Shown: one piece after another, positions 1 through 64,000 of the stretch
Layout of the letters: each line of letters opens with the position of its first letter
Numbering within the stretch: the stretch's first letter is position 1
Source of the DNA: Anaerolineaceae bacterium
GTDB lineage: Bacteria > Chloroflexota > Anaerolineae > Anaerolineales > Anaerolineaceae
Length of the DNA: 64,000 nt
Reading direction: 5' to 3'
Assembly (NCBI GenBank): GCA_016841445.1
Contig: JAENZD010000003.1
Location: 95,212-159,211, forward strand
Notes under the pieces: generated by a model
Databases searched by the model: none
Seen by the model: the letters and a program-made list of their open reading frames with translations, nothing else
What the model was told of the DNA's origin: nothing
Translations under genes and position numbers: made by a program

Positions 1-57
1 GGGGGTATTAACAACTAAATATTTGTATAACCCTGTGACCATGGCATAGGCAACCCA

Positions 58-81
58 CCCGTCTATCATGACGGGATTTTT
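58..81 (+). terminator. Hairpin with T-run before the first gene
   Basis: A 6-bp stem (CCCGTC at 58-63, GACGGG at 70-75) with a 6-nt loop is followed by ATTTTTG and a second T4. It has the form of an intrinsic terminator. It closes a transcript from left of the window or acts as a leader hairpin for the gene starting at 111, whose ribosome site begins about 18 nt later. Confidence 0.55.
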
Positions 82-110
82 GTTTTAACTAAGAAAGGAG
101 GTGATAGTAA

Positions 111-410
111 TTGGTCAAAGTCAAGGTTTTACTCAAGTGTGAGCATTGCGGAGGCAGGGCATATTTGCCTTTTAGGGAGGCTGTTGACTACTCTGGTCAA
201 AAATATATCCAGCATTTGCCTTGTCCAGAATGCCAAGGTAGCGGTCTTGAAGGAAAGTGGATTACCCTGGATGATTTCAAGCAACTTCTTGAACAGGAAA
301 CTTGTCCTCATGAGCATATTTCGCAAGTGGGTAGTCTGCGCATCACCCAAAATGGTTTGACGGATGATGCTAAGCTAATCTGTAACAATTGCTCCAAAGT
401 CTTAGATTGA
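111..410 (+). CDS. Small double zinc-ribbon protein
   Basis: This is a 99-residue cytosolic protein that I do not recognise beyond its metal-binding pattern. C10-x2-C13 and C38-x2-C41-x-GSG form a DnaJ-type zinc ribbon. A second possible site is made by C65, H67/H69 and C91-x2-C94. The start is a TTG, chosen because a near-perfect Shine-Dalgarno site (AAAGGAGGTGA) ends a few bases upstream and no ATG fits. It is the first gene of a rightward set whose later members include SymE-like, HIRAN and ArdC-like proteins, which suggests a mobile-element accessory role. The function is unknown. Confidence 0.7.
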   Translation: MVKVKVLLKCEHCGGRAYLPFREAVDYSGQKYIQHLPCPECQGSGLEGKWITLDDFKQLLEQETCPHEHISQVGSLRITQNGLTDDAKLICNNCSKVLD

Positions 411-433
411 CCGTTACTACTATTTTATCCAAT

Positions 434-471
434 GGGCACTCATCCATTAATTTGGGTGGGTGCTCTTTTTT
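434..471 (+). terminator. Strong intrinsic terminator-like hairpin
   Basis: A 12-bp stem with three G-U pairs (434-445 with 454-465) and an 8-nt loop is followed at once by TTTTTTG. It lies between the first two genes. An ATG at 432 would read through this hairpin without a ribosome site, which argues that the next gene starts at 492 instead. Confidence 0.7.
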
Positions 472-491
472 GTTTAAGAGAGGAGTTCAGT

Positions 492-875
492 ATGACAGAC
501 ACATCTTTACCTTCAGGACCCATAAAAGAGTACATTGAAGCAATTTCCACCTGGTCGGTACGCTACCTTGACCCAAGTGGGTTTGAATGCATCTTGTCCA
601 TTCAAGCCGGAACAGGCTCAGAGGCCTTACAAAAGGCTGAGGGCGCGCTTTCACATCTGTCTGAAGCTAAATGTATCCCTATTCGCAAAAATAGCCAAAA
701 TAGCACTGAAAACAACAATGGCAAGCATGCCAACAAAACGGTGATGGTCAAGACAGATGGCAAGAATCCCATCTGTCCTATTCATGGCATCGAGATGAAG
801 CAATGGTCCAAGAATGGCCGCACCTGGTATTCCCATCGTTGGAATGATGGCTGGTGTGATGGGAAAAAGTCATGA
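492..875 (+). CDS. Hypothetical protein with C-terminal Cys/His knuckle
   Basis: This is a 127-residue protein of unknown function. The first 65 residues look like a small alpha/beta domain. A polar Asn/Lys linker (about 66-82) leads to a C-terminal module with CPIHG at 95-99, WYSH at 112-115 and WC at 121-122, which can bind one zinc through C95, H98, H115 and C122. I recall similar tails in phage and plasmid proteins, but that is family memory and not proof. The ATG at 492 follows GAGAGGAG at good spacing. The stop overlaps the next start by 4 nt (ATGA), so the two genes are probably translationally coupled. Confidence 0.65.
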   Translation: MTDTSLPSGPIKEYIEAISTWSVRYLDPSGFECILSIQAGTGSEALQKAEGALSHLSEAKCIPIRKNSQNSTENNNGKHANKTVMVKTDGKNPICPIHGIEMKQWSKNGRTWYSHRWNDGWCDGKKS

Positions 876-1063
876 AGCAAACGAATCAATCCAAACCCAG
901 AACGCTCAAGGTTCAGGATATTGGTGACCACTACAGCAGAGAAGTCATTCCTCAGCTCAGGCTTCAAGGCAAGTGGCTCCTTAAGACAGGCATTCAGCCA
1001 CAGACGCATGTTCAGGTCACCAACCCCCAACCGGGGGTATTGATTGTCAAAAGCCTGGAATAA
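872..1063 (+). CDS. SymE-like small protein (AbrB/SpoVT fold)
   Basis: This 63-residue protein matches the core of SymE-type proteins: a beta strand with PQLRLQGKWL (residues 27-36), then a turn and a strand giving PGVLIV near the C-terminus. Escherichia coli SymE is an SOS-induced toxin of AbrB-like fold that condenses nucleic acid and is held down by an antisense RNA. Here the gene overlaps its upstream partner by 4 nt and has no separate ribosome site. I see no obvious antisense promoter over its start, so the partner gene could be the regulator, or the protein may only be a DNA-binding AbrB-like factor. Toxicity is not shown by the sequence. Confidence 0.6.
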   Translation: MKQTNQSKPRTLKVQDIGDHYSREVIPQLRLQGKWLLKTGIQPQTHVQVTNPQPGVLIVKSLE

Positions 1064-1082
1064 CAGGCACATTCACATTCAA

Positions 1083-1117
1083 GAGGGCAGTCTATTCACA
1101 GGCTGTCCTCAATTTAT
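1083..1117 (+). terminator. Hairpin before the HIRAN gene
   Basis: A 10-bp stem with two G-U pairs (1083-1092 with 1101-1110) is followed by AATTTATTT. The tail is less T-rich than a classic terminator, so it may be a weak terminator, an attenuator or an mRNA stabiliser. The ribosome site of the next gene (AAAGGAGG) begins about 15 nt later. Confidence 0.5.
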
Positions 1118-1139
1118 TTAAGCTAAAGGAGGCTTAACC

Positions 1140-1607
1140 ATGGAAAGTCAAATTATTGAGAAAATCGTTAAAACAGGACCAGATGTACATCTACCTAAAC
1201 TCCTATCGACCTATCCTCATGCGAGGGTCAAAGGTCGGGTCATCACCACCAATGTCGTTGGTGTCACCTTCGAGGGTCGTCAGGAAATTGTTGCTCGTCT
1301 GCAAACAGGAGACCGTATCTGGTTGGAGCAGGAACCGGCCAATCCCCATGACCATAATGCAATCAAGGTCTCACGTTCCAATGGGGAGCAGATAGGGTAT
1401 CTCAACCGCTATTTGGCGGCCAACATCGTCTCCTACTTTCAAGCTTATGGCTACCCCGTCAAAGGAAGAGTTATCACTCTAACAGGTTCGGGCTGGAATG
1501 GCTACAGCTTAGGTGTGGTTATTTCCTTTAAGCTGCCAAAACCCAAACAATTCAATTCAGAACCTTTAACACCAAGCTTTGATGATTGGGACGAATGGGA
1601 TAACTAG
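1140..1607 (+). CDS. Stand-alone HIRAN-domain protein
   Basis: This is a 155-residue protein whose residues 30-130 fit the HIRAN domain, a small beta-barrel found in Rad5/HLTF-type proteins that recognises free or damaged DNA ends. Visible family features are the VKGRVITTNVVGVTFEGRQ strand pair, the LEQEPANPHDHNAIKV signature (acidic residues, NPxDxNA) and IGYLNR. It has no helicase partner domain. In bacteria such free-standing HIRAN proteins are common on phages and plasmids. It has a good ribosome site (AAAGGAGG) and is spaced 12 nt from the following gene. A role in handling DNA ends of the element is inferred. Confidence 0.8.
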   Translation: MESQIIEKIVKTGPDVHLPKLLSTYPHARVKGRVITTNVVGVTFEGRQEIVARLQTGDRIWLEQEPANPHDHNAIKVSRSNGEQIGYLNRYLAANIVSYFQAYGYPVKGRVITLTGSGWNGYSLGVVISFKLPKPKQFNSEPLTPSFDDWDEWDN

Positions 1608-1619
1608 AAAGGAGAAAAC

Positions 1620-1985
1620 ATGAGTAACAACGCAATTCAAATTAAAGAGTGGAATGCTGAAACCTGCATGCAGGAGCCCACAGGAGAGGAAATCAGCGTC
1701 TATAAAGTTGCTAAAGCAATGACACCGGAAAACTTTGTGAAGCTCTTTGCAGATTACCTCAATCTTGGCGGGAAACAATTCAATGAAGGACGCATGATTG
1801 GGCTGCATCTGCGGCATATCCATCGCACACTGCAACGCCAGGCTGTGTCGTTTGCCTTGGGGATGATTATTGGGCTCTCTGAGCAGGACTACACGGATGC
1901 TAGAAACGAAACTGCAGTATCAACAGCTAAAAAGCTGGCTCAGATGTTCAGGGAGGGCAAATTACCTCTGGGATTCTATCTCTAA
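1620..1985 (+). CDS. Hypothetical protein
   Basis: This is a 121-residue soluble protein that I do not recognise. It starts with a polar segment. A helix-rich part follows, with residues 65-90 rich in His and Arg (HLRHIHRTLQRQ) and a hydrophobic helix FALGMIIGLS. There are no membrane segments or catalytic motifs that I can name. The start has a clear GAAAGGAG ribosome site. It lies 12 nt behind the HIRAN gene and so is probably co-expressed with it. The basic His/Arg helix might contact nucleic acid, but this is only a guess. Confidence 0.65.
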   Translation: MSNNAIQIKEWNAETCMQEPTGEEISVYKVAKAMTPENFVKLFADYLNLGGKQFNEGRMIGLHLRHIHRTLQRQAVSFALGMIIGLSEQDYTDARNETAVSTAKKLAQMFREGKLPLGFYL

Positions 1986-2004
1986 GATACTGACAAGCCA
2001 AAGG

Positions 2005-2030
2005 GTGGGGCAGACCAAAATCTGCCCCAC
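2005..2030 (+). terminator. 10-bp perfect hairpin before the ArdC-like gene
   Basis: GTGGGGCAGA at 2005-2014 pairs perfectly with TCTGCCCCAC at 2021-2030 around a CCAAAA loop. The tail TTCTCTG is poor in T, so it is a strong hairpin but a doubtful terminator. The ArdC-like start codon is 24 nt beyond it. Confidence 0.5.
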
Positions 2031-2053
2031 TTCTCTGTAAGAAAGGAACAGAA

Positions 2054-2860
2054 ATGAAAACCTTAATTGACACAAATTACTCTGCCAAGGAGTTGAATAA
2101 CCAAATTGAGCTTCATCTCACCCAACTAGCAAAAGCGACGGATGAAGCACGTAGAAGTGAAGAAATACTTCGATATCTGGATTTTTGTGCGAAGTTTCAC
2201 AACTACTCTCCTGGTAATATCTGGCTGATTCTCTTGACTAAACCCAATGCCTCTTATGTAGCAGGATTTCACAGATGGAAATCCCTGGGACGTTGGGTCC
2301 GAAAAGGAGAGCATGGCATCCCAATCCTGGCACCAATGCAAATAAAGGAAGAAAACGATGATGGCATTGAAGTAATGCGCTTGGTTGGTTTCAAGGTTGT
2401 TTATGTCTTTGATGTTTCACAGACCGAAGGCCAGCCTCTTCCGCCAATGCCCAATTGGAAAAGCCCACAAAAGAACAAGGAGTTGAATCAAAGGCTTATC
2501 CAATTTGCAGAGGGCAAAGGCATATCGGTCAGCTTTGAAAACTTCTCAAAGGATATTCAAGGGGTTTCCAAAGGTAAAGCAATAGCAGTAGATAATTCTG
2601 CTGGTACCAAAACACTTATCCATGAAATTGCACATGAACTAATGCACCAAGAAGGAGATAGACTGCAATCAAGGGCAACCAAAGAACTGGAAGCTGAAGC
2701 TGTAGCTTATGTGGTCAGCAACCATTTTGGTCTAGAGGAGCTTAACAGCCCTAATTATCTTGCTTTCTTTGAGGTCACAACGGAAAAAATGTTAGCGCAT
2801 ATGGATAGAATCAGAAATACGGTAAATGAAATCATTACAGCCATATCCCCTGATTCTTAA
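2054..2860 (+). CDS. ArdC-like antirestriction protein with zincin domain
   Basis: This is a 268-residue protein. Residues 40-125 fit the ArdC N-terminal ssDNA-binding domain, with NYSPGNIWLI and GFHRWKSLGRWVRKGEHGI as its hallmarks. Residues 150-225 form a metallopeptidase-like domain with HEIAH at 190-194 and a distal glutamate in ELEAEA (about 211-215) as the likely third zinc ligand. ArdC proteins of broad-host plasmids protect incoming single-stranded DNA from type I restriction during conjugation. Here the gene ends a mobile-element-like operon and sits about 3.5 kb from a type I restriction operon. The target, and whether the protease is active, are not known. Confidence 0.82.
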   Translation: MKTLIDTNYSAKELNNQIELHLTQLAKATDEARRSEEILRYLDFCAKFHNYSPGNIWLILLTKPNASYVAGFHRWKSLGRWVRKGEHGIPILAPMQIKEENDDGIEVMRLVGFKVVYVFDVSQTEGQPLPPMPNWKSPQKNKELNQRLIQFAEGKGISVSFENFSKDIQGVSKGKAIAVDNSAGTKTLIHEIAHELMHQEGDRLQSRATKELEAEAVAYVVSNHFGLEELNSPNYLAFFEVTTEKMLAHMDRIRNTVNEIITAISPDS

Positions 2861-2880
2861 AGCCAAGGGAACTATCCTCA

Positions 2881-2965
2881 TTATTTCTCCACGCGTGGAG
2901 AAATAAGCACAATGGGAAAGCTCCACTGCGTGGAGTTTTTTTGGTTTTCTCCACTGCGTGGAGAA
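2881..2965. repeat. Three CTCCAC/GTGGAG palindromes between convergent operons
   Basis: Three copies of the same dyad lie within 85 bp. Copy 1 is a perfect 26-bp palindrome at 2881-2906 with core CTCCACGCGTGGAG. Copy 2 is CTCCAC-TGC-GTGGAG at 2921-2935, followed by T7, which makes a good rightward terminator. Copy 3 is at 2949-2963, flanked by TT and AA. The site follows the ArdC-like stop and precedes the end of the leftward ATPase gene. Stacked bidirectional terminators are the simplest reading; repeated protein-binding sites are the alternative. Confidence 0.75.
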
Positions 2966-3083
2966 TTTTACTTGTATGGATTTACTAATAGGACTTATTT
3001 GGCAAACAAAGTCCTATAATATCTCCTTTCCACAGTGCTAAACGCACTGAAGGGTGTGAAAGTTAGCCATTTTTTGCGGGGTT

Positions 3084-3118
3084 GGAGGGGTTTGCGGGGG
3101 TACAAACCCCTCCTTTTT
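3084..3118 (+). terminator. GC-rich terminator
   Basis: GGAGGGGTTT at 3084-3093 pairs perfectly with AAACCCCTCC at 3104-3113, followed by TTTTT. It reads as a rightward terminator just before the 3-prime end of the convergent ATPase gene. A smaller hairpin, CAGTGC/GCACTG at 3033-3049, lies just before it. Confidence 0.7.
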
Positions 3119-3131
3119 CTAATTCTATTTT

Positions 3132-4703
3132 TTAGTTCTTTTCGCTGTCAGATATCCCGCAATACCCCGCATCCCCGCAGGATATCCGCCAGATAGCTAC
3201 TTTCTTATGCTTATCACGTTCGTTTTCAAGGAATATCCCTTTAGTTCCAAAGCGGCGGTTGATGATTGAACGTAATGCTCGACCAATTTTCCGGTTCTGG
3301 CTTGACGTATTTCCTTGTTGTTCGTCCCAGCATTCAACAATTTCAGTGGGTAGGTCATACACAAGATTTTGATTGTCAGCAATCAACTGGCTAACCTCTT
3401 TCGTCGTAAACCATTTATCACCAAACTCATCATTGAGATGAGACAAGAAATACTCCCATTGCCACTCTTCTTCTCCTTGAGTTTCATACATCTCGTCCAG
3501 GTTTTCCAGAAAATTAGGAATACCGGCATTCACGATGATTCCACCAACTGTTTCGGCCCAGTCATTGAAATTACCCAGCGCAATGCTAGTAAAACGCGGT
3601 TTTCCTGAGATGACCCAATGTCGAATTAGTACTAGAATAGCCCAAATCAAACGTCCTCGATTTTCACGGACCCATTGAGTCAAATTATCATGCGAAAAAT
3701 CTTGACGTAACCATGGGTGACTCTCGTTGGGTAAGAGGTTTATCGGGAAACTCCTACGATTAAGTTCATCACCGATTTGCAGATTGTTTCCATTCATAAT
3801 CCAGGTCGCTCTTTGCGCTAACCTGACATTTTGACTTCGGCCTAATATCCGGTCCCCCCACTCATTACCAGTAAGTGCGGAGGCCAAAACACCTGAATCA
3901 ACTTTAAGTTTGACGTTATCATATTCAATCACACTGTCACCTTGAAGCAGTGCCGAGGTTATCTTCTTGCGGTTTTCTTCTTCAGATGGAGAAAATTGTA
4001 GCATTGTTGGGCTGTGTCCAGTGGCAACCAATCCACATATTTCACCAAGAAGAGTTTTTCCGGACCCGGGTTGTGGGGCAGAAACAAGTGCCAATGGAAC
4101 CGGACCATTCAAAGCAGGTCGTATAAAGGGGGTTATCAATAAAGCTAGCATATTTGTTAAATCTGCTTTTTCTGAAAAAGGAAAATCCCGCAAGGGTTCC
4201 CGCAAGATAACTTTTGCATCTTCCACATTTAGCATCGTAGGTAAGGAGGGTATTTCAGGAATATCAAGTTGGGGAGATGGTTGATAAAAAAGCATTGTCT
4301 CAGGGTCGTATCCAGGTTTGTCTAAAATATTCCCAGTTGGCTTAATGATAGGTGCTTCAACAACACCTGCAAGAATGGGGATTCCTTGCCATTGACCCAT
4401 TGCAAGAATATCTTTGATTACCAAAGCTGGTGGTGCATGAGGAATGTCTCCCTCAGTTTTTCTTTGGTAGTATTCTGCTGCTCGCTCGAGTTCATATCTG
4501 AGAATATCATCATTGATGTTCTCAATGATTGGTTTTCCAAATTCATCCTGTCGTAGTCGAACCAGTCTTCCTCCCATAATAAATATTATGGGAGGATGGT
4601 TTGAACCAATTAATGCAGATAGTGATTCATCCATAATATCTTCAATCTTTGCATGATTGATTTGAATTTTCGGTTTATTATTTATTTCATTTAAATTTTC
4701 CAT
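3132..4703 (-). CDS. Helicase-like replication ATPase of a mobile element
   Basis: This is a 523-residue protein. Residues 200-310 form a P-loop ATPase core with PQPGSGKT at 210-217, a Walker B-like strand VIEYDN (258-263) and a sensor-1 asparagine in IMNGNN (302-307). This layout fits the SF3/AAA+ helicases that follow the primase part of phage and plasmid primase-helicases. The first 170 residues show no recognisable primase motifs, and a winged-helix-like tail (about 420-510) follows. A role in replicating or maintaining the element is inferred from family and context. It is preceded by AAAGAGG and lies 13 nt behind the upstream leftward gene. Confidence 0.6.
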   Translation of the reverse strand: MENLNEINNKPKIQINHAKIEDIMDESLSALIGSNHPPIIFIMGGRLVRLRQDEFGKPIIENINDDILRYELERAAEYYQRKTEGDIPHAPPALVIKDILAMGQWQGIPILAGVVEAPIIKPTGNILDKPGYDPETMLFYQPSPQLDIPEIPSLPTMLNVEDAKVILREPLRDFPFSEKADLTNMLALLITPFIRPALNGPVPLALVSAPQPGSGKTLLGEICGLVATGHSPTMLQFSPSEEENRKKITSALLQGDSVIEYDNVKLKVDSGVLASALTGNEWGDRILGRSQNVRLAQRATWIMNGNNLQIGDELNRRSFPINLLPNESHPWLRQDFSHDNLTQWVRENRGRLIWAILVLIRHWVISGKPRFTSIALGNFNDWAETVGGIIVNAGIPNFLENLDEMYETQGEEEWQWEYFLSHLNDEFGDKWFTTKEVSQLIADNQNLVYDLPTEIVECWDEQQGNTSSQNRKIGRALRSIINRRFGTKGIFLENERDKHKKVAIWRISCGDAGYCGISDSEKN

Positions 4704-4716
4704 TTTTTTACCTCTT

Positions 4717-5133
4717 TCAAGTAAGCTGGCGATTCTCCTTTGAATTCTCCAGCGTCCAATGATTAAGTGTGAGTCCTATCTGATTACCATGTCCCCTATT
4801 GAATCTAAAACCTTTCTCATATATGAGTTCAATTGTGACTCGATAGATGAAACCAGTGTCCAGGTCGATTATCGTGACTCTGGTTGCCCCAAGTTTCTTA
4901 GCTTTTTCTAGACTATCAACATCAAATGCGATTGCTGGCGGTTTATGTAGGAAATGTTTTGTTGAATGAACTTTCTTCACGAATTCATTGCCACTGACTT
5001 TCCCTACGATTTTGTCTCCAACCCTAATTTTTCTGCTATAATCAGGGTATGAAGAAGTTGAAACACTTCTCCCCTTTGAAGCCTGAGGCCTCTGACGCCA
5101 CAGGCTTTCTTGTTTAATTGTTCGATTTTCCAT
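4717..5133 (-). CDS. Hypothetical protein, operon partner of the replication ATPase
   Basis: This is a 138-residue basic, soluble protein that I do not recognise. The N-terminal third is rich in Arg, Lys and Ser. The middle (residues 40-110) alternates beta strands, including KIRVGDKIVGKV and ATRVTIIDLDTG. There are no membrane segments. The start is supported by CGGAGGAACAAA before the ATG. It is the first gene of the leftward pair and probably shares a promoter with the ATPase gene. The large dyad at 5208-5256 lies about 75 bp upstream of its start, so it may be regulated there. Confidence 0.6.
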   Translation of the reverse strand: MENRTIKQESLWRQRPQASKGRSVSTSSYPDYSRKIRVGDKIVGKVSGNEFVKKVHSTKHFLHKPPAIAFDVDSLEKAKKLGATRVTIIDLDTGFIYRVTIELIYEKGFRFNRGHGNQIGLTLNHWTLENSKENRQLT

Positions 5134-5207
5134 TTTGTTCCTCCGATATAAATAGTGAATTTACTAAACGACATTACCGGCTTAGTTTGACGGTTTACTA
5201 TGGACTC

Positions 5208-5256
5208 ATCGTACACCTCCAAAGAACTAGATTTACTTGGATTTCTAGTGTACGAT
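5208..5256. promoter_or_regulatory. Nested inverted repeats upstream of the leftward operon
   Basis: ATCGTACAC (5208-5216) is repeated inverted as GTGTACGAT (5248-5256), and inside it ACTAGA (5226-5231) is repeated inverted as TCTAGT (5244-5249). The hexamer TTTACT occurs at 5160, 5194, 5232 and 5258 in the same orientation. The position upstream of the replication-type operon fits an operator or a replication control site, but no function is proven. Confidence 0.45.
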
Positions 5257-5308
5257 ATTTACTTGTTCGTTTTGGGGAAAATTTGGGGCGGATTTTTCGC
5301 CGGGATGC

Positions 5309-6238
5309 TTAACTTATCGCTTTGATGAATTCTTTAAGTTTCTTTTCAGAAATAGGTCCGGAGTCAATAAAAGTGGACAAGTTAGTTGCAACACTTTTCA
5401 TGTATTTCGATATTAGGTCATCTCGGTTCTTGCGGTTATAACTGCTCATTTCAGAAAGTTTATCTAGCTCTGTCCAATAATCGGATAAGAACGAGATAGC
5501 CCAGAATCCTGCTAAGGCACCATGAAATTCGTCCTCATTATGGATGATTGATTCAAAGTCTTTATCCCAGGCCTTGAGACTATCGCTAATATTCTTTCTG
5601 GTTTTGCTGGCATCATATTTGTAACCAAGAATAGGTGTAAAAGGTACAAATTGCCCATTCAAGTTTTCTTTGAATGTTTGAAATTTTGACTCTGGTACAC
5701 GCACGAATTCAATTAAGGCTTCTTGAAACATTTCTGCATATTGGTAAATTGGTGTTCCAGGTTCTTCTTTTTGTAGGATTAGGCGTGTTATTAATAAGTC
5801 ATAGCATACTTGTTGACGTACATCTTCAATACTCCAATTATGTTCATCCATTAGCGTTTTGTACTCAAGGTATATCTTTGCACTGAGGGTAAGGGATTGG
5901 GGCATGTCCTCATGTAACAAAATTGATAGCGTCTTAAGGTCGGATAATCCTTTTCGTGCAATGGCGATAGATATATTTGGGGGAACAAGCAAGACCAATT
6001 CAGAACTACCTTCAGGATAAAGAATTCGATATACTAGCCCTTTTGTGATTTTCCTTCTCTTGGTGGCTAACATTGGTTCACGGTCAGAATTAGAGAGGTC
6101 TTCTGGGTTAGAAATGTCTGTTATTGAATCTCCTGGTTTGGGTTCTTTGGAAAGAAATTTCTCAATCCATGAATCTACCTCAGGGTCGTTATTTTTATTG
6201 GGTCTTTGTGAATATGGCATAGCCCTATGTATTTCCAA
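5309..6238 (-). CDS. Unknown protein downstream of hsdR
   Basis: This is a 309-residue soluble protein that I cannot assign. The N-terminal 60 residues are charged and probably disordered. The rest is helical with a few strands (GLVYRILYPEGSSELVLLV, residues 68-86). There are no signal peptide, membrane segments or nuclease motifs. The start given is a TTG; an ATG six codons in (position 6220) is as likely, and neither has a good ribosome site. It lies 165 nt behind hsdR in the same direction, so it may be a passenger or accessory factor of the restriction operon. It could equally be an independent gene. Confidence 0.6.
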   Translation of the reverse strand: MEIHRAMPYSQRPNKNNDPEVDSWIEKFLSKEPKPGDSITDISNPEDLSNSDREPMLATKRRKITKGLVYRILYPEGSSELVLLVPPNISIAIARKGLSDLKTLSILLHEDMPQSLTLSAKIYLEYKTLMDEHNWSIEDVRQQVCYDLLITRLILQKEEPGTPIYQYAEMFQEALIEFVRVPESKFQTFKENLNGQFVPFTPILGYKYDASKTRKNISDSLKAWDKDFESIIHNEDEFHGALAGFWAISFLSDYWTELDKLSEMSSYNRKNRDDLISKYMKSVATNLSTFIDSGPISEKKLKEFIKAIS

Positions 6239-6403
6239 TAGAATCTATCTATGATTGATAAATCTTATGTTATCTACTCTAAATCAACAGTATTGTTACC
6301 CAAATACGACTTCTCCATTGCCTTGAACATTTTATTAAGCGTGGGATATTTCAGATGAAGCAGTTCGTGAATAGTCCTTTGTTTAGAAAATGCAATAATA
6401 CTA

Positions 6404-9400
6404 CTAATATGCTGTAGGATAAATCGACTTACCTGCCCCATAATATGAATCATACACATGCTGATAAACAAGTTCACACTTAGCCTGATACAAATTCCTA
6501 TCATAAACCTCAGGGAGCTCATCTAACTTTTGCTGTATCTTCAATTCAACAGCTGCCCTGGTTTGTTGATGCTTTCGCCAATCCAAGACCAGTCTTTCAG
6601 TCTTGAGTGTTCCTAATAATTCCTTGGCTACGGCCTTGACCTGCTTTCGCTCATCCCGTGTCAACTTTACATTTGGCCTTGTCAAAATATCAAATAATGC
6701 TAATTCTTCTTCAGTAAGGTTTTCAGCAATCCCACGCTGTTCCTCTTCGCTTAAGTTTTGGGCAAAGGACAATAATTTTGTGTAAAACTCCTCAACACTC
6801 GAAGCACCGGAATTGTAATCATCAACCAGTTTCTTGAATTTCTCATAATAGTCTATTCTGCTTTTATTCAACCTGACCATTTGAATCAATTTTTGGTTCA
6901 AAGTTCCGCGCAATTTCTCAGCTTCAATATTCTTTCTTTTCCGTTTAAATTGCCTTTTCAATGCTTCAAAATCGATTTGACTCAGGTCTAAATAACGTTC
7001 TTCAGGAAGACCATCTTCGATAACATATCCAGCTTTATCAGGAACAATCGATTTATCCAAAAGTTTCCCAACAGCATCCATCACACTTGAAATATCAACG
7101 GAAGGCATAAGTGATTGGATTCTTTCTTTAATAACCACGATAGCTTTTCGGTCCTGACCAAATTGGTTTGCAGCTTTGTCAGGAAGGATGGCCTTGAATA
7201 ACCTATCCACCTGGTTTGCTAAAGTGATATAATCCCTTTTGGTTTTGTCATTGACTAAAATTGCATTAACCGCATCACTTAATTTGTTGACTTTCTCAAA
7301 TCCCTCTGCTTTCTGGATAGTATCTAAATCAACATCCAGCTCTTTCAGGAAATCTTTAACATCTGCAATTAATTCATCCAATGTATCAATAAGTTCTTGT
7401 TTGGTTGCAACAGGCATATCCCCTTCTTTAATGCCGCCGCCCGAACCTGTGCCATATATTGCTAAGGCGCGCTGTAAATCTCTGAAGACGCCAATATAAT
7501 CCACAATTAAACCATTAACCTTTTCGCCCCATACGCGATTAGCTCGAGCAATGGTTTGCATCAAGGTATGGTTGCGCATGGGCTTATCCAGATAAATGGT
7601 GGAACATGAAGGTACATCAAAGCCCGTCATCCACATGGCGCACACAAAGACGATTCTGAATGGGTCTTCTGGGTCCTTGAATTTGGTATCCAAATCTTCT
7701 TTCACCATCCGCTCTCGATGAGGGTGTATATCCAAACCCATTTCTTCCATATCAGCGATTTCATTCTGCCCTTGAGAGATAACCACTGCCATATCGGTTT
7801 CTTGCATATAGCGAATCTTTTCTTCAATATCAGGACGTTCATTCTCGTCACAAGCTGGTAATTCTGCCTGCAAAATGCTTAAATTGAAGTTCCAGTATTT
7901 CTTCACTTTTTTATACATCTTCAATGCTGTTGCTTTATCAATGGAAACAACCATCGCTTTTCCCAAAAAACCACGCTGCATGAAGTGATTAACGATATCT
8001 TCGGCAATCTTTTCCAAACGTTCTTCTCTTGTGATGAGATGATATTCTCTTGAAAATTCCCGCGCTAATTTTTGTTCCTGGCGCTCATCAATCTCAGCCT
8101 CTTCCAGTAATCGCTCCATATCCCTATTGAGGTTTTCGTTGGTCAGTTGCAATTGCGGAATGCGGTTCTCATAATACAGCGGGACAGTCGCATCATCTTC
8201 AACGGATTGGGCAAAGTTATAGATACTGACATAATCGCCAAATACTTGCTTGGTGCGCGGTTCACCGGCTATTAAGGGTGTTCCTGTAAAGGCTAAAAAG
8301 GCTGCATTAGGCAGCGCGTTTCTCATATTGAGTGCCAGTACATCATATTGTGAGCGGTGGGCTTCATCGGTGAGAACGATGATGTTATCTCTTTCTGATA
8401 ATGTGGGATAAGTCTCACCTGTTTCAGTGTGAAATTTATGAATCAACGTGAAGACATACCGATGGTCTTCCCGCAATAATTGTTTGAGATGTTCACCACT
8501 TTGCGCACGTACACGGTCTTCAGGTTCTGTAACCGCATTAACCCCAGCGAAGTTCTTATAGATTTGGTCATCTAAATCACGCCTATCCGTCACCACTACA
8601 AAGGTCCAGTTGCCATACATTTTACGCAAAACCTTTTGAGCAAAGAAAATCATGGAATAGGATTTACCGCTCCCCTGAGTGTGCCAGAACACGCCTAATT
8701 TCCCCTGATTTTCCCGAATATTTTGAATGGATTCGTAGGCGTTATTGACTCCCAAATATTGATGATATTTCGAAACAAGCTTTATCAGACCGCCACCTGT
8801 TTCTGCAAAGAGAATGAAGTTTTCAAGGATATCCAATAATCGCTCTGGTTGACAGGTTCCCCGTATGACGGTTTCCAAAGAAACAACCCCCTCTTCTCCT
8901 TCGGTATTAATTTTCTTCCACTCGCTGAAATGTTCCCAAGGAGAAGTAAATGTCCCAACTTTTCCTTCACTACCGTTAGAGAGAATAATAAAGCCTGTGT
9001 ACCAAAAGAGATGAGGTATAGTGTCCTTATAATCTCGCAGATTATGTGTATATGCATTTTCCAGGCGAACATGGGATGCCTTTAGTTCTATAAAGACCAG
9101 CGGAATGCCGTTTACAAAGCCAATCAAATCTGGTCGGCGTTTGTAAAAATCGCCTGAGACCCAAAATTGAGAAGCCAGGAAAAAGTCATTGTTCTCTGGA
9201 TGTTTCCAATCGATGAGATAAACAGTGTCAAAGATATCTTCACCTTTTTCGTTGCGATAGGAGACTTTCACGCCTTCCTTCATCAATTGATAGACTTCAC
9301 GATTGGCATGGGCAGGACTCATCAATGAGCGGTCCCTTTTTAGTTCATCAATAGCTTGTTGTAGTGCTCCTTGGGGAAGTTTAGGATTTAGTCTTCTTAA

Positions 9401-9565
9401 TACAGGAATCAAACGATGGACAAGGATAACCTCCTGGCTTGTTTCTCTTCCAAGTGTGCCTAAAGGACCAAAGGTCTCCTCATAACAGTTGGCAGTCTGC
9501 CAGCTTAATGAGGAGAATAAGGCGATGGTGGGTTGCTCAATGAGAAAGTCTTCTGAAAAGTCCAT
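6404..9565 (-). CDS. hsdR: Type I restriction enzyme, R subunit
   Basis: HsdR is the motor and nuclease of type I restriction complexes: it translocates DNA using ATP and cuts far from the recognition site. The 1053 residues are full length. The PD-(D/E)XK nuclease is seen as D146 followed by the E160-x-K162 strand in VFIELKAS. The helicase has GSGKS (298-302), DEAH (400-403) and the motif III strand AFTGTP. A helical C-terminal region for binding the methylase follows. The start lies 5 bp behind the hsdS stop, giving the order hsdM-hsdS-hsdR. No frameshift or missing key residue is seen, so the subunit should be active. Confidence 0.96.
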   Translation of the reverse strand: MDFSEDFLIEQPTIALFSSLSWQTANCYEETFGPLGTLGRETSQEVILVHRLIPVLRRLNPKLPQGALQQAIDELKRDRSLMSPAHANREVYQLMKEGVKVSYRNEKGEDIFDTVYLIDWKHPENNDFFLASQFWVSGDFYKRRPDLIGFVNGIPLVFIELKASHVRLENAYTHNLRDYKDTIPHLFWYTGFIILSNGSEGKVGTFTSPWEHFSEWKKINTEGEEGVVSLETVIRGTCQPERLLDILENFILFAETGGGLIKLVSKYHQYLGVNNAYESIQNIRENQGKLGVFWHTQGSGKSYSMIFFAQKVLRKMYGNWTFVVVTDRRDLDDQIYKNFAGVNAVTEPEDRVRAQSGEHLKQLLREDHRYVFTLIHKFHTETGETYPTLSERDNIIVLTDEAHRSQYDVLALNMRNALPNAAFLAFTGTPLIAGEPRTKQVFGDYVSIYNFAQSVEDDATVPLYYENRIPQLQLTNENLNRDMERLLEEAEIDERQEQKLAREFSREYHLITREERLEKIAEDIVNHFMQRGFLGKAMVVSIDKATALKMYKKVKKYWNFNLSILQAELPACDENERPDIEEKIRYMQETDMAVVISQGQNEIADMEEMGLDIHPHRERMVKEDLDTKFKDPEDPFRIVFVCAMWMTGFDVPSCSTIYLDKPMRNHTLMQTIARANRVWGEKVNGLIVDYIGVFRDLQRALAIYGTGSGGGIKEGDMPVATKQELIDTLDELIADVKDFLKELDVDLDTIQKAEGFEKVNKLSDAVNAILVNDKTKRDYITLANQVDRLFKAILPDKAANQFGQDRKAIVVIKERIQSLMPSVDISSVMDAVGKLLDKSIVPDKAGYVIEDGLPEERYLDLSQIDFEALKRQFKRKRKNIEAEKLRGTLNQKLIQMVRLNKSRIDYYEKFKKLVDDYNSGASSVEEFYTKLLSFAQNLSEEEQRGIAENLTEEELALFDILTRPNVKLTRDERKQVKAVAKELLGTLKTERLVLDWRKHQQTRAAVELKIQQKLDELPEVYDRNLYQAKCELVYQHVYDSYYGAGKSIYPTAY

Positions 9566-9570
9566 GGTAA

Positions 9571-10827
9571 TTATGCGGTTTCGATATCTAAATCTGACAC
9601 ATCAATTTCACCAGAAATCAGTTTAGGTAATAATAAATCTCGTGTTGTTCGTAAATTATTATTCTGCATTATTAGGTTGTTCATTAGGTCTCGCAAGGAT
9701 GAGATTTGGGCATTATATTCATCCATAATCTTTGTAGAAGGACATAGAATATCAACCCCAACCAAAACACCAGCGGATGCGCTTTTCCTAGTAGTTCCAG
9801 TCGACGCACCAGTAATGTATCCTTGATATTTTTCATCATTTAGAAAATAAAATAGGAAGTAAGGTGAAATCCTGCTTGTTTTAATAATTAGTCTAACTAA
9901 ATATGAGGCAAATATCGCATTAACCTCTTGTTCAATAATACCGACCTTTCCCGGGTCAGCCATCCTGATGATGACAATATCTCCTATTTTTAATTGAAAT
10001 TTATCTATTACATTATCAGGAATTTCACAATATGGAACTGATGACCAATCAATATATGAGGATTTATTTATGTCCATTCCTCTAAGGAATTTTGGCCCGA
10101 TTGGCTCATTTTGAGCAGAAGTAGTATATCCATATTGGGTTTCTACTAATTCACTCAGAGGAAGTACTTCCCATCCCTCGGGTATCTCCCCAAATTCTGT
10201 TCCTGAGTCCACCATCTTCACCTGCTCATACCCGGGGAATCGGTAATGCACAAACCACTCCCGATAAATCAGTTGCGCCATCTCCTCCAAAATTTCGATA
10301 CGGCGTGTGTTGTTTTCAATCAGGTTATCGTAGTTAGAAAGAATACATGCAATCTTTTTTTGTATCTCATATCGAGGAAATGGTATTTCCGTATTTTTAA
10401 GTATATTTGTATTAATATTTTGAATGGCTGCACCATATGCAGCATTATAAAAAAAGTTTTGTAAAAGATGAAGAACATAATAGAGATAATCTTTGTCGAG
10501 ATTTATAAAATTGTCTAAAATTAGCCAACCATCATGCGCACAACCAGGAACACCAAGAAATTGTGTGTATCCTAGTGTTCCACTTGCGGCTACTAGTAAC
10601 GTTCCCGCTGGAAGATAACGACTAAAAGAAGCACCATACTCATTTACATATTGTTTTGTTTTATAAAGATATTTCCCCGATGCAGTCGCATCAGCAATTT
10701 TTACCCATGGAATTTCTCCACCAACAAAATAATCTTGGTTGTTTATTGGTCTAGGTGAAGAACCTCTAAAAACATCACATAGATTTCCTATTTTTTCTGA
10801 TGGATACTTAGATTGTAATGATATCAA
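9571..10827 (-). CDS. hsdS: Type I restriction enzyme, S (specificity) subunit
   Basis: HsdS sets the DNA sequence recognised by the type I complex. The 418 residues show the usual two target-recognition domains (about 1-150 and 215-370), each followed by a conserved helical spacer: QKKIACILSNYDNLIENNTR with RRIEILEEMAQLIYREWFVH in the middle, and a shorter copy ending LRTTRDLLLPKLISGEID. The start is a TTG just behind AGGTGAG. It lies between hsdM (61 bp gap) and hsdR (5 bp gap). The recognition sequence cannot be read from the protein. The domains look intact. Confidence 0.95.
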   Translation of the reverse strand: MISLQSKYPSEKIGNLCDVFRGSSPRPINNQDYFVGGEIPWVKIADATASGKYLYKTKQYVNEYGASFSRYLPAGTLLVAASGTLGYTQFLGVPGCAHDGWLILDNFINLDKDYLYYVLHLLQNFFYNAAYGAAIQNINTNILKNTEIPFPRYEIQKKIACILSNYDNLIENNTRRIEILEEMAQLIYREWFVHYRFPGYEQVKMVDSGTEFGEIPEGWEVLPLSELVETQYGYTTSAQNEPIGPKFLRGMDINKSSYIDWSSVPYCEIPDNVIDKFQLKIGDIVIIRMADPGKVGIIEQEVNAIFASYLVRLIIKTSRISPYFLFYFLNDEKYQGYITGASTGTTRKSASAGVLVGVDILCPSTKIMDEYNAQISSLRDLMNNLIMQNNNLRTTRDLLLPKLISGEIDVSDLDIETA

Positions 10828-10888
10828 TTCTCACCTGTTCTTATGTTATTTTTTCGTAAACCGTTTCCATATAACATAGGTTAGAAAC

Positions 10889-12511
10889 TTATTTATGGAG
10901 TTGTTCTAGGATTGTTCGTATATTTTTGTTAATTTCTTCTTGTAATTTATTTGCTTCAAGATTACTAGTAAGTAGCTTGGTTTGTAAATCATTAACACAT
11001 TCAACGAAATCATCGGTATCTACTTCTGTCATCAATACCCCTATGTATCTTCCAGGGTTAAGACTCCAATTTTGTGATTTTATTTCTTCTATTGTAGCTA
11101 CCTTGCATAATCCGCTAATATCTGAGTATTCACCATTGTTTAATATTGACAGCAGTTGCTTTTCTTGTGTTAATGGCAAGTTTATATCTGATGCTCTTAA
11201 TTCAATATTCTCGGTATCAGTATCGTTTCTGAAAATTTGTACTATTCTTGTTATTAAACCAAGTTGCTGATGCGAAAACTCACGATGTGCTCTGTCTGCT
11301 TGGACAAATATTCTTCTCGCATCAATAAAAAGCACCTTATCCTCCCTGTTTGTTCCTTGCTTTCCTTTATCGAGAAACCATAAAGTACAAGGGAGTGTTA
11401 CTGTGTAGAAGAAATTAGGGCTAATAGAGATTACGACATCAACCGTACCTGACTCGATTATTTTTTTACGAATTTCCATTTCTGAATAGGTAGCATCACT
11501 GGCGCTGTTCGCCATCACAAAACCTGCCCGGCCTCTTTCATTCAGGGCACTGTAAAAAAGCTGTATCCAGATATAGTTGCCGTTATCAGGATTAGGCATC
11601 CCAAAAGGAAAGCGTTTGGTGTCATCCTTTATTCTATCTTTATCAATATTGTTAACATTGAAAGGTGGATTAGCCATGACAAAGTCAAACTTACCCACGC
11701 CATTATGCAGGTCTTCGTAATAGCTGTTCGCTTGCCGAATATCGCCGCTCAAGCCGTGCACCGCTAGGTTCATCTTGCATAGTCGCACAGTCTCTGCAAT
11801 TCGCTCCTGCCCATAAATGCTGATGTTTTCCAATGGCAACCCATTCTCATCACGCAGGTTTTTATGATGTTTTACAAAATTACCTGATTGCACAAACATA
11901 CCCCCCGACCCGCAAGCCGGGTCATAAATCCGTCCATGAAATGGTTCAATTATTTCTACGATAAGTTTAACAATTGATGTAGGTGTGTAAAATTCTCCTC
12001 CTAGTTGACCCTCCACCATCGCAAAGTTACCAAGAAAATATTCATAAATCTTTCCAAACGCATCCCCTTCAATATTCATTGGAACACTATTAAAGTTCTT
12101 CAAGAGATTAAAGAGAACCTGGTTTTCCAAACGGTTGTATGTCTTTGGTAATACATCCTTAAGGTCCTCATTCTCTCGTTCAACGGCACGCATAGCATCA
12201 TTGATTTCTTTACCGATATTTGCTTCTTCGGGTAAATTCATCAATGTTTGCCATCGAGCTTCTTCCGGCACATACATCACACCTCTTGCCTGGTAATCCA
12301 GTTTAGTGATACTTTGTCGTCTGGATGAAGTTGCTTGTTGACTCTGCTTCAATTCTTTTTCAGCCTTACCAAACTTGTAATCTGCATAACGCAGGAAAAT
12401 CAATCCTAGCACAGGTGTTGAATATTCCGATGAGCGCATTTTAGAGTTGGCACGTAATTCATCCGCTGCACTCCAAAGTTGTTTTTCGATGCCGTTAATT
12501 CCGTTTGTCAT
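10889..12511 (-). CDS. hsdM: Type I restriction enzyme, M (methylase) subunit
   Basis: HsdM is an N6-adenine DNA methyltransferase that, with HsdS, protects host sites. It has an N-terminal helical HsdM_N domain (about 7-150), the SAM-binding motif DPACGSGG at 197-204 and the catalytic NPPF at 281-284. Its 540 residues are normal for the family. It is the first gene of the restriction operon and is read leftward from the 154-bp divergent spacer it shares with the gene at 12666. That spacer holds the likely promoters for both directions. Confidence 0.96.
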
Positions 12512-12665
12512 ATGCTACCTTTATATAGAATCTGAATCGTTAAAAATTTGGAGAATGTACCGCCAAACTTTCCCCATTCATAATTGATTATAATATTTAC
12601 TAGTATAAACCATAATTAAAATTTGAGTTTGTGGCAAATATACTACTATAGGAGAGGAGAAAAAT

Positions 12666-13340
12666 ATGGGAGCATCCGTTATCATAGCGGCTATTTCTGT
12701 TACCATTGCAGCTGCTAGCTTTGTTTGGGGAGTAATTTCGTGGAAAAAAGAATTTATTGGTAAACGAGAAATCGAATTGGCAGAGAAAGTATTGGCATTA
12801 TTTTATCATGCCCGTGATGTTATCGATTCTATTAGGAGCCCTTTTTCACATTCAGAGGAAGGGAAAACACGAAAACAACTAGCGAACGAGACAGAAGAAG
12901 AAACAAGATATCTTAACCAAGCATATGTTGCTTTTGAACGTTACCATAAAAATGAAGATTTATTCGCTGAATTGTATTCAGTAAAATATCGATATATGGC
13001 AATGTTCGGTCCAAACCATGTAGAGCCATTTAATGATATCAATTTTGTTGTGAGAGATATTCTATCTGCTTCACAAGTGCTTTCCAGTTATTACCTAAAT
13101 CAGTATTCACCAATAAAGAAAGATGCGAAAGAACAAAAAGAACTCCTTGACAGGATAAGAGAAAATCAGAAGATTGTATGGTATATGGGAGATGAATATG
13201 ATGAAATTGGTCCACGGGTAAGAAAAATAATTACCCAAGTAGAAAAATTTACTGAAAAGGCTGTGAAAAGGCAACCAAATTTTTTATTCATCTGTTTGGT
13301 AAATTTAGAAATGATAAATAATTCAAACCTGTTCCCATAA
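12666..13340 (+). CDS. Membrane-anchored protein of unknown function in the defence island
   Basis: This is a 224-residue protein with one N-terminal membrane helix (residues 4-26) followed by a charged, largely helical domain expected in the cytoplasm. There are no enzymatic motifs. The domain is rich in Glu, Lys and Tyr, and residues 140-200 could form a coiled coil. The start follows GGAGAGGAG. It is read divergently from hsdM and lies 58 bp before the Mrr-like nuclease. The base composition is A+T rich. Single-helix proteins of this type occur near defence genes, but the function is unknown and the link is positional only. Confidence 0.6.
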   Translation: MGASVIIAAISVTIAAASFVWGVISWKKEFIGKREIELAEKVLALFYHARDVIDSIRSPFSHSEEGKTRKQLANETEEETRYLNQAYVAFERYHKNEDLFAELYSVKYRYMAMFGPNHVEPFNDINFVVRDILSASQVLSSYYLNQYSPIKKDAKEQKELLDRIRENQKIVWYMGDEYDEIGPRVRKIITQVEKFTEKAVKRQPNFLFICLVNLEMINNSNLFP

Positions 13341-13398
13341 TAAATTAGATATAATGTGTAGGTTGATAAAGTAATTTCTCAAAGGGAAGGATAAGTAT

Positions 13399-14409
13399 AT
13401 GCATTTCAAGGATGCAGCATATGTCATTTTGAAAGAAGTGGGTGTCCCATTACATTACCGTGAAATTACGGTGAGAGCTCTCAGCAAAGGGATTCTGGAT
13501 TCGACGGGTCAAACCCCCAATGCATCAATGGGGGCTATGCTCTATACGGATACACTGAAAGAAAACTCTCGCTTCCGCAGAGGTGACCAAAAAGGCACAT
13601 TCGCCCTTCGAACTGAAAAGCCAAGCGACATACAAAAACAAATAAATGCTATAAGTGACCAGGTTAAAAAGACTCTGCTGAAGAGACTACACCAAATGGA
13701 CCCAGAAAAATTCGAAAGTCTAGTCAAACTACTCTTAGATGAAATGGGCTTGGAAGAAACTTCTGTAACCGACTACAGTGGAGATAAAGGTGTTGATGTA
13801 AGAGGTATCCTCAATGCAGACAACCTCTCAAAAATCAACATTGCTGTTCAAGCAAAACGCTGGAAAAACAATGTTGGTTCAAAGACAGTTAGGGAATTAC
13901 GTGGTTCTCTGAAAGTCAATGAACACGGAATTGTCATCACACCAAGTGATTTTACGCCATCAGCGAAAACCGAAGCAGAAGAAGCAGGAAAAACACCAAT
14001 TAGTTTGATTAATGGCAATGAATTGATAGATTTATTGATTGAAAACAGTGTTGGCGTAGCTGTTGAGGAATATACCGTTCCTGTAATAGATGATGAGTTT
14101 TGGAGTGAAATTCTGGGAGAAGATATTCAATCTTCGGACGCCCAACCACAAAAACCAGCTAAGAAAATCATTCAGAAGCCTTTACCAAAACTTCCCTTAT
14201 CGATTAAAGGGAAATATAAGGGTGATGTCTATCATGCTGAATTAATCGATATTAGTGGTAAGGTTCGTTATAATGGGAAGATTTATGCGACACCCTCTAC
14301 GGCTGCCAAAGTCATCACAACTGGCTGGAAGTCAGTCAACGGATGGGATTTCTGGCATTTTACTTCCGAAGATACAGGAGAATTACTCAAAATTGGGGCA
14401 TTGAAATAA
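13399..14409 (+). CDS. HARE-HTH / Mrr-type nuclease / RAMA protein (type IV-like restriction)
   Basis: Three domains can be seen in 336 residues. Residues 1-72 form a HARE-type winged helix (FKDAAYVILKEVGVPLHYREI). Residues 95-225 form an Mrr-like PD-(D/E)XK nuclease with the core GDKGVDVRG (D133) and the catalytic strand VQAKRW (Q151, K153). Residues 265-336 fit a RAMA-type domain with the signature YATPSTAAK and NGWDFW. HARE and RAMA domains are thought to read modified DNA, so the protein probably cuts DNA carrying foreign methylation. It stands as a single gene beside a type I system, a common pairing in defence islands. All catalytic positions are present. Confidence 0.85.
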   Translation: MHFKDAAYVILKEVGVPLHYREITVRALSKGILDSTGQTPNASMGAMLYTDTLKENSRFRRGDQKGTFALRTEKPSDIQKQINAISDQVKKTLLKRLHQMDPEKFESLVKLLLDEMGLEETSVTDYSGDKGVDVRGILNADNLSKINIAVQAKRWKNNVGSKTVRELRGSLKVNEHGIVITPSDFTPSAKTEAEEAGKTPISLINGNELIDLLIENSVGVAVEEYTVPVIDDEFWSEILGEDIQSSDAQPQKPAKKIIQKPLPKLPLSIKGKYKGDVYHAELIDISGKVRYNGKIYATPSTAAKVITTGWKSVNGWDFWHFTSEDTGELLKIGALK

Positions 14410-14472
14410 CAAGCATTACTCTGGTGAACATATTGTTTTAATTCAAAAGATATCCGAACAATGTAAGGAATA

Positions 14473-14739
14473 ATGATGGCTAAACAGAAAATCACACGTG
14501 GGATTGCAAGTCAATTCTTTGTGGCTGGTGAACTATGCCGTAGAGGATATGCTGCAGTTGTGACTTTGGGAAATACGCCTAATACCGATATTCATTGTTG
14601 CGATTTGGAAGGAACTAGATTTTTGCATAATCAAGTAAATACTTTTATTCTTGGAATCCGAACTTGTAGTGTTGGATTGAAGGCAGAGAAATCATTTGGA
14701 GACAATTTCTTCAATTATTATTCTTCTTATTTTTTTTAG
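14473..14739 (+). pseudogene. Truncated PD-(D/E)XK-like protein remnant
   Basis: The 88 codons resemble the front half of a small nuclease-fold family: RGIASQFFVAGELCRRGY, GNTPNTDI, then the strand normally written QVKT, then RTCSVGLKAEKSFGDNFF. The family identification is from memory. Here the expected lysine is Asn (QVNT) and the protein stops just after FGDNFF. The last residues are read from the reversed poly-Lys/Asn tail of the gene on the other strand, which shows that the natural 3-prime part is gone. It is probably a decayed gene cut by a deletion or insertion at about 14710. The start may be ATG 14473 or 14476. Confidence 0.6.
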
Positions 14740-15253
14740 ATTCCCCTTTCGTTTTTCCCTCATCTTGATTTGATAAAATTATCTGATGAAGAATTTCACT
14801 TCCAACAATCAACGCAACAGGGGCTATCCAAGAAATTATCTTCTCTTTGTCTAATAAAAGGTAAACAAGATTAACGCCCACAAATGCATATCCCAGCGAA
14901 AGACCACTACCTATAAGGAATGTATTGTAAAAGACTCGCCCGATATCTCTTTTTTCCTCATCGTTATCTGTCGTACCGGTTTCCCACCTTGCCCACTTAC
15001 CAGCAACTTTTAAGGCAAGCCAGACTGCTATAAACTCTGTAAAACCAGAATAAATTGCAAAGAAATATAATACTCTCTCAATATGACCTACGATTTCTGC
15101 AGTGTAAGCGAAAGGCCTAGATGATTCTTCTTCATCTTGTATATGTTTCCAGAGAATATTTACAATTTTACTCGTCCAATGGTGTCCAGCAATAAGTGTA
15201 TATGCAAGTCCCAAGAAGATTTTTGACATTTCAATTAAATTATCCCAACTCAT
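14711..15253 (-). CDS. Unknown multi-pass membrane protein
   Basis: This is a 180-residue protein with three clear membrane helices (about residues 56-82, 107-134 and 139-160), a possible fourth near the N-terminus (11-22), and a soluble Lys/Asn-rich tail. No family is recognised. It converges on and overlaps the nuclease remnant by 29 bp. It is strongly A+T rich, like the rest of the island. It could be the effector part of a lost defence system, or simply a passenger; nothing in the sequence decides this. Confidence 0.55.
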   Translation of the reverse strand: MSWDNLIEMSKIFLGLAYTLIAGHHWTSKIVNILWKHIQDEEESSRPFAYTAEIVGHIERVLYFFAIYSGFTEFIAVWLALKVAGKWARWETGTTDNDEEKRDIGRVFYNTFLIGSGLSLGYAFVGVNLVYLLLDKEKIISWIAPVALIVGSEILHQIILSNQDEGKTKGESKKNKKNNN

Positions 15254-15636
15254 ATCTATTGCTCCTTATTTATTTTTTTTCTATTTTTATTAATAATATA
15301 TTTGATTATTATAATTTATTCCTAGTCAACACTATTAAGAATAAATTCGAAATACATCCTTATTTGAATCTATGAAGTACCATTTTAGAAGTGGCTCGGT
15401 CGGTGCTTGAACACCAAACCAAGCCTCCAAACCACTGAAAAGAGCAGCGGTCTATTTCCTACGTTGATTTTCGACGAATTATCTTAAGGGGAATCCTGGA
15501 AAAGCTTAACATTTCTTTAATAACACACTATAATTTATCAACTTGTAACACAGAGGACTTTTAAAAATCAACCCAAATAATGCCGAGTGGTTCTTAATAT
15601 CTACGGAAAAATGTGCTAAAATAAGTCCTATCATTC
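15254..15636. other. A+T-rich gene-free spacer before tRNA-Gln
   Basis: These 383 bp hold no open frame that I would call a gene. A TAAAAT hexamer at 15617-15622 is a plausible -10 box for the tRNA, with only a weak TTCTTA-like -35. Around 15393-15437 an imperfect dyad (AGTGG/CCACT with an inner GGTG/CACC) is visible. The stretch marks the change from the A+T-rich island to the chromosomal genes. Confidence 0.5.
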
Positions 15637-15710
15637 TGGGGCATGGTGCAATGGCAGCACAGCGGACTTTGAATCCGTTGATCCAGGTTCGAATCCTGGT
15701 GCCCCGGCCA
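15637..15710 (+). tRNA. tRNA-Gln (anticodon UUG)
   Basis: A full cloverleaf can be folded. The acceptor stem TGGGGCA pairs with TGCCCCG, with a U-G first pair as is usual for the weak 1-72 pair of tRNA-Gln. The anticodon stem GCGGA/TCCGT carries the loop CTTTGAA, so the anticodon is TTG. The T arm is CCAGG-TTCGAAT-CCTGG. The discriminator G and an encoded CCA complete the gene. It lies between the accessory island and glmU. I see no duplicated 3-prime tRNA fragment in the window that would mark an integration site. Confidence 0.95.
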
Positions 15711-15761
15711 GAATAAAGAAGGCATTGAGTACCAAAGAAGATAGTATCCCTGATAGATGTT

Positions 15762-15808
15762 TCACGAGTAAGGACATAGCATATTCGCTGTGCCCATCTC
15801 GTGATTTT
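15762..15808 (+). terminator. Terminator after tRNA-Gln
   Basis: TCACGAG at 15762-15768 pairs with CTCGTGA at 15798-15804, and the inner arms GGACATAGC and GCTGTGCCC pair with one mismatch and one G-U pair. TTTTG follows. It most likely ends the tRNA transcript. The glmU start is about 70 nt further on. Confidence 0.7.
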
Positions 15809-15876
15809 GTATTTAATTGGATAAGAATTCAGCTTAAAATTAAGGAAGCTATACAAAAGTCTAAGGAAGTTGATTT

Positions 15877-17229
15877 ATGACGGCAGCATCTGTGATTTTA
15901 GCAGCGGGCCAGGGGACCCGAATGCGCTCAACCCTTCCAAAAGTTCTGCATCCTGTCGTAGGCAAACCCATGGTCTGGTATGCGTTGGAAGCCGTTAAAG
16001 ACCTCGTCGATCAAAAGCCCGTCCTTGTGGTTGGCTATGGTGCGGAGCAAGTCAAAAAGGCGATTGGCGACCAGGCGGATTATGTCACCCAGGAGCAGCA
16101 GTTGGGAACCGGACATGCCGTATCTGTCACCCGCTCAAAATTAGCGGGGAAAGCGGATATTTTATTGGTCACATTTGCGGATATGCCGCTGCTGACCCGG
16201 GAAACCCTGGAAGACTTGATCAAGCTGCATGCCGGTTCAGACAGCCCGGTAACGATGACAAGTTTCATTGGGGATGAAGCCCGCGGCTTCGGTCGTGTTG
16301 TGCGAGATGAAGCGGGGCATGTTGCCGCTATCGTGGAGCAAGCGGATGCAACCCCAGAGCAGCTGTCGATCCGGGAATATAATGTGAGCGCCTATTGTTT
16401 CAAGGCAAGCTGGTTGTGGCGTGCCCTGGAGCAGATCCCTGTCTCATTGAAGGGTGAATACTATTTGACAGATGTAATCGGACTGGCGGTTGCTGAGGGG
16501 TACGATGTGAATGCTTTAGTACTGGAAGATCCTTCGGATGGCATTGGTTTAAATAACCGAGTTCATTTAGCGACAGTGGAATGCATCATGCGGCAGCGCA
16601 TTAATGAAAAATGGATGCTGGAAGGCGTCACATTGATTGATCCTGATGCAACCTACATTGAACCAGATGTCAGGATTGGCAAGGATACCACGATTCAGCC
16701 CAATACGCATCTGCGTGGCAGCACGGTCATCGGTGAGCATTGTGAAATTGGTCCGGATACCATTGTGGTGGATTCGGAAATTGGGAATCATGTTCAACTG
16801 CTGGCATCCGTTCTTGAAGAAGCCAGCGTTGCGGATCATGTTAGTATGGGTCCCTTCTGCCATTTACGGAAAGGGGCGATTTTGGACGAGTATGTCCATC
16901 TTGGAAATTTTGGAGAGGTGAAGGATTCATATCTTGGCCCCCATACCAAGATGGGCCATTTTTCCTATATCGGAAATGCAAAAATTGGTGCCAACGTCAA
17001 TATCGGCGCAGGTACGATCACCTGTAATTACGACGGGGAGAAGAAGAACCCAACGGAGATTGGTGATGATGTGTTTATCGGAAGCGATACAATGCTTGTT
17101 GCACCGGTAAAAATTGGAGACCGAAGCATTACTGCTGCAGGGTCTGTTGTTACCAAGGATGTTCCGGATGACGCTTTGGTGATGGGAGTTCCTGCCAAAC
17201 AGAAACGGAAGAAAGAAAAAAGTGACTGA
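15877..17229 (+). CDS. glmU: Bifunctional GlmU (GlcN-1-P acetyltransferase / GlcNAc-1-P uridyltransferase)
   Basis: GlmU makes UDP-N-acetylglucosamine for peptidoglycan by acetylating glucosamine-1-phosphate and then transferring UMP. The 450 residues hold an N-terminal Rossmann-like pyrophosphorylase domain with LAAGQGTRM and [13 protein letters not shown], and a C-terminal left-handed beta-helix of hexapeptide repeats (about 250-440). The acetyltransferase stretch [13 protein letters not shown] is intact. It is the first gene of a run with the CNNM/CorC gene, which it overlaps by 8 nt, followed by cdd. Confidence 0.96.
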
Positions 17230-18499
17230 CAACGTAATCATTTGGATATTAACAGGGATCATATTCCTGCTGGATCTGCTGTTGGTTGCCGTAAAGGCCA
17301 GTATGACTTATGCCCGGTTGCCGCAATTGTTTAACCTGCGAGAAACTCGCGAGCAAGCAGTGGACCGGACGGTGGAAGTACTGGAGAATCCGAAACTGAA
17401 GACCAGTTTGCGGCTTTCCGTGATATTGGTCCATTTCTTATTCGTTGGTTTGGTGACTTTACTGCTGCAGCCTTTTATGGCCGAGGTAGGCATCTGGCTG
17501 TTCATCCTCTTCCTGCTCGTTGGCATGATGATCCTCAGCATCATTGAGTTCAGCGTGGAATCGCTGATCCTCAAGCAGCCTGAAGAAAATGCAATCCAGA
17601 TGCGGTTTTACGCTGCCCTGGTGCTTTTTTTATTCAACCCGCTCTCGTCTTTACTGATGAAGATCCTTGGCCCGAATGCTGCTCAAGTGACCCTGGCCTC
17701 GATGACAGAGGAAGAACTGAAAAACTGGGTCGAAGTAGGACAGCCTGAAGGATCGCTTGAAAGGGGTGAGCGGGAGATGATTTACTCAATCTTCCAGTTT
17801 GGCGATACCCTAGCTAAGGACATCATGGTGCCAAGGATTGATGTGTTGGCGCTTGACATCAAGGCTACACTAGGTGAAGCCAGGGCAACTTTCCTGAGTG
17901 CCGGGCATTCCCGGGTGCCGGTCTACGAGGACACGGTAGATAATGTTGTTGGTTTGTTGTATGCAAAAGACCTTCTGAGCATCCAGGAGGATGATGCTCT
18001 GATTTCTTCCCATCGTGAACTGCTGCGTTTGGCATATTTTGTGCCTGAGGCAAAGAAAGTGGATGAGCTGCTGGCTGAGATGCAAGCACGCAGCATGCAT
18101 ATGGCGATCATTGTGGATGAATACGGTGGCGTTGCAGGGGTGGTCACGTTGGAAGATATAGTCGAAGAGATCATTGGCGAAATCCGGGATGAATATGATG
18201 AAAGTGAGGAAATGCCTTTTTCTGTGGTGAATGAAAATGAGATCATTTTCCTGGGTCGTGTTGATCTTGACATTTTTAATGAAATGATGGGCAGCAGTAT
18301 CGCCACTGAGAATGCCGACACGATAGGCGGCTATATTTATGGTGAAATTGGTGATGTGCCAAACGGTGGTGAAATCCTGCGCGAGGATGGGGTGACACTG
18401 ATCGTTGAAGAAGTGGTTGGCAGGCGGATCACTAAAGTCCGGGCAAGACGTGAAGAGTCAGTATCCCCTGAAGAGGTAGGTGAAAATGGCAGCAAATGA
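17222..18499 (+). CDS. CNNM/CorC-type membrane protein with CBS pair
   Basis: This is a 425-residue protein. The first 150 residues hold several membrane helices of the DUF21/CNNM type. Residues 185-320 form a CBS pair (the start is marked by [14 protein letters not shown], the second CBS by [30 protein letters not shown] split across its core). Residues 325-415 are the CorC/HlyC transporter-associated domain. Proteins of this family affect Mg2+ or Co2+ transport. The N-terminal domain is more divergent than usual. The start is a GTG inside the glmU end, and the stop overlaps cdd, so the three are an operon. Confidence 0.88.
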
Positions 18500-18893
18500 A
18501 ATGCGAGAAAAATTAATTGAAAAAGCAGCAGAAGCGTATCAAAAAGCGCACGCGCCTTATTCAAATTATTCAGTGGGTGCGGCAGTTCTGGCAGATGATG
18601 GTGAAATCTACGATGGGATCAATATCGAAAATGCTGTTTATCCGCTGACGATCTGTGCAGAACGGGTTGCAATATTCAAAGCGGTTTCCGCAGGGAAGAA
18701 GAAGTTCAAAGCGATTGCTGTCGTGACGAAAAATGGCGGCACACCATGCGGATCTTGCCGGCAGGTGATGGCTGAATTCGGACTGGATACGGTTGTTTAT
18801 ATTGCGGATACTTCTGGAAAACTCATTCAAACCACTACCGTTTCTGAGCTTCTGCCAAATGCCTTTGGTGAGGGTGACCTGAACGAGTCCTGA
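18486..18893 (+). CDS. cdd: Cytidine deaminase
   Basis: Cytidine deaminase converts cytidine and deoxycytidine to uridines in pyrimidine salvage. This is the short homotetrameric type (135 residues). The catalytic CAE motif is at 57-59 with E59 as proton shuttle, and PCGSC gives C88 and C91, so zinc is held by three cysteines. The ATG at 18486 sits behind AGGTAGG and is preferred over a GTG two codons earlier. It overlaps the 3-prime end of the CNNM/CorC gene by 14 nt. Confidence 0.95.
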   Translation: MAANEMREKLIEKAAEAYQKAHAPYSNYSVGAAVLADDGEIYDGINIENAVYPLTICAERVAIFKAVSAGKKKFKAIAVVTKNGGTPCGSCRQVMAEFGLDTVVYIADTSGKLIQTTTVSELLPNAFGEGDLNES

Positions 18894-18918
18894 AAATGGT
18901 GTCTTTTTATTGCTGGTC

Positions 18919-18954
18919 AGCGCTACCCAATCAATTGGTGATGCGCTTTTTTTT
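18919..18954 (+). terminator. Terminator after cdd
   Basis: AGCGC at 18919 pairs with GCGCT ending at 18946, and ACCCA with TGGTG inside gives a long imperfect stem, followed by T8. It ends the glmU-CNNM-cdd transcript. recO starts 27 nt later and so needs its own promoter or read-through. Confidence 0.75.
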
Positions 18955-18980
18955 ATCAGTCGAGGAATAAATAGCCTTCT

Positions 18981-19772
18981 ATGTCTCCCAGAGAAATCCG
19001 AACTTATCGAACGCAAGCTGTCGTTCTCGGTCATGTTGAATTTGGTGAAGCCGACCGCATCCTCAAGCTATTTACCCATGAGAGGGGGAAGATCACTGCT
19101 ATTGCTAAGGGTGTCAGGAAAATCCGGTCCCGTAAGGCTGGCCATCTGGAGCCTTTTACACGTGTCAACCTATTCCTGGCAAAGGGGCGCAACATGGATA
19201 TCATCACCCAGGCAGAAACTGTTGATGCCTATTTGGATCTGCGAGAAGATTTACGGCGGGTGGCTTATGCTGCGTATGTGGTTGAAGTTCTGGACCGTTT
19301 TACCTATGAGGAGGGGCAAAATGTGGGGATTTTCAATCTCCTCGTGAATACCCTCAGTAGGTTAGAAACACATCCCAACTCGGAAACAGTCATCCATTAT
19401 TTTGAACTTCGCCTGCTGGAACTGCTGGGTTTCCGCCCCCAACTTTTCGAGTGTGTAGCGTGTGGGGAACCCATCCAACCACAGGACCAGTATTTTTCCG
19501 CCCTTGCAGGGGGTGTTGTTTGCCCCAAGGACGCTGGATCACGTCCCGAAGCCTGGCCGGTAAAGAAGGATGTTTTAAGATACTTGCGACATCTGCAGCG
19601 TTCAAAATGGCGCTCGCTTGAAAATGTTACCATCCCTGAAGGTTTAGAGAAGGATTTGGAAGGTTTGATGGAGAAATATTTTACATATCTATTGGAAAGA
19701 AAATTGAATTCACCGGAATTTATCAGGGATATCAAACAATCGCAGCTGGAAAAAGGGTCTGAAGATCGATAG
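18981..19772 (+). CDS. recO: DNA repair protein RecO
   Basis: RecO anneals single strands and helps load RecA with RecR in gap repair. The 263 residues show the N-terminal OB fold (YRTQAVVLGHVEFGEADRIL) and a helical C-terminal domain with a zinc site from CVACGEP and a later VVCPKD. Length and order are normal for the family. It lies upstream of glyQS with a 119-bp gap, which holds the promoter of the latter. Confidence 0.93.
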   Translation: MSPREIRTYRTQAVVLGHVEFGEADRILKLFTHERGKITAIAKGVRKIRSRKAGHLEPFTRVNLFLAKGRNMDIITQAETVDAYLDLREDLRRVAYAAYVVEVLDRFTYEEGQNVGIFNLLVNTLSRLETHPNSETVIHYFELRLLELLGFRPQLFECVACGEPIQPQDQYFSALAGGVVCPKDAGSRPEAWPVKKDVLRYLRHLQRSKWRSLENVTIPEGLEKDLEGLMEKYFTYLLERKLNSPEFIRDIKQSQLEKGSEDR

Positions 19773-19804
19773 CGTAGATTTTATTAAATCATGTTAATCG
19801 GGGG

Positions 19805-19813
19805 TGGTATAAT
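19805..19813 (+). promoter_or_regulatory. Extended -10 promoter of glyQS
   Basis: TGGTATAAT is an extended -10 element (TGN plus a perfect TATAAT at 19808-19813). No good -35 hexamer lies 17 bp upstream, which is acceptable for extended -10 promoters. The expected start near 19820 would give a leader of about 70 nt. Confidence 0.6.
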
Positions 19814-19891
19814 GAAGCGGTTCTTTTTTACACGAAAGTTATAAAATAATTCATTATCATTTGAGTTATTTTCAGCGGAGAAAAAAGCTTT

Positions 19892-22888
19892 ATGAATAAA
19901 ACGCCTGATTTTCAATCCATCATTATGAGACTGCAGGAGTTCTGGGCGGAACGTAACTGCCTGATATGGCAGCCGTACTACTCACAGGTTGGTGCAGGGA
20001 CGATGAACCCGGCTACGTTTTTACGCGTGTTGGGGCCAGAGCCGTGGCATGTTGCATATGTGGAGCCCTCAATCCGTCCAGATGATGGACGATATGGGGA
20101 TAACCCCAACCGTCTGCAGCAGTTTTACCAATTCCAGGTGATCCTTAAACCTGATCCGGGAAACCCGCAGGAAATTTATCTTGAATCGCTGCAAGCCCTG
20201 GGGATTGACCCAGCCAAACACGACATCCGTTTTGTCGAAGATAACTGGCAGCAGCCTGCAATTGGTGCCTGGGGGCTTGGGTGGGAAGTCTGGTTAGATG
20301 GGCAGGAGATCACGCAGTTCACTTACTTCCAGCAGTGCGGGGGCGTGGAGTTGGAACCGGTTTCAGTCGAATTAACTTATGGGCTTGAAAGAATAGCCAT
20401 GACGCTGCAAGGCGTTCGTCATTTCAAAGATATTCAATGGAGTCCAGAGCGCACCTATGGTGATGTGAACCTGATGGGTGAACGTGAACACAGTACCTAT
20501 TACTTTGATGTGGCTGAGGTCGATCGCATGCGGAAGTTGTACGAAATGTATGAACAGGAAGCAGAGCGTGCGATTGAAGCGGGGTTGGTGCTCCCGGCCC
20601 ATGATTATGTGCTGAAAACATCCCATACATTCAATATCCTGGATACACGGGGTGCTGTTGGTGTTACAGAACGGCAGGCATTATTTAAGCGAACGCGTGA
20701 GTTAGCCCGAAAGGTTGCTGCCGCATACGTTGAGCAGCGCGAACAGGCTGAATATCCATGGTTGGTGGATGAAGGGACGAAACAAACCCAGTTAAATGAG
20801 ACTGAGGTCGGGGAACTCTCGGATGAGACCGCTCCGTTTGTTCTTGAGATCGGAACTGAGGAGCTGCCAACTGCTGACCTGGATGGTGCGCTGGTGCAGC
20901 TGCGGGAGCGTGTGCCTGGTTTTCTGGCTGAATTAAGGCTGGAACATGGTGCGATCAAGGTTGAAGGAACCCCACGCCGGATTGTCGTTTTTATAGATGA
21001 CCTGATTTCAAGACAGCCTGATCTATCAATGGAGATCAAAGGCCCACCTGCTGGGCGTGCGTTTGACGCTGATGGCCACCCGACCCGGGCTGCACAGGGC
21101 TTTGCTGCCAGCAAAGGGATTGATGTTTCTGCTCTCACAATAAAAACTGTCGATGGCGGCGATTATGTTGTAGCAAATTATAAAGAAGAAGGTGAAGCTT
21201 CATTAACGGTATTGGGCTCTGCATTGGCAGACCTGGTCGCCAGCATTCGTTTTAATAAATCGATGCGCTGGAATGAAAGCGGGATTGCTTTTTCGAGACC
21301 GATCCGCTGGCTGCTGGCTCTGCATGGCGAATCTATCGTGTCGTTTGAATATGCGGGATTAGCCAGCGGTCGAGAAAGCCGTGGGCTCCGTTTTGGGGAA
21401 TCGTCAAAATTTACAGCTGACTCGCCCAGGGATTATTTAGCAAGAATTAAAGATGAAGGCATCATACTTGATCAGGATTTGCGACGGCGGGAGATTAAGA
21501 AACAAGCTGATAAACTAGCTGCTGGGGTCGGAGGCATCATACCTGACGATCCTGAATTACTGGTGGAAGTTGCGAACCTGGTTGAAAAACCAATTGCATT
21601 CCTGGGTGAATTTGATCAGGCTTATCTGGCGGTCTTGCCGCCTGAAGTACTGATTTCTGTGATGAAGAAGCACCAGCGATATTTTGTGATTGAAGATGAA
21701 TCCGGAAATCTTTTACCTTACTTTGTGGCTGTTCGCAACGGTGGTGAGAAATACCTAGATATTGTCACGGATGGCAATGAACAGGTGATCCTGGCGCGAT
21801 TTGATGATGCCCAGTTCTTTGTTAAAAAGGATCTGGAAGATCCTCTGGAAGCATTTATCGATGACCTGAGCACATTAACCTTCCAGGTTAAACTCGGTTC
21901 TTTCCTGGATAAAACTCGCAGGATCCAAAAACTGGTTGAGCCCCTGGGCGAAGTATTGAGTCTATCAGAGGAGGAGATGGCGACAACCCGGCGAGCGGCT
22001 GAACTTTGTAAAGCGGACCTGGCAACCAATATGGTAGTGGAAATGACTTCACTGCAGGGCATCATGGGGCGCTACTATGCGCTTCACAGCGGTGAAGCAC
22101 CTGCGGTTGCTGAGGCAATATTTGAACATTACCTGCCGCGCTCTGCCAGTGACCACCTTCCTGAGAAGAAACCAGGGTTGGTCGTTGGTTTAGCAGATCG
22201 CCTTGATTCATTGATGGGGTTGTTCGCCATCGGGCAGGCACCAACCGGCACAAAAGATCCTTTTGCACAGCGGCGTGCAGCATTGGGCGTTTGCCAGAAT
22301 CTGATCGAATGGCAGCAGAATCTGGACCTCGGTTGGGCGTTGGCAGAAGCTGCTCACGGTCTCGAAATGGATGTAGCTGAGAGTGAGATATCTGCCTGCC
22401 TGGAATTCATCCAGGGACGATTGCGCGGCATGCTGCTGGATCTGAATTTTAACTACGATGTGATTGAGGCTGTCCTGGCTGAAAAAGGGAATGACCCTTA
22501 CAGCGCTTTTGTAGATGTCCAGTCGTTATCCGGTTGGGTTGCCCGTGAGGTTTGGGGTGAAATCCTGCCGGCGTTCAGCCGGTGTGTCAGGATTACTCGT
22601 GACCAGGAAGAGGTTTACCAGGTCAACGCTTCGAAATTTGAAACAGATTCAGAAAAGATGCTCTTTGATATACTATTGGGTGCTGAAAAGGAATTGGAAG
22701 GGTTAGACTCTGTTGACGCATTCCTGAATGCGTTTCTTCCGATGATCCCGATGATCAACCGCTTTTTTGATGAGGTTTTGGTCATGGCAGAGGATGATAC
22801 AGTCAGGGCTAACAGGTTGGGTCTTCTGCAGCGGGTTTCTGCTCTTTCTGATGGGATTGTTGACCTCAGTTATCTTGAAGGTTTCTAA
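19892..22888 (+). CDS. glyQS: Glycyl-tRNA synthetase, alpha and beta chains fused
   Basis: This enzyme charges tRNA-Gly. Most bacteria with this type make separate alpha (GlyQ) and beta (GlyS) chains; here both are in one 998-residue protein. Residues 1-290 are the catalytic alpha part ([21 protein letters not shown] split over motif regions, [15 protein letters not shown]). A short linker (about 290-315) follows. Residues 316-998 are the beta part ([11 protein letters not shown], then the KMSKSLGN-free HD-like and tRNA-binding regions). Single-chain versions are known in chlamydiae and some other phyla. There is no sign of a frameshift. A hairpin terminator follows the gene. Confidence 0.95.
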
Positions 22889-22909
22889 TCACCGAATAAA
22901 AACAATAAA

Positions 22910-22984
22910 GATCCAGAGGTTTAATGGGTAATCTCTGGATCGTTTATGATTACACGATGAGACGTTGTAAGCAACGTCTCATCG
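22910..22984. terminator. Two hairpins between convergent genes
   Basis: GATCCAGAG (22910-22918) pairs with CTCTGGATC (22933-22941) and is followed by GTTT. A second, perfect 13-bp stem (22955-22967 with 22972-22984, TAAG loop) is followed by TCTTTAATTT. They lie between glyQS and the convergent HUMPS-fold gene and can serve both directions. Confidence 0.75.
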
Positions 22985-23021
22985 TCTTTAATTTAGGTTG
23001 AGGTAATTGACTAAGGTTTGC

Positions 23022-23693
23022 TCAGGATATTGTTTCCAGAAACTGTTTTGAAATCTGGGTGATGTTTTCTTTTGTACTGATACCAGCCCAGCCGTCACCT
23101 GGACGGACAATATTTGCGACGACAATGTTTGCACCGTTAAAGATGGCGCTCCGAGCTTCTCGCAGATCAACACCACCAGCAGCAGATATGAGAGAATCAT
23201 ATTTACTTCGAATGCGGTTGATCTGCCGGTAGCGGATCATTTTACCCCGGGTATTCTCTTCATCGCGCCCGCGATGGATGACGATGATATCCGGCGCGTG
23301 TTTTAGCGGTCTCAGGACATCCAGGGGATCTGTTACACCCAACAGGTCTATCATAGAAAGCATATTTAATTGGCTGCAGCGCTCTATGAACATGTCAAGG
23401 GTCTCTGGTGGGGCATTCCCTAAAACTGTTGCAGCGGTTGCCCCGGCCCGGCGAGCCATATCGACTTCCCCAATGGCACCATCCGCAACCTTGAGATCAG
23501 CCACGATATGTCCCGACCAGCGGATCCGAATGGCTCGAACTGCAGCCATCCCCGCCAATTTTATCAAGGGTGTCCCAGCTTCTATCAGGATGCGGTCGCT
23601 GGATGGGATGTGGGGCAGGATCTGTAACAACATCCCAAGATCGTAATTAAATGCGATCTGTAAATACCTGATGTTGTTATTAAGTTTCTGCAC
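23022..23693 (-). CDS. HUMPS/OMPDC-family decarboxylase or aldolase-like enzyme
   Basis: This 223-residue TIM barrel belongs to the orotidine-5-phosphate decarboxylase suprafamily, closest in motif to 3-hexulose-6-phosphate synthase and 3-keto-gulonate-6-phosphate decarboxylase. Visible motifs are IEAGTPLIK (substrate and metal side), ADLKVADG (catalytic D-x-K-x-x-D) and a C-terminal phosphate loop around AAGGV and ANIVRPGD. The sugar-phosphate substrate cannot be fixed from sequence; no isomerase partner (hxlB) is next to it. The start is a GTG 3 nt behind the slipin stop, so it is co-transcribed with the slipin. Confidence 0.78.
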   Translation of the reverse strand: MQKLNNNIRYLQIAFNYDLGMLLQILPHIPSSDRILIEAGTPLIKLAGMAAVRAIRIRWSGHIVADLKVADGAIGEVDMARRAGATAATVLGNAPPETLDMFIERCSQLNMLSMIDLLGVTDPLDVLRPLKHAPDIIVIHRGRDEENTRGKMIRYRQINRIRSKYDSLISAAGGVDLREARSAIFNGANIVVANIVRPGDGWAGISTKENITQISKQFLETIS

Positions 23694-23695
23694 GC

Positions 23696-24484
23696 CTAAT
23701 CACCTTTCTTGGTTGTAATGAGATCTGCCAGATTTGCCATATTGGAAGGCATGAACATAATAATTTTTTCAGAGGGGTCAGAAGCGATATCCCGGATGGT
23801 CTGGAGCGTTCTTAAGTGGAGAGCGCCAGGAGAGGATGACAGCTCATCAGCGGCTGCGCGGAGGTTCTTTGACGCTTCCAATTCACCCTGCGAAGCGATA
23901 ATGGTTGCCCGTCTTTCGCGTTCGGCTTCAGCCTGGCGTGCCATAGCCCGTTTCATCTCAGCAGGCAGTTCCAATTCCTGGATTTTGATGGATTCAATAT
24001 CGACGCCCCAATAGCTGGTTTCAGCATCTACGATCTCCTTGATTGCTTCTGCGATTTGAAGGCGCTCCATCAGGACGGTATCCATTTCGTTGTTACCGAT
24101 CACGTCCCTCAAGGCAGCCTGGGTATACTGCCGGATGGCAAAGATATAATCCTCGATCTTAATGATGACCGATTCCGGGTCGATCACTTTGAAGTACACC
24201 ACGGCGTTAACCAGCATGGGAATGTTATCTTTGGTCATCACTTCCTGGCGTGGAACTTCTGCTGTGGCCAGGCGCATATCCACCCTGCGCATGATCTGTA
24301 TGATTGGGATCAGGAAAGATAAACCCGGATTCCGCACACCTGTGAATTTACCCAGCGTAAAGATGACCCCGCGTTCATATTCAGGGATAACTTTGATGGA
24401 TCGCAAGGCGATGATGAACAGGAACAGCAAGATGACACCAATACCACAGGTAATAAATAGTGTTGAGTCAGTTAAACCAAACAT
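23696..24484 (-). CDS. Slipin (SPFH/band 7 membrane protein)
   Basis: This is a 262-residue stomatin-like protein. One N-terminal membrane helix (residues 8-25) is followed by the SPFH domain (about 28-190; IPEYERGVIFTLGKF, NPGLSFLIP, VDMRLAT) and an oligomerising helix rich in Ala, Glu and Arg. Slipins assemble into membrane microdomain scaffolds. Many have an NfeD partner, but none is present here; instead the next gene is an HUMPS-fold enzyme. The promoter should lie in the 151-bp spacer shared with the rightward MBL-fold gene. Confidence 0.9.
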   Translation of the reverse strand: MFGLTDSTLFITCGIGVILLFLFIIALRSIKVIPEYERGVIFTLGKFTGVRNPGLSFLIPIIQIMRRVDMRLATAEVPRQEVMTKDNIPMLVNAVVYFKVIDPESVIIKIEDYIFAIRQYTQAALRDVIGNNEMDTVLMERLQIAEAIKEIVDAETSYWGVDIESIKIQELELPAEMKRAMARQAEAERERRATIIASQGELEASKNLRAAADELSSSPGALHLRTLQTIRDIASDPSEKIIMFMPSNMANLADLITTKKGD

Positions 24485-24635
24485 GTTAATGCTCCTTTAT
24501 TCGAATAATCTTGAAATAGCTTATTAAATTGTACGATAAAAAAGACCTTATGGGCTCATAAAATATACGGGTTCTGCGATGTATGGTATTTGGCAGGACG
24601 TTGTATAATTATAATTACAATAACTTGGAGGTTTT

Positions 24636-25286
24636 ATGGAAATTACCTGGCATGGCAATTCTTGTTTTAGAATCACAGAACGTGGGATGGCGAATGTGGT
24701 CACTGATCCCTATGATCCTGAGGTTGTTGGATTAGACCCAGGAAAGCTCAGGGCAGATGTCGTTACGATCAGCTGCGGAAAACCCGGTCACAATTTTACG
24801 AATGCGATCCGTGGGTCGGCGATTGAGATCTCCGGTCCCGGAGAATATGAAATCGGCGGCGTTTTTATTACTGGCGTATTAATTAATGGCAGCAAGAAAA
24901 AGAAAACAGATGATGAAATGCGGAATACTGTTTATTTGATAGATTATAACGGCTTGACGGTTGCACACCTGGGCGAGCTGAATAATGTCCCCAGTCAGAC
25001 AGAAGTTGAAGGACTGGGTGAGGTGAATGTGGCTTTAGTGCCGGTTGGCGGTGATTCGAGCCTCAATGCAGCCAAAGCCGCTGAAGTTATCAGCTTATTG
25101 GAGCCGAGTATCGTGATCCCGATGCATTATAAAGTGAGCGGTTCATTGCAGAAATTGGATCCGCTCTCAAAGTTCCTGAAAGAGATGGGCTTAACAGAAG
25201 TGGAAACTGAAGAGTCGATAAAACTATCGAGCGTCAATGTGCTTCCCGAAGAAACTCGTGTTATGGTGCTTGATCTGAGTTTATGA
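24636..25286 (+). CDS. MBL-fold protein with degenerate metal site
   Basis: This is a 216-residue protein with the metallo-beta-lactamase fold of the UlaG-like group: MEITWHGNSCFRI, VVTDPYDP, ISGPGEYEIGG, IPMHYK. In active members the loop after the second strand reads HxHxDH. Here it reads SCGKPGHN, so only the last His remains, while later ligands such as HLGEL and PMHY are present. The protein may bind a single metal or be non-catalytic. The ATG follows TTGGAGG, with TATAAT boxes at 24604 and 24610 upstream. The next gene begins 37 nt later. Confidence 0.8.
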   Translation: MEITWHGNSCFRITERGMANVVTDPYDPEVVGLDPGKLRADVVTISCGKPGHNFTNAIRGSAIEISGPGEYEIGGVFITGVLINGSKKKKTDDEMRNTVYLIDYNGLTVAHLGELNNVPSQTEVEGLGEVNVALVPVGGDSSLNAAKAAEVISLLEPSIVIPMHYKVSGSLQKLDPLSKFLKEMGLTEVETEESIKLSSVNVLPEETRVMVLDLSL

Positions 25287-25322
25287 TAATGGCCTTTACC
25301 GGGTACATTTAAGGAAAGACTT

Positions 25323-25625
25323 ATGAATGTAAAAGTGATCATGTCCTGGGATATTATCCAGGGTCGCGAGCAGGAATATTTTGAATTCGTTGTGCGCCGT
25401 TTTATGCCCGGGGTGCAGAAGCTAGGTATGGCGTTAAGTGATGCCTGGGTGACAATCTATGGTGAACGCCCACAAATACTGGTCGGTGCGGTAGTTCCCG
25501 GAAAAGCAAAAGCTGAAAAGATCATTTCCTCAGAGGAGTGGCAGAAGTTGAACAGCCGGTTAATGGATTTTGTTCAAAATTATGAAGTAAAAATTGCCCC
25601 GCTTGAAGGAGGCTTTCAATTTTAA
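25323..25625 (+). CDS. Hypothetical protein, possible ferredoxin-like barrel
   Basis: This is a 100-residue soluble protein. The pattern is strand (VKVIMSWDII), long helix (EYFEFVVRRFMPGVQKL), strand (LSDAWVTIYG), strand (QILVGAVV), helix (AEKIISSEEWQKLNSRLMDF), strand (YEVKIAPL). This matches the beta-alpha-beta layout of dimeric alpha-beta barrel proteins, but I cannot name a family. The stop overlaps the mutY start by one base (TAATG), so translation of mutY is probably coupled to it. Confidence 0.7.
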   Translation: MNVKVIMSWDIIQGREQEYFEFVVRRFMPGVQKLGMALSDAWVTIYGERPQILVGAVVPGKAKAEKIISSEEWQKLNSRLMDFVQNYEVKIAPLEGGFQF

Positions 25626-26704
25626 TGCACTTAGCGAAAGCTTTATTGGAATGGTATGACCAAAACGCCAGGGAATTACCCTGGCGTTCGACTATCTCGC
25701 CTTACAGGACCTGGGTTTCGGAGGTTATGCTGCAGCAAACCCAGGTTGAGACAGTTATTCCCTATTTTAATGAATGGATGAAACGGTTTCCGGACGTCGA
25801 ATCTCTTGCAGCGGCTGATCAACAAGAAGTTTTATCCCTTTGGGAAGGATTGGGCTATTACAGCAGGGCTCGCAATCTCCATCGCGCTGCTCAACAAATT
25901 ATGGAAAAGAGGGATGGAAAGCTCCCGGAAAGTGTTGAAGACCTCAGAAAATTACCCGGAATTGGGCCTTATACGGCAGCAGCAATAGCATCGATTGCCT
26001 TTAATGCCGATGTTGCAGCGGTCGATGGCAATATCAGGCGAGTGCTTTCGCGTTATTTCGATGTTACAGATCCTGCAAGAAGTAGCGAAGGAGAAAAGAA
26101 AATATGGGCCCTGGCCCAGGAAAACCTTCCTAAGGGACGCGCAGGTGATTTCAACCAGGCGTTGATGGATCTGGGTTCAGCGATTTGCCTGCCAAAAAAC
26201 CCGGATTGTGAACATTGTCCCCTGGCAGAAGCATGTATTGCCAACCGCTTGGGTATCCAGAATGAGCGTCCGGTCAAATTGCCGCGCCAGCAGATACCGC
26301 ATGTGACTGTTACAGCTGCTGTTATCCGCAGGAATGGCCATGTGCTGCTTGCGCAGCGCCCATCAAAGGGCTTGCTGGGGGGATTATGGGAATTCCCTGG
26401 CGGAACCCTGGAGGATAGCGATAGAGACCTGGAATCGTGTCTTAAGCGAGAAGTCATGGAAGAGTTGGGGGTTGTGATAAAAGTCAGCGATTCTTTTGGA
26501 CAGTATAATCATGCATACACTCATTTTAAAATCTCCCTATTTGCGTTTTTTTGTGAGATTCGTGATGGTCAGGAGCCGCAAGCTTTAGCAAGCGATGACC
26601 TTGTGTGGGTAGGGTTGGATGAGCTGGTAAACTATCCAATGGGGAAGGTTGATCGAATGATTGCCACGCGCTTGATCATGGAAAGTAAAAATGGATTCAT
26701 ATAA
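25625..26704 (+). CDS. mutY: Adenine DNA glycosylase MutY with C-terminal NUDIX domain
   Basis: MutY removes adenine mispaired with 8-oxoguanine. The 359 residues carry the catalytic glutamate E33 in SEVMLQQTQVET, the helix-hairpin-helix LPGIGPYTAAAIAS with the essential D134 in VDGNIRR, and a [4Fe-4S] site C188-x6-C195-x2-C198-x5-C204. Residues 230-350 form the 8-oxoguanine-reading NUDIX-like domain (WEFPGG, REVMEELG). All key residues are present. It overlaps the upstream small gene by 1 nt and pcm by 14 nt. Confidence 0.95.
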   Translation: MHLAKALLEWYDQNARELPWRSTISPYRTWVSEVMLQQTQVETVIPYFNEWMKRFPDVESLAAADQQEVLSLWEGLGYYSRARNLHRAAQQIMEKRDGKLPESVEDLRKLPGIGPYTAAAIASIAFNADVAAVDGNIRRVLSRYFDVTDPARSSEGEKKIWALAQENLPKGRAGDFNQALMDLGSAICLPKNPDCEHCPLAEACIANRLGIQNERPVKLPRQQIPHVTVTAAVIRRNGHVLLAQRPSKGLLGGLWEFPGGTLEDSDRDLESCLKREVMEELGVVIKVSDSFGQYNHAYTHFKISLFAFFCEIRDGQEPQALASDDLVWVGLDELVNYPMGKVDRMIATRLIMESKNGFI

Positions 26705-27341
26705 AGCTGAAAGAGAACGGATGATTGAACATCAGATTGCAGGCAGGGGGATAAAAAATAAAGATGTATTGGAAGCGATGCGGTCTGTCCCAAGGCACCT
26801 TTTATTACCAAAAAGCGACTGGGACTATGCCTATGGCGACTTTCCTGTCAGGATTGGCAGCGGCCAGACGATCTCACAGCCATTCATTGTGGCTTTGATG
26901 ACCGAATTGCTGGATGTTCGGCCAGCAGATCGTGTTTTGGATGTCGGTACCGGTTCTGGATACCAGGCGGCAATTTTAGCAGAGTTGGCTTCTGAGGTTC
27001 ACTCAATTGAGCGGTATCCTGACCTGGCAGACTCAGCATCAAAAAAACTGGCGTCTCTTGGTTATACAAACATTCATGTGCATACCGGCGATGGGACATT
27101 AGGATATCCACCAGCGGCGCCCTATGACCGTATTATTGTAACAGCCGCTTCACCATCTATCCCAGAGGCGTTGTTATCTCAATTGGCAAACGAAGGACGC
27201 CTGGTAATCCCGGTTGGCAGCCGGCATTTGCAGCACCTTGAGGTTTGGAACCGGAAAGGGGATGACTTCAGGCATGAATCCAGCATCCCGGTTGTATTTG
27301 TACCCTTGATTGGCGAACAGGGTTGGGATGCGAATGATTGA
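26691..27341 (+). CDS. pcm: Protein-L-isoaspartate O-methyltransferase
   Basis: Pcm methylates L-isoaspartyl residues so that damaged proteins can return to normal aspartate. The 216 residues hold the family signature SVPRHLLLP, the GSGQTISQP substrate loop and the SAM-binding motif VLDVGTGSGYQAA. The start lies inside mutY (14-nt overlap), so the two repair enzymes are co-expressed. It converges on the CPBP gene with only 6 bp between stops. Confidence 0.95.
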   Translation: MDSYKAERERMIEHQIAGRGIKNKDVLEAMRSVPRHLLLPKSDWDYAYGDFPVRIGSGQTISQPFIVALMTELLDVRPADRVLDVGTGSGYQAAILAELASEVHSIERYPDLADSASKKLASLGYTNIHVHTGDGTLGYPPAAPYDRIIVTAASPSIPEALLSQLANEGRLVIPVGSRHLQHLEVWNRKGDDFRHESSIPVVFVPLIGEQGWDAND

Positions 27342-27347
27342 TGAAAT

Positions 27348-28283
27348 TCAGGATATTGAATTAATTTCCTGATTTGTTAATGCATTTGGATGAAAAAGAA
27401 TAGCCAGGGAAAAAATCGTTAAACCAGCAGCACCAACGACCCCGACTGGGGTGGGCCCCAGCAATGTGCTGGGGTTGCCTTTTTCAAGAAGCAAACCGAT
27501 CGAGGCGATGCCGTTAATTGCACCGTGGGCAATGGCTGCAGGCCAGACACTGCCTGATTTAATGGTCAGCCAACCCAATATCACACCTAGGTTGAGTGTG
27601 AACCACACCATACCAAGTGGCCCCAGGAATGGTGCGCCAAAGTAATCGAGGCCGTAGTTGTATCCCATCAGGATGATCGGCCAATGCCAGACTCCCCAAA
27701 CCAAACCAGTGAGAAATATCGCTTTCCGGCTGCCTAACGGCATCAGTTTCGGCTGCAAATAAGCTCGCCAGCCAAATTCCTCCCCGAAGGCAGAAATGGT
27801 GTTTAAAAGCGGGGAGAGCAGCATAGCCTGCAGGGCTTGTATGATTACGATTGCCCAAGGACCCAGGTTAGGCGTTTGCCCTGCTGCCTCTAATTGTTGT
27901 GTCAGGCTTGAAAGTTCAAGGTCGAAAAAGCGGGGGAATATCAGGAAGAATAGGAGCGAACCAGCCAGAGTACAAAACCCGGGAGAAAACCAGGCTGCCA
28001 GATAATATTTCCACTTTCCGTTTTCAAATAGAGGGCGAAGATACAGCGCTTCTGTCCCTTCATGGGTGATTAATCGGGTCAGGATATTCGCCAAAGCAGG
28101 ACCAAACATATATGCTGTTGCCAAGAGAATGTAAGCCAGGCTGAATTGAGAATTCTCAATTGAAAAAGTGGGGCTATCGGTCAGGCCGCCTGTAAGGTAG
28201 ATGATCAAGGCCGTCAGCCATGAGATCCCAAATGCCAGACTAAGAAAAAGAAGTATTCTCTTTTTATTTGTTGTGTGGTCCAT
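27348..28283 (-). CDS. CPBP-family intramembrane glutamic endopeptidase
   Basis: This is a 311-residue integral membrane protein with about eight hydrophobic helices. The Abi/CPBP catalytic motifs are EEFGWRAYL (motif 1, EExxxR), WGVWHWPI (motif 2) and AHGAING (motif 3). Family members cleave prenylated or membrane proteins, or protect against bacteriocins; the substrate here is unknown. It is a single gene convergent with pcm. Confidence 0.9.
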   Translation of the reverse strand: MDHTTNKKRILLFLSLAFGISWLTALIIYLTGGLTDSPTFSIENSQFSLAYILLATAYMFGPALANILTRLITHEGTEALYLRPLFENGKWKYYLAAWFSPGFCTLAGSLLFFLIFPRFFDLELSSLTQQLEAAGQTPNLGPWAIVIIQALQAMLLSPLLNTISAFGEEFGWRAYLQPKLMPLGSRKAIFLTGLVWGVWHWPIILMGYNYGLDYFGAPFLGPLGMVWFTLNLGVILGWLTIKSGSVWPAAIAHGAINGIASIGLLLEKGNPSTLLGPTPVGVVGAAGLTIFSLAILFHPNALTNQEINSIS

Positions 28284-28455
28284 AACCTAATTCCTCTATT
28301 CCCTTATTCTACTACGATGGATTGAAGTCTATTGAAAGAAGAGATCTGTTTTCATAGGTTCAATTTTTTGAAATTACTTGATTATAATCAATACTTATGA
28401 TAAATTAGGGTATCGGGGGTGGATGTTGTCCATTAAAAACTTGGAGGAGGAAGAA

Positions 28456-29469
28456 GTGAAGCATTATGTAGCAAAATTTCTCTTGTTGTTAGTCATTTTC
28501 TTATTCTCATCATGCAGTATGATCCCTTCAAATAATCAAAACCTGGATAGCACTTCCGTTGCCCTGGCAATTCAGCAAACAGGGTTAGCAATGGAACAGA
28601 CACGGGTCGCCCAGGCAGTCCCTCCAACTAACACACCGGAACCTGTACTCCAACCCACGTATACGCTTTATCCAACCTATACCAGCCAGGTGATCGAGCA
28701 GCTTGTGGTGGAAGAATCCGTGGTGACTGAAGAGCCACCGACAGAAGAACCCGCTCAATCATTTGATGATTGGTTAGAGGATGTCAACATCCTGCTGTAC
28801 GATGATATGTTAAGCATGTGGGAATCACAGGTGATCGAAAACGCAATTGATGGATTGGGCTTAGGGCGGAATACCACAAATGTTGGTGATGCGATGGGCA
28901 ACTTCCTTTCAGAAATGAACTCAGCCATTGTATGGGATTTGATCATTGTTGGGGCTGAATCCAGGGATTCGATATCAGGTGAGTATTTTGATATTCTTGC
29001 GGATCAGCTTGACCGCGGAAGTTCGGTCATCATCGAAATCTGGTACATTGATGATGTTGCCAGCGGACGTATCCAGCCGTTGATGCAGCGCTGCGGAATC
29101 TCATTCCAGGCAGATTGGCAGCGCAATCCCAACGCCAACCTGAACGATTTCCTGATTTATTTGCTGGAGCCTGGGGATCCCCTCTTCTCGCAACCTAACA
29201 GCATGAGTATGCTTTCCCCATATGATATTATGTGGATTTGGGATATTGGCGATTTCGTTAAATTAAATTCTGGCTCAGATGCAAAATTGCTGGCCGGAGC
29301 TTACGCCAAGCGCTACAGTGATTTTGGATTGCTAGCGGAATGTATGGATGGCCGCATGATTTGGCAGCTATTCTCGACCCACGATTACAAAACCCAGGAA
29401 ATGATCAACCTGTGGCAGAATTATATCTATAATACGCTCCAGGCAAGGTATGATTATCTCCAAAATTAA
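28456..29469 (+). CDS. Lipoprotein with Thr/Pro linker, unknown function
   Basis: This protein is 337 residues from the preferred GTG at 28456, which follows GGAGGAGG; a longer frame begins at 28378 but lacks a ribosome site and would bury the signal. The signal peptide ends at a lipobox (FLFSSC), then a spacer rich in Thr and Pro (about 45-95) leads to an alpha/beta domain of about 220 residues containing WDLIIVGAESRDSISGEYFD and a strand-helix layout like glutamine-amidotransferase-fold proteins. No catalytic residues are recognised. Such Thr/Pro linkers are typical of surface lipoproteins in Anaerolineae. Confidence 0.75.
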   Translation: MKHYVAKFLLLLVIFLFSSCSMIPSNNQNLDSTSVALAIQQTGLAMEQTRVAQAVPPTNTPEPVLQPTYTLYPTYTSQVIEQLVVEESVVTEEPPTEEPAQSFDDWLEDVNILLYDDMLSMWESQVIENAIDGLGLGRNTTNVGDAMGNFLSEMNSAIVWDLIIVGAESRDSISGEYFDILADQLDRGSSVIIEIWYIDDVASGRIQPLMQRCGISFQADWQRNPNANLNDFLIYLLEPGDPLFSQPNSMSMLSPYDIMWIWDIGDFVKLNSGSDAKLLAGAYAKRYSDFGLLAECMDGRMIWQLFSTHDYKTQEMINLWQNYIYNTLQARYDYLQN

Positions 29470-29491
29470 TTGATTTACAATTCATATGAAA

Positions 29492-29526
29492 AACCGCTCT
29501 CACAAATTTAGAGGGCGGTTTTTTTT
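29492..29526 (+). terminator. Terminator between convergent genes
   Basis: AACCGC at 29492 pairs with GCGGTT ending at 29520, extended by TCT with AGA, and is followed by T6. It ends the lipoprotein gene. On the opposite strand the A-run gives a weaker tail for the flavoprotein gene. Confidence 0.75.
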
Positions 29527-29528
29527 CG

Positions 29529-30677
29529 CTATTTTCGGTTTAGAATCTTATGAAAAAATAGAGGGAATAAGGTTTTGAGCTCCTGCCAGATCTCTTGATA
29601 TGACTTATCCCCGCGCAGCAGATCGATGACCATTTTTTGGACAGTTTGGCTGGATTTGAGAACCGCTGTGTTGATGAAGGGGAGGGCGTTGACGAGAATG
29701 GAGAAACGTCTGGCATACTTGAACTGCATGACCAGTGTTTGAGAGATGCGTTTTGAATAGTCCGACAGGTCAATTGAGGGTTCCCGGATGCTTTTTACGA
29801 TCATTTCTGCAGCGATCCTGCCGCTGACCATGGCATAATCCAAACCCTCGCCAAGCCATGGATCAGCGAGGTTGGCAGCATCGCCGGCCACAATGATATG
29901 GTCTTTGTGAAGTTGATTGGTTTTTCCACCGAGTGGCACAGGAAAAGCACGGATATCAATGATGGGAAGTTCTCGCAAGGCCTGGTGCTGGTTGATGAAG
30001 CGCATCAGGTGTTTTTTGCCGACCTTCTCCATCGGCCAACTTCTGCACACGCCTACATTAAGATGATCTCTCTTTGGAAAGATCCAACCGTACCCCCAGA
30101 ATATGGTTCCAAAATCGAATGTGATGCTGTCAGCGAGCTTTTTGTTTGCTAATTTCGGCAGATTTAAACGAGCCTCATATACCAGGCTGGTTTTTCGGTC
30201 AGGAATCAAATCGAAGGATTTTGCCACCAGGCTGTGGACGCCATCAGCGCCGATTAGATAGTCACAGGAATAGGCGCTTTTGATTGTGTGGATTTCGATG
30301 GGGTCTTTATTTTTAAGGGCGATAACACGTTCAGCCGGATGAAAGACCGCACCTTTTTTGATGGCATGATTAACCAGCTCAGCATCAAAAGAAGGACGAT
30401 CAACAAGGTAAGATATAGGGTGGCTGCCTTGAATGTCGAAAAGCTCTCGGCCACCCGAAGCAATCGTTCCCCATTCAACGGCTGCATGCAGAGTACTGGA
30501 GATGTCAAATGGGATCTCTAACAAAGCCCGGTGGGTCAGGCCGCCCCCGCAAACTTTCCTTCGCGGCCAAACACTTTTATCCAGGATCAATACCTCAACC
30601 CCGGCATTTGCAAGGTGGTAACCTGCCATTGAACCGGCAGGACCGCCGCCAACGATGATGACTTGAAAATGTTTCAT
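29529..30677 (-). CDS. Geranylgeranyl-reductase-family FAD oxidoreductase
   Basis: This is a 382-residue flavoprotein. An N-terminal FAD site (VIIVGGGPAGSMAGYHLANAG, ending at about residue 25) is followed by the family motif RRKVCGGGL and a second FAD stretch IVAGDAANLADPWLGEGL. Members saturate isoprenoid chains of lipids, quinones or chlorophylls, or oxidise other lipophilic substrates. No isoprenoid operon is attached, so the substrate is open. It is divergent from the small lipoprotein gene at 30803. Confidence 0.85.
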   Translation of the reverse strand: MKHFQVIIVGGGPAGSMAGYHLANAGVEVLILDKSVWPRRKVCGGGLTHRALLEIPFDISSTLHAAVEWGTIASGGRELFDIQGSHPISYLVDRPSFDAELVNHAIKKGAVFHPAERVIALKNKDPIEIHTIKSAYSCDYLIGADGVHSLVAKSFDLIPDRKTSLVYEARLNLPKLANKKLADSITFDFGTIFWGYGWIFPKRDHLNVGVCRSWPMEKVGKKHLMRFINQHQALRELPIIDIRAFPVPLGGKTNQLHKDHIIVAGDAANLADPWLGEGLDYAMVSGRIAAEMIVKSIREPSIDLSDYSKRISQTLVMQFKYARRFSILVNALPFINTAVLKSSQTVQKMVIDLLRGDKSYQEIWQELKTLFPLFFHKILNRK

Positions 30678-30802
30678 TTAAGCAAACATCCACTAATTCT
30701 AATGAATTTATTATATTTGAAAAGTAGTCTGAAATTGGAACAAAAAGGGTTTGTTGTTCGTCAAAGTCTTAGAAAGAACAATAAGCGAAAGGAAGATGAA
30801 AT

Positions 30803-31249
30803 ATGAAGAAATTAAAAATTCTATTTGGTGTACTCCTGCTGTTTGGCGTGTTCTTGTCAGCATGCGCACCAGCGAATGAAACAGAGACACCCCCGGTTGG
30901 GGATGAGTATACTTACGGCGAAAGGGCAACGATTCAGTCGGTAGAGGTCCTTTTACTGGAATCGTTCCCCGTACAGGCACGCGCGGTTGTATCGGGTTAC
31001 TTTCCGAATGGCTGTATTGAACTGTATAACATAGAGGTAGAAAAAGATGGTCAGGATTTCATCCTGACGGTTCATACTCGCCAGCCCGCAGGCGACATCG
31101 CCTGCACTGAAGCCCTGGTGCCTTTTGAAGAATCGGTTAACCTTGATATTGCCGGATTAGAAGCGGGCACCTATACCGTGATAGCACAGGACCAATCAAC
31201 GACCTTTACATTAGATGTTGATAATGTCCCATTAGGTGAGGATAACTAA
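30803..31249 (+). CDS. Small lipoprotein, unknown function
   Basis: This is a 148-residue precursor with signal peptide and lipobox FLSAC, then an acidic spacer and a compact beta-rich domain of about 100 residues (VEVLLLESFPVQARAVVSGY, FILTVHTRQP, TYTVIAQDQSTTF). It looks like a single Ig-like or beta-sandwich domain. Two cysteines in that domain, in NGCIEL and DIACTE, could form a disulfide. The ribosome site is AAGGAAG. No function is recognised. A perfect terminator follows. Confidence 0.75.
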   Translation: MKKLKILFGVLLLFGVFLSACAPANETETPPVGDEYTYGERATIQSVEVLLLESFPVQARAVVSGYFPNGCIELYNIEVEKDGQDFILTVHTRQPAGDIACTEALVPFEESVNLDIAGLEAGTYTVIAQDQSTTFTLDVDNVPLGEDN

Positions 31250-31310
31250 TTCGTCGCGATTTTGTTCCTCCCCAGGATATTCAGGGAATTGTTCATCAGA
31301 AAATGACATT

Positions 31311-31348
31311 ATGAGAGACATCGCAGTTGGATGTCTCTCATTTTATTT
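31311..31348 (+). terminator. Perfect 11-bp terminator hairpin
   Basis: ATGAGAGACAT (31311-31321) pairs perfectly with ATGTCTCTCAT (31331-31341), followed by TTTATTT. It ends the small lipoprotein gene. Confidence 0.8.
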
Positions 31349-31358
31349 CTGGAAAACC

Positions 31359-32360
31359 TTAAAGATCAATGAAATCCGGTTCGATCAACCTGGGATCTGC
31401 TGGTGGATGAATTTCATACCCGTGTTTCAACCATAAATCTTCTGCAAGATTGTTGGGCTTGCATCTGATGCCCATGACCTGGAAATATTCACACAGGCGC
31501 AGCAGGTCTCGGCGGAAAATAGCAAAAGCACTCCTGTTTTCGTAAGGGTTGAGCGATTGCGGGAAATCAATCAAGAAGATCTCTCCATCAAAGTACAGGA
31601 TATTGTAGGCAGAAAGATCGCCATGAACACGCTGATTTTTCAGCATGATTTCAATATTATGGATCACTTTATCGAACACCCATTTTGCTTCGGACAGTGA
31701 AAGGTTGACAGTGTTAAGGGTGGGTGCGGCCACATCATCCCAGCCGATATATTCCATCAGGATAGCGTTGTTACCGCTGGCTAAGGGCATTGGGATATCT
31801 GCACCTGCCTGGTGCAGGATCTGCATGGTTTGAAATTCATGCTCAATCCAGGATGTGTGAAGGATCTCCATGCCAAATTTTGTCCGTTTTTCGATGGCAT
31901 GCAAAGCTCTGTTGTCATGGATCTCATGCCCTTCATCATCTAAATGGAGGCGTCCCTCACGGTACAGGGAATCGTTTCGAAGCTGCCGGAATTTTCTTGG
32001 GCGGTAGACTTTCGCAGCCAAATAACTGTTTTGCGAAGTGTTATTTGCCAGGCATTGGTAAACCGAAGCTTCTTTACCGCCGCCTTTGATCAATCTGAGG
32101 ATATCTTCGAACCACTGCTGTTGGTAGAAATCCTTCAAGGATGCGGTTAGCCACTCTCTTTCATGCTTGGATGCGGAATAGCTGATGTTGAACTCATTTT
32201 CCTGCTCTGAAAGATCAGATAGTTGGAAAGAAGTAGCCTTCTTCCGGTTTTTAATTGAAGAGGTCTGAAGCAGATTCTCTCGTGGTACATTCCGAATCGG
32301 CGGAAGGTCAACGAAATCTTCTAGCTGTTCGGTTAAATCAAAATTATGATTTGTATTCAT
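31359..32360 (-). CDS. RIO-type atypical protein kinase
   Basis: This is a 333-residue protein with the RIO1-like kinase fold from about residue 80. The ATP loop is GGGKEASVY (93-101), the lysine is K117 in AAKVYR, the catalytic loop is HGDLSAYN (246-253, D248 and N253) and the metal-binding Asp is in DFPQ (265-268) in place of the usual DFG. Residues 120-170 carry the RIO1-type flexible insert. The N-terminal 75 residues are polar and probably disordered. In archaea and eukaryotes RIO1 acts in small-subunit ribosome maturation; the bacterial role is not settled. It is read leftward and lies downstream of the micro-gene at 32495. Confidence 0.88.
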   Translation of the reverse strand: MNTNHNFDLTEQLEDFVDLPPIRNVPRENLLQTSSIKNRKKATSFQLSDLSEQENEFNISYSASKHEREWLTASLKDFYQQQWFEDILRLIKGGGKEASVYQCLANNTSQNSYLAAKVYRPRKFRQLRNDSLYREGRLHLDDEGHEIHDNRALHAIEKRTKFGMEILHTSWIEHEFQTMQILHQAGADIPMPLASGNNAILMEYIGWDDVAAPTLNTVNLSLSEAKWVFDKVIHNIEIMLKNQRVHGDLSAYNILYFDGEIFLIDFPQSLNPYENRSAFAIFRRDLLRLCEYFQVMGIRCKPNNLAEDLWLKHGYEIHPPADPRLIEPDFIDL

Positions 32361-32441
32361 TCGTAAAACATTTCCTTAATCATCGATTTAAATGCGTTGA
32401 AGGCTCAACAAAAATATTAATTTTGGCTTTTTATGGGAAAT

Positions 32442-32467
32442 AAAAAACCACAGGCGCTGACCTGTGG
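32442..32467 (-). terminator. Leftward terminator of the micro-gene
   Basis: CCACAGG (32448-32454) and CCTGTGG (32461-32467) form a 7-bp perfect stem. Read on the minus strand it is followed by TTTTTT (the A-run at 32442-32447). It lies 28 bp after the stop of the 22-codon gene and separates it from the RIO kinase gene. Confidence 0.75.
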
Positions 32468-32494
32468 CAAGTTTGTTAACTAAGTTAAGTTAAT

Positions 32495-32563
32495 TCAACC
32501 AGGTAACCCGACAGGAGGCGCGTTCAACAATTTATTTCGAACAATTCTTAAATTATTTGACAT
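32495..32563 (-). CDS. 22-residue micro-protein gene, unknown
   Basis: The frame starts with ATG at 32563 and ends with TGA at 32495. The peptide begins MSNNLRIVRN and ends PPVGLPG; it is basic and has no hydrophobic membrane helix. AAAGGAGG lies 7 nt before the ATG, one of the best ribosome sites in the window. A promoter (TTGACA, 17 bp, TAAACT) lies upstream and a terminator downstream, giving a transcript of about 150 nt. The conserved-looking signals argue for a real gene. It may be a stand-alone peptide, a signal or RiPP-like precursor, or a leader; no modifying enzyme is adjacent. No homology can be claimed from sequence alone. Confidence 0.5.
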   Translation of the reverse strand: MSNNLRIVRNKLLNAPPVGLPG

Positions 32564-32599
32564 ACAGTTGCCTCCTTTCTTGTTTTTGATCTGAATTTT

Positions 32600-32628
32600 A
32601 GTTTAATCGATCTAATAAGATCTGTCAA
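32600..32628 (-). promoter_or_regulatory. Promoter of the micro-gene
   Basis: On the minus strand TTGACA (32623-32628) and TAAACT (32600-32605) are separated by exactly 17 bp. The -35 box is perfect and the -10 box has 4 of 6 consensus bases. It begins just after the stop codon of the MazG-like gene, so the micro-gene can be expressed alone. The start would be near 32593. Confidence 0.6.
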
Positions 32629-32629
32629 A

Positions 32630-33034
32630 TCAAGCAGAAGGCGTGTTGTCAAGAAGCACAGCATGATCCCCAAGTTTCTCTTTCATTTTCTTGAGCAGCG
32701 CGTCATCAGGCGTTGATCCTGTCAGGCTGTACATGAACACCGCTAACATCATTTCACAATCCGCAACTTCTTTACTGATGTCCTCTTTTCGGACCCTGTC
32801 ATTATTGCGGATCCAACCCTCCACCCGCGAGACGATCTCATCAGCATGGAATCCCTCATCGCTAAACCGTTGGAGCATCTCAATCTCTTCCTCAGAAAGT
32901 TGATCTTGATGATGGGCTAGGAAGGCTTCGGCAAGTTCCCCAACTTCTGAGAGATAGAACCATAATGCATCCTTGGCGGAAGGCCACTGTAAGCCGCGTG
33001 CCTCATAATATGACTGTATCGTCCGGATATCCAT
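32630..33034 (-). CDS. MazG-like NTP pyrophosphohydrolase
   Basis: This is a 134-residue all-helical protein of the MazG/dUTPase-like group. The metal-binding helices show LSEVGELAEAF (residues 29-39) and ISKEVADCEMML (about 85-96), the EExxE/ExxD type pattern that binds Mg2+ around an NTP. Members hydrolyse non-canonical or alarmone nucleotides to monophosphates. The substrate here is unknown. It is followed directly by the promoter of the micro-gene. Confidence 0.8.
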   Translation of the reverse strand: MDIRTIQSYYEARGLQWPSAKDALWFYLSEVGELAEAFLAHHQDQLSEEEIEMLQRFSDEGFHADEIVSRVEGWIRNNDRVRKEDISKEVADCEMMLAVFMYSLTGSTPDDALLKKMKEKLGDHAVLLDNTPSA

Positions 33035-33235
33035 GCTTCCTCCTGATAGGCGTTGATTTGAACAGCCCTATTATACACGTTAAAATCCATTGAAAATCCC
33101 TTTAGGCTGCATTAAATCTTGTTGTCAATTTGGGAGATAGGATCAATTGATTAATCTTCAAACTGCGCAGCATGAGAAAAAGACAGAAAACCATTATAAT
33201 TAATTTATTATCCAGTACTTCAGGACGAAAACGTG

Positions 33236-34138
33236 ATGAAAGTAAATTTAAAGAAGATAAAAAAATGGCTCAATAAAGCTTACAAGAAAACAGACACCTT
33301 TAGCGGCGGTGTTCTATCGATCATTCAAAGTGCCTTCAAGCGCTTTTCAAAAGAAAGGGGGAGTGAAGCGGCTGCCAGCCTGGCTTATTTTGCTTTCTTT
33401 TCGATATTCCCGATGCTGCTTGTATTCATTATTGTGGGAAGCTATTTTGTAGACCGCTCGGTGGTGCAGGAGCAGCTGATCAATCTTTTGTCAGGTGTGG
33501 TCCCGGGGATTGATAGTGTTATTATTGAAAACATTAACCGTGTCCTCAGGTTACGAGGTGCGGTGACATTTATTGCGCTCATTTCCCTCGTTTGGTCTGC
33601 AACCAGCGTTTTTAATATCCTTGCAAAAAACCTCAACCGGGCGTTCCCAAAGGCGTCCGTCCCGAATTTTTTGAAAAGCCGTTTTATGGGATTCTTGATG
33701 TTCCTGGGGCTAGGTGTTTTAATGCTTTTATCTATTGCGTCTTCTACCCTGTCCGGGCTGATCCCGGTGATCAATATTCCCCTGGATGGCAGAGCGCTTC
33801 ATGAAACTTTTTTGTGGCAAATAGGCGCTTTTCTCGTCCCGGTTGTGATCAACCTGTTGATGTTCTGGGCTTTATATTACTGGGTACCTAGAATAAAAGT
33901 CAGCCGGAAGGCATCTTTCATAGGGGGACTGATTGCAGGCGTAGCATGGGAACTTCTTAATAATATTTTTACCTGGTATCTCAGCAGTGGGCTTTCACGC
34001 TACCGGCTAGTTTATGGTTCTGTGGGGTCCATTGTTGCTTTACTGTTCTGGATTTACATGACAGCGATGATTGCACTCATTGGCGCGCATTTAACAGCCT
34101 CCATTCAACATGCCATCATTGAGAAATCGAATGCCTGA
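33236..34138 (+). CDS. YihY/BrkB-family membrane protein
   Basis: This is a 300-residue inner-membrane protein with about six helices. The family motif SEAAASLAYFAFFSIFPMLL is seen near residue 50, and AHLTASIQHAI near the end. Older databases call this family ribonuclease BN, which is a mistake; its role is unclear (possibly lipid or osmotic functions). The ATG at 33236 is preferred over a GTG one codon earlier. It overlaps pxpB by 8 nt, which is surprising since the functions are unrelated. Confidence 0.88.
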   Translation: MKVNLKKIKKWLNKAYKKTDTFSGGVLSIIQSAFKRFSKERGSEAAASLAYFAFFSIFPMLLVFIIVGSYFVDRSVVQEQLINLLSGVVPGIDSVIIENINRVLRLRGAVTFIALISLVWSATSVFNILAKNLNRAFPKASVPNFLKSRFMGFLMFLGLGVLMLLSIASSTLSGLIPVINIPLDGRALHETFLWQIGAFLVPVVINLLMFWALYYWVPRIKVSRKASFIGGLIAGVAWELLNNIFTWYLSSGLSRYRLVYGSVGSIVALLFWIYMTAMIALIGAHLTASIQHAIIEKSNA

Positions 34139-34814
34139 TTTTGCCCCAAAATTGCCAAATTTTTCCCCGGTTGGGGATTCGGCATGTTTACTCGAATTAT
34201 CGCAATTGCTGGATGATAGCATTAATGACACAATTTATCGTATCGAAGCACGAATGCAAGAGCGAACTTTGAAAGGTGTGATCGAATGGGTGCCGGGCTA
34301 TGCCAGCATCCTGGTATATTATGACCCCCTGGTCACGACATATCGTTCGGTGGAAGATTGGTTGGAGGATTGGTTTGTCCAAAAGGGCGAAAAGACTTCT
34401 GTCCGTACAAAGCGCGTTAAAATCTTAGTTCAGTATGGGGGTGAGGATGGTCCAGACCTGGAACACGTAGCGGCGTTTCATGGGATGTCAGCCTCGGAGG
34501 TTGTCAGACGCCACTTTACTCAAATCTACAAGGTTGGCATGATGGGCTTCACCCCCGGTTTTGCTTATTTGTTGGGGCTGGATCCGGAACTCAACACACC
34601 ACGATTAGCGACACCCCGGAAGGTAGTACCAGGGGGATCGGTGGGGATTGCCGGGTCCCAAACGGGTATCTATCCAATGGATTCTCCCGGCGGCTGGCAG
34701 ATCATTGGGCGGACTGAACAAGTTTTATTTGATCCTGTTAAGGAGCCGCACTTCCTGCTTTCTCCTGGTGATGAGGTTCAATTTATTGCGGTGGATGGAG
34801 AGGTCGTTGGATGA
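34131..34814 (+). CDS. pxpB: 5-oxoprolinase subunit PxpB (KipI family)
   Basis: PxpB forms with PxpA and PxpC an ATP-dependent 5-oxoprolinase that opens pyroglutamate, a spontaneous glutamine/glutamate by-product, to glutamate. The 227 residues show the KipI fold with FSPVGDSACLLEL at the start, MMGFTPGFAYLLGLDP and RKVVPGGSVGIAGSQTGIYP. The ATG at 34131 is chosen because the conserved domain begins there; an ATG at 34110 is possible. It is joined by an ATGA overlap to pxpC. Confidence 0.94.
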   Translation: MPDFAPKLPNFSPVGDSACLLELSQLLDDSINDTIYRIEARMQERTLKGVIEWVPGYASILVYYDPLVTTYRSVEDWLEDWFVQKGEKTSVRTKRVKILVQYGGEDGPDLEHVAAFHGMSASEVVRRHFTQIYKVGMMGFTPGFAYLLGLDPELNTPRLATPRKVVPGGSVGIAGSQTGIYPMDSPGGWQIIGRTEQVLFDPVKEPHFLLSPGDEVQFIAVDGEVVG

Positions 34815-35767
34815 CATTAGCGGTTGAGCAAGCTGCTTTGATGATGACCATCCAGGACGCAGGACGGTTTGGTTACCGTCGATTTGGCATGCCAGAATCC
34901 GGACCGATAGATTGGTGGGCGCACCGCTGTGCCAACCAGTTAGTCGGGAATCCAACAAATGCTGCGTGTATTGAGGCGGGGTATTCTGCTGCATCGATGA
35001 TTGCAAGTGCGGATTCCCTGCTTGCTGTTTGCGGCGCCGGATATTCGATTGCTGTTAATCAAAGGCAGATCCCGCTATGGATGTCGTTTTGGGTCAAACG
35101 GGGCGACCGTATTACGATTAGAAAAGAATTGGGCGGTCAATGGGTCTATCTTGCTGTCCAGGGTGGTTTCCAGACACACCAGTGGATGAGTTCATGCAGT
35201 GTCAACCTCAGGGCGGGTCTCGGATGCCAAATTAAGGATGGCGATAGCATCAAGATAGATGGGCGAATCTCACAAGCCAGGGCGACTGCTGGCAGGGTTA
35301 TTCCCAATGAACTGCGACCAGCTTACAAGGCTGATCCCATCATTCGAGTTGTTCCTGGCCCTCATCAAAATCGCTTTACAATAGGAAGCATTGAGGACTT
35401 TTACAGCAAGACTTATTCTCTTACGCTAAACTCTGACCGGATGGGCTATCGCTTATCAGGACCTAAAATAACCCATACCCATGGCGCTGATCTTATCTCA
35501 CAGGGAATGGTGATGGGTGAAATCCAGGTGCCCCGGGATGGGCAGCCGATTGTGATGATGCCTGACCATCCAACATCTGGTGGCTACACATGCATTGCCA
35601 CAGCAGCAAAGATTGACCAGCCGCTGCTGGCGCAGGCTGAACCAGAGAAATCAAAAATTCAATTCATGCAAATGGATGTTAAGAAAGGTCAGCAGGCTTT
35701 TCGGGACATCATCTGTCAACTTGATTCACTAATTTTCCAGGAGGAGGAGGCGTGGCTCCAGTATTAA
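34811..35767 (+). CDS. pxpC: 5-oxoprolinase subunit PxpC (KipA family)
   Basis: This 318-residue subunit belongs to the biotin-dependent-carboxylase-like KipA family. Motifs are TIQDAGRFGYRRFGMPESGP, CIEAGY and DRMGYRLSGP. Together with PxpB it likely activates 5-oxoproline by phosphorylation while PxpA binds the substrate ring. It overlaps pxpB by 4 nt and pxpA by 16 nt, so the three are made in step. Confidence 0.94.
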   Translation: MTLAVEQAALMMTIQDAGRFGYRRFGMPESGPIDWWAHRCANQLVGNPTNAACIEAGYSAASMIASADSLLAVCGAGYSIAVNQRQIPLWMSFWVKRGDRITIRKELGGQWVYLAVQGGFQTHQWMSSCSVNLRAGLGCQIKDGDSIKIDGRISQARATAGRVIPNELRPAYKADPIIRVVPGPHQNRFTIGSIEDFYSKTYSLTLNSDRMGYRLSGPKITHTHGADLISQGMVMGEIQVPRDGQPIVMMPDHPTSGGYTCIATAAKIDQPLLAQAEPEKSKIQFMQMDVKKGQQAFRDIICQLDSLIFQEEEAWLQY

Positions 35768-36525
35768 GTGTTGATCTGAATTGCGATATGGGAGAGAGTT
35801 ATGGCAGGTATCAGCTTGGCGATGATAAGGGCATGATGAGCTTGATCACTTCTGCTAATATTGCCTGTGGTTTCCATGGCGGTGATCCCACGGTGATGGC
35901 GAAAACGGTTGAACTGGCAAAGGAGCATGGGGTTGCTGTAGGGGCTCACCCTGGCTATCCAGATCTGCAGGGTTTCGGCCGGCGGCAGATGGGGCTTTCA
36001 TCTGAGGAAATTTCAGATATGGTTTTATATCAAATTGGTGCTTTGAGTGCCTTTGCTCGTGCTGCAGGAACCCAATTGGTGCATGTCAAGCCGCATGGTT
36101 CCCTGTATAACCTGGCAGCCCAGGATATCCAGGTCGCTAACGCAATCGCAAAAGCTGTGTATATGGTTGACTCCAACTTGATCCTGGTTGGTTTGGCAGG
36201 TTCTGAATTGACCAGCGCTGGGAAAGCAGCAGGTTTACCTGTAGCTAATGAGGGTTTCCCTGACCGGCGCTATCTCTCAGATGGTTCGCTAATGCCGCGG
36301 GTGCAGGATGGAGCGGTGATTGAAAACCCGGAAGAGGTTGCAGAGAATGCGCTGCACCTTGTATTTGATGGCATAGCTAAGGGTGATGAGAGGCTAATAG
36401 TTGACACTTTGTGCCTTCACGGGGATAATCCCAAAGCTGTAGAAAACGCTTTACATGTCAGGGCTAAACTTGAATCCAAAGGTGTGAGAATAACCCGCCT
36501 TGAACAAATATTTACAGGGAAATAA
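35752..36525 (+). CDS. pxpA: 5-oxoprolinase subunit PxpA (LamB/YcsF family)
   Basis: This is a 257-residue TIM-barrel-like protein with the family signature VDLNCDMGESYG at the N-terminus, ANIACGFHGGDP and GAHPGYPDLQGFGRR. A GTG start is used, directly behind the ribosome site GGAGGAGG that lies inside pxpC. It completes the pxpBCA operon. The order BCA with overlaps is common in bacteria. Confidence 0.95.
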   Translation: MAPVLSVDLNCDMGESYGRYQLGDDKGMMSLITSANIACGFHGGDPTVMAKTVELAKEHGVAVGAHPGYPDLQGFGRRQMGLSSEEISDMVLYQIGALSAFARAAGTQLVHVKPHGSLYNLAAQDIQVANAIAKAVYMVDSNLILVGLAGSELTSAGKAAGLPVANEGFPDRRYLSDGSLMPRVQDGAVIENPEEVAENALHLVFDGIAKGDERLIVDTLCLHGDNPKAVENALHVRAKLESKGVRITRLEQIFTGK

Positions 36526-36584
36526 TATAAAGTGGCGATTGATAGGTTAAAATAAATCAGTCAAATTTCATAGGAGCAATATTG

Positions 36585-37745
36585 ATGAACAACTTTGAAT
36601 TTTACAATCCTACGCGGATCATCTTTGGCAAAGGCACAATTCCTGATATTGATAGCCATATCCCTGAAAATGCCAGGGTATTGATGTGTTATGGTGGGGG
36701 GTCGATCAAGACGAATGGTGTTTATGAGCAGGTCGTTTCTGCTTTAGGGGACCGGATATTCTTTGAATTTGGAGGGATTGAGCCAAACCCTGATTACGAC
36801 ACGTTGATCAAAGCAGTTGAATTTGGGCGAGAGGAGAAGGTTGATTTTATCCTGGCTGTAGGTGGTGGATCCGTTCTGGACGGCAGCAAATTGATTGCTG
36901 CCGGCATTCCTTATACTGACGGGGAGGTTTGGGAAATTGTAAAGGGCGGAAAATCTGCCAAGATTGACCAGGCATTACCCATCGGTGTCGTGCTGACGCT
37001 GCCGGCAACAGGATCAGAGATGAACGGCAACTCCGTCATTTCAAGACGGGCTTCCAAAGAAAAATATGTCTGGGTAAGTGAACTGGTCTTCCCTAAATTT
37101 TCAGTATTGGATCCAACCACAACTTACTCCCTGCCGGAAAATCAGATCAGGAATGGGATTGTTGATGCTTATGTCCATGTGATGGAACAGTATGCTACTT
37201 ATTCGGTCAATGCACCGCTGCAGGACCGCCAGGCTGAGTCGATTTTTTTGACCCTGCAGGATATCGGACCAGAAGCGCTTGAAACCCCGCCGGATTATGA
37301 GGCACGAGCTAATTTGATGTGGACGGCGACAAATGCGTTGAATAAATTGATCTGTAAAGGTGTGCCTGAGGATTGGGCAACTCATATGATCGGCCATGAG
37401 CTAACAGCGTTATACGGCCTGGCACATGCAGAATCTTTAGCTGTTGTACTGCCTCATCTGCTGTGGTTCCAACGGGAGAGGAAAGCCGGAAAGCTTATGC
37501 AATATGCCCATCGTGTTTGGGGTTTAGCTGGAGATGATGAATCGGTTATTCGTCAGGCTTTGGCAGAAATGACGGCTTTCTTCAATCATTTAGGAATGCC
37601 CACGAAACTGACGGACTACGGGATCGATCCGGATGAAGCCGCGAACCTGATTGAAGCGAAGTTTGATAAGAAAGGTACAAAACTGGGTGAGCACAGCGAT
37701 ATCACCCCTAAAGACGTTGCTGACATCCTGCGGATGAGCCAATAA
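36585..37745 (+). CDS. Iron-containing (group III) alcohol dehydrogenase
   Basis: This is a 386-residue enzyme of the YqhD/BdhA butanol dehydrogenase type. It has an N-terminal Rossmann-like domain with FYNPTRIIFGKGTI and AVGGGSVLDGSK (NADPH binding) and a helical domain with the metal ligands in DAYVHVMEQY, GHELTALYGLAHAESL and a later EHSD-type His. It reduces aldehydes with NADPH. The ATG at 36585 follows AGGAGCAAT. It stands alone between pxpA and the ABC transporter. Confidence 0.9.
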   Translation: MNNFEFYNPTRIIFGKGTIPDIDSHIPENARVLMCYGGGSIKTNGVYEQVVSALGDRIFFEFGGIEPNPDYDTLIKAVEFGREEKVDFILAVGGGSVLDGSKLIAAGIPYTDGEVWEIVKGGKSAKIDQALPIGVVLTLPATGSEMNGNSVISRRASKEKYVWVSELVFPKFSVLDPTTTYSLPENQIRNGIVDAYVHVMEQYATYSVNAPLQDRQAESIFLTLQDIGPEALETPPDYEARANLMWTATNALNKLICKGVPEDWATHMIGHELTALYGLAHAESLAVVLPHLLWFQRERKAGKLMQYAHRVWGLAGDDESVIRQALAEMTAFFNHLGMPTKLTDYGIDPDEAANLIEAKFDKKGTKLGEHSDITPKDVADILRMSQ

Positions 37746-37790
37746 ACAATTTTGTATCGATTCGAAATGGCATTCGTTTCAGAGTGGTCT

Positions 37791-37865
37791 ATAGGTATGT
37801 GATTTATAGAAGATAATGGGAGAAATTGTAAATGCTCCTGATTTATCCAATAGGTATGTTATAAT
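37791..37865 (+). promoter_or_regulatory. Promoter region of the sugar ABC operon with direct repeat
   Basis: ATAGGTATGT occurs twice in the same orientation, at 37791-37800 and 37850-37859. The second copy runs into an extended -10 element, TGTTATAAT (TATAAT at 37860-37865). The repeat overlapping the promoter suggests a regulator site. No regulator gene is adjacent. Confidence 0.45.
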
Positions 37866-37914
37866 TTTTATCGTCAATACTATCTTGTTCAATAGATCCT
37901 TTCTTTGAAAACCT

Positions 37915-39588
37915 ATGGAAAATAAAAATTTTCTACAAAAGATTTTTACTGGCAGAAGAGGGCGGAAATTAAGAGAATATCTAACGGCTTACACATTCAT
38001 TGCTCCGGCAACTATATTGGTTTTTATTTTTGGAATATTTCCTGTGGGCTTTGCACTGTTTGTAAGCCTGCACCGGTGGAAAATCAAACGCGGAGACATG
38101 CTTGGTTTAGCGAATTATGTGAAAGCCATTGGAAATTTAGCTTATGTCCTGGTCTTCTTCCTGGGACTCGGTGCTTTGTATGGGGTATATGTCCTGATCA
38201 AGCGGATCATTAACATGGCGAAAGAAAAAGAGGAAAGTCCCTGGCCGTGTATCTTTCCCGGGGTGATCTTTTCTGTTGTGGTCTTCGCACTCCTGAACTG
38301 GTTCTATCGAGCTTTGCCTCAGGTTTTGGACATTTCTTTTCTGATCAGGCGTTTGGAAGATAAAACACCGGCTGTCTTTTTCCAGTTATTGAAAGATGCA
38401 CTGCGATCTGAGACGGTTTTACCCACATGGCGCTTGTTTTTCTGGCTGCTGATAGCCGGGTTAGTGGTCAGTGGGGTTGTGCTCCGGTTGTGGCGTAATA
38501 AAAGAAATCTTAATTATCAATCCAAATTTGCATTGTTATTTACCGCCCTGGGCGCTGGTGTAGGATTGTTGTACTACACTTTCCTGCAAGTGAACCTTGC
38601 TTATGCCGAATCGATTGCTGAAGGTGTGGATCCGGGTATTTGGCCCCAGGTCATCATGATCAGCGGAGGTGTTGTCTTATTGGGACTTGCCTGGCTGCTC
38701 TGGCGTAGAGCAGAAAAACAGGACTCGACATGGCGGTTTATTTTATATTTACTGGGGGCGTTAGTCTTGTTGGTTGGCGGTTGGCTGTTGATTGGTGAGA
38801 TTCCAGAAATTGTTGCCCAGGGCGATGAAGACCTCTGGGAAGGGTTAAAGGTCACCATTTTCTTCTCTTTGGGTACTGTTCCTTTTCAGCTTGGGATTGC
38901 ATTGTTTTTATCCATCCTTTTGTTCCAGAAACTAAAAGGATCAAATATTTTCCGGATTTTATACTTCATACCTTATGTCACACCTGCCATCGCAAGCGCG
39001 GCAGTTTTCCAGCAGATGTTTTCGAACCGGGAATCTGCACCCATCAACATGTTCTTAAAGCTGCTTGGTATGGCACCTCAGCAGTGGTTAAATGAACCCA
39101 AAGGGATCATTACACTTTTAGGAGAACTGGTAAATTTACCCATCCCAGAATGGGCTGCCGGACCCAGCCTGGCATTAACTGTCATTATGCTGCTTTCAAT
39201 CTGGACTTATGTTGGATATGACACTGTGATTTACATGGCGGGATTAGCGAATATCCCTGATGAGCTGAACGATTCAGCAGAAGTAGATGGCGCAAATGGT
39301 TGGCAAATCTTCAGGCATATCACATTCCCGTTGCTCTCACCCACAACGTATTTCCTTTCGCTGATAGCCATCATCGGGACGTTCAAAGCTTTCAATACCA
39401 TTTGGGTATTAAGATCCAACCTGGCATTGGGAACGACGGACACATTCAGTGTTAAGATCTTCATTGAATTCTTTGAAAAGAAGTTTTATGGCTATGCATC
39501 TGCGATGTCATTTGTCCTCTTCGCGATCATTCTTATTTTGACTTACATCAATAATAAAACACAAGGTTCCAAGGTGTTCTATGGCTAA
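37915..39588 (+). CDS. Sugar ABC permease, MalF type, with large membrane insertion
   Basis: This is a 557-residue permease. The first helix (FIAPATILVFIFGIFPVGFA) and the C-terminal permease domain (about 305-555) with the EAA loop PDELNDSAEVDGANGWQIFRH are normal for carbohydrate (CUT1) importers. Between them, residues 75-300 hold about six extra hydrophobic helices and short charged loops, roughly doubling the usual size of 290-310. The extra part has no recognised domain. It overlaps the second permease by 8 nt. The ATP-binding subunit is not in the window, so a shared MsmK-type ATPase is likely. Confidence 0.85.
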   Translation: MENKNFLQKIFTGRRGRKLREYLTAYTFIAPATILVFIFGIFPVGFALFVSLHRWKIKRGDMLGLANYVKAIGNLAYVLVFFLGLGALYGVYVLIKRIINMAKEKEESPWPCIFPGVIFSVVVFALLNWFYRALPQVLDISFLIRRLEDKTPAVFFQLLKDALRSETVLPTWRLFFWLLIAGLVVSGVVLRLWRNKRNLNYQSKFALLFTALGAGVGLLYYTFLQVNLAYAESIAEGVDPGIWPQVIMISGGVVLLGLAWLLWRRAEKQDSTWRFILYLLGALVLLVGGWLLIGEIPEIVAQGDEDLWEGLKVTIFFSLGTVPFQLGIALFLSILLFQKLKGSNIFRILYFIPYVTPAIASAAVFQQMFSNRESAPINMFLKLLGMAPQQWLNEPKGIITLLGELVNLPIPEWAAGPSLALTVIMLLSIWTYVGYDTVIYMAGLANIPDELNDSAEVDGANGWQIFRHITFPLLSPTTYFLSLIAIIGTFKAFNTIWVLRSNLALGTTDTFSVKIFIEFFEKKFYGYASAMSFVLFAIILILTYINNKTQGSKVFYG

Positions 39589-40603
39589 TAAATCAAAAGA
39601 AAAAAACCCTCTTATATTGTCACCAAGATGGAAAATTATCGTCTATCTATTTTTGATAGTAATTACAGTTATTTTATCTGTTGTCTTTGTATTAAGGAAA
39701 TCTACTTCGCCTTTGTTTCTCTATTTTCTCGGTGTCTTATATGTCGTTATTCTAATCCCGGTTATTAGGAAATTATTTCAATCAAAGAAATTATTTACAT
39801 ATGTCATCCTTATCCTGGGCGCAGCGATTTCATTGATCCCATTTATCTGGATGATATCTACATCATTAAAAAGCCTGGGTGAGGCTTTGGGTTCATCCTT
39901 TTTTCCTTCCGAATTACATTTTGAAAATTATATAGAAGCCTGGCGCAAAGCTGATTTTTCAGAGTATTTCCTAAACACGATTTTGATCACTGCGATCACA
40001 TTGGTCGGACAGATCACATTCAGTGTGCTGGCGGCCTATGCCTTTGCCCGGATCAAATTCCCGGGGCGCGATTTGATCTTTAGTATTATGTTAAGCACAC
40101 TCATGATCCCGGCAATGGTGTTTATCATCCCAAATTTCCTGACGGTCACCTGGCTGGGGCGTATCACGCCAATCCCGTGGATCAACAACTGGCCGGCACT
40201 GACGATTCCATTCATGGGCAATATTTTTTCGATCTTTTTATTAAAACAATTCTTTGCCCAGGTACCTGATGAGCTGTATGATGCGGCTCAAATGGATGGT
40301 GCTGGACATTTTCGGTTTCTTATTCAAGTTGTGCTGCCACTGTCAAAAGCACCTTTGATGGTGATCCTGGTGCTGTCCTTTATCGGGAGCTGGAACTCCC
40401 TGGCCTGGCCGATGCTTGTGACCAATACACCGGACTGGCGGCCGATATCTGTCGGTCTTATGCAGTTCGTAAACGAGGCCGGTCAGGAAATTAACCTGAC
40501 AATGGCAGGCGCATTTATTACGATCATCCCAATTTTAATCATCTACTTCTTTACCCAGAAACAATTCACAGAAAGTATTGCACGTTCTGGATTAAAAGGA
40601 TAA
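39581..40603 (+). CDS. Sugar ABC permease, MalG type, with N-terminal extension
   Basis: This is a 340-residue permease with the EAA loop PDELYDAAQMDGAGHFRFL. The usual MalG-type protein is about 275 residues; here two additional helices (about 15-60) precede the standard first helix (LILGAAISLIPFIWMISTSLK). The extra helices parallel the insertion in its partner, so the two permeases may have enlarged together. It lies between the MalF-type permease and the binding protein. Confidence 0.87.
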   Translation: MANKSKEKNPLILSPRWKIIVYLFLIVITVILSVVFVLRKSTSPLFLYFLGVLYVVILIPVIRKLFQSKKLFTYVILILGAAISLIPFIWMISTSLKSLGEALGSSFFPSELHFENYIEAWRKADFSEYFLNTILITAITLVGQITFSVLAAYAFARIKFPGRDLIFSIMLSTLMIPAMVFIIPNFLTVTWLGRITPIPWINNWPALTIPFMGNIFSIFLLKQFFAQVPDELYDAAQMDGAGHFRFLIQVVLPLSKAPLMVILVLSFIGSWNSLAWPMLVTNTPDWRPISVGLMQFVNEAGQEINLTMAGAFITIIPILIIYFFTQKQFTESIARSGLKG

Positions 40604-40701
40604 TAATTTCACAAGCAGCGAACGGAGGTGCAGAGGAACGAAAAACATAATTGGCTAATTAACAAATAAAATTCATTAATTAATTAGGAGATGAAAGAAA
40701 T

Positions 40702-42144
40702 ATGAAAAAGTTAAGTGTACTACTGACAATATTTGTGCTATTCACACTCTTGGTGACAGCCTGCGCTCCGGCAGTAGATGAGCCTGCCGAGGAGACAGAA
40801 GTCGAAGAGACGGAAGTTGAGGAACCAGAAGTCGACGAACCTGTGGTTGATGAACCTGAAGTCGATGAACCTGAGGTTGATGAACCTGAAGTCGAAGAGA
40901 CCGAAGAAATGATGACTCTTGACGTCACCATTGATTTCTGGCATGTTTATTCCGATGAGCCGGGTGAAGCCTTACAAGCTCTCGTTGACCAATTCAATGC
41001 AGAGAATGCCTACGGGATCACCGTTGCAGCTTTCAACCAGGGCAATTACAGCGATGTTGAAGATAAATTCAACGCAGGCATCCAATCCGGTGATCTGCCT
41101 CATGTCGTGATGGCTTACACCAATACCCTTACCGATTGGTATTCGGTGGATTCCATTATTGATTTGAATCCTTACATCGAAGATGCCCAGTATGGTTTAA
41201 CCGCTGAAGAGTTGGCTGATCTCTATCCACACCTCAAAGCAGCAGGATCCACACCGGATGGCGCATGGATTGCTTTCCCAATGACCCAGTCGGCGAACGT
41301 GCTGGTTTACAACTTTACCTGGGCGGAAGAATTGGGTTTTGATGCTGCTCCTGCAACATCAGCCGAACTTGAAGAACAGATCTGTGCTGCTGCAGCTTAT
41401 AATGATGGGTTAGGTAATCCTGACTTAGCAGGTACCGGCGGTTTGGTTTATTATCCAAGCTCAACGAACTTTCTGCACTTCCTGTATGCTTTTGGCGGTG
41501 ATGAACTGAATGATGATATGACCGCATATGATTTCAATACAGCCGAAGCTGTTGACACAGCCATGTATATCCTGAGTTTGAAAGAGCAGGGATGTGTTTG
41601 GCAAACCGAGAGCTATCCAAACCCGGAACAAGCACAGCGCAAAGCTTTGATCACCATGAGCTCAACCGCTGGACTGCCTTATTATGAAGCTGCTTTTGCA
41701 GACGAAGCTAACGATGATGAATGGGGTTTCATTGCTGCTCCAGGCCCAGATGGTACATTGGCAGTGGATGCATTCCAGCAAATGCTGGGTGTTGTCCCAA
41801 GCGTATATGAAGAAGAACTGGCCTCCTGGCTGTTCATCAAATGGCTGACCTCCCCTGAGATCCAGGCGGAATGGGTGCGTGCAAGCGGTTACTATGGAAC
41901 CCAACTGAGCACCGAAGCCTTATTAGAAGACTATCTTGCAGAGAACCCCGTTTGGGCAACTGGCGTTGCTCTGGCAGCAATTGGTCCATCAGAACCGCAG
42001 ACCTTCCCGGCCTGGTCATCAGTCCGACGGGCACTCGGTGATATGGCTGCTGAATTGTGGAATGCAACAGATCAAGCACAAGTTGAAGCAATTCTTGAAG
42101 CCTACACACAAACGGCTAATGAGCTTGTAGAAGAAGCACAGTAA
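40702..42144 (+). CDS. Sugar-binding lipoprotein of the ABC transporter
   Basis: This is a 480-residue CUT1-type solute-binding protein. The lipobox LLVTAC is followed by an acidic linker (about residues 28-73) of repeated Val-Asp/Glu-Glu-Pro units, which are 15-bp DNA repeats, and then the binding domain starting with TIDFWHVYSDEPGE. The linker holds the domain away from the membrane. Unusually the gene comes last in the operon, after the permeases. The ligand is not known; the family takes mono- and oligosaccharides. Confidence 0.9.
   Translation: MKKLSVLLTIFVLFTLLVTACAPAVDEPAEETEVEETEVEEPEVDEPVVDEPEVDEPEVDEPEVEETEEMMTLDVTIDFWHVYSDEPGEALQALVDQFNAENAYGITVAAFNQGNYSDVEDKFNAGIQSGDLPHVVMAYTNTLTDWYSVDSIIDLNPYIEDAQYGLTAEELADLYPHLKAAGSTPDGAWIAFPMTQSANVLVYNFTWAEELGFDAAPATSAELEEQICAAAAYNDGLGNPDLAGTGGLVYYPSSTNFLHFLYAFGGDELNDDMTAYDFNTAEAVDTAMYILSLKEQGCVWQTESYPNPEQAQRKALITMSSTAGLPYYEAAFADEANDDEWGFIAAPGPDGTLAVDAFQQMLGVVPSVYEEELASWLFIKWLTSPEIQAEWVRASGYYGTQLSTEALLEDYLAENPVWATGVALAAIGPSEPQTFPAWSSVRRALGDMAAELWNATDQAQVEAILEAYTQTANELVEEAQ
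40798..40902 (+). repeat. 15-bp tandem repeats in the binding-protein linker
   Basis: About seven in-frame 15-bp units encode V-(E/D)-E-(T/P)-E. The best-preserved units run from 40828 to 40902 and alternate GTC and GTT as the Val codon, so the true repeat may be 30 bp. Unit number could vary by slippage without breaking the frame. Confidence 0.8.
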
Positions 42145-42183
42145 GGCTCAACGTCGTAGACGGAACCATATTTGTTAAAGTAT

Positions 42184-42215
42184 CAGCCCCCGAACATAAC
42201 GGGGGCTGGTTGTTT
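42184..42215 (+). terminator. Terminator of the ABC operon
   Basis: CAGCCCCCG (42184-42192) pairs perfectly with CGGGGGCTG (42200-42208), loop AACATAA, followed by GTTGTTT. Confidence 0.8.
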
Positions 42216-42428
42216 AGATTGACCAGTTGTGATCAACCACCCAGGTTTTTTTGAATTATTTTATTATTTTTACTGCTGTTTTTATAAAATGGAACCCTTA
42301 AAAGAATGGTATCCAATCATTAACATGCTCTTAAGGAGAAAATGAAAAGTTTGTACTATACTGTTATCTAACAATTAGGTAATACCAAATCAAGTAATTA
42401 GGTTTTATCTTTTCTCTCCTTTTGGTTT

Positions 42429-42508
42429 AGAGGCTCCTTCCGAAAAACACCAGCGGATGACCGAACAGTCATCCGCCGGTGTGTTAAAAAATACAGGAAG
42501 GGGTCTCT
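42429..42508. repeat. Two-tier 80-nt hairpin in gene-free DNA
   Basis: A 13-bp outer stem (42429-42441 with 42496-42508, all pairs satisfied with two G-U) encloses an A-rich internal loop and an inner stem of about 15 pairs with one mismatch (42447-42461 with 42468-42482). On the minus strand the inner stem is followed by TTTTT. The spacer 42216-42932 has no convincing gene. A 9-codon frame at 42342 with AAGGAG before it is the only start with a ribosome site. The structure could be a small RNA, a transposon end or a terminator. Confidence 0.5.
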
Positions 42509-42544
42509 ATGATTTTAAGGCGTAGCTAAATTATTCCACGACGC

Positions 42545-42828
42545 CACCCTCACCTCAATCTGCTCCCTCATTAGGGAAGGAGAGGAGGCTGTCTGATAAG
42601 GCGTTTTTTCCCGATCAAATGAACATTGTAAGTAGAAAGACCTTTTCCTGATATTGGCCTCGCGAGCATTATTGCTTCGCTGACCCTTCTTGCTCAAAGT
42701 GCACTCTTTGTTTAATGACAGTCAGCTTGAGGAAGAGGAGAAATGTTAACGAATAAATTTCCCCATTGCTTGAATTCAAGGTACGGAAAGCCCTCTCCAT
42801 TTCAAGGGAGAGGGTTGGGTGAGGGTTG
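42545..42828. repeat. Inverted pair of REP-like CCCTC/GGGAG elements
   Basis: The left unit (42545-42587) begins ACCCTCACCTCAATCTGCTC and contains CTCCCT-CATT-AGGGAAGGAG. The right unit (42789-42828) is the same in reverse orientation, with CCCTCTCC/GGAGAGGG and TTGGGTGAGGGTT. Elements with this CCCTCACC...CCCTCTCC sequence are dispersed in many bacterial genomes as intergenic repeats. About 200 bp without a gene separate the two. Confidence 0.65.
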
Positions 42829-42932
42829 AATTAATATTGTGAAAAGATGTTTTCTAAAATCTGATGACCTGATAAAAAAAGATAAAATTTAATCCCCGAT
42901 TCACTGAATTGAGGGAAATTTCATGCCAATCC

Positions 42933-43424
42933 TTACATTTTTGGCACAAGATCTCTTGCCCAGGCTCGGATCATTTCCCAATCCCGGTGATCTTCCTCAG
43001 GCATTTGCTTCATTGGTAGAGAGAAGATATCTGTCATTTTCTCATGGTTAATACACCCGCCAAACAATCCCAGGCTAACAGGTTCTTTTGTGGAAATCAT
43101 GGGTTGTGCGAATTTTGTTGCCTGCTCGATGTTTTCAGGTTTATCCTCACTCATCGTCAGGCAAACCAGGAAATAAGCAACAGGTATTTCCTGCAAGGCT
43201 CTCTTGTGTTTTCTTAGAAATCGCCTGGTTTTTGGCAGGATATGGAACATCCGAACAGCAGAACCCAGGATCACACCATCATACCCCTGAAGGTCTTTGA
43301 GATTTTCCACCTGCTCAACATCAACTTCTATTCCCTCTTTTTTGATTTCATCTGCAACAGCCTGTGCGACCTCAGCGGTTGAACCAGACATTGTCCCATA
43401 AGTGACTAAAATTTTTTTACCCAT
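42933..43424 (-). CDS. Flavodoxin-domain protein
   Basis: This is a 163-residue protein with the FMN-binding flavodoxin fold: ILVTYGTMSGSTAEVAQAVADE (phosphate loop TMSGSTA), YDGVILGSAVRMF and SLGLFGGC. It resembles the HemG/menaquinone-dependent protoporphyrinogen oxidase-like and other short flavodoxin-domain proteins. No heme operon is near, so a general electron-transfer role is more likely. A perfect palindrome, AACCTTAAGGTT at 43481-43492, lies upstream between it and the divergent gene at 43579 and may be an operator. Confidence 0.85.
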   Translation of the reverse strand: MGKKILVTYGTMSGSTAEVAQAVADEIKKEGIEVDVEQVENLKDLQGYDGVILGSAVRMFHILPKTRRFLRKHKRALQEIPVAYFLVCLTMSEDKPENIEQATKFAQPMISTKEPVSLGLFGGCINHEKMTDIFSLPMKQMPEEDHRDWEMIRAWARDLVPKM

Positions 43425-43578
43425 TATACACTCCTTGATTAATCCGTTTGGTGATCAAATTATAAATGAGAACTTCGCTGAACCTTAAGGTTTTTTGTAG
43501 AAAACTTTATACTTTCTTTACATTTATAAGCTAAAAATAAGATGTAAACCAGATTATCAATAGACTAGAGGTGTATCT

Positions 43579-44121
43579 ATGAAGAAAAAGAGAGTTGTTG
43601 GAATTGCACTGCTTGTTACAGCAGTGATGCTGGTAATAACAACGGGTGTCGTTTTTGCTGTGAATAATTTTCATGGCATTCCCCCATTCCGATATGACGA
43701 TGAATTCAAAAGGGGAGATCAACACGTTTACGGTCCAATGCATGGCTATGGCGGGCATTTGGGGTTGGAAGATGATGAACAATCAATGATGACTCTGATG
43801 ATAGACGCCGTCGCCAATGAGACTGGATTGTCACCTGAGGACATCGAAAACCGTCTTTATGATGGCGAAAGATTGTATGAGATCGCGCTGGATTCAGGTA
43901 TCAGTGAAGAAACCTATTTTGACTTGATGGTTGATGTTCGTGAGGGCTACCTTGCGGAAGCATTTGAAGACGGCTGGATCACAGAAGAACAATACGATTG
44001 GATGACTGATCACATGGCGGATGAGTCGTTTGAAACCCACGAGGGTTTTCACTGCCCATACTATGACAGTGATTCTACCTATGAAGACCGCCCCTATCAT
44101 GGTATGGGAATGCATTGGTAA
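43579..44121 (+). CDS. Secreted or membrane-anchored acidic protein, unknown
   Basis: This is a 180-residue protein with an N-terminal signal or anchor helix (residues 7-28), a His/Met/Gly-rich segment (HVYGPMHGYGGHLG) and a helical acidic domain with two similar helices (LSPEDIENRLYDGERLYEIA and WITEEQYDWMTDHM). The end is again rich in His, Tyr and Met. The His/Met content suggests metal binding, perhaps copper, but that is inference. Similar proteins appear before two-component systems as envelope-stress genes. The ribosome site is AGAGGTG. It is the first of a five-gene rightward run. Confidence 0.6.
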   Translation: MKKKRVVGIALLVTAVMLVITTGVVFAVNNFHGIPPFRYDDEFKRGDQHVYGPMHGYGGHLGLEDDEQSMMTLMIDAVANETGLSPEDIENRLYDGERLYEIALDSGISEETYFDLMVDVREGYLAEAFEDGWITEEQYDWMTDHMADESFETHEGFHCPYYDSDSTYEDRPYHGMGMHW

Positions 44122-44139
44122 ATAATGAAAGGATTGATG

Positions 44140-44541
44140 ATGAAGAAAATTTGGCTCTGGATTTTAGGCGTAATATTAGTTGTTCTGATAATATTTCTGG
44201 TTTTATTCATGACGGGATTCCTTCGATTTCCCCGTTACGCGATATCAATGATGAATGATGGCTCCCGCTTTTCGAGAGACAGCTATTGGTTCCAGCGTGA
44301 CTTCCGTGGTGGAATGCATGGCTTCCCATTCTTTGGCGCCATAGGGATGCTGCTGATGCTGGCATTGCCAGTGGGCTTTGTAGCACTTCTTGTTGCAGGG
44401 ATAATCTTGCTGGTGCAATCCAGCAGAAAAAACGATCCCACAACCCCTAAGGCTATCAAAAATTGTGGAAACTGTGGAAAGCCCGTTGATAAGGATTGGC
44501 AGACCTGTCCTTATTGCGGAGAACCGCTGAGGAAGGAATAA
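44140..44541 (+). CDS. Two-helix membrane protein with C-terminal zinc ribbon
   Basis: This is a 133-residue protein. Two membrane helices (about 4-25 and 70-93) are separated by a short Arg-, Phe- and Gly-rich loop (FRGGMHGFPFFG). A cytoplasmic tail holds a zinc ribbon, CGNCGKP and CPYCGEPL. The start at 44140 follows GAAAGGA with good spacing; ATGs at 44125 and 44137 are alternatives. It follows the acidic protein gene by 18 bp. No family name is certain. Confidence 0.65.
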   Translation: MKKIWLWILGVILVVLIIFLVLFMTGFLRFPRYAISMMNDGSRFSRDSYWFQRDFRGGMHGFPFFGAIGMLLMLALPVGFVALLVAGIILLVQSSRKNDPTTPKAIKNCGNCGKPVDKDWQTCPYCGEPLRKE

Positions 44542-44544
44542 CCT

Positions 44545-44808
44545 ATGCCTTGCGGAAAGGGATTGGGGCTGGCAGCATTATGGGCGTTAGGTGGAAAAGT
44601 CTCTGAGAGATTTGATAATAAGACTCCGAGTCCTGATCGATTTACCCGATGCCCAGAATGTGGCTGGAAGGTGTCCGGGGATTTCTCCTGGTGCCCTCAA
44701 TGTGGTTTCAGGTTGACCCCATTTCACTGTGATTTCTGCCGAAGCATTGTTCCGGGGGAATATTCTGAATGTCCTCACTGTGGGGCACCCATCCTTCAAC
44801 AATCATGA
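44545..44808 (+). CDS. Double zinc-ribbon protein
   Basis: This is an 87-residue soluble protein with two zinc ribbons: CPECGW...CPQCGF (about residues 36-54) and CDFCRS...CPHCGAP (about 62-82). The N-terminal part MPCGKGLGLAALWALGG is a short hydrophobic helix. It lies 3 nt behind the preceding zinc-ribbon membrane protein, so the two are co-expressed. Such small ribbon proteins usually serve in protein contacts; the partner is unknown. Confidence 0.65.
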   Translation: MPCGKGLGLAALWALGGKVSERFDNKTPSPDRFTRCPECGWKVSGDFSWCPQCGFRLTPFHCDFCRSIVPGEYSECPHCGAPILQQS

Positions 44809-44882
44809 ATTTCCCTCCAGGCCACAGGATGATTTCCTGTGTCCTGTTAGGTAAAATAGGATAGATGATTGTAAGATAAAGG

Positions 44883-45575
44883 ATGGATATGCCTGAGGGA
44901 AGAATTTTGGTGGTTGATGACGAGAAGGATATTCGAAATCTCGTATCCGCATATTTGGAGAAGGAAGGGTATCGAGTATTTGAAGCCGCGAGCGGTATTG
45001 AAGCACTCCAAATTGCCAGAGGTATGCATCCTGATGTCATCGTCCTCGATATCATGCTGCCAGCGATGAGTGGCCTGGACGTCCTGACGAACTTGAGGAC
45101 TGAATCTGATGTCTACATCATCATGCTGACCGCGAAAACCGAAGAAGTCGATAAAATAGTCGGCCTGAATATGGGAGCGGATGATTACCTGACCAAGCCT
45201 TTTTCTCCCCGTGAACTGGTCGCAAGAATCAATGCTGCGATGAGACGGATGTCCCATTCAGGTGAATCAAAAGACACGCCGATTTATCACTCTGAGCATG
45301 TCGTGTTGGATACCGGCGCTCATAAAGCCTGGTTGGATGAAGTAAGACTAGATTTGACGGCTATCGAATTTGACCTACTAAGGACATTGATGGCTCACCC
45401 AGGGCAAGTCCTGACAAGAGAACAGCTATTGCAGCATGTTTGGGGTGGAGACTATTTTGGTGATTCTCGGGTGGTGGACGTTCACATTGGACACTTGCGA
45501 AAAAAGCTGGACGATCGATTTATCGAAACAGTTTGGGGCGTTGGATATCGATTTGAAGATGAGCGAAAAATATGA
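44883..45575 (+). CDS. OmpR-family response regulator
   Basis: This is a 230-residue regulator. The receiver domain has the acidic pair DDE near residues 12-14, phosphoacceptor D56 in VIVLDIMLP, and K105 in LTKPFSPREL. The winged-helix DNA-binding domain (about 130-228) ends with RVVDVHIGHLRKKL and VWGVGYRFE. It overlaps its kinase by 4 nt (ATGA). The targets may include the adjacent envelope and zinc-ribbon genes; that link is inferred from position. Confidence 0.93.
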   Translation: MDMPEGRILVVDDEKDIRNLVSAYLEKEGYRVFEAASGIEALQIARGMHPDVIVLDIMLPAMSGLDVLTNLRTESDVYIIMLTAKTEEVDKIVGLNMGADDYLTKPFSPRELVARINAAMRRMSHSGESKDTPIYHSEHVVLDTGAHKAWLDEVRLDLTAIEFDLLRTLMAHPGQVLTREQLLQHVWGGDYFGDSRVVDVHIGHLRKKLDDRFIETVWGVGYRFEDERKI

Positions 45576-46753
45576 TTAATTATTTCAAGCGGCATATTTT
45601 TTGGAAATTTTTCTTCTCCTATTTCATCCTGGTTTTACTGGTGATGTTGGTTTTTGGCATCATCCTGCGGCTCTTACTACCCGGTATTTTTAACAACCAT
45701 CTGGTGAGCATGGTGACCCTATTTTCAGAACATGGAATCCAGGAAATGATGGATATGATGGGGGGAAGAAGACCGATGTTGATGAATACATCGGAATTGT
45801 TCAGTCGTCTATTTATAATCTTCAATCAAATCATCCTTGAAGCTGCTCTTTATGCCGTTTTCCCTTCGATTGTCATCACGTTGGGCGTGAGTGCTTTGAT
45901 GAGCCAACGGTTTGTGATCCCGCTGCGCCAAATGGCACAGGCGGCAGACCGGGTTTCTGAGGGTAACTACCAGGAAAGACTACCCGTTAAAGAGGATGAA
46001 CCGGAAGCCCGTGATGAATTTGAACGGTTGGCCGCCCGTTTTAATCACATGGCGTCAACACTTAATGCTGTTGAGGAGTCCAGGGTCCAGATGATTGGCG
46101 ATATTGCCCATGAACTTCGGACTCCGCTTACCGTGATCAAAGGGTCTATGGAAGGTTTGATAGACGGTGTCCTTGAACCGGAGAAAATAAATTTCGAAAT
46201 GATCTTCCGGCAAGCTGAGAGGCTTGATCGTCTTGTGGATGACCTGCAGGAATTAAATAACATTGAAACCGGGGAGATTGATCTTCACGCTGTGCCCCTT
46301 AATATCAGAGAAGTGCTGCAGAAGATCACCAATACATATCAACACGAATTCTCCCGGAATGGGATCAATCTGATTCTTATGGATTCAGCGAAGCAAGTGA
46401 GGGTATCGGCAGATGAAGACCGCCTTGATCAAATTGTGATTAATTTGATAAATAATGCGCTGCGCTATACACCCGCTGGCGGGAGAGTAACGATATCTGT
46501 GGATGAGCTCAATGAAATGGTACAGGTCACAGTCAGTGATACTGGGATTGGTTTGCTTGAAAAAGATCTTGAACGTATTTTCGAACGCTTTTACCGTGTG
46601 GATGGGTCACGCTCACGGGAGGACGGCGGCAGTGGGATTGGGCTGACGATTGTAAAAAAACTGGTCGAAGCCCATGGGGGTCAGATATGGGCGGAAAGTG
46701 AAGGGCTGAATAAAGGCACAGTTGTGAAGTTCACACTACCGAAAATTGATTAA
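45572..46753 (+). CDS. Sensor histidine kinase
   Basis: This is a 393-residue membrane kinase. Two membrane helices (about 12-37 and 88-108) flank a short outer loop of about 50 residues rich in Met (MMDMMGGRRPMLM). A HAMP domain (about 110-165), a HisKA domain with the phosphorylated H180 in DIAHELRTPL, and a HATPase domain with N, G1 (DTGIGL) and G2 (GGSGIGLTIV) boxes follow. The Met-rich sensor loop fits metal or redox sensing. It is paired with the response regulator upstream. Confidence 0.93.
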   Translation: MINYFKRHIFWKFFFSYFILVLLVMLVFGIILRLLLPGIFNNHLVSMVTLFSEHGIQEMMDMMGGRRPMLMNTSELFSRLFIIFNQIILEAALYAVFPSIVITLGVSALMSQRFVIPLRQMAQAADRVSEGNYQERLPVKEDEPEARDEFERLAARFNHMASTLNAVEESRVQMIGDIAHELRTPLTVIKGSMEGLIDGVLEPEKINFEMIFRQAERLDRLVDDLQELNNIETGEIDLHAVPLNIREVLQKITNTYQHEFSRNGINLILMDSAKQVRVSADEDRLDQIVINLINNALRYTPAGGRVTISVDELNEMVQVTVSDTGIGLLEKDLERIFERFYRVDGSRSREDGGSGIGLTIVKKLVEAHGGQIWAESEGLNKGTVVKFTLPKID

Positions 46754-46780
46754 TTTACATTTAACCCGAATCAACCAATG

Positions 46781-47653
46781 CTAGGTGTTGACCGGAGCAA
46801 TCTTTGTAAATTTCTCTAATAAGCGTAAATGCTGTCCGGCTGACTGAAAACCAGCCCCCATTGTGATTAATGTCAAGTGTGTTGCACCGGCATCCTTCCA
46901 GGCTTGTGACAATTTCCGCCATTCCTGTTCATCCCCATCCTTCATGTGTATCCGCGGTTCAATTCCAATATCCTGTAACGTACGCCCTTCAGCTTCAACA
47001 TAACCTTGTAATTTCGTCAGGGCTTTTGCCGCATCATCCGGTGTTCGATAATTTGGCAGCCAGCCATCCGCCAGCCTGGCAACACGGCGCAGCACCGGGT
47101 CAGCATGTCCGCCGAACCACAATGGGATCGGTTTCTGTACTGGTAAGGGATTTAAACCCACATCTGGCAGATTATGCCAATTCCCCTCAAAAGTAACAAG
47201 AGGTTTGGTCCAGAGCTCTCGGAGTACATGGATTTGCTCTTCAAATCGTTCGCCACGGTTATGAAAGTCTTTATCCAGGCTGATGTACTCGGGCTTATTC
47301 CATCCCAACCCAACACCAATTCGAAGTCGTCCCTTGCAAAGAATATCCAGGGTGGCTGCTTGCTTGGCAAATAGGGTGGTCTGCCGCTGGGGTAGGATGA
47401 CGATGCCAGTGATGAATTCGAGTTTTTGTGTGATTGCGGATAAATAGCTGAAGAGGGCAATGGGTTCAAAAAAGGGATCCCTGTAAGTATAAGGGCCAGA
47501 CCAATTCCCTTCTCGATCCGGATTGACCCCCACCACATGTTCGTAAGCCAACAAATGGTTAAATCCCAGGTCCTCTACTGCCTGGGCAAAATCTTTGATG
47601 GCTGCAGCATCGTTGGGGAACTCAGTTTGAGGAAAAACAACACCAACTTTCAT
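46781..47653 (-). CDS. LLM-class flavin-dependent oxidoreductase
   Basis: This is a 290-residue TIM-barrel protein of the luciferase-like monooxygenase class. It resembles F420-dependent members of the TIGR03619 type: VGVVFPQTEFP, EHVVGV, ITGIVILPQRQTTLFAKQAATLD split over the strand-helix, and GRLRIGVGLGWNKPEY. It uses FMN or F420; the substrate is not known. The ATG at 47653 sits behind GGAGA and is preferred over a TTG four codons earlier. It converges on the kinase gene. Confidence 0.88.
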   Translation of the reverse strand: MKVGVVFPQTEFPNDAAAIKDFAQAVEDLGFNHLLAYEHVVGVNPDREGNWSGPYTYRDPFFEPIALFSYLSAITQKLEFITGIVILPQRQTTLFAKQAATLDILCKGRLRIGVGLGWNKPEYISLDKDFHNRGERFEEQIHVLRELWTKPLVTFEGNWHNLPDVGLNPLPVQKPIPLWFGGHADPVLRRVARLADGWLPNYRTPDDAAKALTKLQGYVEAEGRTLQDIGIEPRIHMKDGDEQEWRKLSQAWKDAGATHLTLITMGAGFQSAGQHLRLLEKFTKIAPVNT

Positions 47654-47891
47654 AGGAATCTCCAATTAATATGATTTGTATCTTATGCCCTAATCTTACC
47701 GGATTAAAATATTCTGATGAATAGAAATTGACCTCCTTCAGTCTGGGCTTTCTGGATTATTCTTTATTCTCCCGGTTGCGATAACAACAGCGTTAACAAA
47801 ACGGTATCATTCCAACAAGGACAAACCTCATCAGGAGGAAAAATTTTTATATTGTTTCTGAAGAATTTCTAAGTCGAAATCAATCTAGCTT

Positions 47892-48467
47892 TCATCCCGC
47901 CATGTCGTAAGCTTTTCGCAACCAAGCGAAAACTTCGGGAGTGAGGGCATCATCTATTTGGATCTCGATCCGGTGGGTGCACATCCCGCTCCAGCGGTCA
48001 CCTTCAATCACGGGCTCACTTGTATCGATCCCTGGTGTTAAATTCAAACCGATGTCCATGCGGGTCTTTGTGCTGGGCTGGATAATTCCAAATTGCTTGG
48101 CGCGTCTCAGGCTGACATAGGATTTCTTCGGGGCAATCTCGACATCAGAACCAAAGGATTGAACATGTTCGATCAGTTTGTCATACAGCGGTTTGAGCTG
48201 CGGTTTCTTCTGGTATTGAGCTGCAAGAAGTTCTTCATCTCTTGGGGGGCCACCTTCGGTTTTTTGGCGAAAAAGGAGGGCTATGGTGTTGGCATAGCCA
48301 TGGGTTAAACCGTGTTCAGCTTTTAGATATGACAGCATTTGACCATGTTTTACAAAGTTTTTCGTTTTGAGGATTGAAAGCCATTCTTCCAATGGTTTGC
48401 CTGTTTTTTCAGGCATGTTGGATAGCATGGTTTGGACATAAGGGTCGGAGGCATAATCATTATTCAT
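47892..48467 (-). CDS. DUF4287/DUF5655 protein
   Basis: This is a 191-residue soluble protein. Residues 10-70 fit DUF4287 (YVQTMLSNMPEKTGKPLEEW, KHGQMLSYLKAEHGLTHGYAN), and residues 80-188 fit DUF5655 (EIAPKKSYVSLRRAKQFGII, RMDIGLNL). The C-terminal domain resembles small DNA- or nucleotide-binding alpha/beta folds, but no activity is established. It is a single gene read leftward. Confidence 0.82.
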   Translation of the reverse strand: MNNDYASDPYVQTMLSNMPEKTGKPLEEWLSILKTKNFVKHGQMLSYLKAEHGLTHGYANTIALLFRQKTEGGPPRDEELLAAQYQKKPQLKPLYDKLIEHVQSFGSDVEIAPKKSYVSLRRAKQFGIIQPSTKTRMDIGLNLTPGIDTSEPVIEGDRWSGMCTHRIEIQIDDALTPEVFAWLRKAYDMAG

Positions 48468-48618
48468 TTAATTATCCTTTAACTATCTTAATTGTAATAT
48501 TACTATAGCAAAATTGATTTTCGAAGTCAATAAAAAAGATAAATAATTGGTGCTGGAAAAACCTGTATGTAGAGAAAAAAATCAATGGATTATGATAAAA
48601 ATGGGTTACTTCTCACCA

Positions 48619-49248
48619 TTAATCACTGATGGCTGGCCTTTCGTGGATGTAGCTGTCATTTTCAACGGCATCCAGCATGAATTCAGCGAAATTTTCACGT
48701 GTAACCGAACGTCCCATTTCTGGCCCCACATAGCTAACTTTGTAATCGTTATTCCGACTTTCATTAATCAACATGGGAGCGCGGGCAATTGTCCACCGCA
48801 GATCAGATTCTATGATGCGTTCTGTGCCACGTTCAGAATTGATTAAGACCTTGGGTGAGAGTAATTTTAGTAAAGCTTCAATCGATTTTTGCATGAGAGT
48901 GGGCTGGCCTTCTGGTGCCCGTACACCTGCTCCGGTTGACCAAACCAGGCGATCCACATTGTTCTCCTTCATTGCATTGACAATATTTTCAGCCGCTGCT
49001 TGCATCAGGTCATCAGGGCTTTTAGGGGTGGGGGCTATCACACTAATCACGGCATCTGCACCTTTTATGGCTGATCTTACTTGTTTAGCATCCATCGCGT
49101 CACCTTCGACCTTCTCTAACAAATGATGTTGAATGTTCAATTTTGAGGGTGTTCGTGCAAACGCTGTCACATGGTGTCCCCTTAACAATGCTTTTTTGAC
49201 TAAGATCTCACCTGTTTGACCTGTCGCGCCAAGAATTGTGATTTTCAT
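48619..49248 (-). CDS. NAD(P)-binding atypical SDR (NmrA-like)
   Basis: This is a 209-residue Rossmann-fold protein. The nucleotide loop is GATGQTGEILVKKAL at the N-terminus and ADAVISVIAPTP follows the second half of the fold. The size and the lack of a YxxxK motif place it with atypical SDRs of the NAD(P)H-binding/NmrA type. These act as redox sensors or reductases of quinones and flavins. The substrate is unknown. It is a single gene. Confidence 0.87.
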   Translation of the reverse strand: MKITILGATGQTGEILVKKALLRGHHVTAFARTPSKLNIQHHLLEKVEGDAMDAKQVRSAIKGADAVISVIAPTPKSPDDLMQAAAENIVNAMKENNVDRLVWSTGAGVRAPEGQPTLMQKSIEALLKLLSPKVLINSERGTERIIESDLRWTIARAPMLINESRNNDYKVSYVGPEMGRSVTRENFAEFMLDAVENDSYIHERPAISD

Positions 49249-49393
49249 TTTGAAGTCCTTTAACTATTCAATCTGGTCTTGATTGTACTCCTTGAAATCT
49301 ATGGGAGAATTCATTGTGATGTGTTTTCTCGAGCTTGTCATTTATTATGTTGTGCTCCTGTTGGTTTTCTTAATAGGCTCCTTTAAATAAATC

Positions 49394-49422
49394 AATCCAC
49401 CAGCTATGAAAACTGGTGGATT
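49394..49422 (-). terminator. Leftward terminator of the MerR gene
   Basis: AATCCACCAG (49394-49403) pairs perfectly with CTGGTGGATT (49413-49422). On the minus strand it is followed by GATTTATTT. It lies 24 bp after the MerR gene stop. Confidence 0.7.
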
Positions 49423-49445
49423 GCCTCGTGATTAAACCTCGGTCT

Positions 49446-50789
49446 TTAGGCTTTCTCAATGGGTACATAAATATAAAAAATCGAGTCCGGTTCAAAATTC
49501 TTGAAATCCTGGTCATAGTATTCAAAGTCTAATTTTGCCGCGACCTGATATCCTGATTGGGGAAGCCATGTTTCGTAAATGAACTCATATGTTTTACCCA
49601 ATCCTGCCAGACTGCCTTTGTGGGCAAAGACGGCGTAAGTATGGGCGGGAATCTCCCTCACCACAAAACCTTCCGGAACCACGCCGACCTGGCTCACAGG
49701 AAAACCGGCGACGTATTCAAAGGATCCATCAGAAGGAGCGTTTTCGGGTGTGACACATAAGCCAATCGCAGCATCTCCTGTTTCGTTCTGCAGACCTCCT
49801 ATCTCACCAATACGCTGGTTAAATTCACCCCATAGCCTGGCGATTTCCTGGTTCTCATTCTTTCCATAATAACGCATACCGACCAGGGTAAAACTTGGAT
49901 ATGTAATAATTTTGGGTTCCATTTCTCTTATCTCCATTTCTTTATAATATTGACTGGCATGTAAAATTGGATGTTGTACTTCAATGATTTTGCTTTCAAA
50001 GGGTTGATGCTGCTGGTAGATTATCTCCCGCCAGGGGCCATAGGTGCGAAATCCATTTACTTGAGTCCATTCTGCGATTTGGGTATAAGCTTCAGAGGGG
50101 TTTGTTAAATCCTGTGAATAGACTGTGGTGGCCATCTGGGCAACACCTTCTAGTAAATAGACTCTGATGGCATTATTTTCCGAAGTGTTGCTTAGCGGGT
50201 CCTTAGATTGGCCTATGACCAGCCCAGTCTCAACATCAACATCACAATCCCGGTATTCATCCTGGTGAAAAATCAAGATTTGAGGACCAACCATCTCCTC
50301 ATTTTTCTCCTTAAGAAATCTGCTGATTCTTTCTGTTTGCTGAGTTTGCCACTGAATTAAAAAATCAGTGGAGGGGATAACCTGCCGGATCGTTGCAACG
50401 AATAAGTCAGATGCGGTTTTTACTACGATTGGATTCTGTGAGGAATGAACGTTATCCCGCAGTTGATCGAGCTTATTTTCAATTCTTTTCAGTCGTGATT
50501 GGTCATCGCAAACACGTTGGCGGAGATCTGCGGCTTTGTTCTGGAGGATAATTTCTAAAGAAGCACTTCGAAGGTCCGTATTAAGCAGTGCTTTAATCTG
50601 ATCCAGGCTGAAATCGAGGTCTTTCAGCGCCAGGATACGGTTCAGATGGTCCAGCTGGTTGAGGTTGTAATAACGGTAGCCAGTGTAGCGGTCGATGTGC
50701 GCGGGTTTAATCAAACCCATTTCATCGTAATGGCGAAGGGTTTTAACACTGACCTGTGCTATTCTTGAAAACTCACCGATCTTTAACAT
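49446..50789 (-). CDS. MerR-family regulator with tandem GyrI-like ligand domains
   Basis: This is a 447-residue regulator. Residues 1-70 are the MerR helix-turn-helix with wing (IGEFSRIAQVSVKTLRHYDE, GYRYY), then a dimer coiled coil (about 75-115). Two GyrI/BmrR-like effector domains follow, about 122-283 and 289-445; the second is clearer (EPKIITYPSFTLVGMRYYG, FVVREIPAHTYAVFAHKG). Such domains bind bulky hydrophobic compounds. Most MerR proteins of this kind carry one GyrI domain, so the pair is unusual. Its own promoter has the 19-bp spacer typical of MerR targets. Confidence 0.88.
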   Translation of the reverse strand: MLKIGEFSRIAQVSVKTLRHYDEMGLIKPAHIDRYTGYRYYNLNQLDHLNRILALKDLDFSLDQIKALLNTDLRSASLEIILQNKAADLRQRVCDDQSRLKRIENKLDQLRDNVHSSQNPIVVKTASDLFVATIRQVIPSTDFLIQWQTQQTERISRFLKEKNEEMVGPQILIFHQDEYRDCDVDVETGLVIGQSKDPLSNTSENNAIRVYLLEGVAQMATTVYSQDLTNPSEAYTQIAEWTQVNGFRTYGPWREIIYQQHQPFESKIIEVQHPILHASQYYKEMEIREMEPKIITYPSFTLVGMRYYGKNENQEIARLWGEFNQRIGEIGGLQNETGDAAIGLCVTPENAPSDGSFEYVAGFPVSQVGVVPEGFVVREIPAHTYAVFAHKGSLAGLGKTYEFIYETWLPQSGYQVAAKLDFEYYDQDFKNFEPDSIFYIYVPIEKA

Positions 50790-50833
50790 GGGTCTTCCTC
50801 AATAAGATAAATTTTGATTCCTTTAGTTTCAAT

Positions 50834-50864
50834 AGTATACATCCTCCTGTAGGGGGAGAGTCAA
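50834..50864 (-). promoter_or_regulatory. MerR-type promoter with 19-bp spacer
   Basis: On the minus strand TTGACT (50859-50864) and TATACT (50834-50839) are separated by 19 bp, too far for normal sigma-70 use. The spacer holds the inverted repeat CTCC/GGAG (CCTCCTGTAGGGGGAG on the plus strand). MerR proteins bind such a spacer and untwist it to activate. It lies 45 bp upstream of the MerR gene, so autoregulation is expected. The rest of the 317-bp spacer up to 51106 shows no gene. Confidence 0.85.
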
Positions 50865-51106
50865 GTACAAAAGTGATCTGGAGGTCATTTTAAGTATGTT
50901 TTTCCGAGGGTACGATATTCAGACTATAGAGAGGGATTGCACATGAATTTTCTCCGAATCCACTTCAAAAGGGATGGTTAAGAAATCAAAAGGTGAATAT
51001 TTTCAGAGAATCCTGCAATTACTCCCGGGCTAAGGTCTGAATATGATAGAATATAGAGTATGTGAGCAGCTTAATTTCCATCAGATTCGATCCTACGGAG
51101 GACCCA

Positions 51107-51430
51107 ATGAAATTTAATCTTAAGAATTTTCTAAGCTTTGAAAAGATGATCACACCGGTAATCATCAAAATTTTATTCTGGATTGGGCTGGCTGGCAGCG
51201 CAGTAGGAAGCATTGTAGTGTTCTTTACCATTCTTATTCCTGCTGTGCAGTGGGGTGGGGCAGGAAGAATCCTGGGTGGCTTCTTGCTTGGTTTACTTTT
51301 AGGCATCCTGAGCTTTGTTCTTGGCGTTCTGATAACAAGAATTTATGCCGAACTGCTGATCCTCTTTTTCAGGATCAATGAGACTCTCTCAGACATTAAA
51401 TCCCTTTTGAAAGAAAAGGTTGAAGAGTAA
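51107..51430 (+). CDS. DUF4282-type small membrane protein
   Basis: This is a 107-residue protein with two membrane helices (about 17-42 and 52-80) and a charged C-terminal helix, matching the DUF4282 layout (FLSFEKMITPVIIKILFWIG). The ATG at 51107 is chosen because CGGAGG lies directly before it; an ATG at 51062 has no ribosome site. The function of the family is unknown. A terminator follows. Confidence 0.7.
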   Translation: MKFNLKNFLSFEKMITPVIIKILFWIGLAGSAVGSIVVFFTILIPAVQWGGAGRILGGFLLGLLLGILSFVLGVLITRIYAELLILFFRINETLSDIKSLLKEKVEE

Positions 51431-51493
51431 ACTAACTTTTTTGAGGTTTATTCACTTATAGTCTGCAGAGTATTTTAATTCCGCTATTGTAAG

Positions 51494-51527
51494 ATAGCGA
51501 TGTCTGGTGACGTCGCTATTTTACTTT
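51494..51527 (+). terminator. Terminator before the DinG-type gene
   Basis: ATAGCGATGT (51494-51503) pairs with ACGTCGCTAT (51510-51519) with one G-U pair, followed by TTTACTTTTT. It ends the DUF4282 gene and shows that an ATG at 51500 cannot be the start of the next gene. Confidence 0.75.
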
Positions 51528-51571
51528 TTGAGGAGAAATTTCAGCTCGTTTTTACGGGTATAATCGTCTGT

Positions 51572-54370
51572 ATGTCTTCAATTGTCGCAGTAGATATCGA
51601 AACAACTGGTTTGAATTTTGATGATGATGCAATCATCGAGATTGGTGCAGTAAAATTTAACCATCGTCGTGTTGAAGATGAGTGGTCGACGCTGGTTAAC
51701 CCTAGACGCCCAATCTCCGGATTTATTTCTCGGCTTACTGGCATTTCTAATAATATGGTGCGCAATGCACCATTTTTACCTGATGTCATGGGGGATTTTA
51801 TTGCATTTGTCGGTGAGGCCCCGGTCGTGGGCCATAATGTAAGCTTTGATCTCGCCTTTTTACGACAGGCAGGCGCGTTAAAACACAATATCGAAATTGA
51901 TACTTATGAGCTTGCCGCGGTGCTAATGCCGACGGCAACCCGCTATAACCTTTCTGCCCTGGCGCAGCAGCTTGGGATTCTTCTCCCGGCTACCCATCGT
52001 GCCCTGGATGATGCAAAGGTGACACATGTTGTGTTGATTGAACTGCTTGAAAAAGCAAGACAGCTTCCGCTGGACCTGTTGGCAGAGATTGTAAGGATGG
52101 GTGAGCCGCTGGACTGGCAGGCGAATTGGGCACTGCAGCAGGTGCTTCGCCAGCGAGTTAAAGAACCGGTGAACGCGAAAAAAGGGGATGGTGGATTACA
52201 CGGTCCTTTATTCATGAAACCTGTTGTGAATGACGAACACAGGGTCGGGGCGGAACCTGGTTCGCAGCCCCTGGATATTGATGAAGTTGCGTCTGTTCTG
52301 GACCTGGGCGGCGCATTTGCCACCTATTTTAAGGATTATGAATATCGTCCGCAGCAGGTTGATATGCTGCGGTCTGTCGCAAAGGCATTAAGCAAATCCC
52401 AGCATCTCATGGTTGAAGCGGGTACAGGTACAGGAAAGTCTTTTGCTTACCTGATACCAGCAGCATATTGGGCATTGAATAACAACACGCGGGTTGTGAT
52501 TTCGACCAACACGATCAACCTCCAGGACCAGCTCATCAATAAGGATATTCCCGACCTCAGCAGAGCTTTGAACATCCCCATCAGGGCGGCTGTGCTAAAA
52601 GGTCGATCTAATTACCTTTGCCCACGCCGGTTGTCGGCCATGCGAAGACGGAAACCTGAGAACTTTCATGAACTGCGTGTGCTCTGCAAGGTCCTGGTAT
52701 GGCTGCTGGAAAGCCAAACGGGAGATCGAACGGAAATCAACCTCAATGGAAGCTATGAACGCATGGTTTGGTCACGTCTTTCAGCGGAGGATGAAGGATG
52801 CCGGCTGGAAGTATGCTTGAAAAGAACGGGCGGACGCTGCCCTTTCTACAGGGCGAAGATTGCTGCTGAGAATGCGCATCTCTTGATCGTGAACCATGCA
52901 CTTCTGCTGGCGGATACAGCAACGGGAAATAGGGTGCTGCCTGCCTACGATTACCTGATCGTTGATGAGGCACACCACCTTGAATCTGCTACAACCAATG
53001 CTATGTCGTTCAGCGTGCGCGCAATTGATATTACACGGCTAACGCGGGCAATGGGCGGTACTAAATCGGGTGTGTTAGGGCGATTTATCGAATTATGCGA
53101 AGGATTGCTGCAGCCAGCGCAAATGGCTGCGCTGACCCAAATGGTACAAAAAGCATCGGACCTGTTGTTCCGGTTTGACAGCCAGATGAATCAATATTAT
53201 CAAGCCCTGGAAGCTTTCCTGGTTGAACAACGGGATGGGCGTGATCTGGGCACCTACCCACAGCAAGAGCGGGTTCAGCAATCAACCCGCACACTGCCTA
53301 TCTGGGTCGATGTTGAGATCGCCTGGGAGCAAGCCGGTGCAACCCTGAAGACGCTGCTAAATATTTTGCGCGAGCTGCGTACCCCAATGCGCGAGCTGGC
53401 AGACCAGGAGAATGAAGAAGCGGAAGATATGTGGGGCAGCCTGGGAAACATGGCTTTACAGTTGGAAGAGATTCAGCATAACCTCAACGGCCTCACAAAC
53501 GACCCGGATCTATCGATGATCTATTGGGTTGAGATCAACCCGAAATATATGGAAGTTTCGTTAAACTCAGCCCCGCTTCATATTGGTAATTTGATGGAGA
53601 AACATCTCTGGTATCAAAAAGAGTCCGTCATCCTGACATCTGCGACTCTCACGGCCGGAGGTGAATTTGATTACCTGCGCCGGCGGTTGAATGCTGTTGA
53701 TGCGGATGAACTGGAAGTTGGTTCTCCTTTTGATTATGAAACTTCTGCGATGGTTTATGTTGTGACGGATATTGCTGAACCCTCCAACTATAATGCGCAC
53801 CAGCGTGCTGTCGAAGAAGTTATATCAGAAGTAGCAAAGGCTTCAGGCGGTCGGATGCTGGCTTTGTTTACATCCTATGCCCAACTCCAGCGAACTTCGA
53901 ACAGGATCCAGCCAATCCTGGCGCAAAACGATATCCAGGTTTATGAGCAGGGGGAAGGCGCTTCGGCGAGTATGCTATTGGAAACTTTCCGTGAGACAGA
54001 CCGCGCTGTTCTTTTGGGTACCCGTGCTTTTTGGGAAGGTGTTGATGTGCCCGGGGATGCCCTCTCTGTATTGGTGATCGTGAAATTGCCTTTTGATGTT
54101 CCATCTGATCCGATTATTTCAGCGCGTTCAGAGACCTTTGAAGATCCCTTTTATCAATATGCCTTACCGGAAGCAATTTTACGTTTCAGGCAAGGTTTTG
54201 GGCGATTAATAAGGACTCAAACCGACAGGGGTATTGTGATCGTTTTGGATAAGCGTGTCATGACCAAGCGCTATGGCCGCTTATTTATCGAGTCGCTGCC
54301 GCAGTGTTCCTTCAAACAAGGTTTGTTAGGGGATTTGCCGAGGGTTACAGAACGCTGGCTGAATCTTTAG
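51572..54370 (+). CDS. DinG-type helicase with N-terminal DnaQ-like exonuclease
   Basis: This protein of 932 residues starts at the ATG of MSSIVAVDIETTG. The exonuclease (about 5-170) has DIETTG, HNVSFDLAFL and HRALDDAK (motifs I-III). The XPD-like helicase follows with GTGTGKS, VDEAHH, and a probable Fe-S site built on YLCPRR and later cysteines in CRLEVC and GRCPF. Such fused proteins act in DNA repair; in Firmicutes the version has lost its Fe-S Cys, while here they are kept. There is no ribosome site; TATAAT at 51559-51564 is 7 bp before the ATG, so the mRNA may be leaderless. Confidence 0.92.
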   Translation: MSSIVAVDIETTGLNFDDDAIIEIGAVKFNHRRVEDEWSTLVNPRRPISGFISRLTGISNNMVRNAPFLPDVMGDFIAFVGEAPVVGHNVSFDLAFLRQAGALKHNIEIDTYELAAVLMPTATRYNLSALAQQLGILLPATHRALDDAKVTHVVLIELLEKARQLPLDLLAEIVRMGEPLDWQANWALQQVLRQRVKEPVNAKKGDGGLHGPLFMKPVVNDEHRVGAEPGSQPLDIDEVASVLDLGGAFATYFKDYEYRPQQVDMLRSVAKALSKSQHLMVEAGTGTGKSFAYLIPAAYWALNNNTRVVISTNTINLQDQLINKDIPDLSRALNIPIRAAVLKGRSNYLCPRRLSAMRRRKPENFHELRVLCKVLVWLLESQTGDRTEINLNGSYERMVWSRLSAEDEGCRLEVCLKRTGGRCPFYRAKIAAENAHLLIVNHALLLADTATGNRVLPAYDYLIVDEAHHLESATTNAMSFSVRAIDITRLTRAMGGTKSGVLGRFIELCEGLLQPAQMAALTQMVQKASDLLFRFDSQMNQYYQALEAFLVEQRDGRDLGTYPQQERVQQSTRTLPIWVDVEIAWEQAGATLKTLLNILRELRTPMRELADQENEEAEDMWGSLGNMALQLEEIQHNLNGLTNDPDLSMIYWVEINPKYMEVSLNSAPLHIGNLMEKHLWYQKESVILTSATLTAGGEFDYLRRRLNAVDADELEVGSPFDYETSAMVYVVTDIAEPSNYNAHQRAVEEVISEVAKASGGRMLALFTSYAQLQRTSNRIQPILAQNDIQVYEQGEGASASMLLETFRETDRAVLLGTRAFWEGVDVPGDALSVLVIVKLPFDVPSDPIISARSETFEDPFYQYALPEAILRFRQGFGRLIRTQTDRGIVIVLDKRVMTKRYGRLFIESLPQCSFKQGLLGDLPRVTERWLNL

Positions 54371-54418
54371 GTATTTTCCTATCAAGCCTGCAAGGCGTTT
54401 GATGTAATAAATTAAATT

Positions 54419-54934
54419 TTAATCTTGAGAGGGTGGAACGTAATTTCCTGGACCGCAGAATTCTGCAGATGAGCGGATCTCTCTTTCGAGGAAATAATTT
54501 AGCAGGATCCTCAGCAAAACAATTGCAAATAAAATGATGATATCAGCAGTCGACGGACTAACCGCAAGCCGCAGGATATCACTGCCCATTGCAAATTCCA
54601 GTCCCAGGTTCAGCATATGTCCTAAACGAAGCCGGATGCGTTCTGTAGAATTGATTTGACGTGCCATTGGATCAAAAAGGTGGCGGATATAGCTGACGAC
54701 GGCACGGAAAACGGCAGAACCGATGACCAACGCCGCGGCAGCTTCCGCAACAATGATCAGATAACCAGCTACTTTCGTCAGGATCTCTTCCTGGGGAATG
54801 ATGGGGGGCAGTTCAAGGTTTGTATCGGCAATAACAATCAGAAGTACAACCAATCCTGCGATCACAGCGATTGGCAGTAAATAGTTCATGCAGTGCTCTT
54901 CTTGTTTGTTGTTTCGGGAAGCATTATCTGACAT
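54419..54934 (-). CDS. DUF1622 membrane protein
   Basis: This is a 171-residue protein with three membrane helices (about 17-40, 52-80, 128-150). The family motif LNLGLEFAMGSDILRLAVSP and the later LLRILLNYFLEREI are clear. DUF1622 proteins are of unknown function and often stand alone. An internal ATG (MNYLLPI) at 54889 is a possible alternative start; the first ATG has GAGAGGA before it. It converges on the DinG-type gene. Confidence 0.88.
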   Translation of the reverse strand: MSDNASRNNKQEEHCMNYLLPIAVIAGLVVLLIVIADTNLELPPIIPQEEILTKVAGYLIIVAEAAAALVIGSAVFRAVVSYIRHLFDPMARQINSTERIRLRLGHMLNLGLEFAMGSDILRLAVSPSTADIIILFAIVLLRILLNYFLEREIRSSAEFCGPGNYVPPSQD

Positions 54935-55131
54935 CGTGATCCTCTCAATTAATCGTTTTAATTGAATGATTTTATTATGTCATATTCTTTGTGTTCCTTC
55001 AAGAGAATGGATCGTATAAAACATGCAGAGCACGGGTTTTTATATCATTTTCAAACAAAATATAAAGAGAGTTTGGCTTTATGTTTTTGCGATTGTTGGG
55101 GGAATTTTATTATTCAGAGTTAAGGGGAAAG

Positions 55132-56040
55132 TTAGAGATTCTTGGAGCGTTTCTTTTTGCGATCACGGAGATTGCTCTGAACCTCGAGCACGCCCTGGGT
55201 GATTTTCTCTTGCCTGATCGTATGGTACTTGATTTCCAGCTCAGCGACTCTCTCTTCGAGGTTGCTGATGGCTGCATCCATGGTTTGCAGCCTGGCACTG
55301 TGTTCGCTGATGGTGGATTCGATAAATGCCAGGTAGAGTCGGGCTGCCAGGTGTTCCCAAACCAGGAAAGTTTTCAGCTCTTCCGGGTCGCTGTTGATGA
55401 TCAAGTCTGCCGGGATGTCTTTGGGATCCTGCTCAATTTCAGAAAATTGTGGCGGGAGGATTTGTACAGATTTTGGTGTATAGGAACCAAAATAATTGAA
55501 ACGGTTATAGAGAATGTTCAATTCGTCAATGGCTTTCGTTTCATACAGGTCACGAATGTGAGCAAAGGCTTTACGGATATTGATAAAGGAAACAGCCGTT
55601 GCTCTGGGGATCTTCTCGGAGTAAAAAATATCATAGCCTGCATCCCTAAACATCCGTTCACCATAACCGCCAAGAGAAATGATTCTGACATCCTTATTTT
55701 TCTTTTTTAAAATATCTTCAACAAAGAAAGCTTTTGAAACCAAACCGGTATTGAAGTTGCCGCATAAGCCGCGGTCAGAGGTCAAAGTAATGAGCCCCAC
55801 CGTTCTCTTCCTTGAAGATGAAATCGCCTGGTGAGCGATCCTTTCAGAGACCCCCTTGCCGGTCTTCGCAAAAATCATGCCTAACTGGGCATCCACACGA
55901 TCTGCGTAATCTTGTGCGATACTGAGGTGCCGTTTAGCTCGGCGCCAACGGATAGCTGACATTGCCCTGACCGAACGCAGGAGATGTTTAATGTCTTCCA
56001 TCCCCTGGAGGCGAGTTTCAATATCTTTGACGGAATGCAT
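55132..56040 (-). CDS. atpG: F-type ATPase gamma subunit (N-ATPase type)
   Basis: The gamma subunit is the rotor shaft in the F1 head. The 302 residues start with SVKDIETRLQGMEDIKHLLRSV-type helix (shown in part) and contain TLTSDRGLCGNFNTGL in the central fold. It is the last gene of the ATPase operon and starts directly behind the alpha stop. N-terminal and C-terminal helices look complete. It has a longer charged C-terminus (RKKKRS) than E. coli gamma. Confidence 0.9.
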   Translation of the reverse strand: MHSVKDIETRLQGMEDIKHLLRSVRAMSAIRWRRAKRHLSIAQDYADRVDAQLGMIFAKTGKGVSERIAHQAISSSRKRTVGLITLTSDRGLCGNFNTGLVSKAFFVEDILKKKNKDVRIISLGGYGERMFRDAGYDIFYSEKIPRATAVSFINIRKAFAHIRDLYETKAIDELNILYNRFNYFGSYTPKSVQILPPQFSEIEQDPKDIPADLIINSDPEELKTFLVWEHLAARLYLAFIESTISEHSARLQTMDAAISNLEERVAELEIKYHTIRQEKITQGVLEVQSNLRDRKKKRSKNL

Positions 56041-57726
56041 TTATATTTCCATCTCCTGAACTTCTTTCAGGTAACCAGTATCAAAAAGACGTTTAATGAG
56101 CGTGTTCAGTGCTTGCTTTAGATCGTTTTCCAGTTCTTCCTGCCAATGCCCTGCCGCAAATTCTGCCAGCAGACCTGCGTGGTGTTGACGAAGATGCTTA
56201 ATAAATATTTTTTCAAATTCAGGGATATTTTCCAAGGGAACTTTATCCAGGTAACCCTGTGTTGCCGCATATATGATTGCGATTTGATGAGCTATCGGCA
56301 GAGGTTCATACTGAGGTTGGGTTAATACTGTACGAATCTTTTCGCCGCGATCTAACTGTTGGCGTGTTTCGGAATCTAACTCTGTACCGAACCTGGCAAA
56401 AACCCGAAGCTCAAGGTATTGTGCAACATCCAGAGCGAGATTTTTGGAAACTTCCCGCATGGCATCGTTTTGAGCAGCACCACCGACCCGAGAAACAGAA
56501 AGCCCAATGTCAATAGCTGGCAAAACCCCTTCATCAAAAAGTTTTGTGCTCAGGTAGATTTGACCGTCTGTAATAGAGATCAGGTTTGTGGGAATATATG
56601 CTGAAATATTACCTGCCTGCGTTTCAACGATTGGCAGGGCTGTCATGCTGCCGCCGCCCTTTTTGCTGGAAATATTGGCAGATCTTTCCAAAAGACGGGA
56701 ATGGAGATAGAAGATATCGCCCGGATAGGCTTCTCGACCAGCAGGCCGTTCCAGGAGCAGTGAGAGCTGCCGGTATGCAATGGCATGTTTTGAAAGGTCA
56801 TCATAAATGACCAGGGCATGCTGTCCAGCATACATGAAGGCTTCAGCCATGGCGCAACCAGCGTATGGTGCCAGGTAGATCATCGAAGGCGAATCCTCCG
56901 CACTGGCAGAAATTACCGTCGTATATTCCATCGCGCCATGTTCTTGAAAGGTTTGAACGATTTGAGCAACGGTGGACATCTTTTGCCCAATGCTGACATA
57001 AATGCAGTAGACATTCTGACCTTTTTGGTTAAGGACCGTGTCAATTGCTATGGCCGATTTGCCAGTCTGGCGGTCGCCAATGATCAACTCACGCTGCCCT
57101 TTACCAAGGGGAATAATTGAATCGATGGCTTTTATGCCAGTTTGAAGGGGCGTATCAATGGGCGACCTGTATATGAAACTCGTTGCGGGGAACTCTACAG
57201 GACGGTACTCTTCTACTTCTAATGAACCTAAACCATCAATAGGTTGACCCAACGCGTTCACAACCCTGCCAAGAAGTTCATGGCCTACTGGGACATCGAC
57301 TACACGACCAGTTTCGTAAACCGTATCTCCAGCCTGGATATGGTCGCCTGATCCAAGGATGACACATCCCACATAAAACTCATGCAGGTCCATCGCGAGG
57401 CCGTAGGTGCCGTCAGGGAATAAGACAAGCTCGTTTTCCATAACACCGCGCAGACCTGAAATATCTGCGACACCACCGCCAATATGCTTTACAGTCCCAA
57501 TATTTTGTTTGCTAATTGAATAACCAGCGTTCTTAGCAGCATTTTCTAGGGCCTTGAGGTCTTTTTTGGTCCTTAAATCGAAATGGCTCTGCAGATCTTC
57601 CAGCCTTTTCTGCTTTTCGTTAATATAGGTTTCAATATTCTCCCGGATATCACTGGTATGAAGATTTGATTCTTCATTTTCTGAACTTTTGTCCTCCAAT
57701 GAAGATTGATCTAATTGATTACTCAT
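56041..57726 (-). CDS. atpA: F-type ATPase alpha subunit (N-ATPase type)
   Basis: The 561 residues hold the non-catalytic nucleotide site GDRQTGKS at 217-224, about 48 residues later than in E. coli, because of an N-terminal extension of polar and charged residues. The alpha C-terminal domain also carries extra residues. The extension would reach toward the stalk, where delta is normally bound. The stop is adjacent to gamma and the start overlaps the b-delta gene by 4 nt. Confidence 0.94.
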   Translation of the reverse strand: MSNQLDQSSLEDKSSENEESNLHTSDIRENIETYINEKQKRLEDLQSHFDLRTKKDLKALENAAKNAGYSISKQNIGTVKHIGGGVADISGLRGVMENELVLFPDGTYGLAMDLHEFYVGCVILGSGDHIQAGDTVYETGRVVDVPVGHELLGRVVNALGQPIDGLGSLEVEEYRPVEFPATSFIYRSPIDTPLQTGIKAIDSIIPLGKGQRELIIGDRQTGKSAIAIDTVLNQKGQNVYCIYVSIGQKMSTVAQIVQTFQEHGAMEYTTVISASAEDSPSMIYLAPYAGCAMAEAFMYAGQHALVIYDDLSKHAIAYRQLSLLLERPAGREAYPGDIFYLHSRLLERSANISSKKGGGSMTALPIVETQAGNISAYIPTNLISITDGQIYLSTKLFDEGVLPAIDIGLSVSRVGGAAQNDAMREVSKNLALDVAQYLELRVFARFGTELDSETRQQLDRGEKIRTVLTQPQYEPLPIAHQIAIIYAATQGYLDKVPLENIPEFEKIFIKHLRQHHAGLLAEFAAGHWQEELENDLKQALNTLIKRLFDTGYLKEVQEMEI

Positions 57727-58469
57727 GCCATCCCCTGATATTTTTTCTTAAAGGTCTCTATTTGGGCTTGAATGCTTCCATCAATAAGCTCGTTTTCAAA
57801 GCGGATCAACCCGCCCGCGATGAGCGTGCTGTCGACGTCAAAGGAAAGATTAATCTTTTGAGGGATTCCCTGATGCAAAATAGATGCGATTTGTTTTTCA
57901 TCTTCATCAGCCAACATTCTCGCAGTCATTACTTTAACTTCTGGCGTATCTCCAGGGGCTAAGTCTTCAATGAATTTTTCGAGATTGACCTTGCGAATCT
58001 GATCGATAAATTCTTTCTGATAAGTGTGTTCAAGTTCAGGGGTCATGACATCTGATATGATGCCGCTAACAAAAGTTGTTGCAATCTCCCCAAGCTTTTC
58101 TTTATGCTGCTGGATGGCTTTCGACTGCATCTGTGAGAGTGTTTCTTCTGTTTGATTCTTTAATTTCTCAACCTGCTCCTGTACCTCTCGAAGCATTTGC
58201 TGGCGAGTTCGTTCAATGACGATCCTGGCTTCGTTGCGTCTTGCTGTTATCTCTGCGTCAATATTATTTGTTTTTTCTTCAAATAATCTTCGCTTTTCTT
58301 CTGCTGCTTTTTCTGCTTCCCGGGCATCATCCATCGCCCTGGTGGTTTCTCCTGCCCTTTTCTTTAAAACATTCTGAACCGGTTTGAACAGAAATCGGTA
58401 TAGGATAAAGACCAATATAAAAAAGTTGGCCATTTGCAGCAAAATTGTACTGAAGTTTAAGTCTAGCAT
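57723..58469 (-). CDS. atpF: F-type ATPase b-delta fusion subunit
   Basis: This is a 248-residue stalk subunit. The N-terminal membrane helix (FFILVFILYRFLFKPV) and long coiled coil (about 30-150) are b-like. Residues about 175-245 have the delta-type C-terminal pattern, VKVMTARMLADEDEKQIA, then VDSTLIAGGLIRFENELIDGS. So b and delta are in one chain, which explains why no separate delta gene exists in the operon. This matches the longer AtpF of N-type ATPases. Confidence 0.85.
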   Translation of the reverse strand: MLDLNFSTILLQMANFFILVFILYRFLFKPVQNVLKKRAGETTRAMDDAREAEKAAEEKRRLFEEKTNNIDAEITARRNEARIVIERTRQQMLREVQEQVEKLKNQTEETLSQMQSKAIQQHKEKLGEIATTFVSGIISDVMTPELEHTYQKEFIDQIRKVNLEKFIEDLAPGDTPEVKVMTARMLADEDEKQIASILHQGIPQKINLSFDVDSTLIAGGLIRFENELIDGSIQAQIETFKKKYQGMA

Positions 58470-58522
58470 GTTCGTCTCGCCTGGATAATTTGAGGATTAA
58501 TATAGTCTTGGATAATAAGGTC

Positions 58523-58807
58523 CTATCCTCCCAAAATGAATGTGCGCATGGGGTTAGCAAAAACAAGAATCAGAACGACTGCCAAAACATAGATCGCGAG
58601 TGATTCCAGCATAGCCAACGACAGCAGCACGATACTGTTGATACGATCTCCAGCTTCTGGCTGGCGGCTAATCGCTTTTAAACCACTCATAGCAACGATT
58701 GCCTGCCCGATTGCAGGAATAGAAATGCCAAATACGATTCCCATTCCAGCAACGAGCACCGTAATGATGATAAAAATATTATCCCAAGGTAATGCACTCA
58801 AATCCAT
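58523..58807 (-). CDS. atpE: F-type ATPase c subunit with Na+-site residues
   Basis: The c-ring subunit has 94 residues in two helices with the polar loop RQPEAGDR. Aligned to the Na+-ATPase c of Ilyobacter tartaricus, Q35, E68, S69 and Y73 match its ligands Q32, E65, S66 and Y70, while T67 is replaced by L70. Gln in helix 1 with Glu-Ser in helix 2 is the diagnostic Na+ pattern; loss of the Thr may weaken the water ligand. So Na+ coupling is likely but not certain. Confidence 0.92.
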   Translation of the reverse strand: MDLSALPWDNIFIIITVLVAGMGIVFGISIPAIGQAIVAMSGLKAISRQPEAGDRINSIVLLSLAMLESLAIYVLAVVLILVFANPMRTFILGG

Positions 58808-58826
58808 AGTAAACTCCTTATATTAT

Positions 58827-59621
58827 TTATGTTGTTTCATGGGCTTTTACAGCCCCGCCGATATAAACGCAGCTGAGCAGCGTAAATATGTATGCCTGTA
58901 AAATACCGGTAAATATGCTGAACAGCATCATTGGTACAGGTAAAATGAAGGGTGAAATCAGAAAGAGGATCGCGATAATAATTTCTTCACCCATAATATT
59001 GCCAAATAAACGAAATGTGAGAGAAAATGTTCGTGCAATTTCACTGGCTACCTCGATTGGCAGCATCAGGAATATTGGCTGAACATAGTGCTTGAGATAG
59101 CCCCATAAACCGCGTGTCTGGATACCGAAGTAAGGTACTGAGACGAACACGATCAAGGCCATGGCAAGCGGTGTGTTGATATCGGGGGTGGGTGATTTTA
59201 AACCCGGGATGAGCCCCAACAGGTTTGCAGCGCCGATAAAGATTGCAAAGGTTGCCACAATGGGGAAAAACAGGCTGGGATCTCCGGATTCAATATTTTT
59301 TGAAATAATCCCCCGGATTGCTTCAACCAGGAACTCAATGGCGTTTTGAAACATGCCTGGTCGGATCTTAAAAGATCGACCCAAGAAAAACGCACCGATG
59401 CCCAAAACCGCAATCATGATCCAGGTATTGATGACCGTTGTCGTCACCTCAAGCGGCCCAATCGAAAACACGACTGATGGCGAAATCTCTTCTGTGACAG
59501 GTGTCGGTTCAAAGCCCTGATTCTGTCGCATCTGGAAACTGATCAATGCCATCGCTATGACGAGCAGGACAACGAGAATTAGAGAAAGGGTTTGTTTATT
59601 ATTCTTTTTCTTCTTCAACAT
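58827..59621 (-). CDS. atpB: F-type ATPase a subunit
   Basis: This is a 264-residue membrane subunit that forms the ion path beside the c ring. The essential arginine is R204 in FRLFGN. A signal-like first helix (about 10-28) is followed by an outer loop and five helices. It overlaps the AtpQ-like gene by 23 nt, so AtpR, which usually lies between them in N-ATPase operons, is missing. Confidence 0.94.
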   Translation of the reverse strand: MLKKKKNNKQTLSLILVVLLVIAMALISFQMRQNQGFEPTPVTEEISPSVVFSIGPLEVTTTVINTWIMIAVLGIGAFFLGRSFKIRPGMFQNAIEFLVEAIRGIISKNIESGDPSLFFPIVATFAIFIGAANLLGLIPGLKSPTPDINTPLAMALIVFVSVPYFGIQTRGLWGYLKHYVQPIFLMLPIEVASEIARTFSLTFRLFGNIMGEEIIIAILFLISPFILPVPMMLFSIFTGILQAYIFTLLSCVYIGGAVKAHETT

Positions 59622-59951
59622 CTATTTCCTCGTTAGCAGATAATTTGTTTTCATTTTTAGTTTGATCTCGTCCATGTTCCCTATAAAGGTTATACAGGTT
59701 TCCAAATGCGACCATGACGCCCAGCACAAGCAGGCTCATCGTCCATGTTAGCTGGTTGCCTGTACGTTTGTCGAGATATGAACCAAGCAAGACACCCCCG
59801 ACAATGGGGAGTACAAGGTTCCAGGAAAGTGTTGTGACCTCTGCCAAAAGGGAGAGTCCGCTGCTTCGATGAACGGTGTCATGCGCGGTTGGCTGCTCTC
59901 TTTCATCAGATTGATCGTTATCTTTTTTCTCCTCGTTACCCATTAATTCAC

Positions 59952-59955
<4 letters not shown>
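59599..59955 (-). CDS. atpQ: AtpQ/AtpI-like membrane subunit
   Basis: This is a 118-residue protein with two membrane helices (about 42-60 and 70-90) between a charged N-terminus and a long acidic tail. The motif LPIVGGVLLGSYLDKRTG is of the F0F1-AtpI/AtpQ type. AtpQ and AtpR are proteins of N-ATPase operons thought to help assemble the c ring. Start is GTG within the epsilon stop (GTGA); an ATG at 59943 is the alternative. Confidence 0.75.
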
Positions 59956-62381
<2,426 letters not shown>

Positions 62382-63016
62382 ACTTATTTCTTCACCTATT
62401 CAATTGATAGCTCATATCAATATTAACCAAAAATAACCTCATGAAATGATGAGGTGATGTGTTAGATAAATCATGTGCCTTAAAACGGGGTGCGTTCGGG
62501 TCGTAAGATCTTTTCTAATCTTATTAATCGCGATCGGGAACGTATCACGGGGCGTTTTGAAGACACCATTTAGAATTGACAGTTCAAACAAATCGTACTC
62601 GGTTCTCTTGTTTGGTGGCAATCGTAGCGGTTTCTTAAAACTTGCGAATGTCCCTAAAATTTTTCGAACATTAACCTGTTTATATCTTACCCGAAAAATA
62701 ATTTTTTGCGGATTTTTATGTCAATGGTTTGTTAATATTTATTGACGATCTGCGAATATATTTTTCAGATTATCGAACGAGTGATTATACTCTGAGGGAT
62801 TGAATTGTCAAGAAGGCAGATGACAGTAGGCCGAAGAATTTAGGCAGGTTGATGGGTTGAAACAATAAGAAGATAATCGGTTATTGAAATTTTGCATAAG
62901 CGATGCCATAATAATCATCAATGAGGTGGTCAATTTGCGGATTTAAGCAATAGAGATTAAGTGGGATAAAATTCTGTAATCATTTTCGGTTTGGGATTAA
63001 TGACTGATGAAAGAGA
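62382..63016. other. Gene-free spacer with leader and promoter candidates
   Basis: This 635-bp divergent spacer has no convincing gene. On the minus strand a TTGACA (62719-62724) with TATTTT 18 bp downstream (62695-62700) could drive the ACT-ATPase operon, leaving a leader of about 300 nt. In it an 11-codon frame (62439-62474) ends inside a hairpin ACCTCAT/ATGAGGT (62436-62455) that is followed by TATTTTT on that strand. I see no T-box or known riboswitch core. The right half is A+T rich. Confidence 0.4.
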
Positions 63017-63031
63017 TTGAACGTGAATAAT

Positions 63032-63706
63032 ATGAAAAAGAAAATGTTGCTCTTCCTCATAACAATTATTTTTCTTCCATCCTGTAGATTTTATGATTCT
63101 TTGATGGAAGATCCACAAAAGGAGGGATTAATAGATTCTATTGGGTCAACAGAAACTTTGCCCCCGATTGTTGTTCCAACTGAGACATTAATCGCATCTC
63201 CAAACCTAAGTGTATCCCTCATCGAAACCGCATATGAGGTAGTTACTGCACTGGCAGAGAAGGACATGGGTAAAGTGGCTCAATTTGTTCATCCTGAGCA
63301 GGGCGTGCGTTTTTCACCCTACGCTTATGTGCAGGAGACGCATCAGGTATTTCTGCCGGAAGAACTTGCTGCGCTTCCCCAGGCTGAAACGGTTTATACC
63401 TGGGGAAATTATGACGGCTCAGGGTTCCCGATTGAATTAACCTTCAATGAATACTATGAGGAATTTATCTATACTTCTGATTTCGCCAACCCCGAGCAGA
63501 CAGCGGTAAATGAAACATTAGGACAGGGCAATAGCCTGAATAATATCCATGAATTCTATCCGGATAGTTCTTTTGTGGAATATTACTTCTCCGGGTTCGA
63601 AGAACAATATGAAGGATTGGATTGGGAGAGCTTACGTCTGGTCTTTGTACAGGAAGACGATATATGGTATCTTGTTGGCATTGTACACGATGAATGGACG
63701 ATCTGA
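63032..63706 (+). CDS. Lipoprotein of unknown function
   Basis: This is a 224-residue protein from the ATG at 63032, with TTG 63017 and GTG 63023 as alternatives. The signal peptide ends in the lipobox FLPSC. A spacer with Thr and Pro leads to a domain of about 150 residues (IETAYEVVTALAEKDMGKVAQFVHPEQGVRFSPY, in two parts) that is rich in aromatic and acidic residues and resembles proteins with NTF2-like or Cystatin-like folds. Unknown role. Confidence 0.7.
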   Translation: MKKKMLLFLITIIFLPSCRFYDSLMEDPQKEGLIDSIGSTETLPPIVVPTETLIASPNLSVSLIETAYEVVTALAEKDMGKVAQFVHPEQGVRFSPYAYVQETHQVFLPEELAALPQAETVYTWGNYDGSGFPIELTFNEYYEEFIYTSDFANPEQTAVNETLGQGNSLNNIHEFYPDSSFVEYYFSGFEEQYEGLDWESLRLVFVQEDDIWYLVGIVHDEWTI

Positions 63707-63871
63707 GAATCCAACAAGATGAAGTTGGGCAGCCTTATTTTCAGATGAACTGAAAAACGATCAGGTGTGCAATAACTAAATATCGTTTGATCAAATTTTC
63801 TGCCAATTCCATTATTCAATTTCTCACTTTCCTGTATACTTATACCAATGTCGTTGAGGAGAGGATGAGAA

Positions 63872-64000
63872 ATGAAAGAAAAATCAGGCAAAGACCTTTC
63901 AGCCCGGACATGGATTGTTATGATCGTCCTGGCCTTGACCGGTCAAATTGCATGGGCGGTCGAAAATTCATGGTTCAACACATTTGTTTATGATACGATC
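63872..64000 (+). CDS. MFS transporter, N-terminal fragment (runs off the window)
   Basis: An ATG at 63872 follows GAGGAGAGG and opens a frame that is still open at the window end (43 codons). It begins MKEKSGKDLSARTWIVMIVL and continues through ALTGQIAWAVENSWFNTFVY, the first helix of SLC45-like MFS transporters. The rest is outside the window, so the substrate is unknown. Confidence 0.75.
   Translation, partial: MKEKSGKDLSARTWIVMIVLALTGQIAWAVENSWFNTFVYDTI

Follow-up and report, generated by a model that had tools for sequence, protein, structure and literature searches.

The locus studied here raises a simple question: does a reading frame of only 22 codons, surrounded by the signals of a complete gene, encode a functional peptide, or is it part of an RNA with another role? 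The frame lies between positions 32628 and 32442 of a 64,000-nucleotide stretch of DNA from an Anaerolineaceae bacterium, which we call the window. An earlier note, which gave no strand for the unit, named a promoter with its spacer, a Shine-Dalgarno (SD) sequence, an ATG, the 22-codon frame, a hairpin and a T run. All of these are present, and all are on the (-) strand, as are the window features given below with coordinates.

The unit in the window

The sigma70-type promoter (32600..32628) consists of the -35 element TTGACA (32628-32623), a 17-bp spacer and the -10 element TAAACT (32605-32600). It is followed by the SD sequence AAAGGAGG (32571..32578) and by the leader ORF, MSNNLRIVRNKLLNAPPVGLPG (32495..32563, with its ATG at 32563), whose frame stays open and whose peptide is not conserved. 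We distinguish four further regions. Region 1, GGAGGC (32575-32570), is the SD part that would act as the anti-antiterminator strand. Region 2 (32508..32522), composed of CGCGCCTCC (32522-32514) and TGTCGG, has the SD or the 5' arm of the terminator as its partner. Region 3 (32454..32468) comprises this 5' arm and the loop, i.e., GCCACAGG and then TCAGCGC, while region 4 (32442..32454) comprises CCTGTGG (32454-32448) and the T run of an intrinsic terminator whose hairpin spans 32468-32447. The putatively regulated gene (31359..32360) encodes a RIO-type protein kinase of 333 amino acids, which matches Pfam RIO1 (E 2.4e-33) and PDB chains of Rio1 (best E 2.6e-18). The gene on the other side (32630-33034) had been called MazG-like, a label that is unsupported by any Pfam or NCBIfam match at E 0.001.

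By themselves, the promoter and terminator patterns in the window are close to chance. Within 2.3 kb there are 7 promoter-like sites, versus 3.6 +/- 2.0 in shuffled sequences, and the unit's own site ranks in the top two; terminator-like sites number 2, versus 2.4 +/- 1.6. In folding predictions, the transcript is more stable than all 200 of 200 shuffles (z -3.4), and its SD is paired with a GCCUCC within the ORF. No match to the leader at the gathering score was found in Rfam 15, whose only match in the window is a tRNA elsewhere and whose sub-threshold matches are at chance level; a search of plasmids for the unit also gave no match.

We judge the unit to be real because it is conserved. It occurs whole in six of the 16 genomes of the genus (G000, G002, G003, G006, G011 and G013), always with exactly 22 codons, and in each of the six it has an APPxG stretch, a CCACAGG..CCTGTGG terminator and a RIO kinase gene directly downstream. 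It also matches our covariance model R1 over its complete length (32441..32580, 64.2 bits, E 3.8e-20), although the window leader is itself one of the 79 rows behind the model that scores it at 64 bits. Comparison with related genomes thus confirms that the 22-codon unit at 32628-32442 is real and conserved. The earlier note's reading of the site as a unit that is transcribed, carries a translated frame of 22 codons and ends in a terminator of its own is supported as a prediction.

Association of the leader with RIO kinase operons

The productive handles for finding relatives were the neighboring genes rather than the unit itself. BLASTN with the whole unit against 61 relatives returned mostly noise, and a pattern search of 147 genomes of the family gave 11 matches, of which 7 are true units and the other 4 appear fortuitous. 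A search with the upstream gene led to 12 loci, five of which have the unit. This neighbor was considered as the unit's partner and rejected: in two loci (L027 and L029) the unit is about 300 nt away from it and still stands before the RIO kinase gene.

Protein searches found the RIO kinase in 31 of the 147 family genomes and in 113 of 400 genomes of the order, where the two sets overlap. Eight genomes with partial or contig-edge RIO matches were left out, either wholly or for one fragment (G012, G167:C116, G211:C176, G257, G341, G366, G425 and G426). We inspected the DNA upstream of 115 RIO kinase genes from the order and found the leader at the head of the operon in 114; the remaining one, L120, is cut by a contig end, so that the leader is present in 114 of 114 assessable operons. 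In 111 of these it was tabulated directly. The other three (L102, L152 and L153) lack a leader nearby, but with more DNA it was found at the operon head, before a GNAT-like gene (L159) or before rsgA (L160 and L161). A further operon in which rsgA precedes the RIO gene (L086) likewise has the leader at its head, one small gene separates leader and kinase in L115, L116, L119 and L128, and the second RIO copies of three genomes (L156-L158) also have leaders. Thus, what had been described as an isolated transcript is, on this comparative evidence, the leader of the next gene.

A strong SD and a short ORF recur in every leader, together with a terminator and, where the ORF ends, a motif resembling GCGCCTCC. 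Among the 111 tabulated leaders, of which L065 and L148 are the least convincing, SD and ORF are always present, the exact SD AAAGGAGG occurs in 98, the ORF has 16-27 codons, and it starts with ATG in 110. In 109 leaders the distance from the end of region 2 to the stop codon is 0-22 nt; in L148 and L151, region 2 by this measure extends 13 nt past it. For the 101 RIO leaders with sufficient upstream DNA, promoter-like sites scoring at least 9 of 12 precede 95, versus 337 of 2020 shuffled sequences. A second terminator-like hairpin after the first was observed in L050, L071, L088, L130, L137, L145 and L156-L158.

Two helices that compete for region 2

To analyze base pairing, we used an alignment (A1) of 79 leaders. 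Of 109 leaders, 83 remained after removal of near-duplicates and, by hand, of L063, L065, L148 and L154, and from these L094, L137, L149 and L150 were also left out; leaders outside A1 served as held-out tests. In A1, 84.1% of cells are paired in the helix of the SD with region 2 (helix 1:2) and 93.2% in the terminator. Taken together, these two have 86 double-changed cells versus 27.5 in shuffles, and slid versions of them are only 37-48% paired; the number of pairs changed on both sides is weak as a measure (50/500). The helix of region 2 with the terminator's 5' arm and loop (helix 2:3) is 94.4% paired, against 17-65% in slid versions, and has 16 double-changed cells versus 6.1, a value that none of 500 shuffles equaled. 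Weaker measures for this helix are the pairs changed on both sides (46/500) and further pair types (49/500). At column 107, in region 2, C/U varies together with G/A in both partners, at columns 14 and 202.

It is important to consider that relatedness among the leaders inflates covariation counts, and therefore we place weight on the agreement of several tests. Moreover, region 2 was located by a consensus search, and its presence is therefore not independent evidence. A looser fold test did not discriminate leaders from shuffled sequences (111/111 versus 1927/2220 for RIO leaders, and 53/53 versus 924/1060 for leaders of other genes), and was therefore replaced by duplex energies. These are within the best 5% of each leader's own shuffles in 88 (helix 1:2) and 71 (helix 2:3) of 111 RIO leaders, and in 37 and 29, respectively, of 53 non-RIO leaders. 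In the window leader the two duplexes have nearly equal energies, -14.6 and -13.8 kcal/mol. The comparison thus establishes two competing helices, a predicted anti-antiterminator (1:2) and a predicted antiterminator (2:3), which are mutually exclusive, as both use region 2.

We modeled the effect of a ribosome by masking its footprint in the predicted folds of 109 leaders, and counted a helix when it had at least 4 pairs. Without a ribosome, the helices are about balanced, with 1:2 in 57 leaders and 2:3 in 50. Placing the ribosome on the start codon leads to a predicted helix 2:3 in 104. With a ribosome at the stop codon, helix 2:3 is still found in 35, and the terminator in 108. In 87 of 109 leaders folded at full length, the terminator is retained despite a ribosome at the start; read-through would therefore have to be kinetic, in that helix 2:3 must form before region 4 is synthesized.

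Other genes associated with the leader

Of 34 leaders left out of A1, model R1 recovered 33, all but L063; these loci also gave 12 secondary matches, which were weaker. The model matched none of 25 control loci. At E <= 0.01 it has matches in 104 of the 147 family genomes, including genomes that have no RIO kinase, where the E-values are to be taken as rough. We collected 60 non-RIO stretches from among the better-scoring matches; this is not a complete ranking, and, e.g., G156:C375, G071:C83 and G247:C5 were skipped. For two of the 60, L197 and L199, the stretch was too short for a class to be assigned.

Downstream of the remaining 58 leaders, we found rsgA in 13 cases, mostly with a gene for an RNHCP protein. 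MFS transporters follow in 8 cases, ABC exporters in 8 and ABC-2-type systems in 4. Arrays of GNAT genes, often led by an unnamed ORF, account for 16, double-GNAT proteins for 3, and the unnamed ORF of the GNAT arrays, together with either an MFS gene or the end of a contig, for 2, while 4 have unclear genes. These classes were assigned by BLASTP to a small reference set and by reading of the sequences, with Pfam checks of representatives, and some ABC and MFS assignments are weak. The unnamed ORFs that head GNAT operons had no Pfam match in L206 (637-1146) and L213 (670-1122), and no NCBIfam match in L206 and L208 (582-1184). Our script did not find a leader ORF in 5 of the 58 (L214, L265, L274, L276 and L297).

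In the window's own genome, the matches to R1 comprise the RIO leader (E 2.0e-18), a leader before an rsgA-RNHCP operon on contig C6 (G000:C6:415500-419400, L196; E 1.5e-14), a weaker match on C7 (E 0.0017) where the next gene looks GNAT-like by eye, and two more matches with E above 1. This genome has two rsgA genes above the Pfam cut-off; the other one (C2:77624-78154) lies closely behind another gene and has no R1 match nearby. Beyond the order, we inspected by eye the DNA upstream of 12 RIO genes from other orders and classes, and it often shows a similar layout; L251 shows none, and the candidate in L256 is doubtful. R1 matches 6 of the 12 with E < 0.01, at the expected place. In a scan of 400 genomes of the phylum, R1 had matches at E <= 1e-5 in 34, of which 29 are within the order, and in one of the five outside it (G552) the match is directly before the RIO gene.

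Proposed mechanism and signal

Based on these observations, the unit at 32628-32442 probably acts in cis on the RIO kinase gene as a ribosome-mediated transcription attenuator, whose signal is most likely stalled translation. When no ribosome is on the leader ORF, the SD (region 1) would pair with region 2, the terminator (regions 3 and 4) would form, and transcription would stop after about 150 nt. A ribosome that reaches the stop codon would sit beside or over region 2, and the terminator would form again. A ribosome arrested at the start or first codons, however, would cover region 1, so that region 2 could pair with the terminator's 5' arm and the RIO kinase gene would be transcribed. The position of the ribosome would thus be decisive, and the peptide irrelevant.

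The nature of the signal is suggested by the fact that the same device heads rsgA-RNHCP operons, MFS and ABC exporters, and GNAT arrays. Together, these genes look like a set for resistance and ribosome repair, and we therefore regard translation arrest, e.g., by ribosome-targeting antibiotics, as the likeliest signal. The case for antibiotics draws on the neighboring genes and on analogy. Since a ribosome at the start site would free region 2, induction by drugs that stall initiation is predicted.

The same attenuator might instead respond to a physiological signal, such as the supply of free 30S subunits or the capacity for initiation, a shortage of amino acids, or the growth rate, in which case RIO kinase and RsgA would be controlled as ribosome-homeostasis factors. 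In favor of this, the putative sensing element is the SD and start codon themselves, rsgA is a small-subunit maturation gene, and RIO kinases have a role in 40S maturation in eukaryotes. However, exporters, ABC systems and GNATs make up 41 of the 58 non-RIO targets (including the two with the unnamed ORF), which suits a drug response better, and we consider a physiological signal unlikely.

An amino-acid attenuator of the trp or his kind was set aside: no run of a single residue occurs in the 111 leader peptides, and the downstream genes are not biosynthetic.

The reading frame is kept and the peptide is not

Several observations indicate that translation of the leader ORF, rather than its product, is conserved. 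The ORF is open into region 2 in 109 of 111 leaders, and the other two frames are interrupted earlier in 59 and 32. The earlier note had suggested a search for synonymous substitution bias; for the ORF before region 2, pN/pS is 1.00 in 25 independent pairs (0.67 and 0.68 in frames +1 and +2), with 66, 55 and 45 differences in these pairs at the first, second and third codon position, and so the peptide is without visible constraint. Region 2 is found in all three frames, in 94, 11 and 6 of 111 leaders, and reads Ala-Pro-Pro in the window and Arg-Ala-Ser-stop in L054-L056. Leader peptide sequences vary widely between families. It was also argued earlier that relatives keeping promoter and terminator but losing the frame would point to an RNA; relatives do keep both signals, yet an open frame of similar length is also kept, and only the peptide is lost. 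These comparisons indicate that translation of the leader ORF is kept and the peptide is not.

As a separate observation, Ala, Ser and Thr are enriched at codons 2-8 of 57 non-redundant RIO leader ORFs, where they make up 0.328 of 399 residues; their share is 0.171 of 228 at leader codons 9-12, and 0.217 of 1316 when codons 2-8 of the downstream proteins are counted. Such enrichment would be compatible with stalling of the chloramphenicol type, but it is absent from the leader in the window, and we do not rely on it.

An arrest peptide that stalls the ribosome at the Ala-Pro-Pro motif, as a sensor of EF-P or secretion, is suggested by the APP in the window peptide and by PP in 67 of 111 RIO leader ORFs. 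However, PP is absent in the other 44, the motif is off-frame in 17, and the neutral pN/pS offers no sign of a selected peptide. The arrest motifs RAPP, RGPP, RAPG and RAGP (of the ApdA, ApdP and SecM type) occur in 0 of 111 leader peptides, and AAPP serves as an arrest-defective control in the cited part of PMC12992588. Moreover, a stall there would cover region 2 and so favor termination. We therefore regard this explanation as very improbable.

Slightly less probable still is that the unit makes a small RNA of about 150 nt that acts in trans through an anti-SD seed (CCUCC). A short terminated RNA is indeed expected from the unit, and CCUCC resembles the 3' end of 16S rRNA, but the leader stands at the same operon head in 114 of 114 cases, even where a gene is inserted, and every leader's motif fits its own SD and its own terminator.

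A functional micro-protein, secreted signal or peptide precursor encoded by a stand-alone gene is the poorest of these explanations, because the open frame, strong SD and ATG in 110 of 111 leaders are accompanied by a pN/pS that is higher than in the other two frames, by a conserved motif that is off-frame in 17 and by sequences that diverge between families.

The other proposal of the earlier note, that the ORF is the coding part of a regulatory RNA, agrees with the preferred reading as a ribosome-mediated attenuator; its overall interpretation is thus partly supported.

Comparison with known attenuators

By sequence criteria, the leader belongs with the ribosome-mediated attenuators of the vmlR and hflXr kind, with translation and induced read-through being predicted. 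Comparisons here refer to the cited parts of each paper. The vmlR leader of Bacillus subtilis, which is induced by drugs expected to stall at initiation (PMC9226507), similarly has a leader ORF within an anti-antiterminator, then an antiterminator, an intrinsic terminator and the gene. The vmlR leader differs in having a three-codon minimal ORF, a NusG pause site and a hairpin that sequesters the SD of the gene itself. Unlike vmlR, the RIO-type leader has an ORF of 16-27 codons whose SD is region 1, and differs in genes and phylum. The rli80-hflXr system of Listeria (PMC6310831) is likewise a ribosome-dependent transcription attenuator of a second copy of a ribosome GTPase, comparable to the leader-controlled second rsgA, but needs an RLR motif in a 14-aa peptide, whereas the present leader has no conserved peptide motif. 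The toiL ORF upstream of E. coli topAI, at whose start codon tetracycline and retapamulin are thought to stall ribosomes, resembles the switch proposed here in being a multipurpose uORF through which ribosome-targeting drugs of several classes are sensed, also by stalls at the start codon (PMC12121999); it works via translation initiation and Rho, whereas the present leader would work via an intrinsic terminator. Finally, the uORFC-6-1 motif before hflX in Bacillales (PMC8632094) is also a uORF motif found by comparison and located before a ribosome-rescue gene, but belongs to another phylum; the terms 'Chloroflex', 'Anaerolinea', 'RIO' and 'rsgA' are absent from the main text of that paper, and the first three are absent from the main texts of two surveys of ncRNAs, this one included.

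The kind of regulation is therefore already known from vmlR and hflXr. The family is not in Rfam 15, and no description of it was found in open-licence texts with searches on RIO kinase leader peptides, on RIO1, uORFs and Chloroflexota, on attenuation in Chloroflexi, or on RNHCP. The surprising element is the predicted control of a bacterial RIO kinase by an attenuator.

Implications

We tentatively propose a broader idea, which we see as quite possible without favoring it: that Chloroflexota share a translation-stress regulon controlled by one class of SD/anti-SD attenuator, which needs only ribosome occupancy of the leader start and no peptide motif. It would deploy the RIO kinase, a spare RsgA, the RNHCP protein, exporters and acetyltransferases, and the RIO kinase would be an inducible enzyme for ribosome protection, 30S rescue or drug inactivation. 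That it shares its predicted switch with exporters, acetyltransferases and rsgA points to stalled or drug-hit ribosomes, and makes the role of a bacterial RIO kinase directly testable. If this regulon exists, a family best known from 40S maturation would be tied to the antibiotic response. The leader adds a class of regulatory RNA to a phylum in which our literature searches gave none of such kind, and model R1 finds further candidate resistance genes. More generally, a short ORF with all the signals of a gene may be a sensor of ribosome position, for which the peptide is irrelevant.
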